A stretch of DNA of 64,000 nucleotides, taken from NCBI GenBank assembly GCA_005502925.1, contig SCPD01000002.1, positions 806,001-870,000 of the forward strand. Reading direction: 5' to 3'. The position numbers and the translations under genes are program-made. Below the pieces are notes generated by a model, which saw only the letters and a program-made list of their open reading frames with translations, was not told the DNA's origin and ran no database searches. Origin of the DNA: Rhizobiales bacterium Y(2018). GTDB lineage: Bacteria > Pseudomonadota > Alphaproteobacteria > Rhizobiales > Aestuariivirgaceae. Of the stretch, positions 1-64,000 are shown piece by piece. Every line of letters starts with the position of its first letter. Position 1 is the first letter of the stretch.

Positions 1-2
1 GC

Positions 3-1214
3 CATGGCCTCGTCATGCTGGATGGAAATGACAGACCGCTGCGCAAGGCAAAACTCTGGAATGACACGGAGCCTGCGCCTGATGCCGAAGCACTGCTGCG
101 CCGCCGCCCGGCGCGTCATTGGGCGGATCTCACGGGATCTGTTCCGGCTCCGGCGCTCACTGTCGCGAAGCTCGCTTGGACCGAGCGCGTCCATCCCGGC
201 CTCGTTGCTGAGGCGCGCCGCATCATGCTGCCCTTCGACTATGTCATCTACCGGTTGAGTGGACATTCCGTGACCGAGCGGGGCGGGTCTTCCGGCACCG
301 GCTATTTCAATCCTTTCGCCAATCGCTGGGAACCAGACCTGGCCAGCCTCGCAGTCCCCGATGTCGACTGGGCGAATGTGCTGCCCGAGATCGTCGGCTC
401 CGGCGACGCGGCCGGCAAGGTTGGGGTGAAGGCCGGGCTCGGTGCTCTCGAAGGTGCCGTGGTCGGCGCCGGCACTGGTGACAACATGACCGCCGCTCTG
501 GGCATGGCCATCCGGGCCGGCGACACAGTCATTTCACTGGGAACCAGCGGCACGATCTATGGCGTGACACCAGATGGCGTGCGCGACGGCAGCGGGGCGA
601 TCAACGGTTATGCTGACGCAACGGGCGCCTTCCTGCCGATGGTGACGACGCTCAACGCGGCCAAGGTCACCGACATGTTTCGCCGGCTGCTCGGTGTCGG
701 CGTCGAGGAATTCGACCGATTGGCGCTCACTTGTCCCGCCGGAGCAGGCGGCCTCACCCTCGTTCCCTATCTCGACGGCGAGCGCACGCCCAACCTGCCC
801 AATGCCACCGGGCATCTGGCCGGGTTGCGCAGCGACACGACACCGGCCCAGATCGCGCGGGCGGCCGTCGAGGGCGTGCTGTGCGGCCTGCTCGAAGGCG
901 GAAATCTGCTGGAGGAGGCCGGCGTCGCGGCCAGTGGACGCTTGATTCTGACCGGTGGCGCATCGCGCTCCAAGGCTTGCCGGCAGATTCTGGCCGACCT
1001 CACCGGCCGCGCTGTCTGGACCTGTCCGATGGTCGAGAGCGGCGCTGGCGGCGCCGGCGTCCAGGCCGCTGCCGCGCTCACGCGCACCCCGGTCCAGGAC
1101 ATCGCCGATACCTGGGCTGTGCCGCTCGAGCTCGTCGCCGAGCCCGACTCCGAGGCCGCCGCGCAGGCCGCGGGCGTGCGCGAAAAATACCGCAAGACCA
1201 TCGAACGGATCTGA
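3..1214 (+). CDS. xylB: FGGY-family carbohydrate kinase, xylulokinase-like (5' truncated)
   Basis: This ATP-dependent sugar kinase probably phosphorylates a ketopentose or related sugar. The reading frame is open to the window edge, and its first residues are HGLVMLDG, the conserved region just after the N-terminal phosphate-binding segment, so the true start lies upstream. Seen here are the LWND substrate-region motif, GDNMTAALG, and the C-terminal ATPase region with ISLGTSGTIYG and LTGGASRSKACRQILADLTG. The C-terminal half is complete at about 400 residues (family about 480-500). It is followed by ABC sugar transporter genes and an epimerase on the same strand, so it should act on the imported sugar. 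The exact substrate (xylulose, ribulose or a rarer ketose) cannot be told from sequence. Confidence 0.85.
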   Translation, partial: HGLVMLDGNDRPLRKAKLWNDTEPAPDAEALLRRRPARHWADLTGSVPAPALTVAKLAWTERVHPGLVAEARRIMLPFDYVIYRLSGHSVTERGGSSGTGYFNPFANRWEPDLASLAVPDVDWANVLPEIVGSGDAAGKVGVKAGLGALEGAVVGAGTGDNMTAALGMAIRAGDTVISLGTSGTIYGVTPDGVRDGSGAINGYADATGAFLPMVTTLNAAKVTDMFRRLLGVGVEEFDRLALTCPAGAGGLTLVPYLDGERTPNLPNATGHLAGLRSDTTPAQIARAAVEGVLCGLLEGGNLLEEAGVAASGRLILTGGASRSKACRQILADLTGRAVWTCPMVESGAGGAGVQAAAALTRTPVQDIADTWAVPLELVAEPDSEAAAQAAGVREKYRKTIERI

Positions 1215-1239
1215 AGTGCCCGGCGAGAGGATGGAGAAC

Positions 1240-2262
1240 ATGGCAGTGATGGCCGAACCGACGCAGACCTCCGACAAGCGCATTAGGCTTCCCGCCGAAG
1301 CCGGCATCGCCTTCGTTCTTCTGGTCGTTCTGATTTCGGGGGCGCTCGCCTCGCCGAATTTCTTCACCATGTCGAATATTCTGATTCTGTTGCTCAATGG
1401 CGCCGTCATCGGCTTTCTTTGTCTGGGGCAGTCCTTCGTGCTGTTCACCGGCGGGATCGATCTCTCCTGCGGCTCGATCGTCGCCATGACCTGTGTGCTG
1501 GCCGCCGTCCTGATCCAGACGGTGGGGCTGCCCTGGCCGCTCGCCTGCATCATCGTGCTCGGCATCGGCGCGCTGGCCGGCGCCCTCAACGGCTTCATCA
1601 TCGACCGGACCGGCGTCCCGCCCTTCATCGTCACCTTCGCGATGATGGGCGTGGCGGCTTCGATTCCCCAGATCATCACCGGCGCGGAGTCGATCCGCGT
1701 TCTCCAGCTCGGCTACCGGATGATCGGCCAGTCGCGCATTCTGGGCATTCCCTTCCCGGTGATCGCCCTGGCCATCGCCACGGCCGTCGCGGCGCTGTTC
1801 CTCAGGCGCACGATAACCGGTACGCATATATTCGCCGTCGGCGGCAATGCCGATGCCGCGCGCCTCGCCGGTGTCAATATTTCGCGGATCACCGTGCTCG
1901 TTTACGCGATCTCAGGCTTCTGCGGCGCCTGCGGCGGGCTGATCTACGGCTCGCGGCTGATGACCGGCTATCCGACCGCCGGGCGTGGCGACGAGCTGTT
2001 CTTCTCGATCGCCGGCGCCGTCGTCGGCGGTGTCAGCCTGTTCGGCGGCATCGGCTCCATCTATGGCGCGATGATCGGCGCGACACTCATCGCGACCATT
2101 TCGAACCTCATGAACGTTCTCAACGTCAATGCCTACTGGCAGCCGCTGGTGATCGGCGTGATCATTCTCGTCGGTGTCACCTTCGACACCATGCGCTCCT
2201 CGCGCCGGCTGTCATTGCCGTGGAAAAAGCTTCTGAAACGGAAGGTTTCGACCGGCAGCTAG
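1240..2262 (+). CDS. Sugar ABC transporter permease (RbsC/AraH-like, BPD_transp_2)
   Basis: Inner-membrane permease of a CUT2-type sugar importer, 340 residues with about eight to ten hydrophobic segments. It carries the LSCGSIVAM region and the cytoplasmic-loop signature (TRITVLVYAISGFCGACGGL) typical of RbsC relatives. The first ATG choices are 1231 and 1240. I chose 1240 because the GAGAGG at 1225-1230 sits 9 nt before it, while it directly abuts 1231. It lies 25 nt after the kinase stop and is clearly part of the same operon. It pairs with the binding protein at 2338 and the double ATPase at 3360. Confidence 0.9.
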   Translation: MAVMAEPTQTSDKRIRLPAEAGIAFVLLVVLISGALASPNFFTMSNILILLLNGAVIGFLCLGQSFVLFTGGIDLSCGSIVAMTCVLAAVLIQTVGLPWPLACIIVLGIGALAGALNGFIIDRTGVPPFIVTFAMMGVAASIPQIITGAESIRVLQLGYRMIGQSRILGIPFPVIALAIATAVAALFLRRTITGTHIFAVGGNADAARLAGVNISRITVLVYAISGFCGACGGLIYGSRLMTGYPTAGRGDELFFSIAGAVVGGVSLFGGIGSIYGAMIGATLIATISNLMNVLNVNAYWQPLVIGVIILVGVTFDTMRSSRRLSLPWKKLLKRKVSTGS

Positions 2263-2337
2263 GGCCGGCGGAGCGGGACGGACTTCCAACCGATGCCGTC
2301 CTATGGACTATCATCATCACTCAAAAGGGAGAACAAG

Positions 2338-3294
2338 ATGACTGATTTTTGGCGGAATTGCATTGCGGGCGTTGCGGGTGTGTCGTTGCTGGCCATCGCG
2401 AGCGCCGCCCAGGCGGCGGATGGCAAGACGCTGGGCGTGGCCCTGCCCAATCTCACCAATCCCTATTATGTGGCGATGAAGAAGAGCTTCGAGGAGAATG
2501 GCGCGGCCCAGGGCTTCACCGTCAAGGTGCTGATCGCCGACAATGACGATGCCAAGCAGCTCTCGCAGGTGCAAAGTTTCGTGCAGCAGGGCGTCGATGC
2601 CGTAGCGCTCAACTGCGTGTCGTCCGGTCCCTGCGTTGCTTCCGTGGCGGAATTGAACCAGGCCAAGATTCCAGTCTTCACCATCAATCTCCTGCCTGAT
2701 CCGGAGGCGCTGAAGGTGGAAAATCTGACAGTCGTGCAGGCGGTTCAGACCGATCAGAAGGCGGGCGGCACCTATATCGGACAGCAGCTCCTCAAGGATA
2801 TTGGTGCGGACGGCAAGGCCGTCGTCGGCATCGTCGGCGAACCGACATCGGTTTCGGCCAATTTGCGTGACGAAGGCTTCAAGGAGGCGCTCGCATCCAA
2901 TCCGAATGTGAAGTTCGTGGCGCTGGTCAATGGCAAGGTGGAGGAAACCACCTCGCTCAAGGTCACGACGGAAATGCTGCAAGGCAATCCCGAAATCACC
3001 GTGGTCTACTCCGATACCGAACCCTCGGCGCTTGGCGCCATCGCGGCGATCGAGCAGCTTGGCCGCACCGATGTCACGCTCTATGCTTTCGTCGACAAGC
3101 TGGGTGTGCAGCACATTCAGAACAACGCGATCCTGAAGGCGGGCGCGATCCAGGAGCCGGCGAAGCTGGCGCAGATCCAGGTCGAGAACATCAAGAAGCA
3201 TCTGGCCGGCGAGACGCTCGAGCCGGTGATCAACAACCCGCCGTTGCTCGTCAACAAGGACAATGCGGCCGACACGATCGACAAGGCCTACTGA
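2338..3294 (+). CDS. Sugar ABC transporter periplasmic substrate-binding protein
   Basis: Periplasmic binding protein of the Peripla_BP_4 (ribose-binding) type, 318 residues. An N-terminal signal peptide ends near AAQA (about residues 1-24). The mature protein starts with the family hallmark GVALPNLTNPYYVAMKK and has the two-lobe pattern, including the hinge-region segment DTEPSALGAIAAIEQ. The start at 2338 follows AAAAGGGA at 2323-2330. It sits between the permease and ATPase genes and is followed by a strong stem-loop at 3307-3333 that may raise its level relative to the downstream genes. The ligand is unknown; kinase and epimerase neighbours suggest a pentose or ketose. Confidence 0.9.
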   Translation: MTDFWRNCIAGVAGVSLLAIASAAQAADGKTLGVALPNLTNPYYVAMKKSFEENGAAQGFTVKVLIADNDDAKQLSQVQSFVQQGVDAVALNCVSSGPCVASVAELNQAKIPVFTINLLPDPEALKVENLTVVQAVQTDQKAGGTYIGQQLLKDIGADGKAVVGIVGEPTSVSANLRDEGFKEALASNPNVKFVALVNGKVEETTSLKVTTEMLQGNPEITVVYSDTEPSALGAIAAIEQLGRTDVTLYAFVDKLGVQHIQNNAILKAGAIQEPAKLAQIQVENIKKHLAGETLEPVINNPPLLVNKDNAADTIDKAY

Positions 3295-3306
3295 CCGTCT
3301 GAATCC

Positions 3307-3333
3307 GGACGCGGCCCTTTCGGGGCCGCGTCC
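3307..3333 (+). terminator. Intercistronic stem-loop after the binding-protein gene
   Basis: A perfect 11-bp stem (GGACGCGGCCC / GGGCCGCGTCC) with a 5-nt loop begins 13 nt after the binding-protein stop. No T-run follows, so it is more likely an mRNA-stabilising or partial-termination element inside the operon than a full terminator. Confidence 0.65.
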
Positions 3334-3359
3334 TCAACCGCCGGTGCGGGAGCAGGAAA

Positions 3360-4859
3360 ATGACATTGGATGGCGTCTACCGGGCGAGCCGCATCACCAA
3401 GTCGTTTGCTGGCGTGGGCGTGCTTCACGGCGTCGACTTCACGGTGCGGCCGGGGACTATTCACGGATTATTTGGGCACAATGGTGCCGGCAAGTCGACG
3501 CTCTTGAAGATTCTCGCCGGTGCGCAGCCGCAGGATGACGGAACGCTGTCCATAGACGGCAGGGCGATCAGCCTTGCCTCGCCGCGCGATGCGCTCGAAC
3601 AGGGAATTGCCTGCGTCTACCAGGAGCTGCGCCTGATCTCCAATCTCACCGTGGCGGAAAACCTGTTCCTCGGCCGGGAATTGCGCAAGGGCGGCCTGAA
3701 GGACGGCAACGGCATGACGGCCTACACGCAGTCGCTGCTCGACGCCTATGGGCTGAGGACCGCTGCGTCGGCGCGCGTGGGGACATTGTCGCATCCCGAA
3801 AAGCAGATGGTCGAGGTGATCGCCAATCTCGACCGCAAGGCCCGTTTCCTGTTTCTCGACGAGCCTACGACAGCGCTTGATGGCGGGCAGGCGGCGAGCC
3901 TCCTCGCGGCGATCCGTCGGATTGCTCTCGAACGCCAGATTGGCGTCGTTCTCGTCTCGCACAAGCTCGACGAGGTGCTCGGCGTGTGTGACGAGGCCAC
4001 CGTGCTGTCCGGCGGGCGCGTCATTCTCCATGTCGAGCGTGAGAAGTTGAATAAGGAGATGATCGTCGACGCCATCGTCGGCGACGCGCATCACGCCGGA
4101 CCGGCACGGGTTTCGGGCGCCGCGGCTGGTGGAGATACGTTTCTGGAAGTGCGCGGACTGACCGGGGCGCGCCTTTCCGGGGTGACGCTCGCGGCGAGGG
4201 CCGGCGAGGTGCTGGGCGTCTACGGACTCGTCGGTTCGGGCCGCACCCGCTTCCTCAGATCCGTATTCGGCACCGAGCCGGTGACGGGCGGGGAGATCCT
4301 GATCGACGGCAAGCGCTATGAGCCGCGCTCGGCCAAGGATGCCCTGGCCGCCGGCATTGCGCTCCTGACCGAGGAGCGCAAGCGCGATGGCTTCATTCCC
4401 CTGATGTCGGCGTGTGAAAATGTCGTGCTCTCCACTTTGCGCCGGTACCGCGCGATGGGGCTGATCGACCATGCCGCCGCCGGCAGATCCGCGCGCCACA
4501 CGCTCGCCCGCATCGGCACGCGCGGGCGGCTCGATGCACCGATCAAGTCGCTTTCCGGCGGCAACCAGCAGAAGGTTCTCTTCGGCCGCATTATCGAGCA
4601 GGATGCGCGCCTCATCCTGCTCGATGAGCCGACCAAGGGGGTCGACATCGGGGCCAAGCAGGATATCTATGAGATCATCCGGCTGTTGGCGGATGAGGGA
4701 CGTTGCGTCGTGGTGGTCTCCAGCGAGGAAGAAGAGCTCCTCGAGGTGGCCGATCGCATCACGGTGTTCCATCACGGGCGTTGCGAATACGCTCCGGTTC
4801 CGGTGAGCGATGTTACTCTCGCGGCGTTGCGCCAGGCGGCTTGGGCGACCTCTGCATGA
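3360..4859 (+). CDS. Sugar ABC transporter ATP-binding protein, two ATPase domains (RbsA/XylG-like)
   Basis: Cytoplasmic ATPase of the CUT2 importer, 499 residues, with two fused nucleotide-binding domains. Domain 1 has Walker A GHNGAGKST near residue 40, Walker B FLFLDEPTTALD near 165 and an altered signature (LSHPEKQMVEV in place of LSGGQ). Domain 2 has the degenerate P-loop GLVGSGRTRFL, an intact LSGGNQQKV signature and Walker B ILLDEPTKGVD. This asymmetry is usual for the family, though HPE in the first signature is an unusual variant. Its stop overlaps the epimerase start (ATGA), so the two are translationally coupled. Confidence 0.92.
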   Translation: MTLDGVYRASRITKSFAGVGVLHGVDFTVRPGTIHGLFGHNGAGKSTLLKILAGAQPQDDGTLSIDGRAISLASPRDALEQGIACVYQELRLISNLTVAENLFLGRELRKGGLKDGNGMTAYTQSLLDAYGLRTAASARVGTLSHPEKQMVEVIANLDRKARFLFLDEPTTALDGGQAASLLAAIRRIALERQIGVVLVSHKLDEVLGVCDEATVLSGGRVILHVEREKLNKEMIVDAIVGDAHHAGPARVSGAAAGGDTFLEVRGLTGARLSGVTLAARAGEVLGVYGLVGSGRTRFLRSVFGTEPVTGGEILIDGKRYEPRSAKDALAAGIALLTEERKRDGFIPLMSACENVVLSTLRRYRAMGLIDHAAAGRSARHTLARIGTRGRLDAPIKSLSGGNQQKVLFGRIIEQDARLILLDEPTKGVDIGAKQDIYEIIRLLADEGRCVVVVSSEEEELLEVADRITVFHHGRCEYAPVPVSDVTLAALRQAAWATSA

Positions 4860-5494
4860 AATTGTCTGCCAGCCTCTATGCGGCGAATCCCCTTCGCCTG
4901 GCTCATTCCATCGCCGCCGTCGCCCCGCATGTCGGTTCCTTCCATGTCGATGTGATGGATGGTCAGTTCGCGCCGGCATTCGGCTGTGACGAGCGCCTGG
5001 TGACCGGTCTGATGCGCGAGAGCGATGTGCCGGTCGACATGCATCTGATGATCTACAATCCGGCGGCCTGGGCGGTTCGCTTCGCCGGCCTGGGCGTTCG
5101 CAGCGTCGCCTTCCACTTTGAGAGCGCGGCGGATGTCGAGAAGCTGGCCGCTGAGATCCGGCGGGAGGGCGCTCTGGCCTATCTGGCGCTGCGCCACACG
5201 ACCCCGGTCGAGGAGATCGCCGGGATGCTCGCCGCAGTCGACGGCGTTTTGCTGCTGACGGCTCCGGCGGGCGGCGGCAGCTTCGACGCGAATGCCTTTC
5301 AGCGGCTCGCGAGCCTGCCGCGGGATCTGACTTGTATCGTCGACGGCAACATCGATCAGACCCATTTCGTTCGCCTACGGCGTGAAGAGGTCGATCTCGC
5401 GGTCATCGGGAAGGCGCTTTTTTCGCACGCGGACATCGCGCGGCAGGCGCACAATCTGGCCCTGGCCGCATTGTGCTGCGATCAGGTTGACTGA
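4856..5494 (+). CDS. Ribulose-phosphate 3-epimerase family protein (possibly allulose-6-phosphate 3-epimerase)
   Basis: TIM-barrel epimerase, 212 residues, expected to interconvert C3 epimers of a ketose phosphate made by the upstream kinase. The metal-binding and catalytic set of the family is visible: His and Asp in FHVDVMDG, His in MHLMI, and Asp in VDGNID (usually VDGGI). The ATG at 4856 overlaps the ATPase stop at 4857-4859, which supports the start and operon membership. An AlsE-like role is as likely as Rpe, since the gene belongs to an import operon rather than a Calvin or pentose-phosphate cluster. Confidence 0.82.
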   Translation: MKLSASLYAANPLRLAHSIAAVAPHVGSFHVDVMDGQFAPAFGCDERLVTGLMRESDVPVDMHLMIYNPAAWAVRFAGLGVRSVAFHFESAADVEKLAAEIRREGALAYLALRHTTPVEEIAGMLAAVDGVLLLTAPAGGGSFDANAFQRLASLPRDLTCIVDGNIDQTHFVRLRREEVDLAVIGKALFSHADIARQAHNLALAALCCDQVD

Positions 5495-5563
5495 GCGGTT
5501 TTCCTGAGCGCCGGGCAGCGGCGTCGACTTGTCGTCAGCGTGCCGAGGTCCTATCTGTTGCCA

Positions 5564-6403
5564 ATGCCCAATTTGCTGCAACGTCTGATCCCGCGCCGCT
5601 GGCGCAAAGAAACGCCTCTTGTCCATGTCGTGCGTCTGCAGGGCGCCATCGGTGTCGGCACGCCCTTCAAGCCGCCTTTGACGCTCGAAGGAATAGCCGG
5701 GACTTTGGAGCGTGCCTTCGCCCGCAAGGGCATCGCCGCCGTCGCCTTGATCGTCAATTCACCAGGCGGTGCGGCGGTCCAGTCGGCCCTGATCCATGAG
5801 CGCATCCGCGCTCTGAGCGCCGAAAAGAACATCCCGGTCTACACTTTCTGCGAGGATGTCGCGGCGTCCGGCGGCTATTGGCTCGCTTGCGCCGGCGATG
5901 AGATCTATGCCGATGCGAGTTCGATCGTCGGCTCGATCGGCGTCATAGCCGCGGGCTTCGGCTTCGTCGAGGCGATCCGCAAGCTCGGCATCGAGCGGCG
6001 CGTCCATACCGCGGGCGAAAACAAATCGATTCTCGATCCTTTCCAGCCCGAGAAACCGGAGGATGTCGAACGCCTGTTGGGCCTGCAGCGCGACGTTCAC
6101 GAAGAATTCAAGACGCTGGTCAGGACGCGCCGGCAAGGCAAGCTCAAGGGCGATGAAACAGAGCTTTTTTCGGGTGCCTTCTGGTCCGGCCGGCAGGCTC
6201 TCACTTTGGGGCTGATCGACGGGATAGGCCATGTGCGCGACGTCATGCGGGGCAAATTCGGCGACAAGACCGAGCTCAAGGTCATCGCCAAGCCGGCCGG
6301 CTGGGGCTTGCGCCGGCTGGGTTTCGGCACCACTTTAGACCCGGCGTCAGGCCTCATTGATGCCATGGAATTACGTGCATTATGGGCTCGTTTCGGTTTA
6401 TGA
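5564..6403 (+). CDS. sppA: S49 family signal peptide peptidase (SppA-like, short form)
   Basis: Serine-lysine peptidase of about 280 residues, the half-length SppA type seen in alphaproteobacteria, thought to cut remnant signal peptides or other membrane-associated peptides. With the ATG at 5564, the catalytic Ser is residue 102 in AASGGYW and the general-base Lys is 154 in AGENKS. The SPGG oxyanion-region motif lies near residue 66. A GTG at 5540 would add eight residues (MPRSYLLP); neither start has a well-spaced ribosome site. There is no obvious N-terminal membrane segment, so association may be peripheral. Confidence 0.88.
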   Translation: MPNLLQRLIPRRWRKETPLVHVVRLQGAIGVGTPFKPPLTLEGIAGTLERAFARKGIAAVALIVNSPGGAAVQSALIHERIRALSAEKNIPVYTFCEDVAASGGYWLACAGDEIYADASSIVGSIGVIAAGFGFVEAIRKLGIERRVHTAGENKSILDPFQPEKPEDVERLLGLQRDVHEEFKTLVRTRRQGKLKGDETELFSGAFWSGRQALTLGLIDGIGHVRDVMRGKFGDKTELKVIAKPAGWGLRRLGFGTTLDPASGLIDAMELRALWARFGL

Positions 6404-6436
6404 TGCCTGCAGATTTGAGACTGGAAGGACCGTTTC

Positions 6437-6619
6437 ATGTTGAAAGCGTTGACGATTACCCTGGTCGGCCTCCTGGCCGCCGCCGCCCTGAAGCAGCTGG
6501 TGGATGGTCTTAACGCCGCCAGAGCCCGGGTTGTTGTCAAGCGCCGCCCGGTCGATCCGCGCGCCGTCACCCGCCTCAGGCAGGATCCGAGGACCGGTAT
6601 TTACTATCCGGATGCCTGA
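6437..6619 (+). CDS. Small hypothetical protein with an N-terminal hydrophobic segment
   Basis: 60 residues. Residues 1-20 form one hydrophobic helix (signal anchor or signal peptide). The rest is basic and ends with QDPRTGIYYPDA. It follows the S49 peptidase by 33 nt on the same strand and has GGAAGGA 8 nt before the ATG, so it is probably expressed with it. I do not recognise the family. The conserved-looking DPxTGxYxP end resembles short conserved proteins next to sppA in related bacteria. Confidence 0.6.
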   Translation: MLKALTITLVGLLAAAALKQLVDGLNAARARVVVKRRPVDPRAVTRLRQDPRTGIYYPDA

Positions 6620-6696
6620 TCGAGGGCTGCCTCGGATCGGCCTTATCTGAGGTGCTGGACCACAGATAATTCTCGCTTAAGTTGCTCGATTGCCAT

Positions 6697-6714
6697 CGTT
6701 TTTGACAAAAAACG
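6697..6714. promoter_or_regulatory. Inverted repeat with embedded TTGACA
   Basis: Seven-base arms CGTTTTT and AAAAACG flank GACA in the intergenic region before the pseudo-protease gene. A TTGACA hexamer at 6702-6707 could be a -35 element, but no convincing -10 follows at 16-18 nt. Operator or promoter function is a guess. Confidence 0.3.
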
Positions 6715-6790
6715 ACGTAAGGACACTTTTCCGCCCTTAAATTATTGCCGCCGGGTCTAGTTTTCGCCGCGCGAACATGGCTAGATTGTC

Positions 6791-6808
6791 ATGTCGTATA
6801 AGCGACAT
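6791..6808. promoter_or_regulatory. Inverted repeat upstream of the pseudo-protease gene
   Basis: ATGTCG and CGACAT arms flank TATAAG, 30 nt before the ATG at 6838. This could be an operator or a leader hairpin. Confidence 0.3.
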
Positions 6809-6837
6809 ACCCAATCAGCAACCGTTAAGGACGGCCC

Positions 6838-7992
6838 ATGATTCGATCTCCATCGATCACCTCCCTCGTTTTGACCAGCTCGCTCCTCCTCGCCACGGCC
6901 TTGGCCGGCCCGGCAGTCGCTCAGGAGGGCGCCAAGCTCAAGCGCGGCCAGTGGCCCGCGGTGGAAGCGGGGGCAGGTGCCGCGAATGCGCCCAAGACCG
7001 GTGACGCCAAAGGGCCGACCGCCAAGCCGGGCGCCATGAATGTGACCCGCAAGGGCGCCGGGCAGCAGGCGCCTGCCGCTCAGCTCGATGCCTTGACCGG
7101 CATGTCGATGAGCCGTGACGGCAAGGCCCGTTCGGTCAAGGTGCCGAACCGTCTCAAGGGCATGATTCTCAAGGGCAAGGGCGCTCAGGCGATCCAGGAA
7201 GCGCCGAAGCCCGGCAAGCTCGTGCCGATCAAGGACACGACTCAGTATCCCTATACCGCCGTCGGCCTGCTTTCCAACGGCTGCTCGGGCACCCTCATCG
7301 GCAAGCGTTTCGTGCTCACCGCCGCCTATTGCATCTTTAATCCGGAGAGCAAGAACTGGGACCAGAATCTCGATTTCTATCCGGGCATCAACGGTGAGAG
7401 CCGTCCCTTTGGCGGCGTCCAGTGGAAGAATGCCTGGGTGACCAAAGGCTTCGCCGAGAAGGGCGACTGGAACATGGCTTTCGGCCTAGTCGAGCTGCAG
7501 AGTGATGTCGGCGACCAGAATGGCTGGTTCGGCTTTGGCCACCTGCCGCAGATTCCCAAGGGCCCGGCCATGACCGGCTATCCGGCGGGCGTGCCCGACT
7601 TCACCATGTGGGAGACCACCTGCCCGGTTAAAGGCGCCGACAAATCCTTCATCGTCTATAACTGCCCGCTCAAAAAGCCGCTCGAAGGCATGGCGGGCGC
7701 GGGCATCTGGGTCGTCGACAAGCAGTCCAACGGTCCGATGCTGATCGCCCTCCATGGTGGCCCGCTCAAGGGCGCCGACGTGTGGGGCCAGCGCATCAAT
7801 GAAGAGGCCTTCTACACGCTCCAGGCCTGGATGAAGGACGCCGACCAGGGTGGTGACGATGGCGGTGAGGTCACCGACGACGACACCCAGGGTGATGATG
7901 TCGACACGACCGACACCGGCGGTGACGAGGTCAATCCCGACGACACCCAGGGCGATGAGGACGAAGAGTCCCAGGCGCCGAAGAAGAAGTAA
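6838..7992 (+). CDS. Secreted trypsin/V8-fold protein with a destroyed catalytic triad (pseudo-protease)
   Basis: 384 residues with a signal peptide cleaved near AVAQ (residue 29), a Gly/Ala/Lys-rich spacer to about 130, a chymotrypsin-fold domain at about 135-335 and a very acidic tail rich in DDTQGD units, ending in KKK. The domain has the family landmarks, but the His site reads TAAYC (Tyr164) and the nucleophile site reads GMAGAG (Ala286), where active relatives have TAAHC and G-x-SG. Asp210 is kept. It should therefore bind rather than cleave, unless it acts by another chemistry. RBS AAGGA lies 11 nt before the ATG. Alone on its strand between the small protein and glyQ. Confidence 0.8.
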   Translation: MIRSPSITSLVLTSSLLLATALAGPAVAQEGAKLKRGQWPAVEAGAGAANAPKTGDAKGPTAKPGAMNVTRKGAGQQAPAAQLDALTGMSMSRDGKARSVKVPNRLKGMILKGKGAQAIQEAPKPGKLVPIKDTTQYPYTAVGLLSNGCSGTLIGKRFVLTAAYCIFNPESKNWDQNLDFYPGINGESRPFGGVQWKNAWVTKGFAEKGDWNMAFGLVELQSDVGDQNGWFGFGHLPQIPKGPAMTGYPAGVPDFTMWETTCPVKGADKSFIVYNCPLKKPLEGMAGAGIWVVDKQSNGPMLIALHGGPLKGADVWGQRINEEAFYTLQAWMKDADQGGDDGGEVTDDDTQGDDVDTTDTGGDEVNPDDTQGDEDEESQAPKKK

Positions 7993-8030
7993 GACGACTT
8001 CTCCTTGACCCATAGGGGTTAGCCCCATAG

Positions 8031-8071
8031 TTTGCGCCCGCAACGGAACTCCCTTCCTCTGCGGGCGCAAA
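8031..8071 (+). promoter_or_regulatory. 12-bp perfect inverted repeat ending on the glyQ start codon
   Basis: TTTGCGCCCGCA (8031-8042) and its exact reverse complement (8060-8071) enclose a 17-nt loop. The 3' arm ends on the A of the glyQ ATG, and no purine-rich ribosome site is visible. It may terminate the upstream gene, or fold in the glyQ leader and limit translation. Confidence 0.55.
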
Positions 8072-9009
8072 TGTCTTTGAATCCACGCAAATCCTTCCAG
8101 GACCTGATCCTCACCCTGCATCAATATTGGGGCGAGAAGGGTTGCGTGATCCTGCAGCCTTACGACATGGAAGTGGGCGCCGGCACCTTCCACCCGGCGA
8201 CGACCTTGCGCTCAGTCGGGCCGAAGCCCTGGGCGGCGGCCTATGTGCAGCCCTCCAGGCGCCCCAAGGACGGCCGCTATGGCGAGAACCCCAACCGGCT
8301 GCAGCACTATTATCAGTATCAGGTGATCATTAAGCCATCGCCGCCCGATCTCCAGGATCTCTATCTGGGCTCGCTCTACGCGATCGGCATCGAACCCGAT
8401 CTGCATGACATCCGCTTCGTCGAGGACGACTGGGAAAGCCCGACGCTGGGCGCCTGGGGCCTTGGCTGGGAAGTCTGGTGCGACGGCATGGAGGTCTCGC
8501 AGTTCACTTATTTCCAGCAGGTCGGCGGCCTCGATTGCGCGCCGGTCTCGGGCGAGCTCACTTACGGCCTCGAGCGCCTCGCGATGTATGTGCAGGGCGT
8601 CGACAATGTCTACGACCTGAACTTCAACGGCCAGGACGGCGCCAAGCGTATCAGCTACGGCGATGTGTTCCTGCAGGCCGAGCAGGAATTCTCGCGCTTC
8701 AACTTCGAATATGCCGACACCGACATCCTGCTCCAGCATTTCAAGGATGCTGAGAAGGAATGCCTGGCGCTGCTGAAGGCGGGCGACAGGGGCAATCGCC
8801 ATGAGCTGGCGCTGCCGGCCTATGACCAGTGCATCAAGGCGAGTCACGTATTCAATCTGCTCGATGCGCGCGGCGTGATTTCGGTCACCGAGCGCCAGGC
8901 CTATATTCTGCGTGTGCGTGAGTTGGCCAAGGGCTGCTGCGAGGCCTGGGCCAGGACCACTGGCGGTGGCGTCGATATGACCGCAGTGAAGGAGGCCGCC
9001 CATGGCTGA
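8071..9009 (+). CDS. glyQ: Glycyl-tRNA synthetase alpha subunit
   Basis: Catalytic subunit of the heterotetrameric bacterial glycyl-tRNA synthetase, which charges tRNA-Gly in the cytoplasm. 312 residues against the usual 290-310. Near-identical family blocks are visible: [52 protein letters not shown] and the class II motif 3 region [18 protein letters not shown]. The ATG at 8071 matches family N-termini; an upstream TTG at 8032 would only translate the inverted repeat. It overlaps glyS by 8 nt, as is common for this pair. Confidence 0.97.
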
Positions 9010-11077
9010 GCTCCTTCTCGAACTCTTCTCCGAGGAAATTCCGGCGCGCATGCAGGCCAAGGCGGCCGAGGATCTGAAATCGCTCGTCACCAATGCGCTG
9101 GTTGAGGCCGGCCTCGTCTATGAAGGCGCCCAGGCGCATGCGACGCCGCGCCGTCTGGTGCTGTCGGTCGAGGGCCTTGGCACCAAGACCAAGGACGTTC
9201 GCGAGGAGCGCAAGGGCCCGCGTGTCGACGCGCCGGAGCAGGCGATCCAGGGCTTCCTCAAATCGACCGGCCTTTCGCTCAACGACCTCACCGTGCAGGA
9301 CGACAAGAAGGGCAAATTCTATATCGCTGTCATCAGCAAGCCCGGCCGCGCCACGCCGGAGGTGATCGCCGAGATCGTGCCGGACGTCATCCGCAAATTC
9401 CCGTGGCCCAAATCGATGCGCTGGGGCTCAGGCGATCTGCGCTGGGTGCGTCCGTTGAAATCCATTTTGTGCTGCTTCGACGGCGAGGTGGTCGACTTCG
9501 AGATCGCCGGTCTGAAGAGCGGCGCCGTCACGCTGGGCCATCGTTTCATGGCGCCCGAGGAAATAACCGCGCGCCGTTTCGAGGATTATGCCCAGAAGCT
9601 CTATGACGCCAAGGTCGTGGTCGATTCCGGCCGCCGCGCCGAGCTCATCCGCGTCGAGGCGAAGAATCTGAGCTTCGCGCAGGGCCTCGAGCTGATCGAG
9701 GATGAAGCGCTGCTGAAAGAAACCGCCGGTCTGGTCGAATGGCCGGTGGTGCTGATGGGCTCGTTCGAGGAGAGCTTCCTCGACGTGCCGCCGGAAGTGA
9801 TCGTCACCTCGATCAAGCAGCATCAAAAGTGTTTCGCGCTGAAAGACGGCAAGACCGGCAAGCTCGCCAACCGTTATCTGCTCGTTTCCAACATGATCGC
9901 GCGTGACGGCGGCGAGCAGATTGTTCAGGGCAACAACAAGGTCATCGCCGCGCGCCTGTCGGATGCGAAATTCTTCTGGGATCACGACAAGAAGGTTCCG
10001 CTCGAAAAACTCCTGCCCAAGCTCGACCAGATCACCTTCCATGCCAAGCTCGGTACGCAGGGCGAGCGCGTGAAGCGTTTCGAAGGCTGGGCCAATGATC
10101 TCGCTGGCTTCTGCCGCGCCGATAAGGCATCGGCGCAATTGGCGGTGCGCCTGACCAAATCCGACCTCCTGACCGGCGTGGTCGGCGAGTTCCCGGAATT
10201 GCAGGGCCTGATTGGGCGCTATTACGCGCTCAACGAAGGCAAGAGCGAGGACATCGCCGCGGCGATCCAGGAACATTACCGCCCGCAGGGACCCAATGAC
10301 GCGGTGCCCGCAAAGCCGCTGTCGATCGTCTCGGCGCTTACTGACAAGCTCGACACGCTGGTCGGCTTCTGGGCCATCGACGAGAAGCCCACCGGCTCGA
10401 AGGACCCTTACGCCTTGCGCCGTGCCGCGCTTGGCGTGATCCGCATCGTGCAGGAGAACAAGGTCCGGCTACCGTTACTTTCCCTCTTCGACGCCGGCCT
10501 GCAGCTCTATCGCAACCAGCGCGGGGCGGAGTTCGGCGCCGACTTCGACCGTTCCGATCTCCTCTCCTTCTTCGCCGACCGCCTGAAGGTCTATCTGCGC
10601 GATCAGGGCATGCGCCATGATCTCATCGATGCGGTCTTCGCGTTGGGCGGCCAGGACGATCTCCTGATGATCGTCAAACGCGTCGAGGCCCTGTCGAAAT
10701 TCCTCGAGACCGATGACGGCAAGAACCTGCTCGCCGGCGTCAAGCGCGCCACAAATATCCTCAAGATCGAGGAGAAAAAGGACGGCCGCGGCTTCGACGG
10801 CAATGTGAACACCAATATTCTCATCCAGGGCGAGGAGCGCGAGCTCAATACGGCGGTCAACGCGGCCGCGGCCCAGGCCCGCAAAGCCGTGGCGGCCGAG
10901 GATTTCGAGGCGGCGATGCGCGCCATCGCCAAGCTTAGGGCGCCGGTCGATGCCTTCTTCGACAAGGTCACCGTCAATGCCGATGATCCGACCTTCCGCG
11001 AGAACCGGCTGAAGCTCCTGAATCGCATCCGCGCCGCGACCCGCGAAGTCGCGGACTTCTCCCGGATCGAAGGATAG
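9002..11077 (+). CDS. glyS: Glycyl-tRNA synthetase beta subunit
   Basis: 691 residues, normal length for GlyS, which recognises and binds tRNA-Gly. Diagnostic blocks are the N-terminal [38 protein letters not shown] and the HD-like region [17 protein letters not shown], with the DALR-type anticodon-binding C-terminus ([15 protein letters not shown]). It starts inside the last codons of glyQ. The sulfotransferase gene begins directly after its stop, which implies one transcript. Confidence 0.97.
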
Positions 11078-12205
11078 ATGCCGCGGCGGCCCCAAAGCTG
11101 CCTTGCAAGATTCAGCCAAGCTGCCCGTCGTGCCACCGGACTCGATGATTTCGGTGACCCCTATTACCGCACGGGATTGCGTGTGCTTTTGCGCGCCCTG
11201 CGCCGCGACGTGCGGCTCACCTTCATCGGCCGCACGCTGCTCAAGCGCAGCATCGCGCTGGCGCTCGAGCAGCGCCTGCTGATCCAGGAAGCGCGGAAGA
11301 CCGAGCCCGGACTGTTCGGCGCGCCCCTGCTGCCGCCCGTCATCATCACCGGCATGCCGCGCAGCGGCACGACCTTCCTCCATCGTCTTCTCGCCGCTGA
11401 TGAAACGATGCGCGCGCCGACACTCAGCGAGCTCGTCGAGCCAGTCGCGCGCAAACGCGGCCTGCGCCGCTTCCTGCGTGATCTCCGGCTCGATATCGAG
11501 CTCTGGGTGATGCGTTTCCTCAATCGTGAGCTCGACGCGCGGCATTTCACCAGGAGCGATGAGCCCGAGGAGTGCATGTTCGCCTTGGCGATTTCCTTCC
11601 GCACCATGCTGCCTTGGACATTGGCGCCGGTGCAGTCCTATCTCGCCTGGTATGCGGGCGCCGATCGCCACCAGAAGTACCGCGAATATCGCGACATCCT
11701 GATGCTCCTGCAGCGCCGCGCGCCGGCACGCCGGCTGCTGCTCAAGGCGCCCGATCATCTGGGCTCGCTGGCCGAGCTCGTCGCGGCCGTGCCGGAGGCT
11801 CTTATCGTCGTGTGCCGGCGCGATCCCGCCATCTCCCTGACGAGCTTCAACAGCCTCATCGACGGCTTGCATCAAGTGACGGTGCAGGACGCCGATCGCC
11901 TGCGGCTGGGCCAGTCCAATCTCGCTTTCTATGCTGCCGAAACGGCACGTTACGTGTCGGCACGCCGGACATGCCCCGGTCATATTCTGGAAGTCGACTA
12001 TGAGGCGTTGACGCGCCGGCCGCTCGATGTGGTTTCGGTCATCTATCAGCGCCTGGGTCTGGTGATCGGGGCCGATCTCACACAGCGGTTCCAGGCCTTC
12101 ATCGCCGACAACCCCAAGGACAAACATGGCCGCCACATCTATTCAGCCGCCGACTTCGCCCAGACGCCGGAAGAAATCAGACAACGGCTGGCCCATTTTT
12201 GTTGA
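11078..12205 (+). CDS. Sulfotransferase family protein
   Basis: 375 residues of the Sulfotransfer_3 type, predicted to move sulfate from PAPS to an unknown acceptor. The 5'-phosphosulfate loop GMPRSGTTFLHRLL is at residues 92-105. The 3'-phosphate site, with RRDPAISLTSFNSL, is near 245. The C-terminus has the KHGRHIYSAADF segment common in these enzymes. The ATG abuts the glyS stop codon with no gap, so translation is probably coupled to glyS, although no functional link to tRNA charging is obvious. Cytoplasmic, no signal peptide. Confidence 0.85.
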   Translation: MPRRPQSCLARFSQAARRATGLDDFGDPYYRTGLRVLLRALRRDVRLTFIGRTLLKRSIALALEQRLLIQEARKTEPGLFGAPLLPPVIITGMPRSGTTFLHRLLAADETMRAPTLSELVEPVARKRGLRRFLRDLRLDIELWVMRFLNRELDARHFTRSDEPEECMFALAISFRTMLPWTLAPVQSYLAWYAGADRHQKYREYRDILMLLQRRAPARRLLLKAPDHLGSLAELVAAVPEALIVVCRRDPAISLTSFNSLIDGLHQVTVQDADRLRLGQSNLAFYAAETARYVSARRTCPGHILEVDYEALTRRPLDVVSVIYQRLGLVIGADLTQRFQAFIADNPKDKHGRHIYSAADFAQTPEEIRQRLAHFC

Positions 12206-12333
12206 TGCGTTAAGGCTGCGGCCGCTGGAGCGCAACTGCACACTTGATTTCGCATCTGCGATATGGCTAGTGCGCCTCACGAGCAGCGCTCGCTACTGAA
12301 CCGACCGATCCTGTCTTAAAGGGAGCACTAAGG

Positions 12334-15015
12334 GTGAATCAGCAGGCGAATGGGAAACTCGTATTCCGCTTCGGCGACGGCAAGGCCGACGGCGAGGCGG
12401 GGATGAAGAATCTGCTCGGCGGCAAGGGCGCCAATCTGGCCGAAATGGCCAATCTGGGACTGCCGGTCCCGCCCGGCTTCACCATCACCACCGAAGTCTG
12501 CACCAACTTTTACAAGAACGATCGCACCTATCCCAAGGCGCTGGGTCCCGATGTCGATGCGGCGCTGAGCGAAGTCGGCCGTATCGTCGGCGCGACCTTT
12601 GGCGATGCCGGCAATCCGCTTCTCGTATCGGTCCGTTCGGGTGCTCGCGCGTCGATGCCGGGCATGATGGACACGGTCCTCAATCTCGGCCTCAATGACG
12701 AGACCGTCGAAGGCCTGGCCAAGCACGCCAAAGACCGCCGCTTCGCCTATGACAGCTATCGCCGCTTCATCCACATGTATTCCGACGTCGTGCTCGGCGT
12801 CGAGCATCATCAGTTCGAGGACATTCTCGGCGAATACAAGGACGAGAAGGCTTTCGGCCTCGACACCGATCTCACCGCCGAGGACTGGCTGAAGGTCATC
12901 GCCAAATACAAGGCCTGTGTCGAGAAGGCGACCGGCAAGCCCTTCCCGCAGGATGTGAAGGAGCAGCTCTGGGGCGCCATCGGCGCCGTCTTCCAGTCGT
13001 GGATGTCGGCGCGCGCCAACACCTATCGCCGGCTGCACAATATCCCGGAAGACTGGGGCACCGCCGTCAATGTCCAGGCGATGGTGTTCGGCAATCTCGG
13101 CGACTCGTCGGCCACGGGCGTCGCCTTCACCCGCAATCCCTCGACCGGCACGCATGAGCTTTATGGCGAGTTCCTCGTCAATGCGCAGGGCGAGGACGTC
13201 GTGGCCGGCATCCGCACGCCGCAGAACATCACCGAGGCTGCGCGCATCGAGGCCGGCTCCAAGGCGCCGTCGCTCGAGAAGCTGATGCCCGAGACCTATA
13301 CCGAACTGGTCCGCACCTTCGCGCAGCTCGAGAAGCATTACCGCGACATGCAGGATATGGAATTCACCATCCAGAGCGGCAAGCTGTGGATGCTGCAGAC
13401 GCGGGCCGGCAAACGCACCGCCAAGGCGGCACTGAAGATCGCCGTCGATCTGGCCAATGAAGGGCTGATCAGCCGCGAGGAAGCGGTACGCCGCATCGAT
13501 CCGGCCTCGCTCGACCAGCTTCTCCATCCGACCCTCGATCCCTCCGCCAAGCGCGACATCATCGGCCAGGGCCTGCCGGCCTCGCCAGGTGCCGCCTCGG
13601 GCGAGATCGTCTTCGATTCAGACGAGGCCGAGAAGCTGAAAGAGCAGGGCCGCAATGTCATCCTGGTGCGCGTCGAGACGTCGCCGGAGGATATTCACGG
13701 CATGCATGCGGCGGAAGGCATCCTCACCACGCGCGGCGGCATGACTTCGCATGCGGCGGTGGTGGCGCGCGGCATGGGCAAGCCCTGCGTCTCGGGCGCC
13801 GGCAGCATCCGCGTCGATTATCGCCAGGCGACGCTCACAGCACTCGGCACCGTGCTCAAGAAAGGCGACATCGTCACCATCGACGGCTCGACCGGCCAGG
13901 TGATGAAGGGCGCCGTTCCCACCATCAAGCCCGAGCTCTCGGGCGATTTCGCCATCATCATGGAATGGGCGGACAAGGCGCGGCGCATGAAGGTGCGCGC
14001 CAATGCCGAAACACCGCTCGATGCCAGAGCGGCGCGCGATTTCGGCGCCGAGGGCATCGGGCTCTGCCGCACCGAGCATATGTTCTTCGAGGCCGACCGC
14101 ATCGTCGCGATGCGCGAGATGATCCTGGCCTCGGATGAGAAGGGCAGGCGCGCGGCCCTTGCCAAGATCCTGCCGATGCAGCGCCAGGATTTCATCGAGC
14201 TGTTCGAGATCATGGCCGGCCTGCCGGTCACCATCCGTCTGCTCGATCCGCCGTTGCACGAATTCCTGCCGCACAGTGAAGAGGAGATCGCCGAGGTGGC
14301 GGCGGTGATCGGTGTCACGCCGGACGTGCTCAGGGGCCGGGTCGCCGAATTGCATGAATTCAACCCGATGCTCGGCCATCGCGGCGTCCGTCTGGCGGTG
14401 TCGTACCCTGAGATCGCCGAGATGCAGGCGCGCGCCATTTTCGAGGCCGCAGCCGAGGTTGGCCGCAAGACCGGTTCACCGCCGATCCCGGAGGTCATGG
14501 TGCCGCTGGTCGCCAGCAAGGCCGAGCTCGACATCGTGCGCGACCGCATCGTCGCCATTGCCGATGAGGTCCGCAAGGAGACCGGTGCCAAGCTCGACTA
14601 TCTCGTCGGCACCATGATCGAATTGCCCCGCGCCGCCCTGAGAGCCGCTGAGATCGCTCAGACGGCGGAGTTTTTCTCCTTCGGCACCAATGACTTGACC
14701 CAGACCACCTTCGGCATCAGCCGGGACGATTCGGCCCGCTTTCTCGGCGAATACACCGCCAAGGGCGTGTTCAAGACCGATCCATTCGTGACGCTCGATA
14801 CTGAAGGGGTGGGCGAACTGGTGCAGATTGCCGCCGATCGCGGCCGCTCGACCCGCTCCGCCATCAAGCTCGGCATTTGCGGCGAGCATGGCGGCGATCC
14901 GGCCTCGATCCAGTTCTGCGAGACAGTCGGGCTCGATTATGTGTCCTGCTCGCCCTTCCGCGTCCCCATCGCCCGGCTTGCGGCGGCTCAGTCAGCCCTC
15001 GCAAAACGTGGCTGA
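12334..15015 (+). CDS. ppdK: Pyruvate, phosphate dikinase
   Basis: 893-residue enzyme that interconverts pyruvate + ATP + Pi and PEP + AMP + PPi, at the gluconeogenic/glycolytic node. Order: N-terminal ATP-grasp domain (LLGGKGANLAEMANLGLPVPPGFTITTE), central phosphohistidine domain with His473 in GGMTSHAAVVARGMG, and C-terminal TIM barrel with Cys849 in GICGEHGGDP. The GTG start at 12334 has AAAGGGA 9 nt upstream and matches family N-termini. It stands alone, with a 128-nt upstream gap after the sulfotransferase gene. Confidence 0.97.
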   Translation: MNQQANGKLVFRFGDGKADGEAGMKNLLGGKGANLAEMANLGLPVPPGFTITTEVCTNFYKNDRTYPKALGPDVDAALSEVGRIVGATFGDAGNPLLVSVRSGARASMPGMMDTVLNLGLNDETVEGLAKHAKDRRFAYDSYRRFIHMYSDVVLGVEHHQFEDILGEYKDEKAFGLDTDLTAEDWLKVIAKYKACVEKATGKPFPQDVKEQLWGAIGAVFQSWMSARANTYRRLHNIPEDWGTAVNVQAMVFGNLGDSSATGVAFTRNPSTGTHELYGEFLVNAQGEDVVAGIRTPQNITEAARIEAGSKAPSLEKLMPETYTELVRTFAQLEKHYRDMQDMEFTIQSGKLWMLQTRAGKRTAKAALKIAVDLANEGLISREEAVRRIDPASLDQLLHPTLDPSAKRDIIGQGLPASPGAASGEIVFDSDEAEKLKEQGRNVILVRVETSPEDIHGMHAAEGILTTRGGMTSHAAVVARGMGKPCVSGAGSIRVDYRQATLTALGTVLKKGDIVTIDGSTGQVMKGAVPTIKPELSGDFAIIMEWADKARRMKVRANAETPLDARAARDFGAEGIGLCRTEHMFFEADRIVAMREMILASDEKGRRAALAKILPMQRQDFIELFEIMAGLPVTIRLLDPPLHEFLPHSEEEIAEVAAVIGVTPDVLRGRVAELHEFNPMLGHRGVRLAVSYPEIAEMQARAIFEAAAEVGRKTGSPPIPEVMVPLVASKAELDIVRDRIVAIADEVRKETGAKLDYLVGTMIELPRAALRAAEIAQTAEFFSFGTNDLTQTTFGISRDDSARFLGEYTAKGVFKTDPFVTLDTEGVGELVQIAADRGRSTRSAIKLGICGEHGGDPASIQFCETVGLDYVSCSPFRVPIARLAAAQSALAKRG

Positions 15016-15085
15016 ATTATGGCAATACACCTATCTAAGGCCTTGTTAACCTTGAAGCATTTAGTGGCTGATTATAGGCGCCTTT

Positions 15086-16081
15086 GTGTTGCTGGCATGG
15101 TTAACCTATGCTAAACGCTCAGGGATCATACTACCGCCTGTTCGGGAAACTTTAAGAGTTGAGACGGTAGCGCGAGGGGAAGTGAGACCATCAAGGCGAA
15201 CGCATAGGCATTTTGAGCCGGACTATCACGAGCCGTTGCAGCCGGAAGAGCGCAATGGTGTCCTGAGCTACGTGCCTTATGTCTTCGGTGGCGCCATGCT
15301 GGTCGCGAGCTTTGCTTTCGCCGGCCACTATATGGGCCGCAATGCCGACGCGCACGGACTCATCCCTGAAGACACCAACATCGCCGTCAGCTCGCCCGTT
15401 TCGACTTTGATCCAGAAAGGCTCGCTCATGCCGAGCGATGCGACTCTGGATCTCATCACACTGCCGATCATCCGCGAGCAGGAAGTCGTGTCGAACGGCA
15501 AGGGCGATTACATTTCGCCGGAGCCCGACATGCCGGTGCTGGCGGCTTTGCCGGCCCAGCCGACACAGCCGGAAAAGATCGAGGTCGAGAAGCGCTTGGC
15601 CATGACGCCGCCAGTGTGGAAGCTCGAATCGACCTTCAAGCTCAAGCGCAACGAGAAGCAGAAGGTCGTAGCCCAACGCCGCATCCGCCTCGCCGAAGAG
15701 AATTGCCTTGCCAAGGCGGTTTATTTCGAGGCCCGGTCCGAATCGGAATTGGGCCAGCTCGCGGTGGCGAAAGTCGTGCTGAACCGCGTCAAGGATCCGA
15801 ACTATCCCAAGACGATCTGCGGCGTGGTCTATCAAGGCTCGGATCGCCGCAATTCCTGCCAGTTCTCTTTCGCTTGTGACGGCGTTGCCGACGAGGTGAA
15901 GAGTAAGGCGGCCTGGGACCGCTCCAAGAAAGTCGCCCAGAAGGCTATTGCCGGCGACCAGACCATCCGCGTCATCGGCGCTGCCACCAATTATCATGCC
16001 GATTATGTGCGCCCCAAATGGGCGAAAGAGATGCGCAAGCTGATCAAGATCGGCCGCCACATCTTCTATTCCGACAGCTAG
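15086..16081 (+). CDS. Cell wall hydrolase, SleB family (Hydrolase_2)
   Basis: 331 residues with an N-terminal basic cytoplasmic part, one membrane segment (about 65-87, YVPYVFGGAMLVASFAFAG), a linker and a C-terminal SleB-like lytic domain. Family motifs are NCLAKAVYFEARSESELGQLAVAKVVLNRV, with the catalytic Glu in YFEAR, then PKTICGVVYQG and CQFSFACDG. It is probably anchored in the inner membrane and acts on peptidoglycan in the periplasm. The start is uncertain: GTG 15086 has AGGCG nearby, while GTG 15182 would drop the first 32 residues but has a poorly spaced site. Confidence 0.85.
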   Translation: MLLAWLTYAKRSGIILPPVRETLRVETVARGEVRPSRRTHRHFEPDYHEPLQPEERNGVLSYVPYVFGGAMLVASFAFAGHYMGRNADAHGLIPEDTNIAVSSPVSTLIQKGSLMPSDATLDLITLPIIREQEVVSNGKGDYISPEPDMPVLAALPAQPTQPEKIEVEKRLAMTPPVWKLESTFKLKRNEKQKVVAQRRIRLAEENCLAKAVYFEARSESELGQLAVAKVVLNRVKDPNYPKTICGVVYQGSDRRNSCQFSFACDGVADEVKSKAAWDRSKKVAQKAIAGDQTIRVIGAATNYHADYVRPKWAKEMRKLIKIGRHIFYSDS

Positions 16082-16243
16082 TTTCTGCCCCCATTTACAA
16101 TGTGTTGACGCCTCGTTAAACACGACGCGTCTGACAAAAATTTCACATTTGCGTATAAGCCTTTAGGCCCCTTGTGCCAGCATTTGGGGCGTGAAATTAT
16201 TGGGTCGGTTGCGGGGGTTGGTGCGTAAGATAAGGATCGGATC

Positions 16244-16945
16244 TTGTTCGGGGCGGCTACTTCAAGAACGAAAAAACGCCAAACGGCGGAGGCAGAGATC
16301 GAAACGGCGGGCAGCGAATATCGGAAGCTCTCAGCTTGCGTCGCGGCATTCGCTTGCACGTTCCTGGGGACGACTGCATTCGCGGAACAGCCAAATTCTC
16401 CGAATGCCGTCACCTTCCTCGTCGGCCGCGGCACCGACACCGATTTCACCACCATCATCAGTCAGCCCTGGAAGACCCATTTCGTCGACCTGACGATGCT
16501 CGGCGTCACCTATTCCTATCGCCTGGGCACGCTCAACGAATTGTTCGATTCGGATACGCTCGGCTATTTCGGCGATCATCTGATGGTCGAGCCGGAGGCG
16601 GGGGCCGCCTATCGTTTCGGCGAAGAATCGCAGGGCGAGTTCTGGGGCTCGCTCTATTTCCGCTATGACGGCCTGCCGTGGAACGACACGATCTACACGA
16701 CACTCGCCGTCAATACGGGCCTCAGCATCCTCACCGAGTCATCCGACTTCGAGCGCGACCGCAGCGACGGCGATTCATCGCTGGTGCTGCATAATTTCTC
16801 GCCCGAAATCACTTTCGCCAGCCCCGACTACAAAGACATCGAGCTGGTGCTGAGGCTGCATCATCGTTCCGGTATTTTCGGCACGATCGACGGCGTCTAT
16901 AGCGGCTCGTCCTTCATCACCACCGGTCTGCGGGTGAGATTCTAG
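16244..16945 (+). CDS. Outer-membrane beta-barrel protein, possible PagL-like relation
   Basis: 233 residues from a TTG; an in-frame stop at 16226 leaves no better start. A hydrophobic signal segment ends at TTAFA-EQ near residue 47, after an oddly long basic n-region. The rest alternates like a small barrel (VDLTMLGVTYSYRLG, WGSLYFRYDGLPW) and ends in an aromatic GLRVRF, the usual C-terminal outer-membrane signal. His207-Arg-Ser209 in LRLHHRSG sits where lipid A 3-O-deacylase PagL carries its His-x-Ser pair, so an acyl hydrolase role is possible but unproven. Confidence 0.6.
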   Translation: MFGAATSRTKKRQTAEAEIETAGSEYRKLSACVAAFACTFLGTTAFAEQPNSPNAVTFLVGRGTDTDFTTIISQPWKTHFVDLTMLGVTYSYRLGTLNELFDSDTLGYFGDHLMVEPEAGAAYRFGEESQGEFWGSLYFRYDGLPWNDTIYTTLAVNTGLSILTESSDFERDRSDGDSSLVLHNFSPEITFASPDYKDIELVLRLHHRSGIFGTIDGVYSGSSFITTGLRVRF

Positions 16946-16991
16946 AGCATCGGACCGAAAAGTGCGAAGCGGTTTTCGGATAATCCGATGC
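16946..16991. repeat. Dispersed palindromic element, copy A
   Basis: Starts right after the barrel gene stop. Outer arms GCATCGGA/TCCGATGC and inner arms CCGAAAA/TTTTCGG enclose GTGCGAAGCGG. The same architecture recurs at 29798, 29852, 33499 and 62960. No second hairpin is clear here. Confidence 0.8.
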
Positions 16992-17004
16992 GCTCCAGAG
17001 GCTT

Positions 17005-17832
17005 TCACTCTTGGCTGAGAGCGCGGCCGTCGACGCTCGCCTCGCGCGCATAAGCGATGAAGCTCATGCCTTGCAGCTTGCCGGTCGCGAGCACCGGCAC
17101 ATACATCGTTTTGCCGGAGCCGGCCGGGTCGATGGCGGCGAACCAGATGTCGAATTTGGACGGGGCACCGCCCTTCTTCTTGAACTTCACCGCCGGACGC
17201 CCTGCCACCGGGGTGTAGGTCATGCTGCATTTGAGGGCCTTGCCGCGATAGACGCCGGGACTTTTCGAGCCGAGCTTCACCTCACCGGCAAGCGTGAAGT
17301 GCAGATCATAGACTTCCCGCCCGTCGACAACGCGCTCGACGCTCGGGCAGGGCTGGCCCTCTTGCAGGGCGGCTTTGCGCAGCAGCATGGACAGTGGATC
17401 GACGAGGCCTGACGTGAGCCCTGGCGCGACCAGCGCGTCGTCTTCCGTGTCCTTGGGCGTCGAGGCGACGGCGGGATTGTCGCCCTTCCAGCGCACTTCG
17501 AGGACCTTCGTCTTCTTGCTGTTCTTCGATTCGGAGCGGTAATGCGACGGTTTGAGGGCGCCGGCAGCGAAGCCACCGGCACTCGCCATCTCCATCCGGT
17601 AATCCGAGAACAGATCCGCGAGCCCCTTCGTCTTGATCGAGGCGGTCGATTCATAACCATCCGCGGTGAGGGCCGCTTTGTAGGCGATGCGCATCGCCGA
17701 AAGGTTACCGACCTCGACTTCATACGTGACGGCAAGCTCGCTTTCGGCCGCATGTGCGCTGATGGGCGCCGCACTTGCCATGGCTCCCATGGCCAGCGCT
17801 GAGGCCAGAGATAGAATCTTCCCTTTCGGCAT
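17005..17832 (-). CDS. DUF3108 domain-containing periplasmic protein
   Basis: 275 residues with a clear signal peptide (residues 1-28, cut near AHAA-ES). The mature part matches the DUF3108 pattern: an early VTYEVEVGNLSAMRIAYKAAL strand region, YRMEMASAGGFAAGALKPSHYRSESKNSKKTKVLEVRW, and a DPLSMLLR segment. This family is periplasmic and has no firm function; some members are suspected of a role in the cell envelope or lipid transport. Transcribed toward the barrel gene from its own promoter, divergent from the aminotransferase. Confidence 0.85.
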   Translation of the reverse strand: MPKGKILSLASALAMGAMASAAPISAHAAESELAVTYEVEVGNLSAMRIAYKAALTADGYESTASIKTKGLADLFSDYRMEMASAGGFAAGALKPSHYRSESKNSKKTKVLEVRWKGDNPAVASTPKDTEDDALVAPGLTSGLVDPLSMLLRKAALQEGQPCPSVERVVDGREVYDLHFTLAGEVKLGSKSPGVYRGKALKCSMTYTPVAGRPAVKFKKKGGAPSKFDIWFAAIDPAGSGKTMYVPVLATGKLQGMSFIAYAREASVDGRALSQE

Positions 17833-17958
17833 CGCTGTGTTCCTCGCCGTTGTCCTAGAACGAGCCTTCGACCAATTCTGTGACCATTTTTTGATCTCGC
17901 CCTGCTTTGTCTTTTGACCGCGATCAGCCTAAGCTCGCGGACAATGGGAGAACGAAGA

Positions 17959-18816
17959 ATGGCAATTTCACAGTACGACAACAGCAAATGCTGGACTTAT
18001 TTCGAGGGCGAGTGGCGGCAGGGCAATCCGGCCCTCATGGGGCCGTGGAGCGATGCGTCCTGGCTCGGTTCTGCCATATTTGACGGCGGACGCGCCTTCG
18101 AAGGCGTGACGCCCGACCTCGATCTGCATTGCCAGCGCTGCGAGCGTTCGGCCCTGGCTTTCGGGCTCACCCCATTGAAGGCCGGCGCCATCGAGGAACT
18201 GATCCGCGACGGCATCGCCAAGTTCCCCAAGAGCGCGCCGCTTTATCTGCGCCCGATGTTCTGGGCCGAGACCAATTTCCTCGATCCGGGTCCGGTCGAA
18301 ACGCGTTACGCGATCTCGATCTATGAATCGGCGATGCCGGCGCCCAAGGGCTTCTCGGCCGCGCTTTCGAGCTTCCGCCGCCCGTCCTATGAATATGCCC
18401 CGACCGACGCCAAGGCGGCCTGCCACTACGCCAATTCCGGCCGCGCGGTGCGCGAGGCGCAGAAGCGCGGCTTCGACAATGCGGTGCTGCTCGATCCGGT
18501 GGGCAAGGTGTCGGAATTCACCACGTCCAATCTCTTCTATGCCAAGGACGGCGCCGTGCACACGCCGATCCCCAATGGCACATTGCTCAACGGCATCACC
18601 CGCCAGCGCGTCGTCAAGCTTCTGCGCAAGGCCGGCATCGAGGTATTCGAGCGTGTCGTCTCATGGCCGGAAGTGCTGGCCGCCGATGAAGTGTTCTCCA
18701 CCGGCAATTACGGCAAGGTTATCCCGGTGACACGCCTCGAGACGCGCGATCTGCAGCCCGGACCCTTGTTCAAGAAAGCACGTGAGCTCTATTGGGAATT
18801 CGCGCATGGCGGCTGA
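17959..18816 (+). CDS. PLP-dependent class IV aminotransferase (branched-chain aminotransferase-like)
   Basis: 285 residues of the fold-type IV family, like IlvE or D-amino acid transaminase. The Schiff-base Lys lies in DAKAACHYANSGRA, and the phosphate-binding region is GKVSEFTTSNLFYAKDG, with TPIPNGTLLNGITRQRVV. The ATG at 17959 has GGGAGAACGAAG before it and is preferred over 17914. Rhizobial genomes carry this short BCAT-like form with branched-chain aminotransferase annotation. Substrate (Val/Leu/Ile or another amino acid) is not determined by sequence alone. Confidence 0.85.
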   Translation: MAISQYDNSKCWTYFEGEWRQGNPALMGPWSDASWLGSAIFDGGRAFEGVTPDLDLHCQRCERSALAFGLTPLKAGAIEELIRDGIAKFPKSAPLYLRPMFWAETNFLDPGPVETRYAISIYESAMPAPKGFSAALSSFRRPSYEYAPTDAKAACHYANSGRAVREAQKRGFDNAVLLDPVGKVSEFTTSNLFYAKDGAVHTPIPNGTLLNGITRQRVVKLLRKAGIEVFERVVSWPEVLAADEVFSTGNYGKVIPVTRLETRDLQPGPLFKKARELYWEFAHGG

Positions 18817-19037
18817 AGCACCGTAGCTTTTCCCGCATTCGATCTTGTTTTGGTTCCGCCACGTCGCGGATAGATCGAGTACGACCGCGTGGACTATAAA
18901 GGATGCGAATCTATCGGCCTTGATGCTGTTTCACGCCGTGCATGGCGCAGTGGATTCCGTGATCGTGAATCCCAAGCCGGCCGAGCGTTAGGCTCTCATC
19001 GACGGGATCCGCGCCTTTTGCCACCAGGCCTTGAGGA

Positions 19038-19544
19038 TTAGATCTTCCACTGGAAGATGACGCCTTCATAGGCGTCCTCGCCGCGCCCGATCGCATCGAT
19101 CGCATCGACCATGCGGCCCTGGCGCCCCATCATGTCGTCGGCAAAGGCGACGATGCGGCGGTTGGGGGTCGCCACATGCGAGAGCGCGCGCAACTGCTGG
19201 GCGAGCTTGTATTCATCGGCTTCGGGATTGTAGAGGCACATGGCGGTGAACGCCGAGGCCGTCGACCGGCTGATCCCGGCCCAGCAATGGATGAGCATCG
19301 GATCATCGCCCTGGCGCGTCTTGAGGAAGCCGATGAGCTGCTCGACATGGTCTGAAGCCGGCGCCGTGAAGCCCTCCGCCGGGGTGATAATGTCGTGGAA
19401 GGTGAGCTTCAGGTGATTGCCGTCGGTGATGCCGGAGAAGCTGCGATGCGGCGTCTCCGGACCGAGAAGGCTCACCACATGGCTGACCTTGTGGCGGTTG
19501 ACCAGGAGCTGGACGGCGGAAAGCGGGCTGACGATGATTTCCAT
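19038..19544 (-). CDS. Tyrosine/dual-specificity protein phosphatase-like protein
   Basis: 168 residues with the cysteine phosphatase loop HCWAGISRS (Cys87, Arg93), the only HCxxGxxR motif in the protein. Asp51 in FHDI could be the general acid. Members of this compact alphaproteobacterial family are annotated as protein tyrosine phosphatases, but natural substrates are unknown. It is downstream of the HD hydrolase gene by 10 nt and of tag, likely one transcript. The 221 bases between it and the aminotransferase gene show no gene or clear terminator. Confidence 0.82.
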   Translation of the reverse strand: MEIIVSPLSAVQLLVNRHKVSHVVSLLGPETPHRSFSGITDGNHLKLTFHDIITPAEGFTAPASDHVEQLIGFLKTRQGDDPMLIHCWAGISRSTASAFTAMCLYNPEADEYKLAQQLRALSHVATPNRRIVAFADDMMGRQGRMVDAIDAIGRGEDAYEGVIFQWKI

Positions 19545-19554
19545 CTGACTCTAC

Positions 19555-20157
19555 TTACAGAAGCTGCTTGAACTTGCGCACATATGCCGCTTCCGCGTCA
19601 TTGGGCGCAAGGGGGCGCAGCGCATGGAACCCGCGCGCGCCGTCGAGGCCGGTCGGCCTGCCGAAGAATTTCCCGGCCTCTTCCACGCTGAAACCTGCCA
19701 GTTGGGTCGCCTCGAGATAGGCGGCGTTATGGTCGGCTTTCTTGATTTTCTTGTTCAGGGCCTCGGAACAGTGCGGCGGCAGCCCGAAGCGCAGATGGAT
19801 GGCGGCGAGAAGCTTATGCTCGAAGGCTTTATAATCGACGCCGAGTGCGGCCTTGAAGGGCGAGATCATGTCACCGATCACATATTCGGGAGCATCATGG
19901 AGAAGAGCGGCGAGCCTCGCCTGGCGGTCGAGATTGTCATGCGCATGGACGAGCAGCGCCTCGACCAGGAGGCAATGCTGCGCCACCGAGAAGGCATGCG
20001 GCCCTTTGGTCTGGCCGTTCCAGCGCGCCACGCGCGCCAGCCCATGGGCGATGTCCTCGATCTCGATATCGAGCGGCGAGGGGTTGAGAAGGTCGAGCCT
20101 GCGGCCTGACAGCATGCGCTGCCAGGCGCGCGGCTCCTCGGATCTGCGGGGCGGCAT
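19555..20157 (-). CDS. HD-domain hydrolase (YfbR-like)
   Basis: 200 residues. The metal-binding HD set is H in FSVAQH, HD in AALLHDAPEYVIGD and a downstream Asp in KKADHNAAY, the pattern of bacterial HD phosphohydrolases related to 5'-deoxynucleotidase YfbR. It may dephosphorylate nucleotides. Start at 20157 (MPPRRSEEPRAWQRM) was chosen because the longer frame upstream overlaps tag. The gene lies 2 nt after the tag stop, so the repair glycosylase and this nucleotidase-like enzyme are probably co-expressed. Confidence 0.8.
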   Translation of the reverse strand: MPPRRSEEPRAWQRMLSGRRLDLLNPSPLDIEIEDIAHGLARVARWNGQTKGPHAFSVAQHCLLVEALLVHAHDNLDRQARLAALLHDAPEYVIGDMISPFKAALGVDYKAFEHKLLAAIHLRFGLPPHCSEALNKKIKKADHNAAYLEATQLAGFSVEEAGKFFGRPTGLDGARGFHALRPLAPNDAEAAYVRKFKQLL

Positions 20158-20159
20158 GG

Positions 20160-20777
20160 TTATGTCGGTCGCTTGCTGTCGATATGGGCGCCATGGCGGT
20201 GGCAGGTCACCATGTGGTCGTTGACGAGGCCGCAGGCCTGCATGAAGGCATAGACGATGGTCGGGCCGCAGAAACGGAAACCGCGCTTCTTGAGATCCTT
20301 CGAGATCGTCTCCGCCAAAGGCGTCGCGGCCGGCACGTCCTTGCGGCTGCGGAAACGATGCTGCAGCGGTCCGTCGCCGATGAAGTTCCACAAATATGTC
20401 GAGAAGTCTTGGCTCTCCGACAGCGCCAGATAGGCCTGCGCATTGGTGACGCTGGCCTCGACCTTGAGCTTGTTGCGCACTATGCCTTCGTTCTTCATCA
20501 GGCTGGCGAGCTTGCGGGCATTGTAGCGCGCCATGATCTCGGGCTCGAAGCCATCGAAGGCCTCGCGGAAGGCGTCGCGCTTGCGCAGGATGGTGATCCA
20601 GGAGAGGCCGGCCTGGAAGCCGTCGAGGAGCAGCTTCTCGAACAGTGCGCGGGAATCATATTCGGGCACGCCCCATTCATCGTCGTGATAGGCGACATAG
20701 ACGGGATCCGTGCCGCACCAAAAGCAGCGGTGGATGCCGTCGGCATGTTTGATCACCGATTCGGTGGTCTTGCTCAT
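20160..20777 (-). CDS. tag: DNA-3-methyladenine glycosylase I
   Basis: 205 residues. Removes 3-methyladenine from alkylated DNA. The family zinc site is visible as Cys in RCFWCG near residue 18 and the C-terminal CHRHGAH. Typical blocks are YHDDEWGVPEYDSRALFEKLLLDGFQAGLSWITIL and FRFCGPTIVYAFMQACGLVNDH. Start ATG at 20777. First gene of a minus-strand run with the HD hydrolase and phosphatase. Confidence 0.96.
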   Translation of the reverse strand: MSKTTESVIKHADGIHRCFWCGTDPVYVAYHDDEWGVPEYDSRALFEKLLLDGFQAGLSWITILRKRDAFREAFDGFEPEIMARYNARKLASLMKNEGIVRNKLKVEASVTNAQAYLALSESQDFSTYLWNFIGDGPLQHRFRSRKDVPAATPLAETISKDLKKRGFRFCGPTIVYAFMQACGLVNDHMVTCHRHGAHIDSKRPT

Positions 20778-20795
20778 TCGTCCTCGTCGTCTTTA

Positions 20796-20840
20796 GATCA
20801 CGGTGACTTTTGACGAATGTCAAAAGTCACGAACGTGATC
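20796..20840. repeat. Long hairpin, palindromic intergenic element (first of a pair)
   Basis: GATCACG (20796-20802) pairs with CGTGATC (20834-20840), and GTGACTTTTGAC (20803-20814) pairs perfectly with 20819-20830 across a GAAT loop, leaving a GAA bulge. It lies between the divergent-side starts of tag and the end of ygfZ. Confidence 0.8.
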
Positions 20841-20857
20841 GTAAGATTTAACCTGGA

Positions 20858-20900
20858 GCATAATGTTATCGCCAGGACGTTTCGTCCTGGCGCATTATGC
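20858..20900. repeat. Long hairpin, palindromic intergenic element (second of a pair)
   Basis: GCATAATG (20858-20865) pairs with CATTATGC (20893-20900), and CGCCAGGACG (20870-20879) with CGTCCTGGCG (20883-20892) across TTT, with TTAT as a one-sided bulge. Its end overlaps the last bases of ygfZ. It may act as the ygfZ terminator region. Confidence 0.8.
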
Positions 20901-21737
20901 TCTGGGAAGGGCGACGTCGAATCGCGCCCAGGCTGGCTTCCTAACATGGACCGGCCCCGTCTCTGTCAGCAGCCCGATTCCGGACTCGACCGCGTCCTTC
21001 AGCCGGTCGAGACGGATGAGCGCCAGCCCATCGCTGCCCGTGGAGGACAGCAGCGTGCCGATGAGCTTGTCGCCGGCCTTGATCTCGGCCCCCTTGGCGG
21101 GAGCGCCCTTCGGCGCATAGACCGGCACGATGCGGTTGCGCGCTGTGCCGCGATGCTCCATGCGCGAGACGACTTCCTGGCCGATGAAGCAGCCCTTCTT
21201 GAAGCTCACCCCGCCCAGCTGGTCGAGATTGGCCTCATGCGGAAACAAGTCGCCCGAACCGATATCCTCATCCGTATCGGCGAGGCCGAGCCTGATGCGG
21301 CCGCCGCGATAGCCGTCATCTTCGCCCGCAGGCAGGCTGCCTTTGGCGGCGATGAGCCTGGCGCCGAGCTGGGCCGCCCGCGGATCGGTGAAAGAGGCGC
21401 CATTGGCGGGCTTCACCGGGGCCACGCCCACATCCTCGTCGCTCTCGGCGATCGTCACCTTGGCGCGCAGTCTGTAGAAGGTCAGCCGCTTCACGAGATC
21501 GGCCCGCTGGGCGGCGGAGCAGTCGATCAGATAACGTCCGTCCTGGGCCAGGATGAAGAAATCGAACAGGATCTTGCCTTGCGGCTGGAGCAGGGCGGTG
21601 TAGGCCGCCTCGCCGGGCTTGAGGCCTTCGATATCGGTGGTGATCAGATTCTGCAGGAAATCCTTGGCGTCCTCGCCGCTGACCGTGATGACGGCGCGGT
21701 GGGCAAGTTTCTGGGTGGCGAAAGGCAGGCGTTGCAT
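20895..21737 (-). CDS. ygfZ: Folate-binding protein YgfZ (iron-sulfur cluster assembly factor)
   Basis: 280 residues of the GcvT-like fold. YgfZ binds tetrahydrofolate and supports repair or assembly of some Fe-S enzymes. The signature K-G-C-F-x-G-Q-E is present as KGCFIGQEVVSRMEHRG, with Cys183. The N-terminus has FLQNLITTDIEGLKPGEAAYTALLQPQGKILFDFFI. The start at 21737 is preferred over 21764 because GGAGGT lies 9 nt upstream. Divergent from the dihydroorotase-like gene, 62 nt apart, so promoters share that gap. Confidence 0.93.
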   Translation of the reverse strand: MQRLPFATQKLAHRAVITVSGEDAKDFLQNLITTDIEGLKPGEAAYTALLQPQGKILFDFFILAQDGRYLIDCSAAQRADLVKRLTFYRLRAKVTIAESDEDVGVAPVKPANGASFTDPRAAQLGARLIAAKGSLPAGEDDGYRGGRIRLGLADTDEDIGSGDLFPHEANLDQLGGVSFKKGCFIGQEVVSRMEHRGTARNRIVPVYAPKGAPAKGAEIKAGDKLIGTLLSSTGSDGLALIRLDRLKDAVESGIGLLTETGPVHVRKPAWARFDVALPRA

Positions 21738-21799
21738 GGATATTGCACCTCCGGAAGGACACATCTACGAATGCTGCCGAATCTATTCAAGGAGCTCCG

Positions 21800-23137
21800 A
21801 TGACCGCCAGCTATGATCTTGTTTTGAAAGGCGGAACCGTCGTCAACCAGGACGGCACCGGAAATCGGGACATAGGTGTCAGGGACGGAAGGATCACAGC
21901 CATTGGGAATCTTGGCCGGTCGAGTGCAGGAGAAGTGATCGATTGCACCGGGTTGCATATCCTGCCGGGCGTCATCGACAGCCAGGTGCATTTCCGGGAG
22001 CCGGGGGCCGAGCACAAGGAAGATCTCGAGACCGGCAGCCGGGCGGCGGTGGCGGGCGGCGTCACCGGCGTCTTCGAAATGCCCAATACCAAGCCTTTGA
22101 CGACCTCGGCCGAGACCTTGGCCGACAAGGTCGCGCGCGCCACCAACCGGATGTTCTGCGATTTCGCCTTTTACATGGGCGGCACCCGCGAGAATGCGAA
22201 GCAATTGCCCGAGCTCGAGCGCCTGCCGGGCTGCGCCGGCACCAAGGTCTTCATGGGTTCGTCCACGGGAGATCTTCTGGTCGATGACGACCAGGGCATC
22301 GATCTCATCATTTCCCAGATATGCCGTCGCGCCGCCTTCCACAGCGAGGATGAGTTTCGCCTGAACGCGCGGAAACCTGAACGACGTCCTGGCGACCCAT
22401 CGAGCCACCCGGTCTGGCGTGACGCGGAAGCGGCGCGTCTGTGCACCGAGCGTTTGCTCCGGATCGCCCGCAAGCATGGCAAGCGCATCCATGTGCTGCA
22501 TATCTCGACCGCCGACGAGATGCCGCTGCTCGCCGCCAACAAGGATCTGGCGACCGTCGAGGTGACGCCGCATCATCTCACCCTCGTGGCGCCCGACGCC
22601 TATGAGCGTCTCGGCACAAGGGCCCAGATGAACCCGCCGGTGCGTGATGAACCTCATCGCGCCCAGATCTGGCAGGCGCTCCAGGCGGGCATTGTCGATG
22701 TGCTGGGCTCCGATCACGCGCCGCACACATTGGCCGAGAAGGAAAAGCCATACCCTGAGTCACCCTCCGGCATGACTGGCGTCCAGACCCTGGTGCCGAT
22801 CATGCTCGATCATGTGAACAAAGGCCGCCTCACGCTCGAGCGTTTTGTCGATCTGACGAGTCACGGCCCGGGCCGCATCTTCGGCATTGCCGGCAAGGGC
22901 CGCATCGCCCATGGCTATGACGCCGACTTCACCATCGTCGATCTGAAGCGTCGCCAGACCATCACCAATGGCTGGATGGAGAGCCGGGCCGGCTGGACGC
23001 CTTATGACGGAGTCGAGGTCCAGGGCTGGCCCATCGGCACGATCATCCGCGGACGCCGGGTGATGTGGGAGGCTGAGATTCTAAGCCCCGCGCAGGGCCA
23101 ACCCATCGCTTTCATGGAGGCGCTCCCCTCTGTATAA
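21800..23137 (+). CDS. Dihydroorotase-like amidohydrolase (class I)
   Basis: 445 residues of the metal-dependent amidohydrolase family, which cyclises carbamoyl aspartate in pyrimidine synthesis or opens related rings. The metal ligands are visible: the first H-x-R (VHFREPG), an internal TKVFMGSS lysine region, HSEDE, TPHHL and SDHAPH. AAGGAGCTCC precedes the ATG at 21800. No aspartate carbamoyltransferase gene is near. This divergent rhizobial type is usually annotated as dihydroorotase, but hydantoinase or allantoinase-like activity is not excluded. Confidence 0.85.
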   Translation: MTASYDLVLKGGTVVNQDGTGNRDIGVRDGRITAIGNLGRSSAGEVIDCTGLHILPGVIDSQVHFREPGAEHKEDLETGSRAAVAGGVTGVFEMPNTKPLTTSAETLADKVARATNRMFCDFAFYMGGTRENAKQLPELERLPGCAGTKVFMGSSTGDLLVDDDQGIDLIISQICRRAAFHSEDEFRLNARKPERRPGDPSSHPVWRDAEAARLCTERLLRIARKHGKRIHVLHISTADEMPLLAANKDLATVEVTPHHLTLVAPDAYERLGTRAQMNPPVRDEPHRAQIWQALQAGIVDVLGSDHAPHTLAEKEKPYPESPSGMTGVQTLVPIMLDHVNKGRLTLERFVDLTSHGPGRIFGIAGKGRIAHGYDADFTIVDLKRRQTITNGWMESRAGWTPYDGVEVQGWPIGTIIRGRRVMWEAEILSPAQGQPIAFMEALPSV

Positions 23138-23157
23138 GCGCAGGTGAGGGAGATTTT

Positions 23158-24144
23158 ATGGATAGACGATTCCGCGCCATTCTGATTGACAAGACGGAGA
23201 AGGGCCAGAAGCTCGATTTCGTGACGCTTGGCGAAGCCGATCTGATGCCGGGGGATGTGAAGGTCGCCGTCGAGCATTCGACCGTAAATTACAAGGACGG
23301 GTTGGCGGTCACCGGCCGCGCCCCGATCATCCGGCACTATCCTCTGATCCCGGGCATCGATTTCGCCGGCACCGTGGTCGAATCGGGCCATCGCCTGATC
23401 AAGGCCGGCGACAAGGTCATCCTCAATGGCTGGGGAGTCGGCGAAGGCCATCATGGCGGCTATGCCGGTCTTGCCCGCGTCAAGGGCGACTGGCTGGTGG
23501 CGGTGCCGGACACGATGACCACCGCCCAGACCATGGCCATCGGCACTGCCGGCTACACCGCCATGCTCTGCATCATTGCGCTCGAGCGCCAGGGGGTGAG
23601 GCCCGAGGATGGCGAGATCCTGGTCACCGGCGCCGCCGGCGGCGTCGGCTCGATCGCCATCGCCCTCCTGTCCAAGCTCGGCTACAAGGTGGCGGCCTCG
23701 ACCGGCCGGCCGGAAGAGGAGGCGTTTCTCAAGAGCCTCGGCGCCTCGACCATCATCGACCGCAACGACTTTTCAGGGCCGGTGAAAGCGCTCGCCAAAG
23801 CCCGCTTCGCCGGCGCCGTCGATGCGGTGGGCTCGACGACGCTCGCCAATGTTCTTTCTCAGATCCTGCCCGAAGGTGCTGTCGCCGCTTGCGGTCTGGC
23901 GCAGGGCATGGACCTGCCGGCGTCGGTGGCGCCGTTCATCCTGCGCGGCGTGAAGCTCATCGGCATCAACTCGGTGACCGCCGCTTTGACCCGCAGGGTC
24001 GAGGCCTGGTCGCGTCTCGCCCATGATCTCGATATGACGAAGCTCAAGGAGCTGACGAGTCATGCCAGGCTCGATGACGTGCCCGCGCTCGCCGCCGACA
24101 TCATTGCCGGCAAGATTCGCGGCCGCGTGGTGATCGACCTCTGA
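23158..24144 (+). CDS. acuI: YhdH/AcuI-type NADPH-dependent quinone oxidoreductase (acryloyl-CoA reductase family)
   Basis: 328 residues, medium-chain dehydrogenase/reductase without the zinc site. The N-terminal pattern STVNYKDGLAVTGRAPIIRHYPLIPGIDFAGTV and the nucleotide-binding ILVTGAAGGVGSIAIALLSKLGY are those of AcuI/YhdH enzymes, which reduce acryloyl-CoA to propionyl-CoA and help remove toxic acrylate. It sits 20 nt after the dihydroorotase-like gene, and its TGA shares a base with the LysE start (TGATG), so an operon is likely. Activity is inferred from family only. Confidence 0.85.
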   Translation: MDRRFRAILIDKTEKGQKLDFVTLGEADLMPGDVKVAVEHSTVNYKDGLAVTGRAPIIRHYPLIPGIDFAGTVVESGHRLIKAGDKVILNGWGVGEGHHGGYAGLARVKGDWLVAVPDTMTTAQTMAIGTAGYTAMLCIIALERQGVRPEDGEILVTGAAGGVGSIAIALLSKLGYKVAASTGRPEEEAFLKSLGASTIIDRNDFSGPVKALAKARFAGAVDAVGSTTLANVLSQILPEGAVAACGLAQGMDLPASVAPFILRGVKLIGINSVTAALTRRVEAWSRLAHDLDMTKLKELTSHARLDDVPALAADIIAGKIRGRVVIDL

Positions 24145-24794
24145 TGGATCCCGAACTCATCGCCATCGGCATGGCCATCGGCATCGCGGTCACCGCACCC
24201 TTGGGCCCGGTCAATCTCACCGTCATCCGTTCGGCGCTACGCGCCGGCATGGCCGGCGGCATGGCGGCGGCTTCGGGTTCGATCGCCGGTGACGCGCTCT
24301 TCGCCACCCTTGCCGCTTATGGCGTACGCTGGGTCGAGGACTGGGTGCACGCCCATTCGCAAGCCATCCAGATCGTCGGCGGACTTCTTCTCATTTTCAT
24401 CGGCGTGCGCACCGCGATGCACCACGTCAAGGACGCCGAGTTGTCGCTTTCCGATCTCGGCCGCGGCGCCTATGTGCGCAAGGCATTCACCTGCTTCTTC
24501 CTGACCGTCACCAATCCGGGTGCGCTTTTGGGCTTCTTCGCCATCTTCAGCGGCCTGGGCGGCGTACTCGATCTCGGCAGCGTGCCCTATCGCCCGCTCA
24601 ATGCGGTAGTGGGCGTCATTCTCGGTACCTTGCTCTGGTGGGGCTTCGTCACCTATCTCGTCACCCATATCAAAGGCCGCGTCACCAGCTACACGCTGGT
24701 CCGGCTCAATATCTGGGCCGGCGTGGCGATCGCCGTCTTCGGTGTCGTCATCCTCGGCAATCTGATCCTGCGCTACTTCACCGGCGCGCTGTAG
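24144..24794 (+). CDS. LysE/RhtB family exporter
   Basis: 216 residues with about six hydrophobic segments. The N-terminal IAVTAPLGPVNLTVIRSALRAGMAGGMAAASGSIAGDALFA block is the family hallmark. Such inner-membrane carriers expel amino acids or small metabolites. Translation is coupled to the upstream oxidoreductase by the TGATG overlap. It converges on potI with a 3-nt gap and no visible terminator. Substrate unknown. Confidence 0.87.
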   Translation: MDPELIAIGMAIGIAVTAPLGPVNLTVIRSALRAGMAGGMAAASGSIAGDALFATLAAYGVRWVEDWVHAHSQAIQIVGGLLLIFIGVRTAMHHVKDAELSLSDLGRGAYVRKAFTCFFLTVTNPGALLGFFAIFSGLGGVLDLGSVPYRPLNAVVGVILGTLLWWGFVTYLVTHIKGRVTSYTLVRLNIWAGVAIAVFGVVILGNLILRYFTGAL

Positions 24795-24797
24795 CCG

Positions 24798-25634
24798 TTA
24801 CTTATTCGCCGCGATTGCCATCTGGACATCACGCTCGCGTCTCTTCTCTGCCCGGTGCATGATCCAGCCGGCGAGGGCGACGCCGCTGCCGACCAGGACG
24901 ACGATGATCGTGGCGAGCGCGTTCATGTCGGGCGTCACGCCGAGCCGCACTTTCGAGAAAATGTAGAGCGGCAAGGTGGTCGAGCCCGGTCCGTTGGTGA
25001 AGGCGGTGATCACCACATCGTCGAGCGAGAGCGTGAAGGACAGGAGCCAGCCGGCGATGATGGCAGGCGCGATGATCGGCAAGGTCACGTCGAACAGCAC
25101 CCGCAGCGGCTTTGAGCCCAGATCCATTGCCGCCTCTTCGACCGCGCGGTCCATGGAGGCGAGCCGCGACTGCACCACCACCGTCACATAGGACAGCGAA
25201 AAGGTGATATGGGCGAGCGTGATGGTGGTGAAGCCGCGGGTCGGCCAGCCGATCATGCCGTTGAGCGCGATGAAGAACAGCACCAGCGAGATGCCGGTGA
25301 TGACTTCCGGCATCACCAGCGGCGCCGAGACGAGCCCTGAGAACAATGTGCGGCCGCGGAAACCCGCGAAGCGGGCGAGCGCCATGCCGGCCATGGTGCC
25401 GAGGATGGTCGCGACGGTCGCGCTGACGAAAGCGATGCGCAAGGAAAGCCAGGCTGCGTCGAGCACCTGCTGATTGTCGAGGAGCTTGCCGTACCATTCG
25501 GTCGAGAAGCCGCCCCAGACGGTGGCGAGCCTCGATTTGTTGAAGGAATAGAAAATCATCGAGGCGATCGGCACATAGAAGAAGGCATAGCCGAAGATCA
25601 GCGCGAAGATCAGGAAATAGGGGCGGCGTTTCAT
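24798..25634 (-). CDS. potI: Spermidine/putrescine ABC transporter permease PotI
   Basis: Inner-membrane permease, 278 residues, six predicted membrane segments, with the cytoplasmic EAA loop EEAAMDLGSKPLRVLFDVTLPIIAPAI. The N-terminus (FALIFGYAFFYVPIASMIFYSFNKSRL) is typical of PotI/PotC. The ATG at 25634 overlaps the potH stop (ATGA), which fixes the start. Last gene of the potFGHI-type operon. Confidence 0.93.
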   Translation of the reverse strand: MKRRPYFLIFALIFGYAFFYVPIASMIFYSFNKSRLATVWGGFSTEWYGKLLDNQQVLDAAWLSLRIAFVSATVATILGTMAGMALARFAGFRGRTLFSGLVSAPLVMPEVITGISLVLFFIALNGMIGWPTRGFTTITLAHITFSLSYVTVVVQSRLASMDRAVEEAAMDLGSKPLRVLFDVTLPIIAPAIIAGWLLSFTLSLDDVVITAFTNGPGSTTLPLYIFSKVRLGVTPDMNALATIIVVLVGSGVALAGWIMHRAEKRRERDVQMAIAANK

Positions 25635-26605
25635 GTCGATCCCCTCCGCGCTTCGCGTGCCTGGAAGAAGTTGTAGATCATGATCGGGATGACCAGTACC
25701 GCGAGCAGCGCCACGGCGACGGCCGAGGCCACTGGCCAGTCGCGGTTCTGGAAGAACTCGTCCGCCAGCACGCGCCCGATCATCGGGCTGTCGCCGCGGC
25801 CCATCAGCGAGGGGATCACGTACTCGCCGGTCGCCGGGATGAAGACCAGCATGGCGCCGGCGATGATGCCGGGCAGCGACAGCGGCAAGGTGATGTCCTT
25901 GAAGACTTCCCACGGCTTGGAACCCAGATCCATCGCCGCTTCATCGAGCGTCCGGTCGAGCTTCTCGAGTGTCGCATAGAGCGGCAGGATCATGAAGGGC
26001 AGATAGGAATAGACGATGCCGAGCACGACGGCGAAATTCGTGTTCATCATCTGTATGTGATCGCCTGTGACCCAGAAGGGAAAGAACGTCGCCAGGATCG
26101 AGGTCAGGCCGCGATTGAACCAGCTGGTATTGCCGAGAAGGCCGATCCACGCATAGACGCGCAACAGGAACGAGGTCCAGAACGGCAGGATGACGAGGAG
26201 CAGCAGCACATTGCGCCAGGTGCTTGAGGCGCGCGCGATGCCGAGCGCCATCGGATAGCCGATGAGGAGCGCGAAGAAGGTCGAGATCGCGGCATTCCTG
26301 AGTGAGTTGAGATAGCCCTGCCAATAGATGTCGTCCTGGGTGAGGAAGACGTAGTTGTCGAATGTGCCGAACGGGAACGTGTCTTTCCAGATGACGGGTG
26401 GGATGCCCACCTGCGAGGTCCCTGCACTGATCGCCAGCACGATCAAGAAGGGTGCGATGAAGAAGAACAGCAGCCACAGATAGGGGATGGCGATGATTGC
26501 CTTGCGCCAGGCCTCGCGGTCGAGCCATTGCCGCCAGCTATGGGCTTTCGGCAGACGGCTTTCATCACCTTGCCCGGCTTGTGCGGTGGGAGCGAGCGCG
26601 GCCAT
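25631..26605 (-). CDS. potH: Spermidine/putrescine ABC transporter permease PotH
   Basis: 324 residues. After a hydrophilic N-terminus (about 1-35), it shows the PotH/PotB segment IPYLWLLFFFIAPFLIVLAISAG and the EAA loop DEAAMDLGSKPWEVFKDITLPLSLPGI, nearly the same as that of PotI, as expected for paired permeases. Starts 3 nt after the potG stop. Confidence 0.93.
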   Translation of the reverse strand: MAALAPTAQAGQGDESRLPKAHSWRQWLDREAWRKAIIAIPYLWLLFFFIAPFLIVLAISAGTSQVGIPPVIWKDTFPFGTFDNYVFLTQDDIYWQGYLNSLRNAAISTFFALLIGYPMALGIARASSTWRNVLLLLVILPFWTSFLLRVYAWIGLLGNTSWFNRGLTSILATFFPFWVTGDHIQMMNTNFAVVLGIVYSYLPFMILPLYATLEKLDRTLDEAAMDLGSKPWEVFKDITLPLSLPGIIAGAMLVFIPATGEYVIPSLMGRGDSPMIGRVLADEFFQNRDWPVASAVAVALLAVLVIPIMIYNFFQAREARRGST

Positions 26606-26608
26606 GGG

Positions 26609-27775
26609 CTACTCCGTCAGGATGATGACGGAGGAGGGGGCGAAAGTGAGCCAGACATCGTCTTCCCACACCGCCACCCTTTCACTCTCGCCGGCGCGCC
26701 GGCTGTTCACCGCATTGACACGCACCATGGCGCCCGAAGGAAGCTTGACCCGGTACAGCGAGTCCTTGCCGAAATAGCCGAGATCGATGACCTTGCCGGC
26801 GATGGTATTGCCGGCCGCCTCGGCGCCGGGTTCCTTGCGCTCGATGGCGATCTTCTCGGGGCGCATCGCGATCGAGACTTTGGTGCCCGGTGCCGGGGGC
26901 TCGCCCTGATGATCGACGATCACATTGCTGCCGAGCGCCGGGGCCGAAACCGTCACCCTGTTCTTGTCGACGCTTTTCACTTCGCCGTCGAAGATATTGA
27001 TCGAGCCGATGAAGTCGGCGACGAAACGCGTCCTGGGGAACTCATAGATCTCAGTCGGCGTGCCGATCTGGCGGATGACGCCCTGGTCCATCACCGCGAT
27101 GCGGGTGGCGAGCGTCATCGCTTCTTCCTGGTCGTGAGTCACGACGATGAAGGTGACGCCGAGCTTGTATTGAATGTTGATGAGCTCGAATTGGGTCTGC
27201 TCGCGTAGCTTCTTGTCGAGTGCGCCCAGGGGCTCGTCGAGGAGCAGCACCTTGGGCCGCTTGGCGAGCGCTCGGGCGAGCGCCACGCGCTGGCGCTGGC
27301 CGCCCGAGAGCTGGTGCGGCTTGCGGCCGGCAAGCGGCGTCAGTTGCACGAGATCGAGCAGCTCCTTGACGCGGTCCTTGCGCTGGGCGTCGGTCATCCC
27401 CTCATGCTTGAGTCCGTAGCCGACATTCTTTTCGACCGTCATATGCGGAAACAGCGCATAGGACTGGAACATCATGTTGACGGGACGCTCATAGGGCGGA
27501 ATTTCCGTCATGTCCTGGCCGTCGAGAAAGAGGCGCCCCCCGCTCGGCATCTCGAAGCCGGCCAGCATGCGCAACAGCGTGGTCTTGCCGCAGCCCGATC
27601 CACCGAGGAGGGCGAAGAGCTCGCCTTTGAAGATGTCGAGGCTGACATTGTCGACGGCGGTGAACTCGCCGAATTTCTTGGTCACGCCGTCGATGCGGAT
27701 GAAGGGTTTGGCTTTCGGGTCGAGCCAGGGCTTGTCGCTCTTGTCACTGCTGTGGGGCTTCGTGTCGACGTCCAT
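26609..27775 (-). CDS. potG: Polyamine ABC transporter ATP-binding protein PotG
   Basis: 388 residues: ATPase domain with Walker A GGSGCGKTT, signature LSGGQRQRVALARAL, Walker B LLLDEPLGALD and the H-loop VTHDQEEAM, then a TOBE-type C-terminal domain (FVADFIGSINIFDGEV onward). Start 27775 has AGGAGCG about 10 nt upstream; the longer frame to 27817 would run into the stem-loop after potF. Energises the PotHI permease. Confidence 0.94.
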   Translation of the reverse strand: MDVDTKPHSSDKSDKPWLDPKAKPFIRIDGVTKKFGEFTAVDNVSLDIFKGELFALLGGSGCGKTTLLRMLAGFEMPSGGRLFLDGQDMTEIPPYERPVNMMFQSYALFPHMTVEKNVGYGLKHEGMTDAQRKDRVKELLDLVQLTPLAGRKPHQLSGGQRQRVALARALAKRPKVLLLDEPLGALDKKLREQTQFELINIQYKLGVTFIVVTHDQEEAMTLATRIAVMDQGVIRQIGTPTEIYEFPRTRFVADFIGSINIFDGEVKSVDKNRVTVSAPALGSNVIVDHQGEPPAPGTKVSIAMRPEKIAIERKEPGAEAAGNTIAGKVIDLGYFGKDSLYRVKLPSGAMVRVNAVNSRRAGESERVAVWEDDVWLTFAPSSVIILTE

Positions 27776-27806
27776 TCTTTGCTGCGCTCCTGTCGCCTGA
27801 ACGTGA

Positions 27807-27834
27807 AAACCCGGCATCTTGCGATACCGGGTTT
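27807..27834 (-). terminator. Intercistronic stem-loop between potF and potG
   Basis: AAACCCGG pairs with CCGGGTTT, with ATC/GAT extending the stem across one mismatch and a TTGC loop. It lies 14 nt after the potF stop, within the operon, and is likely a partial terminator or mRNA stabiliser that favours the binding protein. Confidence 0.6.
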
Positions 27835-27847
27835 CGATGCAGTGGGG

Positions 27848-28954
27848 TTATGAGCCCGACTTTATCCTGTTCCAGGCGCGCGTGCGTAGGCGCTCGCCCT
27901 GCTGCGACAGCATCTTGGGCACGAAGAGGGTCTTCATGATGTCATCGCTCGGATAGACCGCTGGGTCTTCGAGCACGCCCTTGTCGATGAACGGCTTCGC
28001 CGCGACATTGGCATTGGCATAGTTGGTGAAGTTCGTGCATTTGGCGATGACTTCCGGATCCATCAGGTAGTTCACGAACTTGTAGGCGGCTTCCTTATTG
28101 GGCGCGTCGGCTGGAATGACGAAGACGTCGAACCAGGCGGGCGAGCCCGACGAGGGCACTTCATATTGCAGATTGATTTCGACGCCGGCTTCCTTGGCAC
28201 GGGTCGCCGCGGTGGCATAGTCGCCCGACCAGGTGCCTGACACGCACAGTTCCTTGTTGGGCAGCGCGTTGAGGTAGTTCGCCGAGTCGAAGGTCTTGAT
28301 ATATTGGCGGATCGGCTTGAAGGCCTCGACCACCGCGTCATAGTCCTCCTGCTTTTCGGAATCGGGATCGCGGCCCAGATATTTGAGCACCATCGGCATG
28401 ATGTCGCCGGGGCTCTCCAGCATGTTGATGCCGCAGTCGGCAAGCTTCGAGATGTTCTCAGGTTTGAACAGGGTATCGAGCGACTTCAGATCGGCGCTGG
28501 GCAGCCGCTCCTTGATCATGTCGACATTGTACGTGGTGCCTACCGTGCCCCACATATAGGGCACCGCATATTCATTGCCCGGATCGCGGTCAGCGAGGAC
28601 CCCCATGATCTTCGGGTCCATATTGACGATATTGGGCAGCTTCGATTTGTCGAGCTTCTCGAAGGCGCCACCCGGAATGAAACGCGGCAGGTTCACCGAA
28701 GCGATGTCGATCACATCATAGCCGGTCGAGCCCGCCATGACCTTGGCCTCGACGGTTTCGGCCGAGTCATAGGTATCGTAGACGACCTCGATCCCCGTAG
28801 CCTTCTTGAAATCCTCGAGTGTCGTCTCGCCGATATAGTCCACCCAGTTATAGACATGGACCTTGCCTTCATCGGCGCGTGCCCTTTTGACGAAAGGCGC
28901 TGAAACAATCGTGCCACTGATAAGCTGAATCGCGGTGCGTCTGGTAATCGCCAT
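27848..28954 (-). CDS. potF: Polyamine ABC transporter periplasmic binding protein PotF/PotD-like
   Basis: 368 residues. The N-terminus ITRRTAIQLISGTIVSAPFVKRARA is a signal sequence with a twin arginine, possibly Tat. The mature protein begins with VHVYNWVDYIGETTLEDFKKATGIEVVYDTYDSAE, the PotF/PotD hallmark, and has AVPYMWGTVGTTYN. It should capture putrescine or a related polyamine. AGGGAG precedes the ATG at 28954. First structural gene after the palindromic operator at 28992. Confidence 0.92.
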   Translation of the reverse strand: MAITRRTAIQLISGTIVSAPFVKRARADEGKVHVYNWVDYIGETTLEDFKKATGIEVVYDTYDSAETVEAKVMAGSTGYDVIDIASVNLPRFIPGGAFEKLDKSKLPNIVNMDPKIMGVLADRDPGNEYAVPYMWGTVGTTYNVDMIKERLPSADLKSLDTLFKPENISKLADCGINMLESPGDIMPMVLKYLGRDPDSEKQEDYDAVVEAFKPIRQYIKTFDSANYLNALPNKELCVSGTWSGDYATAATRAKEAGVEINLQYEVPSSGSPAWFDVFVIPADAPNKEAAYKFVNYLMDPEVIAKCTNFTNYANANVAAKPFIDKGVLEDPAVYPSDDIMKTLFVPKMLSQQGERLRTRAWNRIKSGS

Positions 28955-28991
28955 TATGCTTGCTCCCTGGTTGCCGGCTCTGCGGCCGTTC

Positions 28992-29009
28992 ATTGAATGA
29001 TCATTCAAT
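28992..29009. promoter_or_regulatory. 18-bp perfect palindrome, probable TetR operator of the pot operon
   Basis: ATTGAATGA-TCATTCAAT is a perfect palindrome 37 bp before the potF start and downstream of the TetR gene. Such palindromes are typical targets of BetI-like TetR repressors. The partner is inferred from adjacency. Confidence 0.7.
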
Positions 29010-29042
29010 CATAGTTCGGGCCGCAGGGTGCCTCAAGTGGTT

Positions 29043-29699
29043 TCAATTGGACCGGGTTCCTTCTCCTGCGGACGGGTAATGCTTGGGAAAGAAAGCATGC
29101 AGGCAGGCGGCGATCGTCTGCTTGGCGTCATCCAGCGAATAGGGCTTTGCCATGGTCATGAGGTCGAGCCACAGGCCTTCGAGCACCGCATCGAGGGCGC
29201 GCGCGATAAGCTCGGGCGACAGGGGGTAGCGGCCCTTCCTGATGATCTTGCCGCACAGATCGAGCACGATGGCCGAGTACTCTTCGTCATTCGAGCCGCA
29301 ATGTTCGAGATAGGTCGGCCGGCTTTGTGCTTCGGCCCAGAAGGCGCACCAGGCGGAAAGCTTGCGCGGCGAGCAGATGTCGGGATTGAAGTCGGAGAAC
29401 AGGAGCGCGATGAGCTGCTCGGCCGGGCCTTCGCCGGCGGCGTTCAGCGCCTTGTGCCAGTTGGCGCGATATTCCTCGGCCAGATATTTGAGCGTCTCGA
29501 CGAGCAGGCGCTCCTTGGTCTCGAAATGGAAATTGACGATGCCGCTCGACAGTCCCGCCGCCTTGGCGACGTCGAACATCGTTGTGCCGGAATAACCCTT
29601 GCGCGCCATCACATCGATGGTGGCTTCGATCAGCTGCTGGCGGCGGACTTCCTTCGAGGCCTTGCGGCCGATGACGGTCGTCGGTTCGAAAATAGCCAT
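29043..29699 (-). CDS. TetR/AcrR family regulator, BetI-like
   Basis: 218 residues. N-terminal helix-turn-helix (RRQQLIEATIDVMARKGYSGTTMFDVAKAAGLSSGIVNFHFETKERLL, about residues 18-66) followed by a BetI-type C-terminal ligand domain (LSAWCAFWAEAQSRPTY). It lies directly upstream of potFGHI on the same strand, and the palindrome at 28992 lies between them. The likely role is to repress the transporter until a polyamine or amine signal arrives. Start ATG 29699; a GTG one codon earlier is possible. Confidence 0.87.
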   Translation of the reverse strand: MAIFEPTTVIGRKASKEVRRQQLIEATIDVMARKGYSGTTMFDVAKAAGLSSGIVNFHFETKERLLVETLKYLAEEYRANWHKALNAAGEGPAEQLIALLFSDFNPDICSPRKLSAWCAFWAEAQSRPTYLEHCGSNDEEYSAIVLDLCGKIIRKGRYPLSPELIARALDAVLEGLWLDLMTMAKPYSLDDAKQTIAACLHAFFPKHYPSAGEGTRSN

Positions 29700-29797
29700 C
29701 ACACAGGCATGCGCCCTCTGGCGGCCGATGGGGATTCGGGGCCGCTCGAGAGGCAAAGCTAGGATCAATGGCCCGCCTTCGTCAATCCGGGATTAGC

Positions 29798-29841
29798 GCA
29801 TCGGCCCGGGAAGTGCGTGCGGTTCCCGGACAGGCCGATGC
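29798..29841. repeat. Dispersed palindromic element, copy B1
   Basis: Perfect 9-bp outer arms GCATCGGCC/GGCCGATGC around the inner GGGAA/TTCCC pair and the loop core GTGCGTGCGG. Tandem with copy B2. Confidence 0.8.
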
Positions 29842-29851
29842 GTCATATAGA

Positions 29852-29895
29852 GCATCGGCCCGGGAAGTGTGCGCGGTTCTCGAATAAGCCGATGC
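29852..29895. repeat. Dispersed palindromic element, copy B2
   Basis: Second tandem copy, 10 bases after B1: arms GCATCGGC/GCCGATGC, same core GTGTGCGCGG with a weaker inner stem. Confidence 0.78.
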
Positions 29896-29906
29896 GCAAG
29901 ACAAAA

Positions 29907-29929
29907 CTTAGAGCGCCTGGCGCTCTAAG
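29907..29929. repeat. Perfect 23-bp palindrome, second hairpin of the composite element, overlapping the phyR stop
   Basis: CTTAGAGCGCC-T-GGCGCTCTAAG has 11-bp arms. It covers the phyR stop codon (29925-29927), so the gene 3' end lies inside the palindrome. Confidence 0.75.
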
Positions 29930-30728
29930 CGCTCTGCCGGGTCAGGGTGTGAGCGGCGGACTCGAAGAACAGGGCCTGGCTGATCACCGCCTTCACCGTT
30001 TCCGGCTGGAATGGCTTGGTGATAAGGAAAGTCGGCTCCGGCCGCTCGCCGGTCAACAAGCGCTCGGGATAAGCGGTAATGAAGATCACCGGCAATTCGA
30101 TATTGCGCAGGATCTCGTTCACCGCATTGATGCCCGAGCTGCCGTCGGCGAGCTGGATATCGGCCAGCACCATGCCGATGCCACCCTTGCGCGCCAGCGC
30201 CACCGCCTCGTTATGAGTGCGCGCGATGCCCGCCACCTCATGGCCGAGCGAGCGCACGATATGCTCGATATCCATCGCGATGATCGGCTCGTCCTCGATG
30301 ATGAGGATATTGGTGGCGATCTGCTCGGCGATCTCGCGGCCGGCCTGGGCCATCAGCCCGTCAAACTCCTTCGGGCTGACATCGAGGATGGCGGCGGCCT
30401 CTTCATTGCTGAAATCCTCGATCGAGAGGAGGAGGAAGGCCTGGCGCGCCGGCGGCGTGATGACATCGAGCCGGCTGTCGATATCATGGTCGAAATTCGT
30501 GCTGCCGGATTTCTGGCGGTTCACGCTGAGCGAGCGCCAGAGCTTGGTGAAGACCTGATAGAGCGCAACCTTGGGATTTATTTCCGCATTGAAGGATTGC
30601 GGCGAGGTCAGCAGCGATTCGATCACTGCCGCGACATAGGCATCACCTGATTTCTGGCTGCCCGTAAGAGCCCGGGCATAACGTCTAAGATACGGAATTT
30701 GTGGAGCAATTTTCTGTGCGATGGCCAT
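29925..30728 (-). CDS. phyR: General stress response regulator PhyR (sigma-like domain + receiver)
   Basis: 267 residues. Residues 1-135 resemble an ECF sigma factor (RRYARALTGSQKSGDAYVAAVIE, then LLSIEDFSNEEAAAILDVSPKEFD). Residues 140-255 are a receiver with acidic pocket Glu145/Asp146, phosphoacceptor Asp190 (VLADIQLADG) and Lys238 (FLITKPF). This is the anti-anti-sigma switch of alphaproteobacteria: once phosphorylated it binds NepR and frees EcfG. Start 30728 has GAGGGAA upstream. A consensus EcfG promoter lies 50 nt before the start, so it is part of its own regulon. Divergent from nepR-ecfG. Confidence 0.97.
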   Translation of the reverse strand: MAIAQKIAPQIPYLRRYARALTGSQKSGDAYVAAVIESLLTSPQSFNAEINPKVALYQVFTKLWRSLSVNRQKSGSTNFDHDIDSRLDVITPPARQAFLLLSIEDFSNEEAAAILDVSPKEFDGLMAQAGREIAEQIATNILIIEDEPIIAMDIEHIVRSLGHEVAGIARTHNEAVALARKGGIGMVLADIQLADGSSGINAVNEILRNIELPVIFITAYPERLLTGERPEPTFLITKPFQPETVKAVISQALFFESAAHTLTRQSA

Positions 30729-30778
30729 GCCGTTCCCTCGATCCTCTGGCGCATTTTTCAACATAACTGGTGTTATTA

Positions 30779-30803
30779 AACGCCCGCAGGGCCCGCTGGT
30801 TCC
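30779..30803 (-). promoter_or_regulatory. EcfG-type promoter of phyR
   Basis: On the minus strand, GGAACC, 15 nt, then CGTT. This matches the alphaproteobacterial general stress consensus (GGAAC-N16-CGTT) exactly, 50 nt before phyR. Confidence 0.85.
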
Positions 30804-30831
30804 GCCCCCTAAAAAAATTTTCCCTACCCTA

Positions 30832-30857
30832 GGAAACCTGACGGGGGGATGAGAGTT
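30832..30857 (+). promoter_or_regulatory. Possible EcfG-type promoter of nepR-ecfG (variant)
   Basis: GGAAAC, 16 nt, AGTT, 63 nt before nepR. One extra A in the -35 and A for C in the -10 make this a weaker match than the phyR promoter. Confidence 0.5.
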
Positions 30858-30920
30858 AAGGGGATGTGGTGCTGAAATTACAATCAGAAGGGGTGCTGCC
30901 GAGGCAGGCCAAATTCATAG

Positions 30921-31115
30921 ATGTCGAAAGATGAAACCGGGACGGCCGGCATAGGCCGGCCTCTCAAATCAGGAACTAAACCAGTGCTCGATCGTCAGGT
31001 CCAGGTTCATATCGGCCGAAAGTTGAAGGCCGTCTATGATGAGGTCGCGGCCGAGCCGTTGCCGAAGGAAATTCTCGATCTTTTGGCCAAGCTCGAAGGT
31101 CGTACCAAGGAATGA
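30921..31115 (+). CDS. nepR: Anti-sigma factor NepR
   Basis: 64 residues, typical size for NepR. The core QVQVHIGRKLKAVYDEVAAEPLPKEILDLLAKLE contains the two short helices that clamp EcfG or PhyR. It holds EcfG inactive until phosphorylated PhyR displaces it. The stop overlaps the ecfG ATG by 4 nt, which is the common arrangement. Confidence 0.95.
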   Translation: MSKDETGTAGIGRPLKSGTKPVLDRQVQVHIGRKLKAVYDEVAAEPLPKEILDLLAKLEGRTKE

Positions 31116-31684
31116 AGCTGACGCCGCAAATAACCGATGAGATGCTGCAATCGGTGCGTTCGCTGCGCGCTTTCGCGGTTTCGCTGTGCGGCCGCACCGA
31201 TCTGGCTGACGATCTGGTCCAGGAGACGATCGTCAAGGCATGGTCCAATCTCGACAAGTTCGAGGAGGGCACCAATCTGCAGGCGTGGCTTTTCACCATC
31301 CTGCGCAATCACTACTACTCGGAGATCCGCAAGCGCCGGCGCGAGATCGAGGATGTCGAGGGTCGCTATTCGGCTACTCTCGCCACCCATCCCGCCCAAT
31401 ACGGCCATCTCGACATGGTGGACTTCAAAGCCGCATTGCAGAAGCTTCCCGACGACCAGCGCGAGGCGCTGATCCTCGTAGGCGCTTCCGGCTTCTCCTA
31501 TGAGGATGCCGCAAAGATCTGCGGCGTGGCGATCGGCACCATCAAGAGCCGTGTCAACCGCGCCCGCACGCATCTGGCCAAACGCCTCAATATCGAAAGC
31601 ACCGCCGATATCGGTCCTGATCCGACCGCTGAGGCGACTTTCTCGGCGTTGCGTCAGAGCAGCACCTCCGGCAAGTCGGAGTAA
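31112..31684 (+). CDS. ecfG: ECF sigma factor EcfG, general stress response
   Basis: 190 residues, ECF15 group. Region 2 (VRSLRAFAVSLCGRTDLADDLVQETIVKAW...TNLQAWLFTILRNHYYSEIRKRRRE) and region 4 (LQKLPDDQREALILVGASGFSYEDAAKICGVAIGTIKSRVNRAR) are complete. It directs RNA polymerase to GGAAC/CGTT promoters, at least four of which occur in the next 5 kb. Followed by a 12-bp terminator hairpin at 31697. Confidence 0.96.
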   Translation: MKLTPQITDEMLQSVRSLRAFAVSLCGRTDLADDLVQETIVKAWSNLDKFEEGTNLQAWLFTILRNHYYSEIRKRRREIEDVEGRYSATLATHPAQYGHLDMVDFKAALQKLPDDQREALILVGASGFSYEDAAKICGVAIGTIKSRVNRARTHLAKRLNIESTADIGPDPTAEATFSALRQSSTSGKSE

Positions 31685-31696
31685 AACGGCCAAAGA

Positions 31697-31724
31697 AAGA
31701 GCGCCGATTTCCATCGGCGCTCTT
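31697..31724. terminator. Bidirectional terminator between ecfG and the small stress gene
   Basis: Perfect 12-bp stem AAGAGCGCCGAT/ATCGGCGCTCTT with loop TTCC, between convergent genes. On the minus strand it is followed by a T-rich stretch (TCTTTGG). Confidence 0.8.
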
Positions 31725-31747
31725 GCCGCATCAAAAGTGAGTCGTGA

Positions 31748-32005
31748 TCAGGTCGAGGCGGCGGGCTCGACTTCGAGCGCGCGGAGCGCCGCCTGGACTT
31801 CCGGTAGGCGGCTGCGTGGCGGGCCTCGCTCGGCGGTCATGTTTTCGTCTCCCGATGAAATCAGACGCCGTGCATCCAGCTCCCAGTTCTTGAGGATTTT
31901 GATTTTTTCGTCACGTGAAAGATCCTTGGCTTCGACGACCGCCATGGGGGTGTCGAAGACTTTTGACGCATCGGCAATCGCCTCATTGACGATCGATTTT
32001 GTCAT
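31748..32005 (-). CDS. Small conserved hypothetical protein, probable general stress regulon member
   Basis: 85 residues, no signal peptide or membrane segment. Contains a helical core (VEAKDLSRDEKIKILKNWELDARRLISSGDENM) and a basic-to-acidic tail. I recognise this as a short protein found near EcfG loci in related bacteria, but no function is known. A near-consensus EcfG promoter (GGAACC-N15-CATT) lies 33 nt upstream at 32038-32062, in the leader it shares divergently with the kinase. Confidence 0.72.
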   Translation of the reverse strand: MTKSIVNEAIADASKVFDTPMAVVEAKDLSRDEKIKILKNWELDARRLISSGDENMTAERGPPRSRLPEVQAALRALEVEPAAST

Positions 32006-32037
32006 TGCTGTACCCTTTCACAATGTTGTTTAATGAC

Positions 32038-32062
32038 AATGCGGGGATGACGGCAGGGTTCC
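32038..32062 (-). promoter_or_regulatory. Near-consensus EcfG-type promoter of the 85-residue gene
   Basis: Minus strand GGAACC, 15 nt, CATT; one base off the CGTT -10. Confidence 0.6.
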
Positions 32063-32084
32063 CGGCCGGAAGGAAGAGCGACAC

Positions 32085-33497
32085 GTGTCTTCGCCAAGCC
32101 GTATCGGATCGCTTCTGACCAAGGGCAGCTTTTGGCGCATGCGCGAGGAGGCGAGCAGCGCAGCGCTTCTGCTTGGCCTTGGCCTGTTGCTGCTGGTCGC
32201 TGCCCTTTCCCTTTATCTGTCCTGGCAGACCGCCAATCGCAATGCGCAGGCCAGTGAGGCGAATGAGGTCCGCGTGGCGAGCCTGGAGCTCCTCAATGCC
32301 GTGCGGGCCGAGGAGATTGCCGCCAAGAATTTCATCATCGCCGGCGATGAGGCGTCGCTGACGGAACATGCACGTGCCGAGGAGGCGCTGGAGGACAGGC
32401 TTGCCGCCCTCGCCGCCGTGGCGGCACGCTCCAAGCGTTATCTGGACGTCGTCGAGGTGCTGAAAGACAGGCTGGCCGGCCGGGCTCAGCGCTTCCAAGG
32501 GGCGGTGACCGGGCGGCGCGCCAGCGGTATCGACTTCGCCTATAATACCGCCTTCAACCGCGCCAACGAGGGCTCGCTCGACGATGTGGAGCGGCTTCTG
32601 AATGAAATCGCCGGCAGCGCCACGATCAAGCAGGAATTGAATTTGAGCGACAGCGAGAGCGGCCGCTGGTGGTTGGCGGCGGGCTCGGTGGCGTCTTTCC
32701 TTCTGTCGGCCGCGCTTTGCATCGGCGCGCTGTTCGGGCTGCGCCGGCGGGTCAATCTGCTGAAGGCCAGCGAACGCGTTCTGTCCGCCTTCAACACACA
32801 GCTCGAAATGAGCGTGCGCCAGCGCACCGCTGAGCTCGAGGCCGCCAAGGCCGAGATCCAGCGCGAGAAGGATCGCGCCGAAGCCTTGCTCGCCGATCTC
32901 AATCACCGCGTCGGCAACAGCCTGCAGATCGTTTCATCGCTGCTCGGCATGCATGGGGCGCGCATCGAGAGCCAGGAGGCACGCGAGATCCTCGAATCGG
33001 TACGCGGCTGTGTGCACGCCATTGCCTCGGCGCAACGGCGTGTGCGCCTCAGCGGCAGCAATGATCTCGTCGAGGTCAATCACTTTCTTGACAGCCTGCT
33101 GCAGGACCTGCGCTCGGCGCTCGGTGGTGATGACCGGGTGACGATTTCGCTCGCCGCCGATGAGGTGGTGGCGCCGAGCCATGATGCGGTGAGCATGGGG
33201 GTGATCGTCACCGAGGCGATCAACAACGCCATCAAACATGCGGGCAAGGGTCCGGTGGAAATAAAGGTGACACTCGCGGGTGATCGCGACAAGAAACCCT
33301 TGCGTCTCACCGTCGAGGACGACGGAGCCGGATTCGAGGAGGGCAGCGCCAATAAAGGCGGCCTCGGCAGCCAGATCACCGAAGCCCTGTCGGCGAGCCT
33401 GCGTGCCAGTGTCAGCCGCGATCACGTGCAGCCTGCTGGACCGCGCCGTGGCACTCGCATTCAGCTCGATTTCGGCAAGGATGCGCTCGCCGCTTAG
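32085..33497 (+). CDS. Membrane sensor histidine kinase, HisKA_2 type, with extracytoplasmic four-helix sensor
   Basis: 470 residues. Membrane segments at about 25-47 and 196-219 flank a periplasmic helical domain of CHASE3 type (ASLELLNAVRAEEIAAKNFIIAGD). A coiled coil (about 225-265) leads to the phosphorylation site His274 in LADLNHRVGNSLQIVSSLL, then an ATPase domain with N box EAINNAIKHA and DDGAGFEEG. Its position beside phyR-nepR-ecfG makes it a good candidate for the PhyR kinase (PhyK role). GTG start at 32085 with AGGAAGAG upstream. Confidence 0.9.
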   Translation: MSSPSRIGSLLTKGSFWRMREEASSAALLLGLGLLLLVAALSLYLSWQTANRNAQASEANEVRVASLELLNAVRAEEIAAKNFIIAGDEASLTEHARAEEALEDRLAALAAVAARSKRYLDVVEVLKDRLAGRAQRFQGAVTGRRASGIDFAYNTAFNRANEGSLDDVERLLNEIAGSATIKQELNLSDSESGRWWLAAGSVASFLLSAALCIGALFGLRRRVNLLKASERVLSAFNTQLEMSVRQRTAELEAAKAEIQREKDRAEALLADLNHRVGNSLQIVSSLLGMHGARIESQEAREILESVRGCVHAIASAQRRVRLSGSNDLVEVNHFLDSLLQDLRSALGGDDRVTISLAADEVVAPSHDAVSMGVIVTEAINNAIKHAGKGPVEIKVTLAGDRDKKPLRLTVEDDGAGFEEGSANKGGLGSQITEALSASLRASVSRDHVQPAGPRRGTRIQLDFGKDALAA

Positions 33498-33498
33498 A

Positions 33499-33542
33499 GC
33501 ATCGGCCCGAAAAGTGCGTGTGGTTTTCGGGTAAGCCGATGC
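33499..33542. repeat. Dispersed palindromic element, copy C (first hairpin)
   Basis: Begins 2 nt after the kinase stop. Outer arms GCATCGGC/GCCGATGC, inner CCCGAAAA/TTTTCGGG, core GTGCGTGTGG. Confidence 0.8.
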
Positions 33543-33559
33543 GTAAAAAACAAGGAAAA

Positions 33560-33598
33560 AGAGCGTCGCGGTGATACCAACGGAATATCCGACGCTCT
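33560..33598. repeat. Dispersed palindromic element, copy C (second hairpin)
   Basis: AGAGCGTCG pairs perfectly with CGACGCTCT around a 21-nt loop. Confidence 0.72.
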
Positions 33599-33608
33599 AG
33601 AGAAAGAA

Positions 33609-33628
33609 CGCCGGTTCAGGAACCGGCG
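33609..33628. terminator. Stem-loop downstream of the CsbD gene
   Basis: CGCCGGTT/AACCGGCG with loop CAGG, 26 nt past the csbD-like stop on the minus strand; probably its terminator. Confidence 0.6.
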
Positions 33629-33653
33629 CTCCAGGTAATCGCCTTGTTCTGGC

Positions 33654-33860
33654 TCAGAATACCTTCCGATCTTTTTCCCACAGCGTCACTTGTTTCTCCG
33701 CTTCGTCGCGCGCGATGCCATATGTGTTCTGGATCCGGCCGATCAGCTCTTCGCGATTGCCGGCAATGACGTCGAGATCGTCATTGGTGAGCTTGCCCCA
33801 CTGCTGTTGGGCTTGGCCCTTGAAAATCTTCCAATTGCCTTCGATGCGATCCCAGTTCAT
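33654..33860 (-). CDS. CsbD family general stress protein
   Basis: 68 residues, full family length. The pattern MNWDRIEGNWKIFKGQAQQQWGKLTNDDLDVIAGNREELIGRIQ with a trailing KQVTLWEK is CsbD/YjbJ. These small soluble proteins are strongly stress induced, and their molecular role is unknown. GGAGG lies before the ATG. A consensus EcfG promoter lies at 33926-33950, 65 nt upstream, so the gene is a predicted direct EcfG target. Confidence 0.93.
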   Translation of the reverse strand: MNWDRIEGNWKIFKGQAQQQWGKLTNDDLDVIAGNREELIGRIQNTYGIARDEAEKQVTLWEKDRKVF

Positions 33861-33925
33861 GGAGGCCTCCTATGCTTGCAAGCTGCTGATTGATGAGCGA
33901 ATCGAAACCGCCCGCTCCAATTGTC

Positions 33926-33950
33926 AACGGAGCGGTGGCGCAATGGTTCC
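33926..33950 (-). promoter_or_regulatory. EcfG-type promoter of the CsbD gene
   Basis: Minus strand GGAACC, 15 nt, CGTT; full consensus. Confidence 0.85.
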
Positions 33951-34010
33951 TCGCGCGTGATCAGGAAAAGTGGACACGGTTTTCCGTCCGATCGCGCACC
34001 AAACCAAGAG

Positions 34011-35057
34011 TCAGATGAGCTCGCTTTGCGGCATGGTCAGGCTGTAGCTGATGCCATCGGGCGTGAAACTGAGCTTGGCCTTGCCCTGCACCGACAGCGG
34101 CACGACCTCCTCGAGCAACACCCGGCCGAAATGCCGCGTATTGGGCGGCGTGACCTTGGGGCCACCTTTCTCCGTCCACAGGATCTGGAACACGGTGCCG
34201 GCGGAACTCTTGCGCGACAATGTCCAGCTGATCTCGACCTCTCCGGTCTCGGTGGACAGGGCGCCGAATTTGAGCGCGTTGGCGGTCAGCTCATAGAGAG
34301 CGAGCGCCACATGCTGCGCCGCCGAGGGCCGGAGCGAGACCTGGTCGCCCTTGTAATGCACGCGTTCCGCCGCCTTGCCCGCAAAGAGCAGCACCTGGGT
34401 GCGGATGAGCTGGCTCATCGCCGCGCCGCGCCAGTTCTCGTCGGTCAGAATGTCATGGGCGCGTGACAGCGACATCAGCCGCCCGGAGAAACGCTGGTTG
34501 AACTCATCGATGGTCGAAGATGTCTGGGCGGTGCGGTTGGCGATGCCCTGGATGACCGCCAGGAGGTTCTTGGAGCGGTGCGCCAGCTCGAGCAGCAGGA
34601 CGCGCATATGATATTCCGTCTGCTTGCGCTCGCCGATGTCGATGGCGGCGCAGAGCAGACCTTTGCGCGATCTCGCTTTGCCGAGGGGAGCGATGCGCAG
34701 CTCGAACCAGCGCGGCTTGCCGTCCACCGCCATCTGGAATTCGACCGTTTGCGTTTCGCCGCTTTCGAGCGCCTTGCGTTTAGCGGGAACGATGATGTTC
34801 ACCGTTTCGGTCGAGAAGACATCCTCATCGCCAAAGCCGACGAATTGCGCCGGCAGATAGCCCGACGGCGGGTTGTTCACCCAGACATATTTGAGGTTCT
34901 TGTCCTGATGACAGAGCATAGCGCCTGAAAGATTGGCGGCCGCCGCGATATCGTCCGGCATCGCGACCGTGGTGGCGGCGCGTTTTCTTTTTCCTGTTTT
35001 GCTGCCTTTGGCCGTCTGTCGCACGATGTTCGCTTGCAGTCTGTCACTGGAAAGCAC
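34011..35057 (-). CDS. Cytoplasmic PAS-HWE histidine kinase
   Basis: 348 residues without membrane segments. A PAS-like domain covers about residues 40-145 (NLSGAMLCHQDKNLKYVWVNNPP...FELRIAPLGKARSRKGLLCAAIDI). The HWE-type dimerisation site has His160 in LLLELAHRSKNLLAVIQGIANRTA, followed by the W-x-E-like region and N box ALYELTANALKFGALS. HWE kinases commonly feed PhyR. Its place in the stress island suggests a second, cytosolic input. The start codon is a GTG at 35057; its ribosome site is weak. Confidence 0.88.
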   Translation of the reverse strand: MLSSDRLQANIVRQTAKGSKTGKRKRAATTVAMPDDIAAAANLSGAMLCHQDKNLKYVWVNNPPSGYLPAQFVGFGDEDVFSTETVNIIVPAKRKALESGETQTVEFQMAVDGKPRWFELRIAPLGKARSRKGLLCAAIDIGERKQTEYHMRVLLLELAHRSKNLLAVIQGIANRTAQTSSTIDEFNQRFSGRLMSLSRAHDILTDENWRGAAMSQLIRTQVLLFAGKAAERVHYKGDQVSLRPSAAQHVALALYELTANALKFGALSTETGEVEISWTLSRKSSAGTVFQILWTEKGGPKVTPPNTRHFGRVLLEEVVPLSVQGKAKLSFTPDGISYSLTMPQSELI

Positions 35058-35149
35058 GGCACACTACTCTATACACATTCTCACACAAACCAATTTGTCT
35101 CACTCTGTCCCCTGGAAAGTCCGGCGGGTTCTGCCCGCCGGACCACTTG

Positions 35150-35722
35150 TTACTGCTGAGGTGTCGTCGTGGACCCGCCCGGACTGGGCATGGTCGTGTC
35201 GGGCTTCGGTGTCTTGACCAGGAACAAGGTTTTGTCGAAAGCTGGGGCCTTCTCCAGCTCCTCGCGCGAGGCCGTGATCGTCAGCTTGATCGCATTGGTC
35301 TCGTCACGCATCGCGTTGATCTGGCTGAGTGGCACCGCGACATCCTTCTCGCCCATGCCGAGGAAGCCTCCGACGCCGATGATCGCGGCTTGAATCGTGC
35401 CCTTGTCATCGAAAATCAAGTCGTTGACGTCGCCGACATTCTCGTCACCGGCAAAGACGCTGCTGCCGATGATACGCGTCACCAGCATCGATTTGCTGGC
35501 GTCGATGGTCACTGCTGAAGCCGCGCCGGCATCCGGTGCCGGTGTTGCCGGCTGCTGGGCTTGCGGCTGGGTCGGGCAGCCCTCAGCCTGAGGGTTGGCG
35601 ACGCAGTCCTGCTTCTGTTGCGTATCCTGAGCAGACTGCTGATCGGGTGTGGTTTGCGCAATAGCTATCCCGCTCGCCATGAGAGCCGCGAGCGAGATTG
35701 CCGAAAGGGCAAAACTCTTCAT
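35150..35722 (-). CDS. Exported PRC-barrel domain protein, predicted EcfG target
   Basis: 190 residues. Signal peptide 1-22 (cut near IAIA-QT), a Gln/Pro-rich linker with a CVANPQAEGC cysteine pair (about 40-49), then a PRC-barrel (MLVTRIIGSSVFAGDENVGDVNDLIFDDKGTIQAAIIGVGGFLGMGEKDVAVPL). Such proteins are common in rhizobial stress regulons with unknown function. AGGAG is well placed for ATG 35722. The consensus EcfG promoter at 35759-35783 lies inside the end of the neighbouring gene. Confidence 0.88.
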   Translation of the reverse strand: MKSFALSAISLAALMASGIAIAQTTPDQQSAQDTQQKQDCVANPQAEGCPTQPQAQQPATPAPDAGAASAVTIDASKSMLVTRIIGSSVFAGDENVGDVNDLIFDDKGTIQAAIIGVGGFLGMGEKDVAVPLSQINAMRDETNAIKLTITASREELEKAPAFDKTLFLVKTPKPDTTMPSPGGSTTTPQQ

Positions 35723-35748
35723 GATGAAACTCCTTTTGATCGTGGCCG

Positions 35749-36270
35749 TCATGGAGCTAACGCCTCTTCGCGGGTGAGGTTCCTTCGCCGTGCCGCAGTC
35801 CTACGCTTGCGGGTCCGTGGCCGAACGCGCTTTCCGCGCTGAAGAATTTCCTTCTCTGCCTCCATGCCGGCGACGACCGAAGCGAGGTCGAAGCCCTTGC
35901 TGCGCGCATGTTCGGCGAGCTGGCGATAATGATCGCGAAAAGTGTCGAGATTGTCCTGCGGAAGGCTTTCCAGGTCGAGGAGTGCATTCTGGGCGCCTTT
36001 ATTGGCGCGGATCAACTCGTCGATCTTTATCTGCAGGGCCTCCGTGTCGCGGTTCTGCGAATTCTGCAGCACGAAGACCATCAGGAAGGTGACGATCGTT
36101 GTTGCTGTATTGATGGTCAGTTGCCAGACGTCCGAATAATCGAGAATAGGACCGGCAATCGCCCATCCAACAATCAGCAGCATGGCTGCCGCAAAGGCCG
36201 CGGGGGTACCGGCCTGGCGGGCGATAAAGGATGTCGCTTGCGCGAACTTCGTCTGGAGCGTTGAGCTCAT
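35749..36270 (-). CDS. Low-affinity iron permease family protein
   Basis: 173 residues with two membrane segments (about 26-48 and 53-72: AAFAAAMLLIVGWAIAGPI, TINTATTIVTFLMVFVLQNSQNRD), the PF04120 hallmark, and a cytoplasmic tail ending in a strongly basic RPRTRKRRTAARRRN stretch. In bacteria the family name (from yeast Fet4) is not backed by transport data. It shares the strand with two predicted EcfG targets, and its last bases contain the promoter of the next gene. Confidence 0.85.
   Translation of the reverse strand: MSSTLQTKFAQATSFIARQAGTPAAFAAAMLLIVGWAIAGPILDYSDVWQLTINTATTIVTFLMVFVLQNSQNRDTEALQIKIDELIRANKGAQNALLDLESLPQDNLDTFRDHYRQLAEHARSKGFDLASVVAGMEAEKEILQRGKRVRPRTRKRRTAARRRNLTREEALAP
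35759..35783 (-). promoter_or_regulatory. EcfG-type promoter of the PRC-barrel gene
   Basis: Minus strand GGAACC, 15 nt, CGTT; full consensus, 37 nt before the start and inside the 3' end of the upstream gene. Confidence 0.85.
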
Positions 36271-36290
36271 CGGGGTAATTGCGAAAGAAA

Positions 36291-36312
36291 GGGGCGCCGA
36301 AAACGGCGCCCC
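36291..36312 (-). terminator. Rho-independent terminator of the 66-residue stress gene
   Basis: GGGGCGCCG/CGGCGCCCC with a 4-nt loop, followed on the minus strand by TTTCTTTC. Confidence 0.82.
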
Positions 36313-36321
36313 TCTGAATCG

Positions 36322-36522
36322 TTAGCGGCTCTGATCCGGCTGGCGGATCGGCTCGTCGCTGCCCTGCTGGCGATCCTTGTTGGGATCGAACCCGCCCTGC
36401 TGCTTGTTGCGGTCCGGATTCTCGGCCTGATGCTGCTTCTGGCGTTGATCCTCCTGCGGCTTCTGACCCTGCACGTGTTTGGGGTCCTGCATCTTGGGAT
36501 CCTGCGGATTACGATTGGTCAT
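36322..36522 (-). CDS. Small, probably disordered Gln/Asp/Pro-rich protein, predicted EcfG target
   Basis: 66 residues, almost without hydrophobic residues and rich in Q, D, P, N and K (QKPQEDQRQKQHQAEN). It is likely unfolded in solution, in the manner of hydrophilin-like stress proteins. GGAG 6 nt before ATG 36522 favours this start over 36534. A consensus EcfG promoter (36591-36615) and its own terminator make it a discrete stress-induced unit. Function unknown. Confidence 0.78.
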   Translation of the reverse strand: MTNRNPQDPKMQDPKHVQGQKPQEDQRQKQHQAENPDRNKQQGGFDPNKDRQQGSDEPIRQPDQSR

Positions 36523-36590
36523 GATCGTCTCCATTTTGGGAAAGAGGGGAGAGCATCCAGGCCGTCTCCGGGCCGGAAACTCACATGGTC

Positions 36591-36615
36591 AACGCCTGCT
36601 TTCCGACTTGGTTCC
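36591..36615 (-). promoter_or_regulatory. EcfG-type promoter of the 66-residue gene
   Basis: Minus strand GGAACC, 15 nt, CGTT; full consensus, 69 nt before the start. Confidence 0.85.
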
Positions 36616-36733
36616 GTATTTTTCCAAGATGACGTGCAAGGCCAATGCCTTAGGCGTCGAGTCTGCCCGCCAGGGGTTCCACATCGGGAACCTGTCCATT
36701 GACAGGCGGGAAATCCTCTGTATTCTGCCAAAT

Positions 36734-36745
36734 AGCTAATTAGCT
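36734..36745. promoter_or_regulatory. Palindrome, probable ArsR-family operator
   Basis: AGCTAATTAGCT is a perfect 12-bp palindrome 17 nt before the ArsR-type gene, with GGAG following it. Position suits autoregulation. Confidence 0.65.
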
Positions 36746-36762
36746 GATTAGGAGAATAAAAA

Positions 36763-37071
36763 ATGGACCAGCTCAGCCTTACTTTTCACGCGCTGGCGGA
36801 CCCAACCCGTCGGGCCATCCTGGCGCGCCTCGCCCAGGGCGAAGTCACGGTGAACGAGCTCGCCGAGCCATTCGAGCTGCGGCTCCCGACTGTCTCTAAG
36901 CATCTCAAGGTCCTGCAGCGCGCTTCCCTCGTTTCCCAGACACGTCGGGCGCAATGGCGGCCCTGTCGGCTAGAACCGGCGCCGCTCAAGGAAGCGGCCG
37001 AATGGGTCTGGGACTATCGCGCTTTCTGGGACGAGAGCTTTGACCGGCTCGATGAATTCCTCATCCGCTAA
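36763..37071 (+). CDS. ArsR-family winged-helix regulator
   Basis: 102 residues. Winged helix: FHALADPTRRAILARLAQGEVTVNELAEPFELRLPTVSKHLKVLQRASLV. No CxC metal site is visible, so it is of the non-metal subtype that is usually paired with an SRPBCC gene, as here (26 nt downstream). It likely represses the pair through the palindrome at 36734. Confidence 0.9.
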   Translation: MDQLSLTFHALADPTRRAILARLAQGEVTVNELAEPFELRLPTVSKHLKVLQRASLVSQTRRAQWRPCRLEPAPLKEAAEWVWDYRAFWDESFDRLDEFLIR

Positions 37072-37097
37072 GACATCAAAATCGAAGGAGTATGTTT

Positions 37098-37565
37098 ATG
37101 AGTAAGACGCAGTTCATTGCTGAGCCCGGCAAGCAGGAGATCGTTATGATCCGCAGCTTCGCCGCCCCGCGGGCCAAGGTGTTCGGCGCCCATGTCGATC
37201 CCCTGGCGATCCCCAAATGGTGGGGGCCGCGCATCGTTACGACGGTGGTGGACAAGCTCGACGCGCGCCATGGCGGACTTTGGCGTTTCATCCAGCGCGA
37301 TCCGTCCGGCAATGAATATGCCTTCCGCGGCGTCTTTCATGAGAGCCGGGCGCCCGAGAGGCTAGTCCGCACCTTCGAATTCGAGATGATGCCTGAGCAC
37401 GTGCTGCTCGAGACGGTGGATTTCGAGGAGACGGGTGGTGCCACCAAGGTGACGACGCGTTCCGTTTTTCAGACCCTGGCGGCGCGAGACGGCATGCTGC
37501 AATCGGGCGCCGAGGGTGGCGCGGTCGAAACCTGGGACCGCCTCGAAGAATTCCTCAACGGCTAG
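37098..37565 (+). CDS. SRPBCC/AHSA1 domain protein
   Basis: 155 residues, Bet v 1-like fold with the AHSA1 pattern (IRSFAAPRAKVFGAHVDPLAIPKWWGP, FRGVFHESRAPERLVRTFEFE, ETWDRLEEFL). It may bind a hydrophobic ligand; the partnership with ArsR regulators is common and unexplained. Start 37098 is set by GGAG 7 nt upstream. Its end overlaps the convergent EamA gene by 11 nt. Confidence 0.87.
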   Translation: MSKTQFIAEPGKQEIVMIRSFAAPRAKVFGAHVDPLAIPKWWGPRIVTTVVDKLDARHGGLWRFIQRDPSGNEYAFRGVFHESRAPERLVRTFEFEMMPEHVLLETVDFEETGGATKVTTRSVFQTLAARDGMLQSGAEGGAVETWDRLEEFLNG

Positions 37566-38418
37566 CTCTGCTGCGTTTGAGCAGGATCAGCCCCGCAGCG
37601 ATGATGAACCCGGCGCCGATGATCGTATAGGCGTCGGGTATTTCGCCAAAGGCATAGTAGCCGATGAGCGCCGCGCCGATCAGCTCAAGATAGACGAGCG
37701 GCGCCAGGAGCGACGCCTCGGCGAAGCGGAAGGCGGCGATCGACATCATGTGGCTGAAGGCGGAGAAGAGCCCGAGGCACAGAAAGAAGCCGAATTCGCT
37801 CCACTGCGGCGTCGTCCAGGTCGCAATGGCCTGGGGCGTCAGAAGCAGCGTGCCGATCACACATTGAAAGGCGAGCGTCTTGATCGGGTCGCTGCTTTGT
37901 GAAGCCCAGCGCGTCGCGATCAGATAGAGCCCGAAACATAAGCCCGCACCGAAGGCGAGCAGGATTCCGGGATTGAGCGCGGCACCTGGCCTGAGGATGA
38001 TGATGGCGCCGATGAAGCCGAGCGTCAGGCTGGCGACTTTGGGCCAGGTCATACGCTCCTTCAGGACGAAGATGGACAGAACCACCGCCACGATCGGCCC
38101 GATGAAGAACGCGCTGATGGCGGTGGCGAGCGGAATGCGCGCCAAGGCCAGGAAATAGAGCGTCATCGACAGGACGAGGAAGAAGGTGCGCAACAGATGG
38201 GAGGCGCGCCGCTCGGTCGGAAAGATGTGCCGCCCGTTGCGCAGGAAGGCGATGGGCAGCACGATGAGGCCTGCCACCGCATAACGCGCCCAGCCGACGA
38301 ACAGCGGCGAATGCGCGGCGGTCAGATATTTAGCAATGCCGTCGACCAGGGGGATCGACACCATCGCGGCGGTCATCAGCAGGATGCCGGTGGCCTGGCG
38401 TGACGAAGAATCGCTCAT
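37555..38418 (-). CDS. EamA/DMT family membrane transporter
   Basis: 287 residues with about ten hydrophobic segments in two EamA repeats (RYAVAGLIVLPIAFL...LSIFVLKERMTWPKVASLTLGFIGAIIILRPG; second half ending AYTIIGAGFIIAAGLIL). Inner-membrane metabolite exporter or importer, substrate unknown. Upstream on the same strand lies the SDR gene, 27 nt away, so they may be co-transcribed. Confidence 0.87.
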   Translation of the reverse strand: MSDSSSRQATGILLMTAAMVSIPLVDGIAKYLTAAHSPLFVGWARYAVAGLIVLPIAFLRNGRHIFPTERRASHLLRTFFLVLSMTLYFLALARIPLATAISAFFIGPIVAVVLSIFVLKERMTWPKVASLTLGFIGAIIILRPGAALNPGILLAFGAGLCFGLYLIATRWASQSSDPIKTLAFQCVIGTLLLTPQAIATWTTPQWSEFGFFLCLGLFSAFSHMMSIAAFRFAEASLLAPLVYLELIGAALIGYYAFGEIPDAYTIIGAGFIIAAGLILLKRSRASR

Positions 38419-38445
38419 GCCCGTACTACTGGCTGATATGACGGC

Positions 38446-39354
38446 TCAGCGATAGCCCGTCGCATCCGCCGGCTTTCCGGCGTCCTGCACCTCCACGACA
38501 TAACGCCAGGCGTCGGGCCGGGAACCATCGAGATCGGTGAAACCGTAGACCTGAGCGAGGCCGCCGCTCGACAGCGATTGGCCGTTGAAGCGCGCTTTGT
38601 CGGGATCGCCGGCAAGGGCCGCAACCGCGCGGCCGACGAAACGTGGCGTTTCGGAAATGATAAAATGCGGCTGCATCTTCGTCGCGTCGTGCCAATTCGC
38701 TTCCGAGACCTGATAAGCCTCGAGCATCATCTCCGAGCGCAGCCAGCCAGGCGTGATCGATACCGCGGTGGCGCCATGGGGCGCCAGATCCTTGGCATGG
38801 GCCCAGGCCATGCGGGTCACCGCCACCTTGGCGAGATCGTAGAAGGGCGACAGCCGGTAATGCTCGGCATTGTAGTCGGCGGTCCCGTCCGTCACCTCCA
38901 CGAGAAGCCCGCCTGTGTTCTCGATCAGCAGCGGCAAAGCGTGATGAGCGGTGATGAGATGCGTGTCGATGCCCCGGCGCAGCAGTGTCAGGCCGTTTTC
39001 GAGATTGTGGTCCCAGACCGGCTTGTTCCATTCAAACAGATGCTCGCCGCCCCATATGTCATTGACCAGGATGTCGAGCTGGCTTTGCTCGGCGCGGATG
39101 CGGCGCACGAGATCGGCGACATCGGTGGAGATGAGGTGGTCGACCTGGACGGCGATGCCTTTGCCGCCGGCGGCGGTAACCAGCTCGGCCGTCTCCTCGA
39201 TGGTTTCGGGCCGTTGATAATCGGATTTTTGCTGGCGTGTCGAACGTCCCGTCACATAGACGGTGGCGCCGGCGGCGCCGAGCTCGACCGCGATGCCGCG
39301 TCCGGCGCCCCTTGTGGCGCCGGCGACGAGAGCGATCTTTCCCTGCAAGGTCAT
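38446..39354 (-). CDS. Short-chain dehydrogenase/reductase
   Basis: 302 residues. NAD(P)-binding GATRGAGRGIAVELG near residue 10, with an Arg-rich loop (TGRSTRQQKSDYQRPETIEE) suggesting NADPH preference, and the active-site Tyr-x3-Lys in FYDLAK. Start 39354 fits family N-termini (MTLQGKIALVAGATRG). Divergent from a TetR gene, with a shared palindromic operator (39385-39410), so the regulator probably controls it. Confidence 0.88.
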   Translation of the reverse strand: MTLQGKIALVAGATRGAGRGIAVELGAAGATVYVTGRSTRQQKSDYQRPETIEETAELVTAAGGKGIAVQVDHLISTDVADLVRRIRAEQSQLDILVNDIWGGEHLFEWNKPVWDHNLENGLTLLRRGIDTHLITAHHALPLLIENTGGLLVEVTDGTADYNAEHYRLSPFYDLAKVAVTRMAWAHAKDLAPHGATAVSITPGWLRSEMMLEAYQVSEANWHDATKMQPHFIISETPRFVGRAVAALAGDPDKARFNGQSLSSGGLAQVYGFTDLDGSRPDAWRYVVEVQDAGKPADATGYR

Positions 39355-39384
39355 CAAATACTCCACGGACTGGTTCTGGGCTTG

Positions 39385-39410
39385 TTTATAAATGATCGTT
39401 CGTTTATAAA
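39385..39410. promoter_or_regulatory. 26-bp imperfect palindrome, probable TetR operator between SDR and TetR genes
   Basis: TTTATAAA at both ends, 22 of 26 positions symmetric, with a 12-bp direct repeat GTTTATAAATGA (39384, 39402) inside. It ends 11 nt before the TetR start and 31 nt before the SDR start. Confidence 0.65.
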
Positions 39411-39421
39411 TGAGAGTCAAG

Positions 39422-39985
39422 ATGCCTAGACCAAAAACGCAGACCGATGCCGATGTTCTGGACGCCGCGCACCGCCTTCTCCATGCGGAAGGGCCTGAAG
39501 CGCTGACATTTGCGCGGCTCGCCTTCTATTGCGGCCTCGCTCCCGCCACGCTGGTGCAGCGTTTCAAAAGCAAGGACGGGCTGAAGCAGGCAGCGTTGCT
39601 CTTTGCCTGGGACAAGCTCGATGCCCGCACCGCCGAGCTCGCCCGGCAAGTGCCGAAGACGCCAGGGGGCGCGATCCAGCTTCTCTGCGCTCTTTCCGGC
39701 GGCTATGGCGGCATCGAAGCCTATACCAGGGGACTTCTGGTGCTGCGCGAGGATCTGAGCGATCCGGTATTGCGCGCGCGTGGTACCGCCTGGCGTCGCG
39801 CGCTCGCCAAGGCGCTCGATCAGTGTTTCGCCACCTGTGCCGGGGCGCCTAAGGATATGGGGCTCCTCACCGCCTCGCATTGGCAAGGTTCATTGCTCTG
39901 GTGGGGCTTCGAGCCTACGGAAGACATCCAGCGCTATGTCGAGACGAACCTTAAACGCTTCATAGCGGCGATGCTGCGAGATTAG
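39422..39985 (+). CDS. TetR family regulator
   Basis: 187 residues. N-terminal helix-turn-helix (DADVLDAAHRLLHAEGPEALTFARLAFYCGLAPATLVQRFKSKDGL). ATG 39422 is preferred over 39410, which overlaps the operator. It probably represses itself and the divergent SDR gene. Its stop overlaps the convergent ligD stop by 4 nt. Confidence 0.85.
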   Translation: MPRPKTQTDADVLDAAHRLLHAEGPEALTFARLAFYCGLAPATLVQRFKSKDGLKQAALLFAWDKLDARTAELARQVPKTPGGAIQLLCALSGGYGGIEAYTRGLLVLREDLSDPVLRARGTAWRRALAKALDQCFATCAGAPKDMGLLTASHWQGSLLWWGFEPTEDIQRYVETNLKRFIAAMLRD

Positions 39986-42516
39986 ACCTTGGGCAGCTTC
40001 TGCTTCAGCTCGAAGAAGCCGGCCCAGGCGTCGCGGCGACGGTGGCTGAGGCGCTGGCGCAGATTGTCGATGCTGAAATGATTGGCGCGGATCCCGGTCT
40101 CGAGCTCGCTCCAGGTGAGCGGCACTGAGATCGCCGCGCCTTTGCGGGCGCGGGTCGAAAAAGTGGCGACCGCGGTGGCGCCACGGCCATTGCGCAAGTA
40201 ATCGACGAAGATGCGGCCTTTGCGGCGGGCCTTGGTCATCACCTCCAGATATTTGCGCGGTGTATCTGTCGCCATCGCCTCGGCAAGCTTGCGGGTGAAG
40301 TCCTTCACTCTGTCCCAGTCGGCCGTGGGTGAGATTGGCGCCACCACATGCAGGCCCTTGCCGCCCGTCGTCTTGACGAAGCTTTCGAGGCGCAGCTTTT
40401 TGAGCCGCTCGCGCACTTCGAAAGCGCCTTCGATGACCTCTTCCCAGGCAACGTCCTCGCCCGGATCGAGATCGAAGATGATCCGGTCCGGCTTTTCCAG
40501 GGTTTCGACGCGCGAGCCCCAGGGATGGATTTCCAGCACATTGGCCTGCACCAAGGCGATGAGGCCGTCGAGATCGCGAATGGCGAGCATCGGCTCGGCC
40601 TCGCCGATATCGACAGGCAGCAGCGACTTGTCGGCGCCGTCCCAGATGTGTTTGGCATAGAAGCACGACTTGCCGACGCCGCCGGGACAACGCACCAGGC
40701 TCAAGACCCGTCCGGTGATATGCGGCAGGATCCACTCCGCGATATCGGTGTAGAATTCGGCAAGGCCCTGCTTGGTGATGCCGTCTTCGGGCCACAGGAT
40801 GCGGTCTGGATGGGTAAGCTTGACGTCGCTCGTCGCCGTCTTCACCCGTCTGTTCGTCTGGTCCTGCGGGATCTCCAGCGTGACGTCTTCGGGCGCCTTG
40901 TCCTCGCGCAGGCCCTTGAAGGCGGCCTGGCGCAACAGCTTGTCCGGGCTCCAGCCGCGGAACTGAATATCGGCGACGAGCCTCGGCTCGACCCAGCGCA
41001 CATTCTGCAGCGACTGCTTGTCGACCGGCCGCTTGAACTTGGGCTGGGCCGTTTCGATCGTCGCCAGGCCGCTTCTGAGCGCCAGCGCCGTCTCGTCGGT
41101 GAAACCGGTGCCGGCGCGACCGGCATGGACGAGTTCCTTGCCGTCATAGAAGCCCAGAACCAGTGAGCCGACCGCCTGTCGCGACGTCGTCGACGGGACA
41201 TAGCCGATGATGACGAATTCCTGGCCGAGCGCGCATTTGCTTTTGATCCAGCCATCGCTGCGGCCGCCGCGATAGGGGGCGTCGGCCCGCTTGGAGAGCA
41301 GGCCTTCGAGCCCCATCTGGCAAGCATGGGCGAAGATGGTGCGGCTGTCGCCCTCATCCATATGGGCGCTGTAGCGTAAGGGCAGTGAGCCCGGCACAGA
41401 CTGCAGAATTTCTTCGAGCGCTGCCTTGCGGTCCGCGAGCGCCACATTGGTGAGATTGACGCCTTCGCAATAGAGAAGGTCGAACATGAAATAGACGAGC
41501 CGGTCGCGCCGGCCGCTTTTGAGATCGGTCTGCAGCGCGGTGAAGGTGGAGATGCCGCTGTCTTCCTGGGCGACGATCTCGCCATCGAGCAGGGCCGAGC
41601 TCACCGGCAATTGCGCCAGCGCCTTGGCGATGGTGGGGAAGCGCTTGGTCCAGTCGAGGCCGGTGCGGGTGTGTAGTTTCACTTTGCCGCCGTCGAGCCT
41701 CGCCTGCATGCGATAGCCGTCATGTTTGATTTCATGCAGCCAGCCTTTGCCTTGCGGCGGCCCGTTGCGTTCTTCGGCGAGGGCCGGGTCGACGAAGACC
41801 GGCAATATGCTCTTCTTGGCTCCTTTGAGCTTGCTGTAGACCGAAGCCTTCGCGCCGCTGGCGCGCCTGATCTTTTCGCGCGCCTTGTGGTCGGGACGGA
41901 TCTGCTGGCGCTCCGCCAGATCCTCATTGGTAAGGCCGGAGATGACGGAAGTGAGCTCGGTCGCCGCCGGTTCCAGATCACCGGGTCCCAGCGAATAGTC
42001 GTCTTCGCCCTTGAAGAGCAGCCATTGCTCCTGGCGCTCGCCGGGCCTTCGCTTCATGCGCACGAAATGCCAATGGCCTTTCAGCCTCTCGCCATTGAGC
42101 GCGAAAATGAGCTTGCCGTTCTTCAGGCCTTCGCGCGGGTCGCCATCGGTGAGCCAGGTGCCCCGGTCCCACACGATCATCGTGCCGCCGCCATATTCGC
42201 CCTTGGGGATGACACCTTCCCAGGTGAGATAGTCGAGCGGATGATCTTCGGTCTCGACCGCCAGCCGTTTGACGCCCGGCACCATGCTGATGCCCTTGGC
42301 GACGGCCCAGCTCTTCAGGACGCCGTCGAGCTCGAGCCGCAGATCGAAATGGAGACGGCGCGCTTCATGGCGCTGCACCGCGAAACGCCACTCGTTCTTC
42401 GGGCCGATCTTGGCGCGCGGTTCCGGCGTCTTGCTGAAATCACGCTTGGCGCGATAGGAGGCGAGGCGGCCTGAGGGTTTCTTGGGCGTCTTGGCTGCAG
42501 AGCGTGGCGCCGGCAT
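39982..42516 (-). CDS. ligD: Non-homologous end-joining DNA ligase LigD (phosphoesterase-ligase-polymerase)
   Basis: 844 residues in the order 3'-phosphoesterase (about 25-190; FAVQRHEARRLHFDLRLELDG, metal His50/His56/Asp58), ATP-dependent ligase (Lys264 in WLHEIKHDGYRM) and C-terminal archaeal-primase-like polymerase (from LTHPDRILWPEDGITKQ; acidic motif IIFDLDPGED). It repairs double-strand breaks with Ku. Begins 8 nt after the ku stop on the same strand, so it is co-transcribed. All catalytic motifs look intact. Confidence 0.97.
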   Translation of the reverse strand: MPAPRSAAKTPKKPSGRLASYRAKRDFSKTPEPRAKIGPKNEWRFAVQRHEARRLHFDLRLELDGVLKSWAVAKGISMVPGVKRLAVETEDHPLDYLTWEGVIPKGEYGGGTMIVWDRGTWLTDGDPREGLKNGKLIFALNGERLKGHWHFVRMKRRPGERQEQWLLFKGEDDYSLGPGDLEPAATELTSVISGLTNEDLAERQQIRPDHKAREKIRRASGAKASVYSKLKGAKKSILPVFVDPALAEERNGPPQGKGWLHEIKHDGYRMQARLDGGKVKLHTRTGLDWTKRFPTIAKALAQLPVSSALLDGEIVAQEDSGISTFTALQTDLKSGRRDRLVYFMFDLLYCEGVNLTNVALADRKAALEEILQSVPGSLPLRYSAHMDEGDSRTIFAHACQMGLEGLLSKRADAPYRGGRSDGWIKSKCALGQEFVIIGYVPSTTSRQAVGSLVLGFYDGKELVHAGRAGTGFTDETALALRSGLATIETAQPKFKRPVDKQSLQNVRWVEPRLVADIQFRGWSPDKLLRQAAFKGLREDKAPEDVTLEIPQDQTNRRVKTATSDVKLTHPDRILWPEDGITKQGLAEFYTDIAEWILPHITGRVLSLVRCPGGVGKSCFYAKHIWDGADKSLLPVDIGEAEPMLAIRDLDGLIALVQANVLEIHPWGSRVETLEKPDRIIFDLDPGEDVAWEEVIEGAFEVRERLKKLRLESFVKTTGGKGLHVVAPISPTADWDRVKDFTRKLAEAMATDTPRKYLEVMTKARRKGRIFVDYLRNGRGATAVATFSTRARKGAAISVPLTWSELETGIRANHFSIDNLRQRLSHRRRDAWAGFFELKQKLPKV

Positions 42517-42524
42517 TCAGAGAT

Positions 42525-43394
42525 CTAACGGCGCCCGCCGCTGGCCTTCTTCTTCGCTGCCGATTTGTCGCCGCCGCTCTTTGGCGCGCCGCCGGCGGTC
42601 TTCGCCGGCTTGTCGTCCGTCACGCTGCGCCGGAGCGCGTCCATGAGGTCGACGACATTGGCGCCGCTCGGCCGCTCTTCTGCCGTGGCGACGATCTTGC
42701 GGCCCTTGGCCTTTTCGCGCACCAGCTCCTGAAGCGCGATGGCATAATGGTTCTTGTAATGCTCGGGCTTGAACTCCGTCGCCTTGCGGCCGATCAACTC
42801 GCCCGCCAGCGTCACCATTTCCGCATCGAGCTTCTTATCCGGCAAGTCGGAGAAATATTGACCCGCCGCCCTGATCTCATTGGCGTAGCGCATCACATGC
42901 ATGCCGAGGCCCTTATCGAGCGGGCCGACGGCGACGAGATATTCGCGTCCCGACATGGTCACTTGGCCGACGCCGAGCTTGCCGCTCTTCTTCAGCGCGT
43001 CGCGGATGACGAGATAACCTTCGACCGAATGTTCATCGGTCGGCACGATGTAATAGGGACGCTCGAAATAACGCGGATCGATTTCCTGGGTGTCGACGAA
43101 GAGCTGCAGATCGAGCGTCTTCTTGCTTTCGAGCTTGATCGCCTCGAGCTCTTCCGGCTCGAGCATGACATAGGTGTCTTCGTCGATCTCATACGCCTTG
43201 ACGATGTCGGCATTGTCGATCGGGCCCAGACCCTTCACCGTCTTGGTGTAATTGATCCGCTGGCCGGTCGGCTTGTGAATCTGATTGAATTTGATCTCGG
43301 AGGTCGAATCGACCGCGTTGTAGACGGCCACACCTATGGAGACGAGCGAGAGCCTGAGGAAGCCTTTCCAATAGGCCCGGCCGGGAACTGCCAT
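42525..43394 (-). CDS. ku: Ku protein, NHEJ DNA end-binding
   Basis: 289 residues from ATG 43394, matching the family N-terminus PGRAYWKGFLRLSLVSIGVAVYNA. A GTG at 43406 would add four residues. The Ku core ring is complete, with QIHKPTGQRINYTKTVKGLG, DEDTYVMLEPEELEAIKLESKKTLDLQLFVD and YYIVPTDEHSVEGYLVIRDALK, followed by a Lys-rich C-terminal tail typical for bacterial Ku. Forms a homodimeric ring on DNA ends and recruits LigD, encoded just downstream. Confidence 0.96.
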   Translation of the reverse strand: MAVPGRAYWKGFLRLSLVSIGVAVYNAVDSTSEIKFNQIHKPTGQRINYTKTVKGLGPIDNADIVKAYEIDEDTYVMLEPEELEAIKLESKKTLDLQLFVDTQEIDPRYFERPYYIVPTDEHSVEGYLVIRDALKKSGKLGVGQVTMSGREYLVAVGPLDKGLGMHVMRYANEIRAAGQYFSDLPDKKLDAEMVTLAGELIGRKATEFKPEHYKNHYAIALQELVREKAKGRKIVATAEERPSGANVVDLMDALRRSVTDDKPAKTAGGAPKSGGDKSAAKKKASGGRR

Positions 43395-43427
43395 AATACT
43401 CACCACTGACCAACTGACTTCTAATCA

Positions 43428-43453
43428 AAGTGTATCCTGTGGCCTATGGTTCC
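43428..43453 (-). promoter_or_regulatory. Weak candidate EcfG-type promoter of ku-ligD
   Basis: Minus strand GGAACC then, 19 nt after GGAAC, a TT step (CACTTT). It fits only the loose rhizobial consensus GGAAC-N18/19-TT. Confidence 0.35.
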
Positions 43454-43520
43454 TCTACGGAAACAAACCGAAAACACACTAGGCGGTTACCAAATTCAAC
43501 CCACAAGATGTGGGTCGGAT

Positions 43521-43545
43521 GGAACTTGCCTGCCGCTGCGACATT
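43521..43545 (+). promoter_or_regulatory. Weak candidate EcfG-type promoter of the M23-like gene
   Basis: GGAAC, 16 nt, CATT, 62 nt before 43607; the same -10 variant as at 32038. Confidence 0.35.
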
Positions 43546-43606
43546 GAATTCGCGAAATGGAGATGCGACTCTTATTCCAGAACGGCAGTCGAAAGGTTGA
43601 AGCGCC

Positions 43607-44629
43607 ATGTCCCTGAACCGCCTCGCTCTATGCTGTGCTGCTCTCATTGTTTTTTCCGGCCTGCATATAGGCCCCGCCAGCGCCGACCTCTTGGGCGATA
43701 TCGGAACCGGCGCCCGCAAGACCGGCAAGGCGATCGAGCGGGGCGCCAAGAAGGCCGGGCGGGCAGTGAAGGAGGGCGCCGAGGATGCGGGTGAAGCGAT
43801 CGGCCGTGGCGCCCGCAAGCTCGGCCGTGACCTCGAGCGCGGCTATTGCAACCTGACCTCCGACCGCGATTGCCGTGTCAATGCGAGGGTCGGCCGCGAC
43901 AAGCAGGGGCCTTATACCTATGACCCCAAGAATCCGTCCAAGAAATATCGCGGCGATGAAACGGATCCGGCGCAGACCGGCCGCGACAAGCAGCTGAGCG
44001 GCTTCGCCGCCTATGTGAAGAACAAGGACTTGACCGAGGCCGAGATCGACGACCGCGACGTGCACGGCTTCCGCCGCTTCCTCGCGCCCAACGCAAAACT
44101 GGGCGTCGCCTATCCCGATGCGGAGAAGGCACTGAAGGCGCCGACCAAGTCGGGCGAGGTTCGCGCCTGCTGCCAGAAGGGCGGCGGGGGTCCGTTCCTG
44201 ACCGACCGGCTCGATAAGTCCAAGCTCTTCTTTGCCGGCGGCACCGAATATCTCACCAAGGTCGACGAGCCGGTCTATGCGCCGCTGACCGGCTGGGTGG
44301 AAAAGGAAGAGGATCCGCGCAATAATTTTGCGGGCCTCGTTCTGCGCGACGACAAAGGATATCTCGCCACGGTTTCGTTCCTGCGCCTGACGCCAGAGAT
44401 CGAGCAGGCGCTCAAATCCAATACCCGTTACGAGGTGAAAGCGGGCGAAACCATCATCGGTCATGCGCAGGATCTGCATCCGGCGTATCCGCCGGAAGTG
44501 CCGAACCACGTCTATGTGACGATGTCCGATCCGAAAGGCGATCCGATCGATCCGGCCGGCAAGATCACGCTGAAGCGGGTGCCGAAGTCGATGCCGGCGA
44601 AGGCGCCCACCACCGCGGCCAAGCCCTGA
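43607..44629 (+). CDS. Exported protein: amphipathic Ala/Gly/Lys repeat region plus degenerate M23-like domain
   Basis: 340 residues. Signal peptide 1-26. Residues 30-78 form an amphipathic helix of about 11-residue repeats (KTGKAIERGAKK, GRAVKEGAEDAG, EAIGRGARKLG), like membrane- or lipid-binding helices. After a CNLTSDRDC cysteine pair and a linker, residues 220-330 look like a LytM/M23 fold (YLTKVDEPVYAPLTGWVEKE, IGHAQDLHP, NHVYVTMSDPKG), but the zinc motifs HxxxD and HxH are missing (NHVYV). It is probably a non-catalytic peptidoglycan or partner-binding protein. Assignment of the fold is by eye. Confidence 0.6.
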   Translation: MSLNRLALCCAALIVFSGLHIGPASADLLGDIGTGARKTGKAIERGAKKAGRAVKEGAEDAGEAIGRGARKLGRDLERGYCNLTSDRDCRVNARVGRDKQGPYTYDPKNPSKKYRGDETDPAQTGRDKQLSGFAAYVKNKDLTEAEIDDRDVHGFRRFLAPNAKLGVAYPDAEKALKAPTKSGEVRACCQKGGGGPFLTDRLDKSKLFFAGGTEYLTKVDEPVYAPLTGWVEKEEDPRNNFAGLVLRDDKGYLATVSFLRLTPEIEQALKSNTRYEVKAGETIIGHAQDLHPAYPPEVPNHVYVTMSDPKGDPIDPAGKITLKRVPKSMPAKAPTTAAKP

Positions 44630-44712
44630 AGATCAGCGCGACGACTGATCGCTCTTGCCAAGACGCGCCAAAGCCGCTCTTTTATAAGGGGGTTGGCTAG
44701 AGGCGGATAAAG

Positions 44713-45801
44713 ATGACATCGCCGCGTTCAGGCTGCGTCAGTCGTCGGAAGCTTCTGATTGGCGCATCGGTCCTGCTGGGTAATGTGACGGGGGGCGTGG
44801 CGACGCCGGCTCGGGCGGCAAAATCGCCATCCGCGACAGCCATTGCCGCTCTGCTCCGGAAATATAAAGTTCCCGCGGTGAGCTTCGCGACGTTCGACCG
44901 CGATGGCATCGTGCTCTGTGCCGCCCATGGGCGGCGGCAGGTGGAGAGTGCGAAAGTGACGATTGAAACGCGCTTCCAGGCCGCCTCCCTCAGCAAGACG
45001 GTCAATGCGCTTTGCGTGCTGAGTCTCGTGCGCGACGGCAGGTTCAGCCTTGATGATCCGGTGAACAGGCGTCTGTCCGGTTGGCGATTGACCGGCAAGG
45101 ATGCGGAGAATGTTACAATAAGAATGCTGCTCTCGCACACGGGCGGCACCGCTGTAGCGGGATTTCCGGGCTATCAGAGAGACGATGTCATTCCGCGGCT
45201 GGACGAGGTCCTCGACGGTGTCAAACCGGCGAATACCCAGCGGATCGAAGTGATCAATCCCGTCGGGAAATATCATTATTCAGGCGGTGGCGTCGTCGTC
45301 CTTCAGAAGCTCATCACGGATATCGAAGCGGCGCCCTATGAGGAGACCGTGGCGCGGCGTGTTCTCGAACCGCTCGGCATGTCGAACTCCTCGATGCGGC
45401 AACCATTGCAGTCGATCAAAGGCAAGCTGGCCTCCGGTCACACGATCGATGGCGATGTCATCCGCATGGACTATTTCATCTATCCCGAGATGGCCGCGGC
45501 CGGTCTGTGGTCGACGCCCAGTGATCTCGCCCGCATGTTGATGGCGATGCTCGATTCCGCCGAGGGCAAGGGGGGCGCCTTGCTCCCTAAGAATCTGGCC
45601 CGTGAAATGGTGATGCCGGTGCGCGCCGACGCCGGACTCGGAGTCTTCATCAATCGCAAGGGACTGGTCCATCACGACGGCGCCAATTGGGGCTTTCGCG
45701 CCGTCTATTTCGTCGACCCCGGGACTCGGCGCGGCAAGATCGTGATGGCGAACGGCCAGCGCGGCGACATGGTCTATAATGAGCTGCTGAAGCGGATCTG
45801 A
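44713..45801 (+). CDS. Serine hydrolase, beta-lactamase/class C PBP family
   Basis: 362 residues with a twin-arginine signal (SRRKLLIGASVLLGNVTGG, cut near ARA). Active-site Ser-x-x-Lys in QAASLSKTVNAL, second motif Tyr-Ser-Gly in YHYSGGG, and an HDG in place of the KTG triad (LVHHDGANWGF), as in esterase or D-aminopeptidase-like members (EstB, DAP). It may be an esterase or act on peptidoglycan peptides rather than be a resistance enzyme. Converges on the SARP-like regulator gene with a 9-nt gap. Confidence 0.85.
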   Translation: MTSPRSGCVSRRKLLIGASVLLGNVTGGVATPARAAKSPSATAIAALLRKYKVPAVSFATFDRDGIVLCAAHGRRQVESAKVTIETRFQAASLSKTVNALCVLSLVRDGRFSLDDPVNRRLSGWRLTGKDAENVTIRMLLSHTGGTAVAGFPGYQRDDVIPRLDEVLDGVKPANTQRIEVINPVGKYHYSGGGVVVLQKLITDIEAAPYEETVARRVLEPLGMSNSSMRQPLQSIKGKLASGHTIDGDVIRMDYFIYPEMAAAGLWSTPSDLARMLMAMLDSAEGKGGALLPKNLAREMVMPVRADAGLGVFINRKGLVHHDGANWGFRAVYFVDPGTRRGKIVMANGQRGDMVYNELLKRI

Positions 45802-45810
45802 CGCTGGTCC

Positions 45811-47775
45811 CTAATCCGGCAGGCCGGCCGAACGCAAGGCCGTGACGACCTTCTCGAATTTCGCCGGATCACGATAGGGCTGCGACAAACGTATCTCGGT
45901 CAGCCCGAAATCGGATGAGTGCCTGCGCAGCTCCTTGATCATGTCTGCGGCTTCTGTGCTTCGCCCCTGGAAGGCGAGGATCGTGGCCATGGTGACATAG
46001 GCGAAGGGGTCATCAGGCTCCCGGCGTAGATAGAGCTCGGCGACGTCGAGAGCGGCCGGGTAGTCGCCGGTCCACAGATTGTTGAACGCCACATAATAGA
46101 CGTACCAGCTGGGATATTGCGGGCAGAGCCGCATGGCCAGATTGAGCGCCGCCATCGATTTCTCATACTCTCCGCCATACATATGCAGCATGGCCAGAAA
46201 GGCGACCGAATGGGCATCGCTCGGCGACCGGCTGACCGCCTGTTCCGCAAACTCGACGGCGAGATCATGCTCGCCTCTGAGCCACGCTATGCCGCCCCTG
46301 AGCATGTAAGAGATGCCGAGATCGGGATTGAGGGTAATCACCGTCTCGACGTCTTTCTCGGCCAGGCGGAGCGACTGCTCGGGATCGGTCGACCGGTTGA
46401 AGCGCGCATCCCACCAATGCGTCATGCCATGGAGGATGATCGCGCCGGTATAGGAGGGATCGATCGCGCAAGCTTCCTCGAGCAGCTGGCGCGCATTGGC
46501 ATTGTCTACACGGTTGAAGCGGAGAAAAACATCGCGCGCGGCGACCATTTTCTCCCAGGCGCGCAGATTGCGGGTCTGTCCTTCCCACAGGCGCGCCATA
46601 TCACCGCTGGTGAGCCTGACCTGAAGGGCCAGCGCGATGGCCTGGGTGATCTGATCCTGGACGGCGAAGATGTCGATGAGATCACCTTCATAACGTTCGC
46701 TCCAGACATGTTTGCCGGACTGATTGTCGATCAGATGCGCGGTCACCCTGATGCGGCTTCCGGCGGCGCGCAGGCTGCCTTCGAGCTTGAAATGCGCATT
46801 GGTGGAAGGCGGGTCTAGCGTGCTGCTGGAGACGACGAACAGTTCCCTGATCTTCGACAGCGCCGCGATGATGTCCTGCGTCAACCCTTCGGCGAAGAAG
46901 GCATGTTCGCGATCGCTTGACAGATTGGCGAAAGGGACAACGGTGATCGAAGGCTTGTCGGGAAGCGCGTGGCTGGCTTTGGAATCGGCCCGCGCGGGCG
47001 TTTCACGCCGGCGCGCCTTTATCGCGCGCATGAGCGTCTCGGTCTCGGCATCGGGTTTGACGCCGAGCTGGTTTGCCAGCTCACGCTCGCAGCGCTCATA
47101 CTGCGCCAGCGCGGCGTCGGGCCTTCCCTGCGCCGCATACAGGCGCATCAGCATCCGATGGACATGCTCCTGCAACGGATCGAGCTGGAGGAGCTTCAGT
47201 CCGTGGGCGATCGCTTCTTCCGTCTTGCCGGCGTCCTCTGCCGATTTCGCCAGCCTTGTGTATATCGTCGCGACCAGCAGGCGAAAGCGTTCGCGCTCGC
47301 TGACGAGCCACTGCTCGAAGGAAGATTCATCGATCGCCAATCCTTCGAGAAAGTCACCGCCATAGAGCTCGGTGGCGGTACGGAGCAGGTCGACATCATC
47401 GCTTTTTGCCGCAAGCTCGAGGGCCCTTGTATCGAGCCATGCCGAACCTGCCCGCCATGTGACGGATTCCTTGCTGGCGATAAGCGCGTCGGCCGCCTCG
47501 CCCAGTGCTGCGCGCAGTTCCGAAAGGGATTGCCGCAGGCTGGCGCGCGCCTGGCCCTCGCCGCGCTCTCCCCACAGCAGGCCGGTGAGGACGGTTCGGG
47601 CCACATCGACGCCTTCGCGCTGCGCCAGATAGGCGAGGAGCGCCCGGACCTTCTTGGCGGCAAGGGTTACGGCCTGGCCGTCGATTTGGACCGTCATCGG
47701 TCCCAGAAGCCGGATTTCGACGCCGGTCCCTGAGGGCGCGAAGTGCTGATTTTGCGGTGCTTTGACGATGCTCAT
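45811..47775 (-). CDS. SARP/BTAD transcription regulator fused to TolB-like and TPR domains
   Basis: 654 residues. A winged helix of OmpR/SARP type covers about 18-100 (VEIRLLGPMTVQIDGQAVTLAAKKVRALLAYLAQ), a BTAD helical domain about 105-250 (ending LYAAQGRPDAALAQYERCERELANQLGVKPDAET), a FlgO/TolB_N-like domain about 275-390 (SITVVPFANLSSDREHAFFAEGLTQDIIAALSKI), and TPR repeats to the end. Rhizobial genomes carry many such proteins, also known as adenylate cyclase-related regulators lacking the cyclase. The target is unknown; the divergent 59-residue gene is the nearest candidate. Start 47775 lacks a strong ribosome site. Confidence 0.85.
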   Translation of the reverse strand: MSIVKAPQNQHFAPSGTGVEIRLLGPMTVQIDGQAVTLAAKKVRALLAYLAQREGVDVARTVLTGLLWGERGEGQARASLRQSLSELRAALGEAADALIASKESVTWRAGSAWLDTRALELAAKSDDVDLLRTATELYGGDFLEGLAIDESSFEQWLVSERERFRLLVATIYTRLAKSAEDAGKTEEAIAHGLKLLQLDPLQEHVHRMLMRLYAAQGRPDAALAQYERCERELANQLGVKPDAETETLMRAIKARRRETPARADSKASHALPDKPSITVVPFANLSSDREHAFFAEGLTQDIIAALSKIRELFVVSSSTLDPPSTNAHFKLEGSLRAAGSRIRVTAHLIDNQSGKHVWSERYEGDLIDIFAVQDQITQAIALALQVRLTSGDMARLWEGQTRNLRAWEKMVAARDVFLRFNRVDNANARQLLEEACAIDPSYTGAIILHGMTHWWDARFNRSTDPEQSLRLAEKDVETVITLNPDLGISYMLRGGIAWLRGEHDLAVEFAEQAVSRSPSDAHSVAFLAMLHMYGGEYEKSMAALNLAMRLCPQYPSWYVYYVAFNNLWTGDYPAALDVAELYLRREPDDPFAYVTMATILAFQGRSTEAADMIKELRRHSSDFGLTEIRLSQPYRDPAKFEKVVTALRSAGLPD

Positions 47776-47829
47776 GACGATTGCCTGACGGCCGCTTCCT
47801 ACTCTGCTCTGAGTAGAGGAGGCAAGTTC

Positions 47830-48009
47830 ATGTACGACGTCAACCCAATGGGCCCGCTGCGGCATCTGGAAGAGCTGGAAAGAAAGGCCGTATCGCAGTT
47901 GCGGGCGGCGCGGGCAAAGCCTCCGAGGCAGGCCCGGCTATGGCCATGGATCGTGGCTCTGGCGACGCGTATGCGTGCGGCGATCGCGCGGGAGATGCCG
48001 GCTGGCTGA
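47830..48009 (+). CDS. Small hypothetical protein divergent from the SARP-like regulator
   Basis: 59 residues. A very good ribosome site (GAGGAGG, 9 nt before ATG 47830) supports it. Contents: MYDVNPMGPLRHLEELERKA, a basic stretch, then a short amphipathic or hydrophobic region (LWPWIVALATRM). No family recognised. An inverted repeat CTACTC/GAGTAG at 47799-47816 lies in the shared promoter region and could be the regulator's site. Confidence 0.55.
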   Translation: MYDVNPMGPLRHLEELERKAVSQLRAARAKPPRQARLWPWIVALATRMRAAIAREMPAG

Positions 48010-48402
48010 TCAGGTGTCGGCTGATCCTGAGACGACGGCGGCAAGCCCGGCGACTTCCTCGTCGCTGAAGACGCGGCTGCGGGTCAGGAAACGAAAGCCT
48101 TCCGGCGCCTCGAGCGAAAAGCCCGAGCCTCGCCCCTTGACCACATCGATGATGAGCTGCGTGTGCTGCCAGTATTCGAACTGCGCGGCGCTCATATAGA
48201 AGGGCAAGCCGCCGATGGCGCCGAGTTTCACATCGCTGCCGCCGACACGGAGTTCACCCAGCGGATAACACATCGGCGCCGAGCCGTCGCAGCAGCCGCC
48301 CGACTGATGGAACATCAGCGGCCCGTGCCTGTCCTTGAGCATCCCGATGAGATCGAGGGCCGCCTCGGTGGCGAGAACACGTTCGATCGTGTGCGCTTCC
48401 AT
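48010..48402 (-). CDS. DUF779 domain-containing protein
   Basis: 130 residues. The conserved FHQSGGCCDGSAPMCYP motif has three Cys that could bind metal or form a redox site. DUF779 genes are regularly next to AldA/ExaC-type aldehyde dehydrogenases, as here (29 nt downstream of the dehydrogenase on the same strand), but their function is unknown. Also has QFEYWQHTQLIIDVVKGRGSGFSLEAPEG, a well-conserved family block. Confidence 0.9.
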   Translation of the reverse strand: MEAHTIERVLATEAALDLIGMLKDRHGPLMFHQSGGCCDGSAPMCYPLGELRVGGSDVKLGAIGGLPFYMSAAQFEYWQHTQLIIDVVKGRGSGFSLEAPEGFRFLTRSRVFSDEEVAGLAAVVSGSADT

Positions 48403-48431
48403 GGCGGCCCTCTCCTTCAGTCAGTACTTCA

Positions 48432-49952
48432 TTAGAAGAAGCCCAGCGCCTTCGGGCTGTAGCTCACCAGCATGTTCTTGGTCTGCTGATAGTGATCGAG
48501 CATCATCTTATGCGTCTCGCGTCCGATGCCCGACTGCTTGTAGCCGCCGAAAGCCGCATGCGAGGGATAGAGATGATAGCAGTTGGTCCACACGCGCCCG
48601 GCCTGGATGGCGCGGCCGAAGCGATAGGCGCGGTTGATGTCGCGCGTCCACACGGCGGCACCAAGGCCGTAAAGCGTGTCATTGGCGATGGCGAGCGCTT
48701 CTTCGGGCGTGTCGAAGGTCGTCACCGACACGACCGGTCCGAAGATCTCCTCTTGGAAGATGCGCATCTTGTTGGTGCCTTCAAAGACCGTCGGATGCAC
48801 GTAATAGCCATCCTTCAACTCGCCCTCGAGAACGTTGCGCTCACCGCCGGCGAGAACCTTCGCCCCTTCCTTCCGGCCGATGTCGAAATAGGACAGGATC
48901 TTCTCGAGCTGGTCGTTCGACGCCTGCGCGCCGATCATCGTCGCGGCATCGAGCGGATGGCCCTGCTTGATCTTCTTGACCCGCGCCAGCGCCTTTTCCA
49001 TGAACTTGTCATAGATCGACTTCTGGACGAGCGCGCGGCTCGGACAGGTGCAGACCTCGCCCTGATTGAGGGCGAACATGGTGAAGCCCTCCAGCGCCTT
49101 GTCGACGAAATCGTCGTTCTCGGCCATCACGTCGGCGAAGAAGATATTGGGCGACTTGCCGCCCAGCTCGAGCGTCACCGGAATGATGTTCTCGGACGCA
49201 TATTGCATGATGAGGCGGCCGGTCGTGGTCTCGCCCGTGAAGGCGACCTTGGCGATGCGCTTGTTCTGGGCCAGGGGTTTGCCGGCCTCGATGCCGAAGC
49301 CGTTGACGATGTTGATGACGCCGGGCGGGAAAATGTCGGCGATGAGCTCCATCAGCACCATGATGCCCATCGGCGTCTGCTCGGCGGGCTTCAGGATGAC
49401 GCAATTGCCGGCGGCGATTGCCGGGGCGAGCTTCCAGGTCGCCATCAGGATCGGGAAGTTCCACGGAATGATCTGCCCGACCACGCCCAGGGGCTCGTGG
49501 AAGTGATAGGCGACCGTATCGTCGTCGATTTCCGACAGCGCGCCCTCCTGGGCGCGGATGCAGGCGGCGAAATAGCGGAAATGATCGACCACCAGCGGCA
49601 GATCGGCATGGGTCGTCTCGCGGATCGGCTTGCCATTGTCGATCGATTCCACCAGCGCCAGGAGGCCGAGGCGGCTTTCGACCACATCGGCGACCTTGTT
49701 GAGGAGCTTGGCCCGCTCGGCGGGGGCGGTCTTGCCCCATTTCTCGCGCGCTTTATGCGCGGCGTCGACGGCAAGCTCGATATCCTCGGCGGTCGAGCGC
49801 GCGATATCGCAGACCTTCTTGCCGGTGATCGGGCTGATATTCTCGAAATATTGGCCTTTGACCGGGGCCACCCATTTGCCGCCGATGAAATTCTCATAGC
49901 GCGGGCGGATGGCGACGGTTTTTTCAATCTCTTTAAGGGCTTGGGCGAGCAT
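48432..49952 (-). CDS. NAD-dependent aldehyde dehydrogenase (AcoD/ExaC type)
   Basis: 506 residues. Oxidises acetaldehyde or similar short aldehydes to acids. Catalytic Cys in [11 protein letters not shown], general-base Glu in [12 protein letters not shown] fold with [21 protein letters not shown]. The [21 protein letters not shown] and [38 protein letters not shown] end are exactly the AcoD/ExaC subtype that accompanies DUF779. GGGAGG sits before ATG 49952. The divergent ModE-like regulator is 179 nt away. Confidence 0.95.
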
Positions 49953-50130
49953 AGCGGGACCTCCCATGGTTTTTGCCGTCCCGACGTTATGCCCCGTCAG
50001 GAATGACGACAAGGCGACGTTAGTCCCAATTGAAAATAACGAAACTACAAAACAGAACAGAGGGTGATTGGTGCGATTTGGTCTGGACCTGGCGCGAACT
50101 TCGCAGGATTATGACGCCAAGGAGCACCAA

Positions 50131-50493
50131 TTGGCCAATCTGAGCATACGTATCGATTTCGCCCCCGAGCATCGGCTTGGGCCGGGCAAGATTCAGCTTC
50201 TCGAGCAGATCGCCTCGCTGGGCTCCATTGCCGCCAGCGGCCGCGCGCTCGGCATGTCCTACCGGCGCGCCTGGGAGCTGATTGACGAGCTGAATTCGAT
50301 CTTTGGTGAACCCGTCGTCATTCCGAGAAGCGGCGGCAAGAAGGGCGGCGGCGCCGCTTTGACGCCTTTGGGACTCACCATCATCTCGCGCTACCGCGCC
50401 ATCGAGCGTGCCGCAATGTCCGCAGCGGAAAGTCATGTCGCCGCACTCGATGCCGAGATCAACGGCAGGAGCAAACGCCAGAAACGCGCCTGA
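50131..50493 (+). CDS. ModE N-terminal-like winged-helix regulator (no molybdate domain)
   Basis: 120 residues from TTG 50131, which has AAGGAG 6 nt upstream and gives the family N-terminus ANLSIRIDF. GTG 50071 or TTG 50068 would add about 20 unconserved residues. The HTH is LGPGKIQLLEQIASLGSIAASGRALGMSYRRAWELIDELN with the GGKKGGGAALTPLG wing. It lacks the TOBE/MOP domains that sense molybdate in full ModE, so it may respond to something else or work with a partner. Divergent from the aldehyde dehydrogenase. Confidence 0.8.
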   Translation: MANLSIRIDFAPEHRLGPGKIQLLEQIASLGSIAASGRALGMSYRRAWELIDELNSIFGEPVVIPRSGGKKGGGAALTPLGLTIISRYRAIERAAMSAAESHVAALDAEINGRSKRQKRA

Positions 50494-50546
50494 TCGGCTT
50501 GCCGCCGCGCATTCGTTATGGTCTATTGGGCATAGCGAGTGCCCTG

Positions 50547-50936
50547 ATGAGCAAAACCCAGACTGTTGCTAATTTCACCTCTTGCGAAGTCTCTGGTGAC
50601 GGCGAGGCCATCCGTCTGTCCTATTGCGACGATGCCGGCGCCACCCGTGACCTCAACATCTCGGCCGAGCAGGCGGGCGCCCTGGCCATGACCTTGCCGC
50701 GTCTTCTCAGCGCCGCTTTGCGGGCACGCAGCCGTGATCCCAATCTCAGATTCGTCTTCCCGCTCGCCGAGTGCAATCTCGAGGCGGCGGCGGGCAGCTC
50801 GCATCGGATCTTGTCCTTGCGCACCCCCGATGGCTTCGAGGTCAGCTTCTCGCTCTCGCAGGAGGCGCTGGCCGAGATGAGCGAGTTGATCGATCTCGGC
50901 GCCGAACCGGCGGGCGGACGCGGCGCCATGCACTGA
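50547..50936 (+). CDS. Conserved hypothetical protein
   Basis: 129 residues from ATG 50547. No signal peptide or membrane segment. Alternating strands with Cys in FTSCEVSGDG and FPLAECNLEA, and a C-terminal DGFEVSFSLSQEALAEMSELIDLGAEP. It looks like a small beta-rich domain found in alphaproteobacteria, without known function. Lies between the ModE-like gene (53 nt upstream) and the second aldehyde dehydrogenase. Confidence 0.6.
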   Translation: MSKTQTVANFTSCEVSGDGEAIRLSYCDDAGATRDLNISAEQAGALAMTLPRLLSAALRARSRDPNLRFVFPLAECNLEAAAGSSHRILSLRTPDGFEVSFSLSQEALAEMSELIDLGAEPAGGRGAMH

Positions 50937-51037
50937 AATTGCAAACAGGGCGGATCTATCCGTTCCTGTTTGTTTGCCTATCGTTATTGTCATTTGACTA
51001 TAACGCATCATCCAGATGATCCGAAAGGGAGGTTGTC

Positions 51038-52537
51038 ATGAATATCGCCGTCCGTAAGCCGCTTCTGGGATCCGCGCTGAGCGGGTTCCTGGGCCAGAAC
51101 CGCAAGATCCTGATCGATGGCAAATGGGTCCAGGCCCAGAACGGCCAGACCTTCGAGGTCGAGGATCCCGCCACTCAGGAAATCATCGCCCATGTGCCCT
51201 TGGGCGACAAAGCCGATATCGATCTGGCGGTCGCCGCCGCCCGCCGCGCTTTCGATAGCGGACCCTGGTCGCGTATGTCGCCCGGCGAGCGTTCGCGCAT
51301 CGTCTGGAAGCTTGGCGACCTGTTAGAGAAATATGCCGATGAATTCGCCGAGCTCGAGGCGCTCGACAATGGCAAGCCGGTGACCAATGCCCGTAAGGGC
51401 GACGTCCAGGGCTCGATCGAGATGTTCCGCTATATGGCGGGCTGGGCGACGCGCCTCAATGGCGAGACCATCCAGGTGTCGAGCCCGGGCAACTGGCATG
51501 CCTATACGCTGCGCGAGCCGGTCGGTGTCGTCGGCCAGATCATCCCGTGGAATTTCCCGCTGATGATGGCGGCCTGGAAGCTGGCGCCTGCGCTGGCCTC
51601 GGGCTGCACTATCGTGCTCAAGCCCGCCGAGCAGACGCCGCTGTCGGCACTGCGTTTCGGTGAGCTGATCCAGGAGGCGGGTATTCCGGACGGCGTTGTC
51701 AACATCGTCACCGGATTCGGCGAGACGGCGGGCGCCGCTCTGGCCGAGCATCCCGATGTCGACAAGGTCGCTTTCACCGGTTCGACCGAGGTGGGCAAGA
51801 TCATCGTGCGGGCGGCGGCCGGCAATCTCAAGCGCGTGTCGCTGGAGCTCGGCGGCAAGTCACCTGCCATCGTCTTCCCCGATGCCGATCTCGATCTTGC
51901 CATCGCCGGCACCGCCGATGCGATCTTCTACAATCAGGGCCAGTGTTGCACCGCCGGCTCCAGGCTCTTCGCCCACAAGTCGGTCTATGACAAGGTCGTC
52001 GCCGGTGTCGCCGAAGCGGCGGGCAAGCTCAAGATCGGCCATGGCCTCGATCCCACCGTCAATCTGGGGCCGCTCGTCTCCAAGGAGCAGCATGACCGGG
52101 TCAAGGGCTTCCTCGATTCCGGCCGCAAGGAAGGAGCCGAGGTGGTGACCGGCGGCAAGATCGCCGGCAATCAGGGCTATTTCGTCGAGCCGACGGTGCT
52201 CGCCAACACCAACCGCGACATGCGGGTGGTGCGCGAGGAGATTTTCGGGCCGGTGGTATGCGTCCAGTCCTTCGACGACGACAGCCTCGAAGCGGTGGCG
52301 AAATTCGCCAACGATACTGAATATGGACTGCAGGCGAGTGTGTGGACGCGCAATCTCAATGTCGCCCATATGATGGCCCGCAAGATCAAGGCCGGCACCA
52401 TCTGCATCAACACCCATAATTACGGCGACCCGGCCTGGCCCTTCGGCGGCTACAAGCAGTCGGGCTGGGGCCGCGAGATGGGCAAGGACGTCATGGAGCA
52501 TTACACCGAGACCAAGTCGGTGGCGGCCAGACTGTAA
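51038..52537 (+). CDS. Aldehyde dehydrogenase (phenylacetaldehyde/betaine aldehyde dehydrogenase-like)
   Basis: 499 residues, a second, distinct member. Catalytic Cys in FYNQGQCCTAGSR, Glu in [16 protein letters not shown]-binding GFGETAGAALAEHPDVDKVAFTGSTEVGK. The overall pattern is close to class 1/2-type enzymes (phenylacetaldehyde or retinal-like dehydrogenase) rather than to the AcoD type at 48432. AAAGGGAGG precedes ATG 51038. A strong terminator follows at 52607. Substrate unsure. Confidence 0.93.
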   Translation: MNIAVRKPLLGSALSGFLGQNRKILIDGKWVQAQNGQTFEVEDPATQEIIAHVPLGDKADIDLAVAAARRAFDSGPWSRMSPGERSRIVWKLGDLLEKYADEFAELEALDNGKPVTNARKGDVQGSIEMFRYMAGWATRLNGETIQVSSPGNWHAYTLREPVGVVGQIIPWNFPLMMAAWKLAPALASGCTIVLKPAEQTPLSALRFGELIQEAGIPDGVVNIVTGFGETAGAALAEHPDVDKVAFTGSTEVGKIIVRAAAGNLKRVSLELGGKSPAIVFPDADLDLAIAGTADAIFYNQGQCCTAGSRLFAHKSVYDKVVAGVAEAAGKLKIGHGLDPTVNLGPLVSKEQHDRVKGFLDSGRKEGAEVVTGGKIAGNQGYFVEPTVLANTNRDMRVVREEIFGPVVCVQSFDDDSLEAVAKFANDTEYGLQASVWTRNLNVAHMMARKIKAGTICINTHNYGDPAWPFGGYKQSGWGREMGKDVMEHYTETKSVAARL

Positions 52538-52606
52538 CGCTGCTTGCTGCGCGCCGGTTTGCGCAGTAACGTCGCAGGTCACGAATTCCGAAAGTGCATG
52601 ATGAAT

Positions 52607-52627
52607 GGGAGGCCGATCCGGCCTCCC
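52607..52627 (+). terminator. Rho-independent terminator after the second aldehyde dehydrogenase
   Basis: GGGAGGCC/GGCCTCCC with loop GATCC, followed by TCCTTTATT. Confidence 0.82.
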
Positions 52628-52663
52628 TCCTTTATTAAGAATCATCAACCAGGGAGGAGTTCA

Positions 52664-53236
52664 ATGCCTGTTGCCATCCATCCATCCGTCGACAAGGGCT
52701 TCAAGCCGGCCGGGCGGAAATTCTCCGGCGGCACGCTCACTTGCAAATGCGCGAGCAATCCGGTGACCGTGAAGGTCACCAGCCAGAGTGCCCATAACCA
52801 CGCCTGCGGCTGCACCAAATGCTGGAAGCCGGAGGGCGCGACGTTTTCAGTCGTCGCCGTCGTTCCGCGTGACAGTCTGAGCGTCTCCGCCAACAGCCAG
52901 AAGCTCAAAGTGATCGATGCCAGCGCCGCGATCCAGCGCCACGCCTGCACCGGCTGCGGCGTCCATATGTATGGCCGTGTCGAAAATACCAAACACCCGT
53001 TCTATGGCCTCGATTTCATCCACACCGAATTGTCAGCCGAAAAGGGCTGGTCGCCGCCCAAATTCGCGGCCTTTGTCTCCTCCATCATCGAATCCGGCAC
53101 GCCTCCCGATCAGATGAAGGCGATCCGCGCGCGCTTGCGCACGCTCGGCCTCGATCCCTATGACTGCCTGTCGCCGCCGCTCATGGATTTCATCGCCACC
53201 CACGTCGCCAAGGCCAAGGGTGTGCTGAAAGCCTGA
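52664..53236 (+). CDS. gfa: S-(hydroxymethyl)glutathione synthase (glutathione-dependent formaldehyde-activating enzyme)
   Basis: 190 residues. Speeds the addition of formaldehyde to glutathione. Zinc-binding cysteines are visible in [39 protein letters not shown] and [17 protein letters not shown]; the spacing matches Gfa of Paracoccus. GGGAGGAG precedes the ATG. It lies 69 nt upstream of the class III alcohol dehydrogenase gene that uses its product. Confidence 0.95.
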
Positions 53237-53305
53237 GGCCGTTCAGGCTCTGGCCTTAGGCAACCGGCCGGGCTAGATCGTTGCCAGGATGAATGAAGGA
53301 GAATC

Positions 53306-54421
53306 GTGGACATGAAGACCCGCGCCGCCGTTGCTTTCGAAAAAGCCAAGCCGCTTGAGATCGTCGAGGTCGACCTCGAAGGACCGCGTGAGGGTGAGGT
53401 GCTGGTCGAGATCAAGGCGACCGGCATCTGCCATACCGACGAATTCACGATCTCCGGCGCCGATCCGGAAGGCCTCTTCCCGGCGATCATGGGTCATGAA
53501 GGCGCCGGCGTCGTCGTCGACGTCGGCCCCGGCGTCAAATCGCTTAAAAAGGGCGATCATGTCATTCCGCTCTACACGCCCGAATGCCGCGAATGCGATT
53601 ATTGTCTCAACCCCAAGACCAATCTCTGCCAGAAGATCCGCGTGACGCAGGGACGGGGCCTGATGCCCGACGGCACCAGCCGTTTCTCCTATAAGGGCAA
53701 GATGGTGCATCACTATATGGGCTGCTCTACCTTCTCCAATTACACGGTGCTGCCCGAGATCGCGCTGGCCAAGGTCAGGAGCGACGCGCCCTTCGACAAG
53801 ATCTGCTATATCGGCTGCGGCGTCACCACCGGCATCGGTGCGGTCATCAACACCGCCAAGGTGGAAGAGGGCTCGAACTGTATCGTCTTCGGCCTCGGCG
53901 GCATCGGCCTCAATGTCATCCAGGGCCTGCGCCTCGCCGGCGCCAATATGATCGTCGGCGTCGATCTCAACAATGATCGCAAGCCCTGGGGCGAGCGCTT
54001 CGGCATGACGCACTTCGTCAATCCGAGCGAAGTACAGGGTGACCTCGTCGCTCATCTGGTCGAGCTCACTGGCGGTGGCGCCGATTACACTTTCGAATGC
54101 ATCGGCAATGTGAAGGTGATGCGTATCGCGCTCGAGGCCTGCCACAAGGGCTGGGGTGAATCGATTATCATCGGCGTCGCCGGCGCTGGCCAGGAGATTG
54201 CAACACGGCCCTTCCAGCTCGTCACCGGCCGTGTCTGGCGCGGTACCGCCTTCGGTGGCGCCCGCGGCCGCACCGACGTGCCGAAGATCGTCGACTGGTA
54301 CATGAACGGCAAGATCGAGATCGATCCGATGATTACCCACACGCTGCCGCTCGAGCGCATCAACGAAGCCTTCGACCTGATGCATGAGGGCAAGTCGATC
54401 AGGAGTGTGGTCGTCTTTTGA
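53306..54421 (+). CDS. frmA: S-(hydroxymethyl)glutathione dehydrogenase / class III alcohol dehydrogenase
   Basis: 371 residues. NAD-dependent oxidation of S-hydroxymethylglutathione to S-formylglutathione. Catalytic zinc ligands: Cys in GICHTDEF, His-Glu in GHEGAG and Cys in YIGCGVTTG. The structural zinc cysteines are in [19 protein letters not shown] motif [11 protein letters not shown] 53306 has GGAG before it; an ATG two codons later is equally possible. S-formylglutathione hydrolase (frmB/fghA) is not in the window. Confidence 0.97.
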
Positions 54422-54493
54422 TACGCTGACCGGACGAACGATCAAGCGGCGGGGGCCGGCTTCCTGCTAAACGGGCGGCGTGGAGGAGATGCC

Positions 54494-55330
54494 ATGCCAC
54501 TTGCCGACAATGCTCTCTGGGTCATAGAGCGCAACTTGCGCCAGCCCATCACGCTGAGTTCGATTGCCGAGGCCTGCGGGGTATCCCGCTCGCATCTCGC
54601 CAATGCGTTCGGCATGGCGACCGGCTATCCGGTGATGAAGTATCTGCGCGCCCGGCGCCTCAGCGAGGCGGCGCGCGCGCTGGGTGGTGGTGCGCCGGAC
54701 ATATTGGCGGTGGCGCTCGATACCGGCTACGGGTCGCACGAGGCCTTTACCCGCGCCTTTCGCGAGCAGTTCGGCAAGACACCCGAGACGGTGCGCGACA
54801 GCGGCAGTCTTGCTGGTCTTGAAATCGTTGCGCCATTGGAGTTGAAGGCGCGGGCGCCCGTTAACAACCTCGCCTCTCCTCGCATCGCCGATGAAGGACC
54901 GGTGCGCGCGATCGGCCTTGCGCAAATCTTCTCCTTCTCGACCACGATCGGCATTCCTGCCCAATGGCAACGATTCATGGATTTCTATGATGCCATTCCG
55001 GAAAAGCTCGACGGCATTCCCATTGGCGTGACCGAGGCGCCCGACGACGATGGTGAGTTCAACTATGTCTGCGCGGCCGAGGTTTCCCGTTTCGGCAAGG
55101 TTCCGGAAGGGCTGCGCAAGGTTGAGATCCCGGCGCGGAGATATGCGGTGTTCGAGCATCATGGCCATGTCTCGCGCCTATATGAAACCTATTCCGCGAT
55201 CTGGAATGAAGGCCTCGCCTCGCAAGGCCTGATGCTCGCCGACGCCCCCATCATCGAGCGCCACAATCCGCAATTCGATCCCCGAACTGGCGAGGGCGGG
55301 CTCACTCTGTGGCTCCCGCTGGCCGCGTGA
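54494..55330 (+). CDS. AraC-family regulator with GyrI-like effector domain
   Basis: 278 residues. Two HTH motifs at about residues 17-105 (ITLSSIAEACGVSRSHLANAFGMATGYPVMKYLRARRLSEAARAL; VALDTGYGSHEAFTRAFREQFGKTPE), then a GyrI/SOUL-like ligand domain (about 135-278). Found beside gfa-frmA and coupled to the DUF899 gene by TGATG. It may sense an aldehyde-related ligand or a drug; Rob/SoxS-like members are multidrug sensors. Confidence 0.88.
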   Translation: MPLADNALWVIERNLRQPITLSSIAEACGVSRSHLANAFGMATGYPVMKYLRARRLSEAARALGGGAPDILAVALDTGYGSHEAFTRAFREQFGKTPETVRDSGSLAGLEIVAPLELKARAPVNNLASPRIADEGPVRAIGLAQIFSFSTTIGIPAQWQRFMDFYDAIPEKLDGIPIGVTEAPDDDGEFNYVCAAEVSRFGKVPEGLRKVEIPARRYAVFEHHGHVSRLYETYSAIWNEGLASQGLMLADAPIIERHNPQFDPRTGEGGLTLWLPLAA

Positions 55331-56001
55331 TGGCGAAACGCCTGGCCATGCCGGCCGTCGTCTCGCCCGCCGACTGGCGGGAGGCGCGTATGCGTCTGCT
55401 GGACAAGGAGAAGGCGGCGACACGGACGCTCGACGCCTTGGCCGCTGAGCGGCGCCGTTTGCCGATGGTCCGGCTCGATCAGGACTATGTCTTCTCCGGC
55501 GCACGGGGAAAGGTCTCGCTGGCGGGACTTTTTTCGGGGCGCCGGCAATTGATCGTCTATCACTTCATGTTCGCACCCGATTGGTCGAGCGCCTGCGCCG
55601 GTTGCGCCCGTCGCATCGATGATATCGGGCATCTGGCCCATCTTCATGCCCGGGAGACGAGTCTCGTCGCCGTGGCGCGCGCACCTTATTCACGCCTCGC
55701 CGAGCTTCGCCGGCGAAAGCGATGGACTGTTCCCTTCTTCTCGTCGGCGGGGTCCTCCTTCAATGTCGATATGGGAGTAGGCGGAGAAGGGGAGGATGAT
55801 TTCGGCATCAGTATCTTTTTCCGCGACGACGATGCCATGGTCTATCGCAGCTATTTCACCACCGGTCGCGGCGTCGAGCCGTCGGGTTTCCGGCATTTGC
55901 TCGACATGACCCCTTATGGGCGCCAGGAGGCGTGGGAGGAGTCGCCCGAGGGCTGGCCGCAGTCACCCACTCACGGCTGGGGATCGGCCCGTGACGAGTA
56001 A
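55330..56001 (+). CDS. DUF899 family thioredoxin-like protein
   Basis: 223 residues. Patterns typical of DUF899: EKAATRTLDALAAERRRLPMVRLDQDYVF, LIVYHFMFAPDWSSACAGCARRIDDIGHLAHLHARETSLVAVARAP, and VYRSYFTTGRGVE. The CAGC motif is a CxxC that may act in redox chemistry. ATG 55330 shares one base with the AraC stop, so the two are co-translated. Function unknown. Confidence 0.87.
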   Translation: MAKRLAMPAVVSPADWREARMRLLDKEKAATRTLDALAAERRRLPMVRLDQDYVFSGARGKVSLAGLFSGRRQLIVYHFMFAPDWSSACAGCARRIDDIGHLAHLHARETSLVAVARAPYSRLAELRRRKRWTVPFFSSAGSSFNVDMGVGGEGEDDFGISIFFRDDDAMVYRSYFTTGRGVEPSGFRHLLDMTPYGRQEAWEESPEGWPQSPTHGWGSARDE

Positions 56002-56055
56002 CTTGAGGCCACGCGTTCAGTTACAAAATTAACCTAGCGGAATCTTCTTGCCAAA

Positions 56056-56067
56056 CTTGCATACAAG
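56056..56067. promoter_or_regulatory. Inverted repeat, possible GntR operator
   Basis: CTTG-CATA-CAAG, 17 nt before the GntR-type start, next to an AT-rich stretch that may hold the -10. Autoregulation is typical for FCD-type GntR proteins. Confidence 0.4.
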
Positions 56068-56084
56068 ATATATACATTCTGTCT

Positions 56085-56783
56085 ATGACAAAGGTCGAGC
56101 GCTCCCGGAGCTTCCCTTCGACCGGCCGTAGAGCCGAAGCGGCCCAGGATGTCGTTTTCAGATGGCTCAAAGAGCACATCGCGACGCTTCCCAGGAGTGA
56201 CGGGGTTTTTCTCACCGAAGCGGAAGTTTCCCAGGCAACCGGCACGTCGCGCACCCCGGTGCGCGAGGCTTTGCTTCGGCTCGAGGCTGACGGCTTCCTG
56301 CAGATCGTGCCCAAGAAGGGCGCTTATGTTCCCCCGGTGACCGAAGCCGATATCGACGCCGTCATGCAGGCGCGCGGATTGGTCGAGGAATGGTGCGCCC
56401 GGCGCGCCGCCGATCTCGGCGCCGCGCTGGCCGAGCATCTCGATGAGCTCATCGAGATGCAGACGGCACAGAAGGACGATCCGGTCGCCTTCATCGAGAG
56501 CGATCGTGAGTTTCATGGCGCCATCGTCAGCGCTGCCGGCAACCCGGTGCTTGCCGGCTTCTATGAGAGCCTGAGGGATCGTCAGCTGCGCATGGGTGTC
56601 TATGCGCTCACCACCTCGGGCCGACGCGTCGACGAAGTCCTGACTGAACATGCGGCGATCGTCGCGGCGCTGCGCGAAGGCGATGGCGGTCGCGCCGCTG
56701 CAGCGGTGGCGCGGCATCTGGAGACGACGCTCGCCGCCTTGCGGCTGCCGGCAATGCCGAAACGGGCACGGCCGCCATCATGA
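56085..56783 (+). CDS. GntR family regulator, FadR C-terminal (FCD) subtype
   Basis: 232 residues. N-terminal winged helix (GVFLTEAEVSQATGTSRTPVREALLRLEADGFLQIVPKKGAYVPPV, about 38-85) and an all-helical FCD domain with its metal-site residues in DREFHGAIVSAAGNPVLAGFYE. Its stop overlaps the flavin reductase start by 4 nt, so it heads the 56-59 kb operon and likely controls it in response to the substrate acid. Confidence 0.92.
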   Translation: MTKVERSRSFPSTGRRAEAAQDVVFRWLKEHIATLPRSDGVFLTEAEVSQATGTSRTPVREALLRLEADGFLQIVPKKGAYVPPVTEADIDAVMQARGLVEEWCARRAADLGAALAEHLDELIEMQTAQKDDPVAFIESDREFHGAIVSAAGNPVLAGFYESLRDRQLRMGVYALTTSGRRVDEVLTEHAAIVAALREGDGGRAAAAVARHLETTLAALRLPAMPKRARPPS

Positions 56784-57316
56784 TCGCCGCGGTGGAAACA
56801 GCCTTCGACACGAGGGCGTTCCGGCAAGCGCTGGGACAGTTTCCAACCGGTGTCTGCATCGTGACCGCGAAGGTTGAAGGTAAGCCGCTCGGCATGACGG
56901 TCAGCTCGTTCAACTCTCTGTCGCTGGCCCCGCCTCTCATCCTGTTCAGCATCGACCGGAAAGCCGCGAGCCTTCCCCTCTGGATGAAGGCGGAAGCCTA
57001 TGCCGTCAATGTCCTGGCCGAGAACCAGAAGGACCTCTCGAACAGATTTGCCCGCTCCCTCGGCAACAAATGGGAAGCCACCTCTTATCGCGATGGTTTC
57101 ATGGACGTGCCATTGCTGCCCGGCGTGAGCGCGGTCTTCGAATGCGCCGCCTATGCCCGGCATGACGGAGGCGACCATGTGCTGCTCATCGCCGAGGTGA
57201 AGCGCTTCCGCGCCGAGGGCGACCGACAGCCGCTTGTCTTCGGCAAGGGGCGTTATGCGGCGCTGCAGCCGACCGAGTTCGCGGCCCCTCTGTGGCCACT
57301 CGACATCCATTACTGA
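56780..57316 (+). CDS. Flavin reductase domain protein (HpaC-like)
   Basis: 178 residues. Reduces FMN or FAD with NAD(P)H to feed the monooxygenase encoded next. Pattern FRQALGQFPTGVCIVTAKVEGKPLGMTVSSFNSLSLAPPLILFSIDRKAASLP is diagnostic for the flavin-reductase-like family; HVLLIAEVKRF and the GRYAAL end match too. Two-component with the HpaB-like gene at 57333. Confidence 0.93.
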   Translation: MIAAVETAFDTRAFRQALGQFPTGVCIVTAKVEGKPLGMTVSSFNSLSLAPPLILFSIDRKAASLPLWMKAEAYAVNVLAENQKDLSNRFARSLGNKWEATSYRDGFMDVPLLPGVSAVFECAAYARHDGGDHVLLIAEVKRFRAEGDRQPLVFGKGRYAALQPTEFAAPLWPLDIHY

Positions 57317-57332
57317 ACGTCTGGAGGGGACT

Positions 57333-58820
57333 ATGATCAAGACAGGCTCCCAGCATATCGCATCGCTGAAGGACGGCCGGCAGGTCTATATCGACGGCGC
57401 GCTTTCCGGCGATGTCACCGAATGCCCGGCCTTCAGGCGCTCCATCGGCACGGTTGGCGCGCTCTACGACTTCCAATCCCGCCCGGAAAATCTCGAACTG
57501 ATGACCTTCGATGTGCCGGAAACACAAGGGGGCCACGCCAGCCGCATCTGGCAGCTGCCGCGCAGCTATCGGGAAATCGTCGAACGCCGCCGGGCGTTGG
57601 AGGCCTGGGCCGAGCTGCATGGCGGTTTTCTCGGCCGTGCGCCCGATCATGTCGCGTCCTGTCTCGCCGGCATGTATATGGGGATCGATATCTTCCGCGG
57701 CTATGATGCGGCGCGCGCCGGAGCGCTCGCTGACTATTTCCACTTCGCCCGCGCCAGCGATCTCTATCTCACCTATGTGATCATCAATCCGCAGGCCGAC
57801 AGATCCCGCCCGGCGGGTGAGCAGCACGATCCGTTCCTTACCGCCGGCGTGGTCGATCAGGACGGCACGGGCCTCACTATTCGGGGCGCAAAGATGCTGG
57901 CGACCGGTGGCATCATGGCGAATGAGGTGCTGGTGACCTGCATCCAGCCGCTGCGTGCCGGCGAGGAGCGTTATGCGGTGTCCTTCGCCGTGCCGATGAA
58001 CGCCAAGGGGTTGAAGATCCTGTCGCGCAAGTCTTATGAAGCGGGCGCGCCGAGCGTCTTCGACAATCCGCTTGCCAGCCGCTTCGATGAGAACGATGCC
58101 GTCCTCTATTTCGACGATGTGAAGGTCGAGTGGCCGCGCGTCTTCATCAATCAGGACATCGCGATGTGCCAGCGGCAGTTTCATGCCACTCCGGCGCATG
58201 TCTATCAGAATTACCAATCGCAGATCCGCCTGATGGTGAAGATGCGTTTCCTGGTCGGCATCGCACGGCGGATCGCCGAGACCAACGGCATTATCGGATT
58301 CCCCCAGGTCCATGAAACACTGGGCGCGCTCGCGGCGCAGAATACGATGGTCGACGCGCTCGTCCACGCCATGGAGATAAAAGGCAGGATGCAGGGTGAG
58401 TATTTCATCCCCGACAGCCACACGCTCTATGCCGCTCAGGTGTTGACTCAGGAGCTCTACGGGCAGGTGATCACGGCGCTACGCGGCCTGGCCGGTGGCG
58501 GCCTGATCATGCTGCCGTCCTCCGTCCATGATTTTGCCAATGGTGAATTGCGCGGCCTCATCGATCGGACGCAGCAGTCACCCGTCTGTTCCTCGGAAAG
58601 CCGGGTCAAATTTTTCAAGCTTGCCTGGGATGCGGTCGGTTCGGAATTTGCCTCCCGGCACACGCAATATGAAATGTTCTATGCCGGGGCCACGTTCGTC
58701 ACCAAGGGGCACAGTTTCCGCACCTTCGACTGGGATCGCTGCACCGGCTTCGTCGATCGCATGCTCGACGGCTATTCCCTGGCCGACGAGATCGGCGGCG
58801 CCTCGCCTCTGGCGGCGTGA
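57333..58820 (+). CDS. HpaB-like FADH2-dependent monooxygenase (4-hydroxyphenylacetate 3-hydroxylase family)
   Basis: 495 residues, full family length with acyl-CoA-dehydrogenase-like fold. Hydroxylates an aromatic or heteroaromatic ring with FADH2 from the reductase. Family blocks: YDFQSRPENLELMTFDVPETQGGHASRIWQLP, VIINPQADRSRPAGEQHDPFLTAGVVDQDGTGLTIRGAKMLATGG, HTQYEMFYAG. It is not clearly HpaB itself: no meta-cleavage genes are near. Other members act on pyrrole-2-carboxylate, chlorophenols or resorcinol-like substrates. CTGGAGGGG precedes ATG 57333. Confidence 0.9.
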   Translation: MIKTGSQHIASLKDGRQVYIDGALSGDVTECPAFRRSIGTVGALYDFQSRPENLELMTFDVPETQGGHASRIWQLPRSYREIVERRRALEAWAELHGGFLGRAPDHVASCLAGMYMGIDIFRGYDAARAGALADYFHFARASDLYLTYVIINPQADRSRPAGEQHDPFLTAGVVDQDGTGLTIRGAKMLATGGIMANEVLVTCIQPLRAGEERYAVSFAVPMNAKGLKILSRKSYEAGAPSVFDNPLASRFDENDAVLYFDDVKVEWPRVFINQDIAMCQRQFHATPAHVYQNYQSQIRLMVKMRFLVGIARRIAETNGIIGFPQVHETLGALAAQNTMVDALVHAMEIKGRMQGEYFIPDSHTLYAAQVLTQELYGQVITALRGLAGGGLIMLPSSVHDFANGELRGLIDRTQQSPVCSSESRVKFFKLAWDAVGSEFASRHTQYEMFYAGATFVTKGHSFRTFDWDRCTGFVDRMLDGYSLADEIGGASPLAA

Positions 58821-58828
58821 GGTTTGTC

Positions 58829-59194
58829 ATGCCGATCAACAAGGAGCATCGGGAGTTTCACGCGCTCGATATGGCGGGCGGTTGGCATGTCCCTCCGGGC
58901 TATCCGCCGGGCATCGAGCAGAAGATCCTGTCGGGCCGGCTTGATGAAAAGGCGGCGAGCGGCCATCGCACGCGGCTTTTGCGCTTTCTGCCCGGTGCCT
59001 TCACCACCATGCCCTTCACCCATGAATACTGGGAGGAGGTGTATCTGATCGCGGGCGATCTGATCGTCGGCGCCGCCCCAGGTGAAGTGACATTTGCCGC
59101 CAATACCTATGCGTGCCGTCCGCCTGGCGTCGCGCATGGGCCGTTCCGCTCGCAAGGCGGCTGCCTCCTGCTCGAAGTCCATTTTTATGATTGA
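58829..59194 (+). CDS. Cupin-domain protein (possible ring-opening or product-processing enzyme)
   Basis: 121 residues, one cupin. The first motif reads FTTMPFTHEYWEEVYLIAGDLIVG (metal His in THEYWEE) and the second PPGVAHGPFRSQGGCLLLEVHF (metal His in VAHGP). A metal site is therefore plausible. It starts 8 nt after the monooxygenase stop. In such operons cupins can be dioxygenases or isomerases for the hydroxylated product. GTG 58817 is an alternative start. Confidence 0.78.
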   Translation: MPINKEHREFHALDMAGGWHVPPGYPPGIEQKILSGRLDEKAASGHRTRLLRFLPGAFTTMPFTHEYWEEVYLIAGDLIVGAAPGEVTFAANTYACRPPGVAHGPFRSQGGCLLLEVHFYD

Positions 59195-59232
59195 AACGAT
59201 AGGCAACGCCGATCGTCCCCTTTGCTTCGCTG

Positions 59233-60423
59233 TCAGATCTTGATCAGCATCGCCGTCCCATACATGAGGGCGAGGCCTGCGGCCGCACCCGTCAGCGTCG
59301 CCGGCGTCATCAGAGCCTTGACCGGATCCGCCGACGAGCGGGCGAGGAAGGCCGAGACCTCGATGATGACCTGGAGGATGGCGCCGGCGCCGATCGCCAG
59401 CGCCAGCGCCGACCAATGTGGCGCATAAGCGAGGCTGCCCATCCACATGCCGAGCACCGCCGGACCGCCGGCGATGAGGGCGAGTCCGGCGAAGCGCGCC
59501 AGTGACGGCTTGAGCTTGAGCAGGGGAGCGGCGATGCCGATGCCTTCGGTGATGTTGTGGAGCGTGAAGCCCATGACCAGGAAGGTGCCGAGGCCGGCGG
59601 CGCCCGCCGCGAAGGCTGCGCCGATCGCGAGACCTTCGCCGAGATTGTGCAGGCCGATGCCGATGGCGATGAAGGTGGCGAGCGCCAGGCCGCTCGGCTG
59701 GCCTTGCCTCCGCGAGATTCCGAGCAGCAGGATGAAGCTCGCCGCCGCGGCGAGGAGCACCATCATAGGGCCTTGGAAGATCGTGGCCGAGCGCCCGGCG
59801 AATTCGAACGCGTCCTCCATCGTATCGATGAACAGGAAGGCGAGGAGGCCTACCGTCAAAGCGAGCAGGAAGTTCATCACCTGCGGGCCGGCGCCACGCA
59901 GTGCGGGATAGAACATGAGGCCGATCACCACCGGCACGATGCCGACAAAGGCGCCGAGCATCGCCTGCGCGGCGAAGTTGAGCGAGGAGCCTTGCGGGGT
60001 TTCGACCGCGACCGGGATATCGTGGTCGAAGGTGGCGCCCGTATTGGTGACGAAGGTCACCTTATGCGCCTCACCCAATACCCACGGAAAGGGAATGGCG
60101 ATCCAGGCCGAGGCACCGCGTTCGATCGCGCCGGGCGGGTCCTGGGTGAAGCGCCAGTACGCCGCGTCGACCTGGACCTGCGCGATCTTCATCGCCTCCG
60201 AGCCGCCGCCCCTGACCAGAAGACGAAGGCCGCCCTGGTCGAGGATGGTGCGCTCGATGGTGAGATTCTCGACCGGCGGCGCGCCGTTGTTGAAGCTGCC
60301 GAGGAGATTGCCGGCAATGAGCCACCATAGCGCGATGCCGAGAACGACAAGCGGCGCCAGCACCCAGAGGAGCTTCTGCCATGGACGCGGGGCGGGAATG
60401 GATGAGGCCTGATCGGAGCTCAT
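59233..60423 (-). CDS. ZIP-family metal permease with an added N-terminal periplasmic beta domain
   Basis: 396 residues. A first membrane segment (19-38) is followed by a soluble, beta-rich region (about 50-148, VENLTIERTILDQGGLRLLVRGGG...AHKVTFVTNTGATFDHDIPVAVETP) likely in the periplasm. The seven-helix ZIP part follows with both canonical helices: HNLGEG at 259-264 and HNITEG at 289-294, the two metal-binding His/Glu sets. This N-terminal extension is not part of ordinary ZIP carriers. It overlaps the multicopper oxidase gene by 4 nt and is divergent from mntR, so manganese is the best guess for the metal, with iron possible. Confidence 0.87.
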   Translation of the reverse strand: MSSDQASSIPAPRPWQKLLWVLAPLVVLGIALWWLIAGNLLGSFNNGAPPVENLTIERTILDQGGLRLLVRGGGSEAMKIAQVQVDAAYWRFTQDPPGAIERGASAWIAIPFPWVLGEAHKVTFVTNTGATFDHDIPVAVETPQGSSLNFAAQAMLGAFVGIVPVVIGLMFYPALRGAGPQVMNFLLALTVGLLAFLFIDTMEDAFEFAGRSATIFQGPMMVLLAAAASFILLLGISRRQGQPSGLALATFIAIGIGLHNLGEGLAIGAAFAAGAAGLGTFLVMGFTLHNITEGIGIAAPLLKLKPSLARFAGLALIAGGPAVLGMWMGSLAYAPHWSALALAIGAGAILQVIIEVSAFLARSSADPVKALMTPATLTGAAAGLALMYGTAMLIKI

Positions 60424-61565
60424 GACAGCGCCTCCACGACATCGAACATGCCCATCCAGCCGAGCTCAGTGAATTCCGATTGATGCGCATGGAACATGTA
60501 GAGGCCGGGCTCGTGATCGGGCTGTTCGGCGAAAGTGAATTCCAGGATGCCGCGCTGCGCCTGGCATTGCATGATCACGTCGACGGTCTTGAGCGTTGGC
60601 GTCAATGTCGTTCCCTGATCGTAGTAGTCGAAGAAATTGCCGTGCAGATGGAAAGAGTTGATCGGATCGAACTCGGTGACATTGACCAGATAAATGCGCA
60701 CCGGCCGGCTGCGCACCACCTTGATCGGCTGCTTGGCATAACAATGGGCGATGGTGTTGCAGGCATAGAACTCGTTCTCGCCGTCGAAATTCGTGTCGAA
60801 AGCGTTCATCACCATCGCCATTTCCTGCCATTGGGCATTTTCCGGCGTGCCGAGCAGGCGTGAGCTGGCGACCGCCGCCATCTCCGGGTGCCGGGCCGGA
60901 TCGGGGTCGATGACGAACAGGCCATACATGCCTTTGTGGATGTGGCGCGCCAGCGGCAGCGCATGACAATGATAGAGATGGCAGCCATAGGGCCGTGCAT
61001 CAAACTCATAGGTGAATTCGCCGCCCGGCGGCACGAGGCCAGCGCCGGGAATGCCGTCCATGCGCGCCGCATGGAAGCCGTGGAAATGCATCGAATGCGG
61101 ATGCGAGCCGAAATTCTTGAATACGATGCGCACCCGGTCGCCTTCCGTCGCCCGCAGCGCCGGGCCGGGCACGCGGCCATTGAAGGTCCAGGCTGGGAAC
61201 ATCACGCCGGGCGCGATCTCGATTTCCTTGTCCTCGGCGGTCACCTGGAAGGTGCGCAGCCTGCGGCCGTCGGGAAGGGTGGAAACCTCGCCCGTCTCCC
61301 AGTCGGTCAGCATCGCAGTCGGATCGAAGCCGTTCCGCGCCGGATCGACGTCGCCGATGGTGATCATCTCGCCATGGGCGTTCATGTGATTGGTGGTGTC
61401 GTAGGTCGGCGTCCCGCTCGCCGGCGCCTGATGGCCCTGATGCCCGGATGTTTGTTCGCCTTGCCCGAGCGCTCCCTTGGCGCCGAAAGCCGCAGCACTC
61501 GCGGCCAAGAGGCCCGCACCGATGAATCCCCGTCGTTTGAGATCGAATGGCAACCAGCCCGGCAT
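60420..61565 (-). CDS. Tat-exported two-domain multicopper oxidase, type-1 site in domain 1
   Basis: 381 residues. Tat signal KRRGFIGAGLLAASAAAFG at the N-terminus, then a His-rich stretch (GHQGHQ). Domain 1 has HSMHFHG (His160, His162) and the HCH motif His199-Cys200-His201, followed by His208/His210 and Met213, a full type-1 site plus trinuclear ligands. Domain 2 has His306/His308 and HAH 359-361, where Cys is replaced by Ala360, so only domain 1 carries type-1 copper (type C arrangement). All eight trinuclear His are kept, unlike nitrite reductase. Likely a periplasmic metal oxidase serving the coupled ZIP permease. Confidence 0.9.
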   Translation of the reverse strand: MPGWLPFDLKRRGFIGAGLLAASAAAFGAKGALGQGEQTSGHQGHQAPASGTPTYDTTNHMNAHGEMITIGDVDPARNGFDPTAMLTDWETGEVSTLPDGRRLRTFQVTAEDKEIEIAPGVMFPAWTFNGRVPGPALRATEGDRVRIVFKNFGSHPHSMHFHGFHAARMDGIPGAGLVPPGGEFTYEFDARPYGCHLYHCHALPLARHIHKGMYGLFVIDPDPARHPEMAAVASSRLLGTPENAQWQEMAMVMNAFDTNFDGENEFYACNTIAHCYAKQPIKVVRSRPVRIYLVNVTEFDPINSFHLHGNFFDYYDQGTTLTPTLKTVDVIMQCQAQRGILEFTFAEQPDHEPGLYMFHAHQSEFTELGWMGMFDVVEALS

Positions 61566-61614
61566 GACCGCTCCTCTTTTTAGCCCCTACAAACAATAAG
61601 AGCATAAGAGCATT

Positions 61615-61634
61615 ATTATAGCAATGGCTATAAT
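61615..61634. promoter_or_regulatory. MntR-type operator 1
   Basis: ATTATAGC-AATG-GCTATAAT, perfect 8-bp arms. It contains ATAGC-N4-GCTAT, the core of known MntR boxes. It is 50 bp from the oxidase start and 71 bp from mntR. Confidence 0.8.
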
Positions 61635-61658
61635 TTGCCCAAAGTGGCCGAATATCCT

Positions 61659-61672
61659 ATAGCCACGGCTAT
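61659..61672. promoter_or_regulatory. MntR-type operator 2
   Basis: ATAGC-CACG-GCTAT, the same ATAGC-N4-GCTAT core. Centre-to-centre distance from operator 1 is 41 bp, about four helical turns. It lies 33 bp before mntR. Confidence 0.8.
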
Positions 61673-61704
61673 GATCTTTAACGACGAAGCCAACTGACTT
61701 ACCG

Positions 61705-62160
61705 ATGATCAAACCGACGAAAGCACCCGTCCCCGAAAGCACTCTGGTCGATGCCGACACCCATATGGAGAGCTTCCGCCAGACGCGCCATAACCGGCGC
61801 ACTGAGCTTATCGAGGACTATGTCGAGCTGATTGCCGACCTTATCGCCGATCGCGGCGAAGCGCGCCAGGTCGATATCGCACAACGTCTGGGTGTGGCGC
61901 AGCCGACGGTCGCCAAGATGCTGAAGCGGCTCGCCGCCGAAGGGCTCATCCAGCAAAGGCCCTATCGCGGCGTGTTCCTCACCGATGCGGGCGCCGGCCT
62001 CGCCGAGAAAAGCCGCGAGCGCCATCAAATTGTCGAGAGCTTCCTCTGCGCCTTGGGGATCAGCCCGGAGATCGCACGCGTCGACGCCGAGGGCATCGAG
62101 CATCATGTCAGCCTTGAGACTTTGAACGCGTTTCGCGACTTCCTGCGAAATCGGGAATAA
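61705..62160 (+). CDS. mntR: Manganese-responsive transcriptional regulator MntR (DtxR family)
   Basis: 151 residues. Winged helix ([41 protein letters not shown]) and dimerisation domain. All six Mn ligands of Bacillus subtilis MntR have counterparts: Asp38 and Glu41 (IEDYVEL), His107 (ERHQIVESF), and Glu129, Glu132, His133 ([10 protein letters not shown]). An N-terminal extension of about 30 residues is usual for Gram-negative MntR. The two ATAGC-N4-GCTAT sites lie in the shared promoter, so it should regulate both itself and the oxidase-ZIP genes. Confidence 0.95.
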
Positions 62161-62202
62161 TGGCTTAGCTGGTCCGTTTCGCCTCCAGTGGAGGAGAGAC
62201 AC

Positions 62203-62958
62203 ATGACCATCGCCAAGGTGCTGAGCTTCCTGCGTAAGGGCGAGCCGGAGGCGGAAGCCGCAGATCCCGTCATCAGCTTCATCTGTGCGCCTGAGGACAA
62301 GGGCGTGATCGCCGAACCCGTTCCCGCCAAGGCGAGCATGCCGGACTGGTTTCGCCGCCTGCCCGCCATCGACGGCGCCAATGTCTCGGCCACCAATAAC
62401 GGGCTCACCGTGAAGCGTTGCATGCCCTTTCTCGATGCCATGACGCTGGGTTTCGTTCTGCCGCTCGCGGCGACGACGCGGCTCGAGATCAAGGATGGCG
62501 GCAAGACGGTGGAGGCCGGCTGGGAATTCGACAAGGTCATGGTGAGCAACCATGCCAGCCATCAGATCGCAGGTCATCCGATGGCAGACCGGCCGCCGAT
62601 GAAGTTCCACAATTATTGGACCATCATGACGCCGCCGGGATGGAGCTGCCTCTTTGTGGCGCCGCTCAACCGGCCCGCACTGCCGGTCGATATCATCGCC
62701 GGCGTCGTCGATACCGACATCTATCATGCACTGATCAATTTTCCTTTTCTCGCCACCGGTGATGATGGCGTGCACACATTGGAGAAAGGAACGCCGCTCG
62801 TTCAGGTCATTCCGTTCAAGCGTGCCGATGCCGCTCTGACGCCGTCATTCACCGTGCGCGCCGAGGATCACGAGGAGAGTGCGACGCGCGAACGGATACG
62901 CCGCAACACGCTCGCCAGCGAAGGCTGGTACCGGAAATTCGCGCGCGCGAAGAGATAG
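62203..62958 (+). CDS. DUF6065-like hypothetical protein
   Basis: 251 residues, no signal peptide or membrane helix. Characteristic stretch SMPDWFRRLPAIDGA, LTVKRCMPFLDAMTLGFVLPLAATTRLE, HQIAGHPMADRPPMKFHNYWTIMTPPGWSCLFVAPLNRPALPVDIIAGVVDTD. Homologues of this unknown family occur in bacteria and also in some phages; my family assignment is from memory of the pattern. GGAGGAGA precedes ATG 62203. It follows mntR by 42 nt and might share its transcript. Ends directly before a palindromic repeat. Confidence 0.65.
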   Translation: MTIAKVLSFLRKGEPEAEAADPVISFICAPEDKGVIAEPVPAKASMPDWFRRLPAIDGANVSATNNGLTVKRCMPFLDAMTLGFVLPLAATTRLEIKDGGKTVEAGWEFDKVMVSNHASHQIAGHPMADRPPMKFHNYWTIMTPPGWSCLFVAPLNRPALPVDIIAGVVDTDIYHALINFPFLATGDDGVHTLEKGTPLVQVIPFKRADAALTPSFTVRAEDHEESATRERIRRNTLASEGWYRKFARAKR

Positions 62959-62959
62959 A

Positions 62960-63004
62960 GCATGATCCGGAAAAGTGCGAAGCGGTTTTCCGGAGAGATC
63001 ATGC
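62960..63004. repeat. Dispersed palindromic element, copy D (first hairpin)
   Basis: GCATGATC/GATCATGC outer arms, CCGGAAAA/TTTTCCGG inner arms, core GTGCGAAGCGG, identical in core to copy A with different but still paired arms. Confidence 0.82.
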
Positions 63005-63018
63005 GCAAGCAAGAAAAT

Positions 63019-63047
63019 AAAGCGCGATGGCTAAACCATCGCGCTTT
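63019..63047. repeat. Dispersed palindromic element, copy D (second hairpin)
   Basis: Perfect 12-bp arms AAAGCGCGATGG/CCATCGCGCTTT with loop CTAAA. Confidence 0.8.
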
Positions 63048-63127
63048 AATGGGAATAGGGGACGGCATCGTCCGTTCATCACGCGGGTGCGCATGAGGCC
63101 GCCCGCGAACAGATGAAAGGAAGCGAT

Positions 63128-63496
63128 ATGAAACGCACAGCGATTCTCACCGGAGTCCTGGCCCTGGGTCTTGGTGCGAGCGCGGCCGATGCGCTGCCGC
63201 TCGCCAAGCCTGATTTCCCGGGCACGCAGACCGTAACCGGCAAGACCGGTCAGATCATCCTGGCGGGCAACAGCTCATCGAACTCGTCTTCGAATTCGAG
63301 CTCCAACAGCTCGTCCAATTCGTCGTCCAATTCCTCCTCGAATTCGAGTTCGAACAGCTCGTCGAATTCCTCTTCCAACTCAAGCTCGAACAGCTCCTCG
63401 AATTCGAGCTCGAACCGTTCATCCAACAGCTCGTCGAATTCCTCGGGCTATTCGAAGAACTGGTCGAGCAAGGGGTCGGTCAAGCGCAAGAACTGA
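63128..63496 (+). CDS. Secreted low-complexity protein with (NSSS) tetrapeptide repeats
   Basis: 122 residues. Signal peptide about 1-22 (cut near ADA-LP). After GKTGQIILAG come 15 four-residue units: 12 perfect NSSS, then NRSS, NSSS and NSSG, and a basic tail (YSKNWSSKGSVKRKN). AGGAAG precedes ATG 63128. The mature product should be an extended, hydrophilic chain, perhaps a surface or matrix linker or a glycosylation scaffold. No function is known. A rho-independent terminator follows at 63520. Confidence 0.7.
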   Translation: MKRTAILTGVLALGLGASAADALPLAKPDFPGTQTVTGKTGQIILAGNSSSNSSSNSSSNSSSNSSSNSSSNSSSNSSSNSSSNSSSNSSSNSSSNRSSNSSSNSSGYSKNWSSKGSVKRKN

Positions 63497-63519
63497 GCCA
63501 TTGCCGATAGGCGGACGGA

Positions 63520-63545
63520 GAAGGGCATGGGAAACCATGTCCTTC
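63520..63545 (+). terminator. Rho-independent terminator after the NSSS-repeat gene
   Basis: GAAGGGCATGG/CCATGTCCTTC (one G-U pair) with loop GAAA, followed by TTCTTTT. Confidence 0.82.
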
Positions 63546-63551
63546 TTCTTT

Positions 63552-64000
63552 TCAGTCACACAGTCCTTTGGGATTGAGCAGGCCCCAGCCGAAAACATCG
63601 TCGCGGCCCGGCACGCCAAGATCCTCGGCCGCCGTCGTGAGGCGGGAGAGGATATCTTCCATACGTGCTTCAGGCTGGCTCTTGCGGGCCAGCGCAATGG
63701 CCGCGGTGACGAAGGGCGCGGCGAAGGACGTGCCGGTTCGGGTGCGCGTGCCCTGGACCGAGGCGGCGATCCAGACATCGACGCCGGGTGCGGCGAGATC
63801 GATATGCGGCCCTCTGACGGCGCGCCGATAAGCGCGCTTCTGCCGGTCGACGGCCGTGACGGCGACGACTTCAGGATAAGCGGCGGGATAGACGGGTTTT
63901 GCCTTGGGACCGTCATTGCCGGCCGCCGCCACCAGCACGATACCCTCTTCCGACAGGCGCTTAACGGCGCTTTCCAATACGCTGTTGGCCGGGCCGGTGA
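63552..64000 (-). CDS. Subtilisin-like serine protease (S8), N-terminal part beyond the window
   Basis: The C-terminal 149 residues of a subtilase. Seen are the oxyanion Asn in AAAGNDGP and the catalytic Ser in TGTSFAAPFV; the catalytic Asp and His must lie outside the window. The frame is open through the last base, with GPANSVLESAVKRL preceding the TTG at 63977, so that codon is not the start. The end, after WGLLNPKGLCD, is short and without extra domains. It converges on the NSSS-repeat gene, sharing the terminator region. Confidence 0.88.
   Translation of the reverse strand, partial: TGPANSVLESAVKRLSEEGIVLVAAAGNDGPKAKPVYPAAYPEVVAVTAVDRQKRAYRRAVRGPHIDLAAPGVDVWIAASVQGTRTRTGTSFAAPFVTAAIALARKSQPEARMEDILSRLTTAAEDLGVPGRDDVFGWGLLNPKGLCD

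Follow-up and report, generated by a model that had tools for sequence, protein, structure and literature searches.

Known systems and the mco-zip pair

The nearest published relative that we found for the gene pair described here (mco-zip) is the MCO1-permease pair of the archaeon Nitrososphaera viennensis, in which genes for a two-domain multicopper oxidase (MCO) and a zinc/iron permease are adjacent (NVIE_000600/000590) and are proposed to serve copper uptake (PMC7785015). By its description there, it resembles mco-zip in that a two-domain MCO gene adjoins a gene for a ZIP-type permease; unlike mco-zip, copper is its proposed metal, the response to copper limitation is modest, and no manganese regulator is named in the available text (PMC7785015). 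A preliminary description of our locus had supposed that no bacterial system of this make-up was known. Indeed, no MntR- or Mur-controlled MCO-ZIP operon was found in the literature by titles and abstract openings among the matches listed, but the arrangement is not entirely new, the archaeal pair having already been proposed (PMC7785015).

The yeast Fet3-Ftr1 system is similar to mco-zip in that an MCO outside the membrane is combined with a dedicated permease. The likeness is one of logic only, nonetheless; the permease here is a ZIP, unlike Ftr1, and not of the Ftr1/EfeU type. In addition, Fet3 is larger and membrane-bound, and the yeast system handles iron. The manganese-oxidizing MCOs (MnxG, McoA, MoxA, and CueO) belong to the same superfamily as the MCO examined here but are larger, are not two-domain proteins, and are not known to be paired with a ZIP. 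Mn oxidation raises cellular Mn in Pseudomonas putida GB-1, and Fet3-Ftr1 is invoked as an analogy for Mn (PMC3798386). With the regulons of MntR and Mur (MntH and SitABC(D)), furthermore, mco-zip shares operators: that of mntH in the present genome and, in relatives, a Mur-type box with sitA-type genes and mntH. Unlike MntH and SitABC(D), mco-zip combines a transporter of the ZIP family with an oxidase.

The locus and its proteins

In the 64-kb window (the whole stretch of DNA that was analyzed), mntR is divergent from mco-zip, the 139-bp gap between them holds two exact MntR-type palindromes, and the ORF check shows a 4-nt ATGA overlap of the MCO and ZIP genes (Table 1). The preliminary description had given the same arrangement (a Tat-type MCO, an overlapping ZIP, a divergent mntR, and two palindromes between), which was confirmed when ORFs and coordinates were rechecked.

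Table 1. Features of the mco-zip/mntR locus (window coordinates)
Feature	Position	Strand	Evidence or detail
ZIP-family metal permease, 396 aa	59233..60423	-	Pfam, profile search, AlphaFold2 model, alignments
ZIP extra beta-sandwich domain, residues 54-136	60016..60264	-	pLDDT 87-96 and alignment
Tat-type two-domain MCO, 381 aa	60420..61565	-	Pfam domains and alignment
MntR-type palindrome 1, TTATAGC-AATG-GCTATAA	61616..61633		exact core ATAGC-N4-GCTAT at 61618-61631
MntR-type palindrome 2	61656..61675		exact core ATAGC-CACG-GCTAT at 61659-61672; upstream of mntR
mntR, manganese-responsive DtxR-family regulator, 151 aa	61705..62160	+	NF008273, PDB 2h09 match

The permease has an N-terminal transmembrane helix (residues 14-37), the extra beta domain, and an eight-helix core (residues 147-395). 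Its Pfam score is below the cut-off (PF02535, 22.9 vs 35.1 bits), and an Arthrobacter relative passes the same model (42.7 bits). The earlier assignment to the ZIP family was nonetheless borne out in two ways: BbZIP chains are recovered with a profile built from 13 sequences (best E=4.4e-5), and BbZIP is also matched by the AlphaFold2 model (E=4.9e-7). On both counts, profile and fold, the protein is a divergent member of the family. The eight-helix fold is accompanied by the metal-site residues of both HN-xx-EG motifs, namely HNLGEG (259-264) and HNITEG (289-294): H259, N260, E263, H289, N290, and E293 are invariant in alignments of 13, 42, and 10 rows, and as far as haloarchaea. A second-site residue of BbZIP, E240, aligns with A322.

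The extra domain would be periplasmic, presumably, if the canonical ZIP topology holds. It is present in 9/9 MCO-linked ZIPs aligned and absent from the MCO-less ZIP of one genome (G479), this being the single MCO-less ZIP of the subfamily on which the association of domain and oxidase rests. The domain is a candidate docking site for the oxidase.

Two cupredoxin domains were recognized in the MCO by Pfam (Cu-oxidase_3, E=2.4e-25; Cu-oxidase_2, E=9.4e-22), and its structure model is only fair (pLDDT 70.1). The twin Arg (R11-R12) is conserved in 9/9 alignment rows from the window to haloarchaea. By the ligand roles usual in the family, we regard H157, C200, and H208 as candidate type 1 (T1) copper ligands and H160, H162, H199, H201, H306, H308, H359, and H361 as candidate trinuclear ligands; all 11 are invariant as far as haloarchaea. 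The protein falls in the class of two-domain MCOs with T1 in domain 1, having two cupredoxin domains, T1 ligands in the first of them, and eight trinuclear His. Copper nitrite reductase was rejected as its identity (NirK model TIGR02376, 86.2 vs a cut-off of 296.3 bits), and so were CueO, CopA, and laccase, each falling under its curated cut-off.

The regulator passes the curated MntR model (NF008273, 244.7 bits vs a cut-off of 153) and matches PDB 2h09 ("mntR") with E=3.5e-55. Its residues D38, E41, H107, E129, E132, and H133 align with the metal-ligand positions of Bacillus subtilis MntR, and by sequence it is of the manganese type. Only one close MntR is encoded in the genome, the next match having 24% identity.

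A search of the window at up to one mismatch gives just the two palindromes; the mean in 100 shuffles was 0.65 matches, and at least two occurred in 14/100. Of 200,000 composition shuffles of the gap, 23 contained a single exact copy and none contained two. Chance palindromes are hence rejected by exactness and by position in one gap, not by their number in the window. Palindrome 1 overlaps a -10-like TATAAT of the oxidase gene (61615-61620, - strand, read by eye), and the sole promoter-like scanner match there is AATAAT (61617-61612, 9/12). The exact box occurs at four sites in the 7.1-Mb genome, two of them in this gap and one directly upstream of the genome's only Nramp gene. By the palindrome at its promoter, which recurs at mntH, mco-zip is a predicted member of the MntR regulon. 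The reversed pattern gave 11 genome sites vs 4 for the true box; therefore, the number of boxes is uninformative but their place is informative. No good Mur-type box was found in this genome, the best match having two mismatches. The fourth exact MntR box lies between a gene for a sugar-binding protein and an IclR-type gene and looks like chance.

Linkage and operators across genomes

All 25 MCO-bearing genomes in a sample of 397 from the same order have the ZIP adjoining the MCO. Among 60 relatives, 13 (own genome counted) have the ZIP, with the MCO adjoining in 13/13, and the same is true of all 80 in the best 80 of the ZIP loci listed. In these counts, an MCO is a match at E<=1e-50 (order and phylum samples) or a full-length close match; other MCOs are common, some match at E<=0.001 being found in 50/60 relatives. 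Plasmids also carry the pair, in actinobacteria, cyanobacteria, a bacillus, and haloarchaea (present in 10/10 annotated plasmid regions inspected); MCO-ZIP pairs of this family do occur in haloarchaea. The symbiont Sinorhizobium fredii NGR234 is another carrier. Conserved linkage had been named beforehand as a test of the proposal, and it proved very strong. A chance gene pair is rejected because of this conservation, and mco-zip is a conserved module of many bacteria and some archaea. There are three counter-examples. G479, which is absent from the MCO-bearing genomes of the order sample, encodes a 248-aa ZIP lacking the N-terminal domain and has no MCO in the surrounding 12 kb; G240 has a remnant in which mntR residues 105-146 abut ZIP residue 221 onward, with no MCO; and G076 has just a distant ordinary ZIP.

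In the best 80 loci listed, mntR adjoins the pair in 34. Operators were scored at 78 of these loci, leaving out L100, in which the contig ends inside the MCO, and L068. An MntR box is present in 34/34 mntR-adjacent loci vs 38/1560 shuffles, and a Fur/Mur-type box (up to three mismatches) in 30/44 scored loci without an adjacent mntR; the latter was found in 0/34 mntR-adjacent loci, 1/1560 shuffles, and 0/1495 random windows. Neither box is present in 5/78 loci, and at least six operator changes are required on the ZIP tree. We also searched eight genomes, selected for the presence of the Mur-type box at their loci (L076 at three mismatches), and found 21 sites, of which 13 are outside MCO promoters: six before sitA-type genes, two before mntH (both assignments rest on Pfam), and five (5/21) elsewhere. 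The preliminary description had proposed control by Mn and MntR, and this gains support from the MntR boxes, from their exchange with a Mur-type box, and from the boxes common to mntH and sitA-type genes. We regard this regulatory evidence as decisive: mco-zip is very probably part of the manganese-starvation response.

The operators also bear on iron uptake, in which the MCO would be a ferroxidase feeding the ZIP as in a bacterial Fet3/Ftr1, and MntR would be a secondary control. The MCO-permease logic is similar, ZIPs can carry iron, the second operator is Fur-type in shape, and the actinobacterial and haloarchaeal copies adjoin a DtxR-type regulator that is longer, includes a FeoA domain, and scores below the curated MntR cut-offs; the metal sensed by these regulators is not certain. 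Also, Fur/Mur of Rhodobacter sphaeroides is reported to act on iron metabolism as well (PMC3413700). The Fur-type box, nonetheless, precedes sitA-type or mntH genes at 8/13 sites outside MCO promoters, and no tie to iron uptake genes was found at the other five in these eight genomes, though one is near a Fur-family gene. In rhizobia, furthermore, Mur acts as a Mn-responsive repressor of sitABCD and mntH (PMC5575495), and the MntR of the window is of the manganese type. Iron as the metal is less likely, and the whole iron-uptake scheme appears improbable. The argument against iron stays incomplete, since the entry of YfeA, the structure nearest to a sitA-type protein, calls it an iron-binding protein. 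As a point against manganese acquisition, the six sitA-type proteins all fall short of the curated NCBIfam cut-offs, and the best model for the one at L128 is a zinc one.

The surroundings of the pair could point in another direction. A ZntA-like P-type ATPase cluster is found in 27 of the best 80 loci listed, and MerR-type, lspA, and lnt clusters are also near loci (cluster representatives checked). On plasmids, 74/144 MCO records are predicted to be conjugative, and annotated ones have P-type ATPase, CDF, ArsR, or MerF neighbors. The pair might then be cargo of heavy-metal islands, with the MCO detoxifying Cu(I)/Fe(II) and the ZIP restoring Mn lost to Zn, Cd, or Cu. Such metal-resistance surroundings are absent among the examined genes adjoining the pair in the 64-kb window, however, 53/80 of the best loci listed have no such ATPase within the flanks covered, and the regulators sense Mn and not the toxic metal. 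We regard this stress role as decidedly improbable, and it overlaps with manganese acquisition because the ZIP would remain a Mn importer; protection from Cu stress, as suggested before, gains only indirect support. The many loci in metal-resistance surroundings do count against manganese acquisition and could point to detoxification.

The neighborhood is also relevant to copper acquisition along the lines suggested for the archaeal pair, in which the MCO would oxidize Cu(I) and the ZIP would take up Cu(II). PCuAC and SCO1 clusters are near 21/80 and 20/80 of the best loci listed, respectively, and the similar N. viennensis pair rises under copper limitation (PMC7785015). That induction is modest, nonetheless (log2 of 0.81 for MCO1 and 1.33 for the neighboring permease; PMC7785015), copper chaperones could equally load the MCO, and the operators of mco-zip are those of Mn sensors. 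Copper acquisition is a highly improbable role.

A proposed role in manganese acquisition

The pair most likely acts as an importer within the manganese-starvation response, and we consider it rather likely that mco-zip is a manganese acquisition system induced by Mn starvation, with the ZIP importing Mn. When Mn is plentiful, Mn-loaded MntR would bind both palindromes, the first of which lies over the putative -10 element of the oxidase promoter, and silence mco-zip; in relatives, Mur would have this effect through another type of box. Under Mn scarcity, the operon would be expressed, and the oxidase, exported through Tat, may form a trimer or larger oligomer and work beside the ZIP, probably docked on its extra periplasmic domain, while the ZIP would import Mn(II).

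ZIPs transport many divalent metals. The likeliest role of the oxidase, at somewhat less than an even chance, is that of a metallo-oxidase: by converting rival Fe(II) or Cu(I) at the entrance to the ZIP, it would make a broad divalent carrier selective for Mn(II). It is more doubtful that the oxidase would oxidize Mn(II) itself and pass Mn(III) to the ZIP, by analogy with Fet3 passing iron to Ftr1. A full manganese counterpart of Fet3-Ftr1 is unlikely; here, a docked oxidase would hand Mn(III) to the ZIP, and bacterial Mn(II) oxidation would have begun, or would persist, as an uptake step under Mn starvation in bacteria and haloarchaea.

Probably, mco-zip is an unrecognized route of manganese acquisition. 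If so, it would join MntH and SitABC as a further means of acquiring Mn; its carriers include soil, marine, and symbiotic bacteria as well as haloarchaea, and the genes are often plasmid-borne. An exported oxidase would be tied to Mn starvation and not to Mn excess, and the old question of why bacteria oxidize Mn would become directly testable in a two-gene system.

The MCO shares its subfamily with the dodecameric MCO of Marinithermus hydrothermalis (PDB 7RAB/7RAC, E=5.5e-165) and the MCO of Arthrobacter sp. FB24 (PDB 3GDC, E=1.8e-98), both described here by their entry titles. Over all 288 residues, 3GDC matches the MCO of an MCO-ZIP-regulator locus of Arthrobacter FB24; this solved structure would hence gain a gene context, and 7RAB likewise through sequence kinship.

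Locus layout and linkage of the oxidase to the permease

The preliminary description held that, in the window, the gene for a multicopper oxidase (MCO) overlaps that for a ZIP-family metal permease (ZIP) and diverges from mntR, with two MntR-type palindromes in between, and all of these features were indeed found in the sequence of the window.

Genes at and near the MCO–ZIP locus (positions in the window)
Feature	Position	Strand	Remark
ZIP gene	59233-60423	-	ATGA overlap with MCO gene
MCO gene	60420-61565	-	ATGA overlap with ZIP gene
mntR	61705-62160	+	divergent from MCO gene; gap 139 bp
Small protein	63113-63496	+	secreted-looking, mostly Ser-Ser-Asn repeats

The gap between the MCO gene and mntR contains the palindrome TTATAGC-AATG-GCTATAA and a second one with the core ATAGC-CACG-GCTAT, which are the only MntR-type palindromes of the window at one mismatch or less. 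The number of matches over the window as a whole is unremarkable (two or more in 14 of 100 shuffles), but two exact palindromes within the gap arose in none of 200,000 composition shuffles of the gap. By eye, the first palindrome overlaps a TATAAT on the MCO strand, where a promoter scanner gave a single, weak promoter-like match (9/12). No link to metals was noticed among the neighbor genes examined in the window (cupin-like, HpaB-like oxygenase, and DUF6065).

As to the proposed co-occurrence of oxidase and permease in other genomes, linkage was found to be very strongly conserved. ZIP is present in 13 of 60 relatives (own genome counted) and is adjoined by MCO in all 13; one further genome (L015) has just an MCO fragment, located where a contig ends. 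Of the 397 genomes of an order sample, 25 had MCO (E ≤ 1e-50) and 26 had ZIP (E ≤ 1e-20), with ZIP adjacent by coordinates in 25/25 MCO genomes. The phylum sample, in which MCO was found in 2 and ZIP in 4 (E ≤ 1e-12) of 299 genomes, shows that the system is uncommon; the order and phylum samples overlap. When named genomes were scanned with the ZIP alignment, at least 587 relatives were retrieved and the best 80 of them kept; an MCO match lies directly upstream of ZIP in 80/80 of these loci (cut by the contig end in L068 and L100, in two pieces in L051 and L082), and a divergent mntR in 34/80. Also, PLSDB plasmids contain MCO in 144 and ZIP in 145 records, many of them near-copies; in the ten most frequent genera the two genes are equally numerous. 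All ten plasmid regions that we opened have MCO and ZIP as neighbors, and in six (Arthrobacter, Halorubrum, Rubrobacter, Haloprofundus, Sulfitobacter, and Sinorhizobium) a DtxR/MntR-family regulator adjoins MCO. Genome G240 retains a remnant only (L165 on contig C15, around 5968-6620), in which MCO is gone and a C-terminal piece of mntR (residues 105-146) abuts the second half of ZIP (residue 221 onward).

Two classes of operators upstream of the oxidase

Regulation provides the strongest evidence of this analysis. In the window's own genome, which encodes one close MntR, the number of exact MntR-type boxes says nothing, since four sites were found against 11 for the reversed-pattern control. 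As to placement, two lie in the MCO–mntR gap, one just upstream of the sole Nramp gene, and one elsewhere. This fourth site (L118, contig C31, 372462) has a sugar-binding-protein gene on one side and an IclR-type regulator on the other, with an Ftr1-like permease (by eye) in the vicinity.

When 270 bp at the MCO start was scored in 78 of the 80 loci (L068 and L100 left out), an MntR-type box matching at 8 or 9 of 9 positions was present at 34/34 mntR-adjacent loci and 11/44 others, with a background of 38/1560 in shuffles of the same stretches and 16/1495 in random windows. A Fur/Mur-type pattern, TGCAAATNATTNNNATTTGCA (≤3 mismatches), which we infer to be the Mur box, was present at 0/34 and 30/44, respectively (background, 1/1560 and 0/1495). 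Neither box was found at five loci (L058, L077, L107, L108, and L113). Two, L045 and L084, score for both upstream of MCO, and these promoters are possible intermediates of operator exchange.

The Mur-type box at MCO promoters is partly so by construction, because the pattern was derived from them, but this does not hold for other sites. In eight genomes selected for having the box, a genome-wide scan (≤2 mismatches) gave 21 distinct sites and the reversed control none: eight at MCO, six before a sitA-type gene, two before an Nramp gene, and five elsewhere. All six sitA-type proteins match PF01297 and are 69% or more identical to the L131 copy, and one, run against structures, had YfeA and MntC as the nearest; none passed the NCBIfam cut-offs, the best model for the L128 copy being a zinc one. 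According to PMC5575495, rhizobial Mur represses sitABCD and mntH in response to Mn. In the Bradyrhizobium genome of L076, furthermore, a secreted protein that looks cupredoxin-like by eye and matches no Pfam family at 1e-5 is encoded immediately downstream of an exact Mur-type box (L127, about 972-1521), and may be a new target of Mur.

A quickly built ZIP tree (79 or 78 rows, SH-aLRT support only) shows six or more changes of operator class. Two unrelated sensors with Mn as the common signal have been swapped upstream of the same operon, which is hard to explain unless the operon serves Mn.

Metal sites and the extra domain of ZIP

Besides linkage and operators, the MCO–ZIP system has intact metal sites. 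MCO is composed of a twin-Arg leader and two cupredoxin domains, and its closest structures are 7RAB (a dodecameric MCO of M. hydrothermalis, by entry title) and 3GDC (Arthrobacter sp. FB24), the latter matching the MCO of the Arthrobacter plasmid locus over its whole length. H157, H160, H162, H199, C200, H201, H208, H306, H308, H359, and H361, which we take from the known family to be type 1 and trinuclear copper ligands, are invariant in 37 selected rows and in 9 rows that reach as far as haloarchaea.

With Pfam, ZIP does not reach the cut-off score, but both profile and fold searches retrieved BbZIP with it. H259, N260, E263, H289, N290, and E293 do not vary in three alignments (13, 42, and 10 rows), and a second-site glutamate of BbZIP aligns with alanine (A322). 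In the model (pLDDT 86.8), an extra N-terminal helix and beta sandwich precede the eight ZIP helices; if canonical ZIP topology applies, this domain is on the periplasmic side, where MCO also goes. Shorter fold matches, probably over this domain, were generic and weak (FlaF/FlaG, DsbD-N, and CopC; E 0.0027 or worse). Of the ZIPs in the alignment reaching from the window to haloarchaea, all nine that are linked to MCO carry the domain, and the 248-residue ZIP of G479 begins at the core; no MCO was found in the 12 kb fetched around the latter, and G479 is also absent from the MCO-positive set of the order sample. This single MCO-less case points, if thinly, to the extra domain as a partner of the oxidase.

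Possible mechanism and partners

Mn-loaded MntR would repress mco-zip, ZIP would import Mn(II), and MCO would dock. For the role of MCO we favor, tentatively and at somewhat less than even chance, a metallo-oxidase that would clear Fe(II) or Cu(I) from the mouth of ZIP; Mn(II) oxidation followed by hand-over ranks second and is rather unlikely, and release of Mn from organic chelates is a possible third. According to PMC3798386, P. putida GB-1 gains intracellular Mn through Mn oxidation, with Fet3/Ftr1 given as an analogy. The oxidase–permease pairing resembles in make-up N. viennensis MCO1 with its neighboring zinc/iron permease, a pair that, according to PMC7785015, rises modestly under Cu limitation and is proposed to perform Cu(I) oxidation and Cu(II) import; Cu is proposed there, whereas Mn-sensor operators are found here. 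No literature on Mn-sensor control of an MCO–ZIP pair was found among the matches listed. Oxidase–permease pairs as such are known, and the present one has a ZIP carrier, an extra docking-like domain, and probable Mn-starvation control.

Near the pair, clusters checked for identity on one representative each include the copper chaperones PCuAC (21/80 loci) and SCO1 (20/80), which may load MCO, and a ZntA-like ATPase within the fetched flanks of 27/80. In distant copies, a Rieske protein (3/10 opened plasmid regions) or plastocyanin (2/10) is encoded downstream, hinting at possible electron carriers or partners of the pair. These Rieske [2Fe-2S] or plastocyanin genes lie 3' of MCO–ZIP at L168, L171, and L175 (and L167 and L174), in actinobacteria, a cyanobacterium, and haloarchaea.
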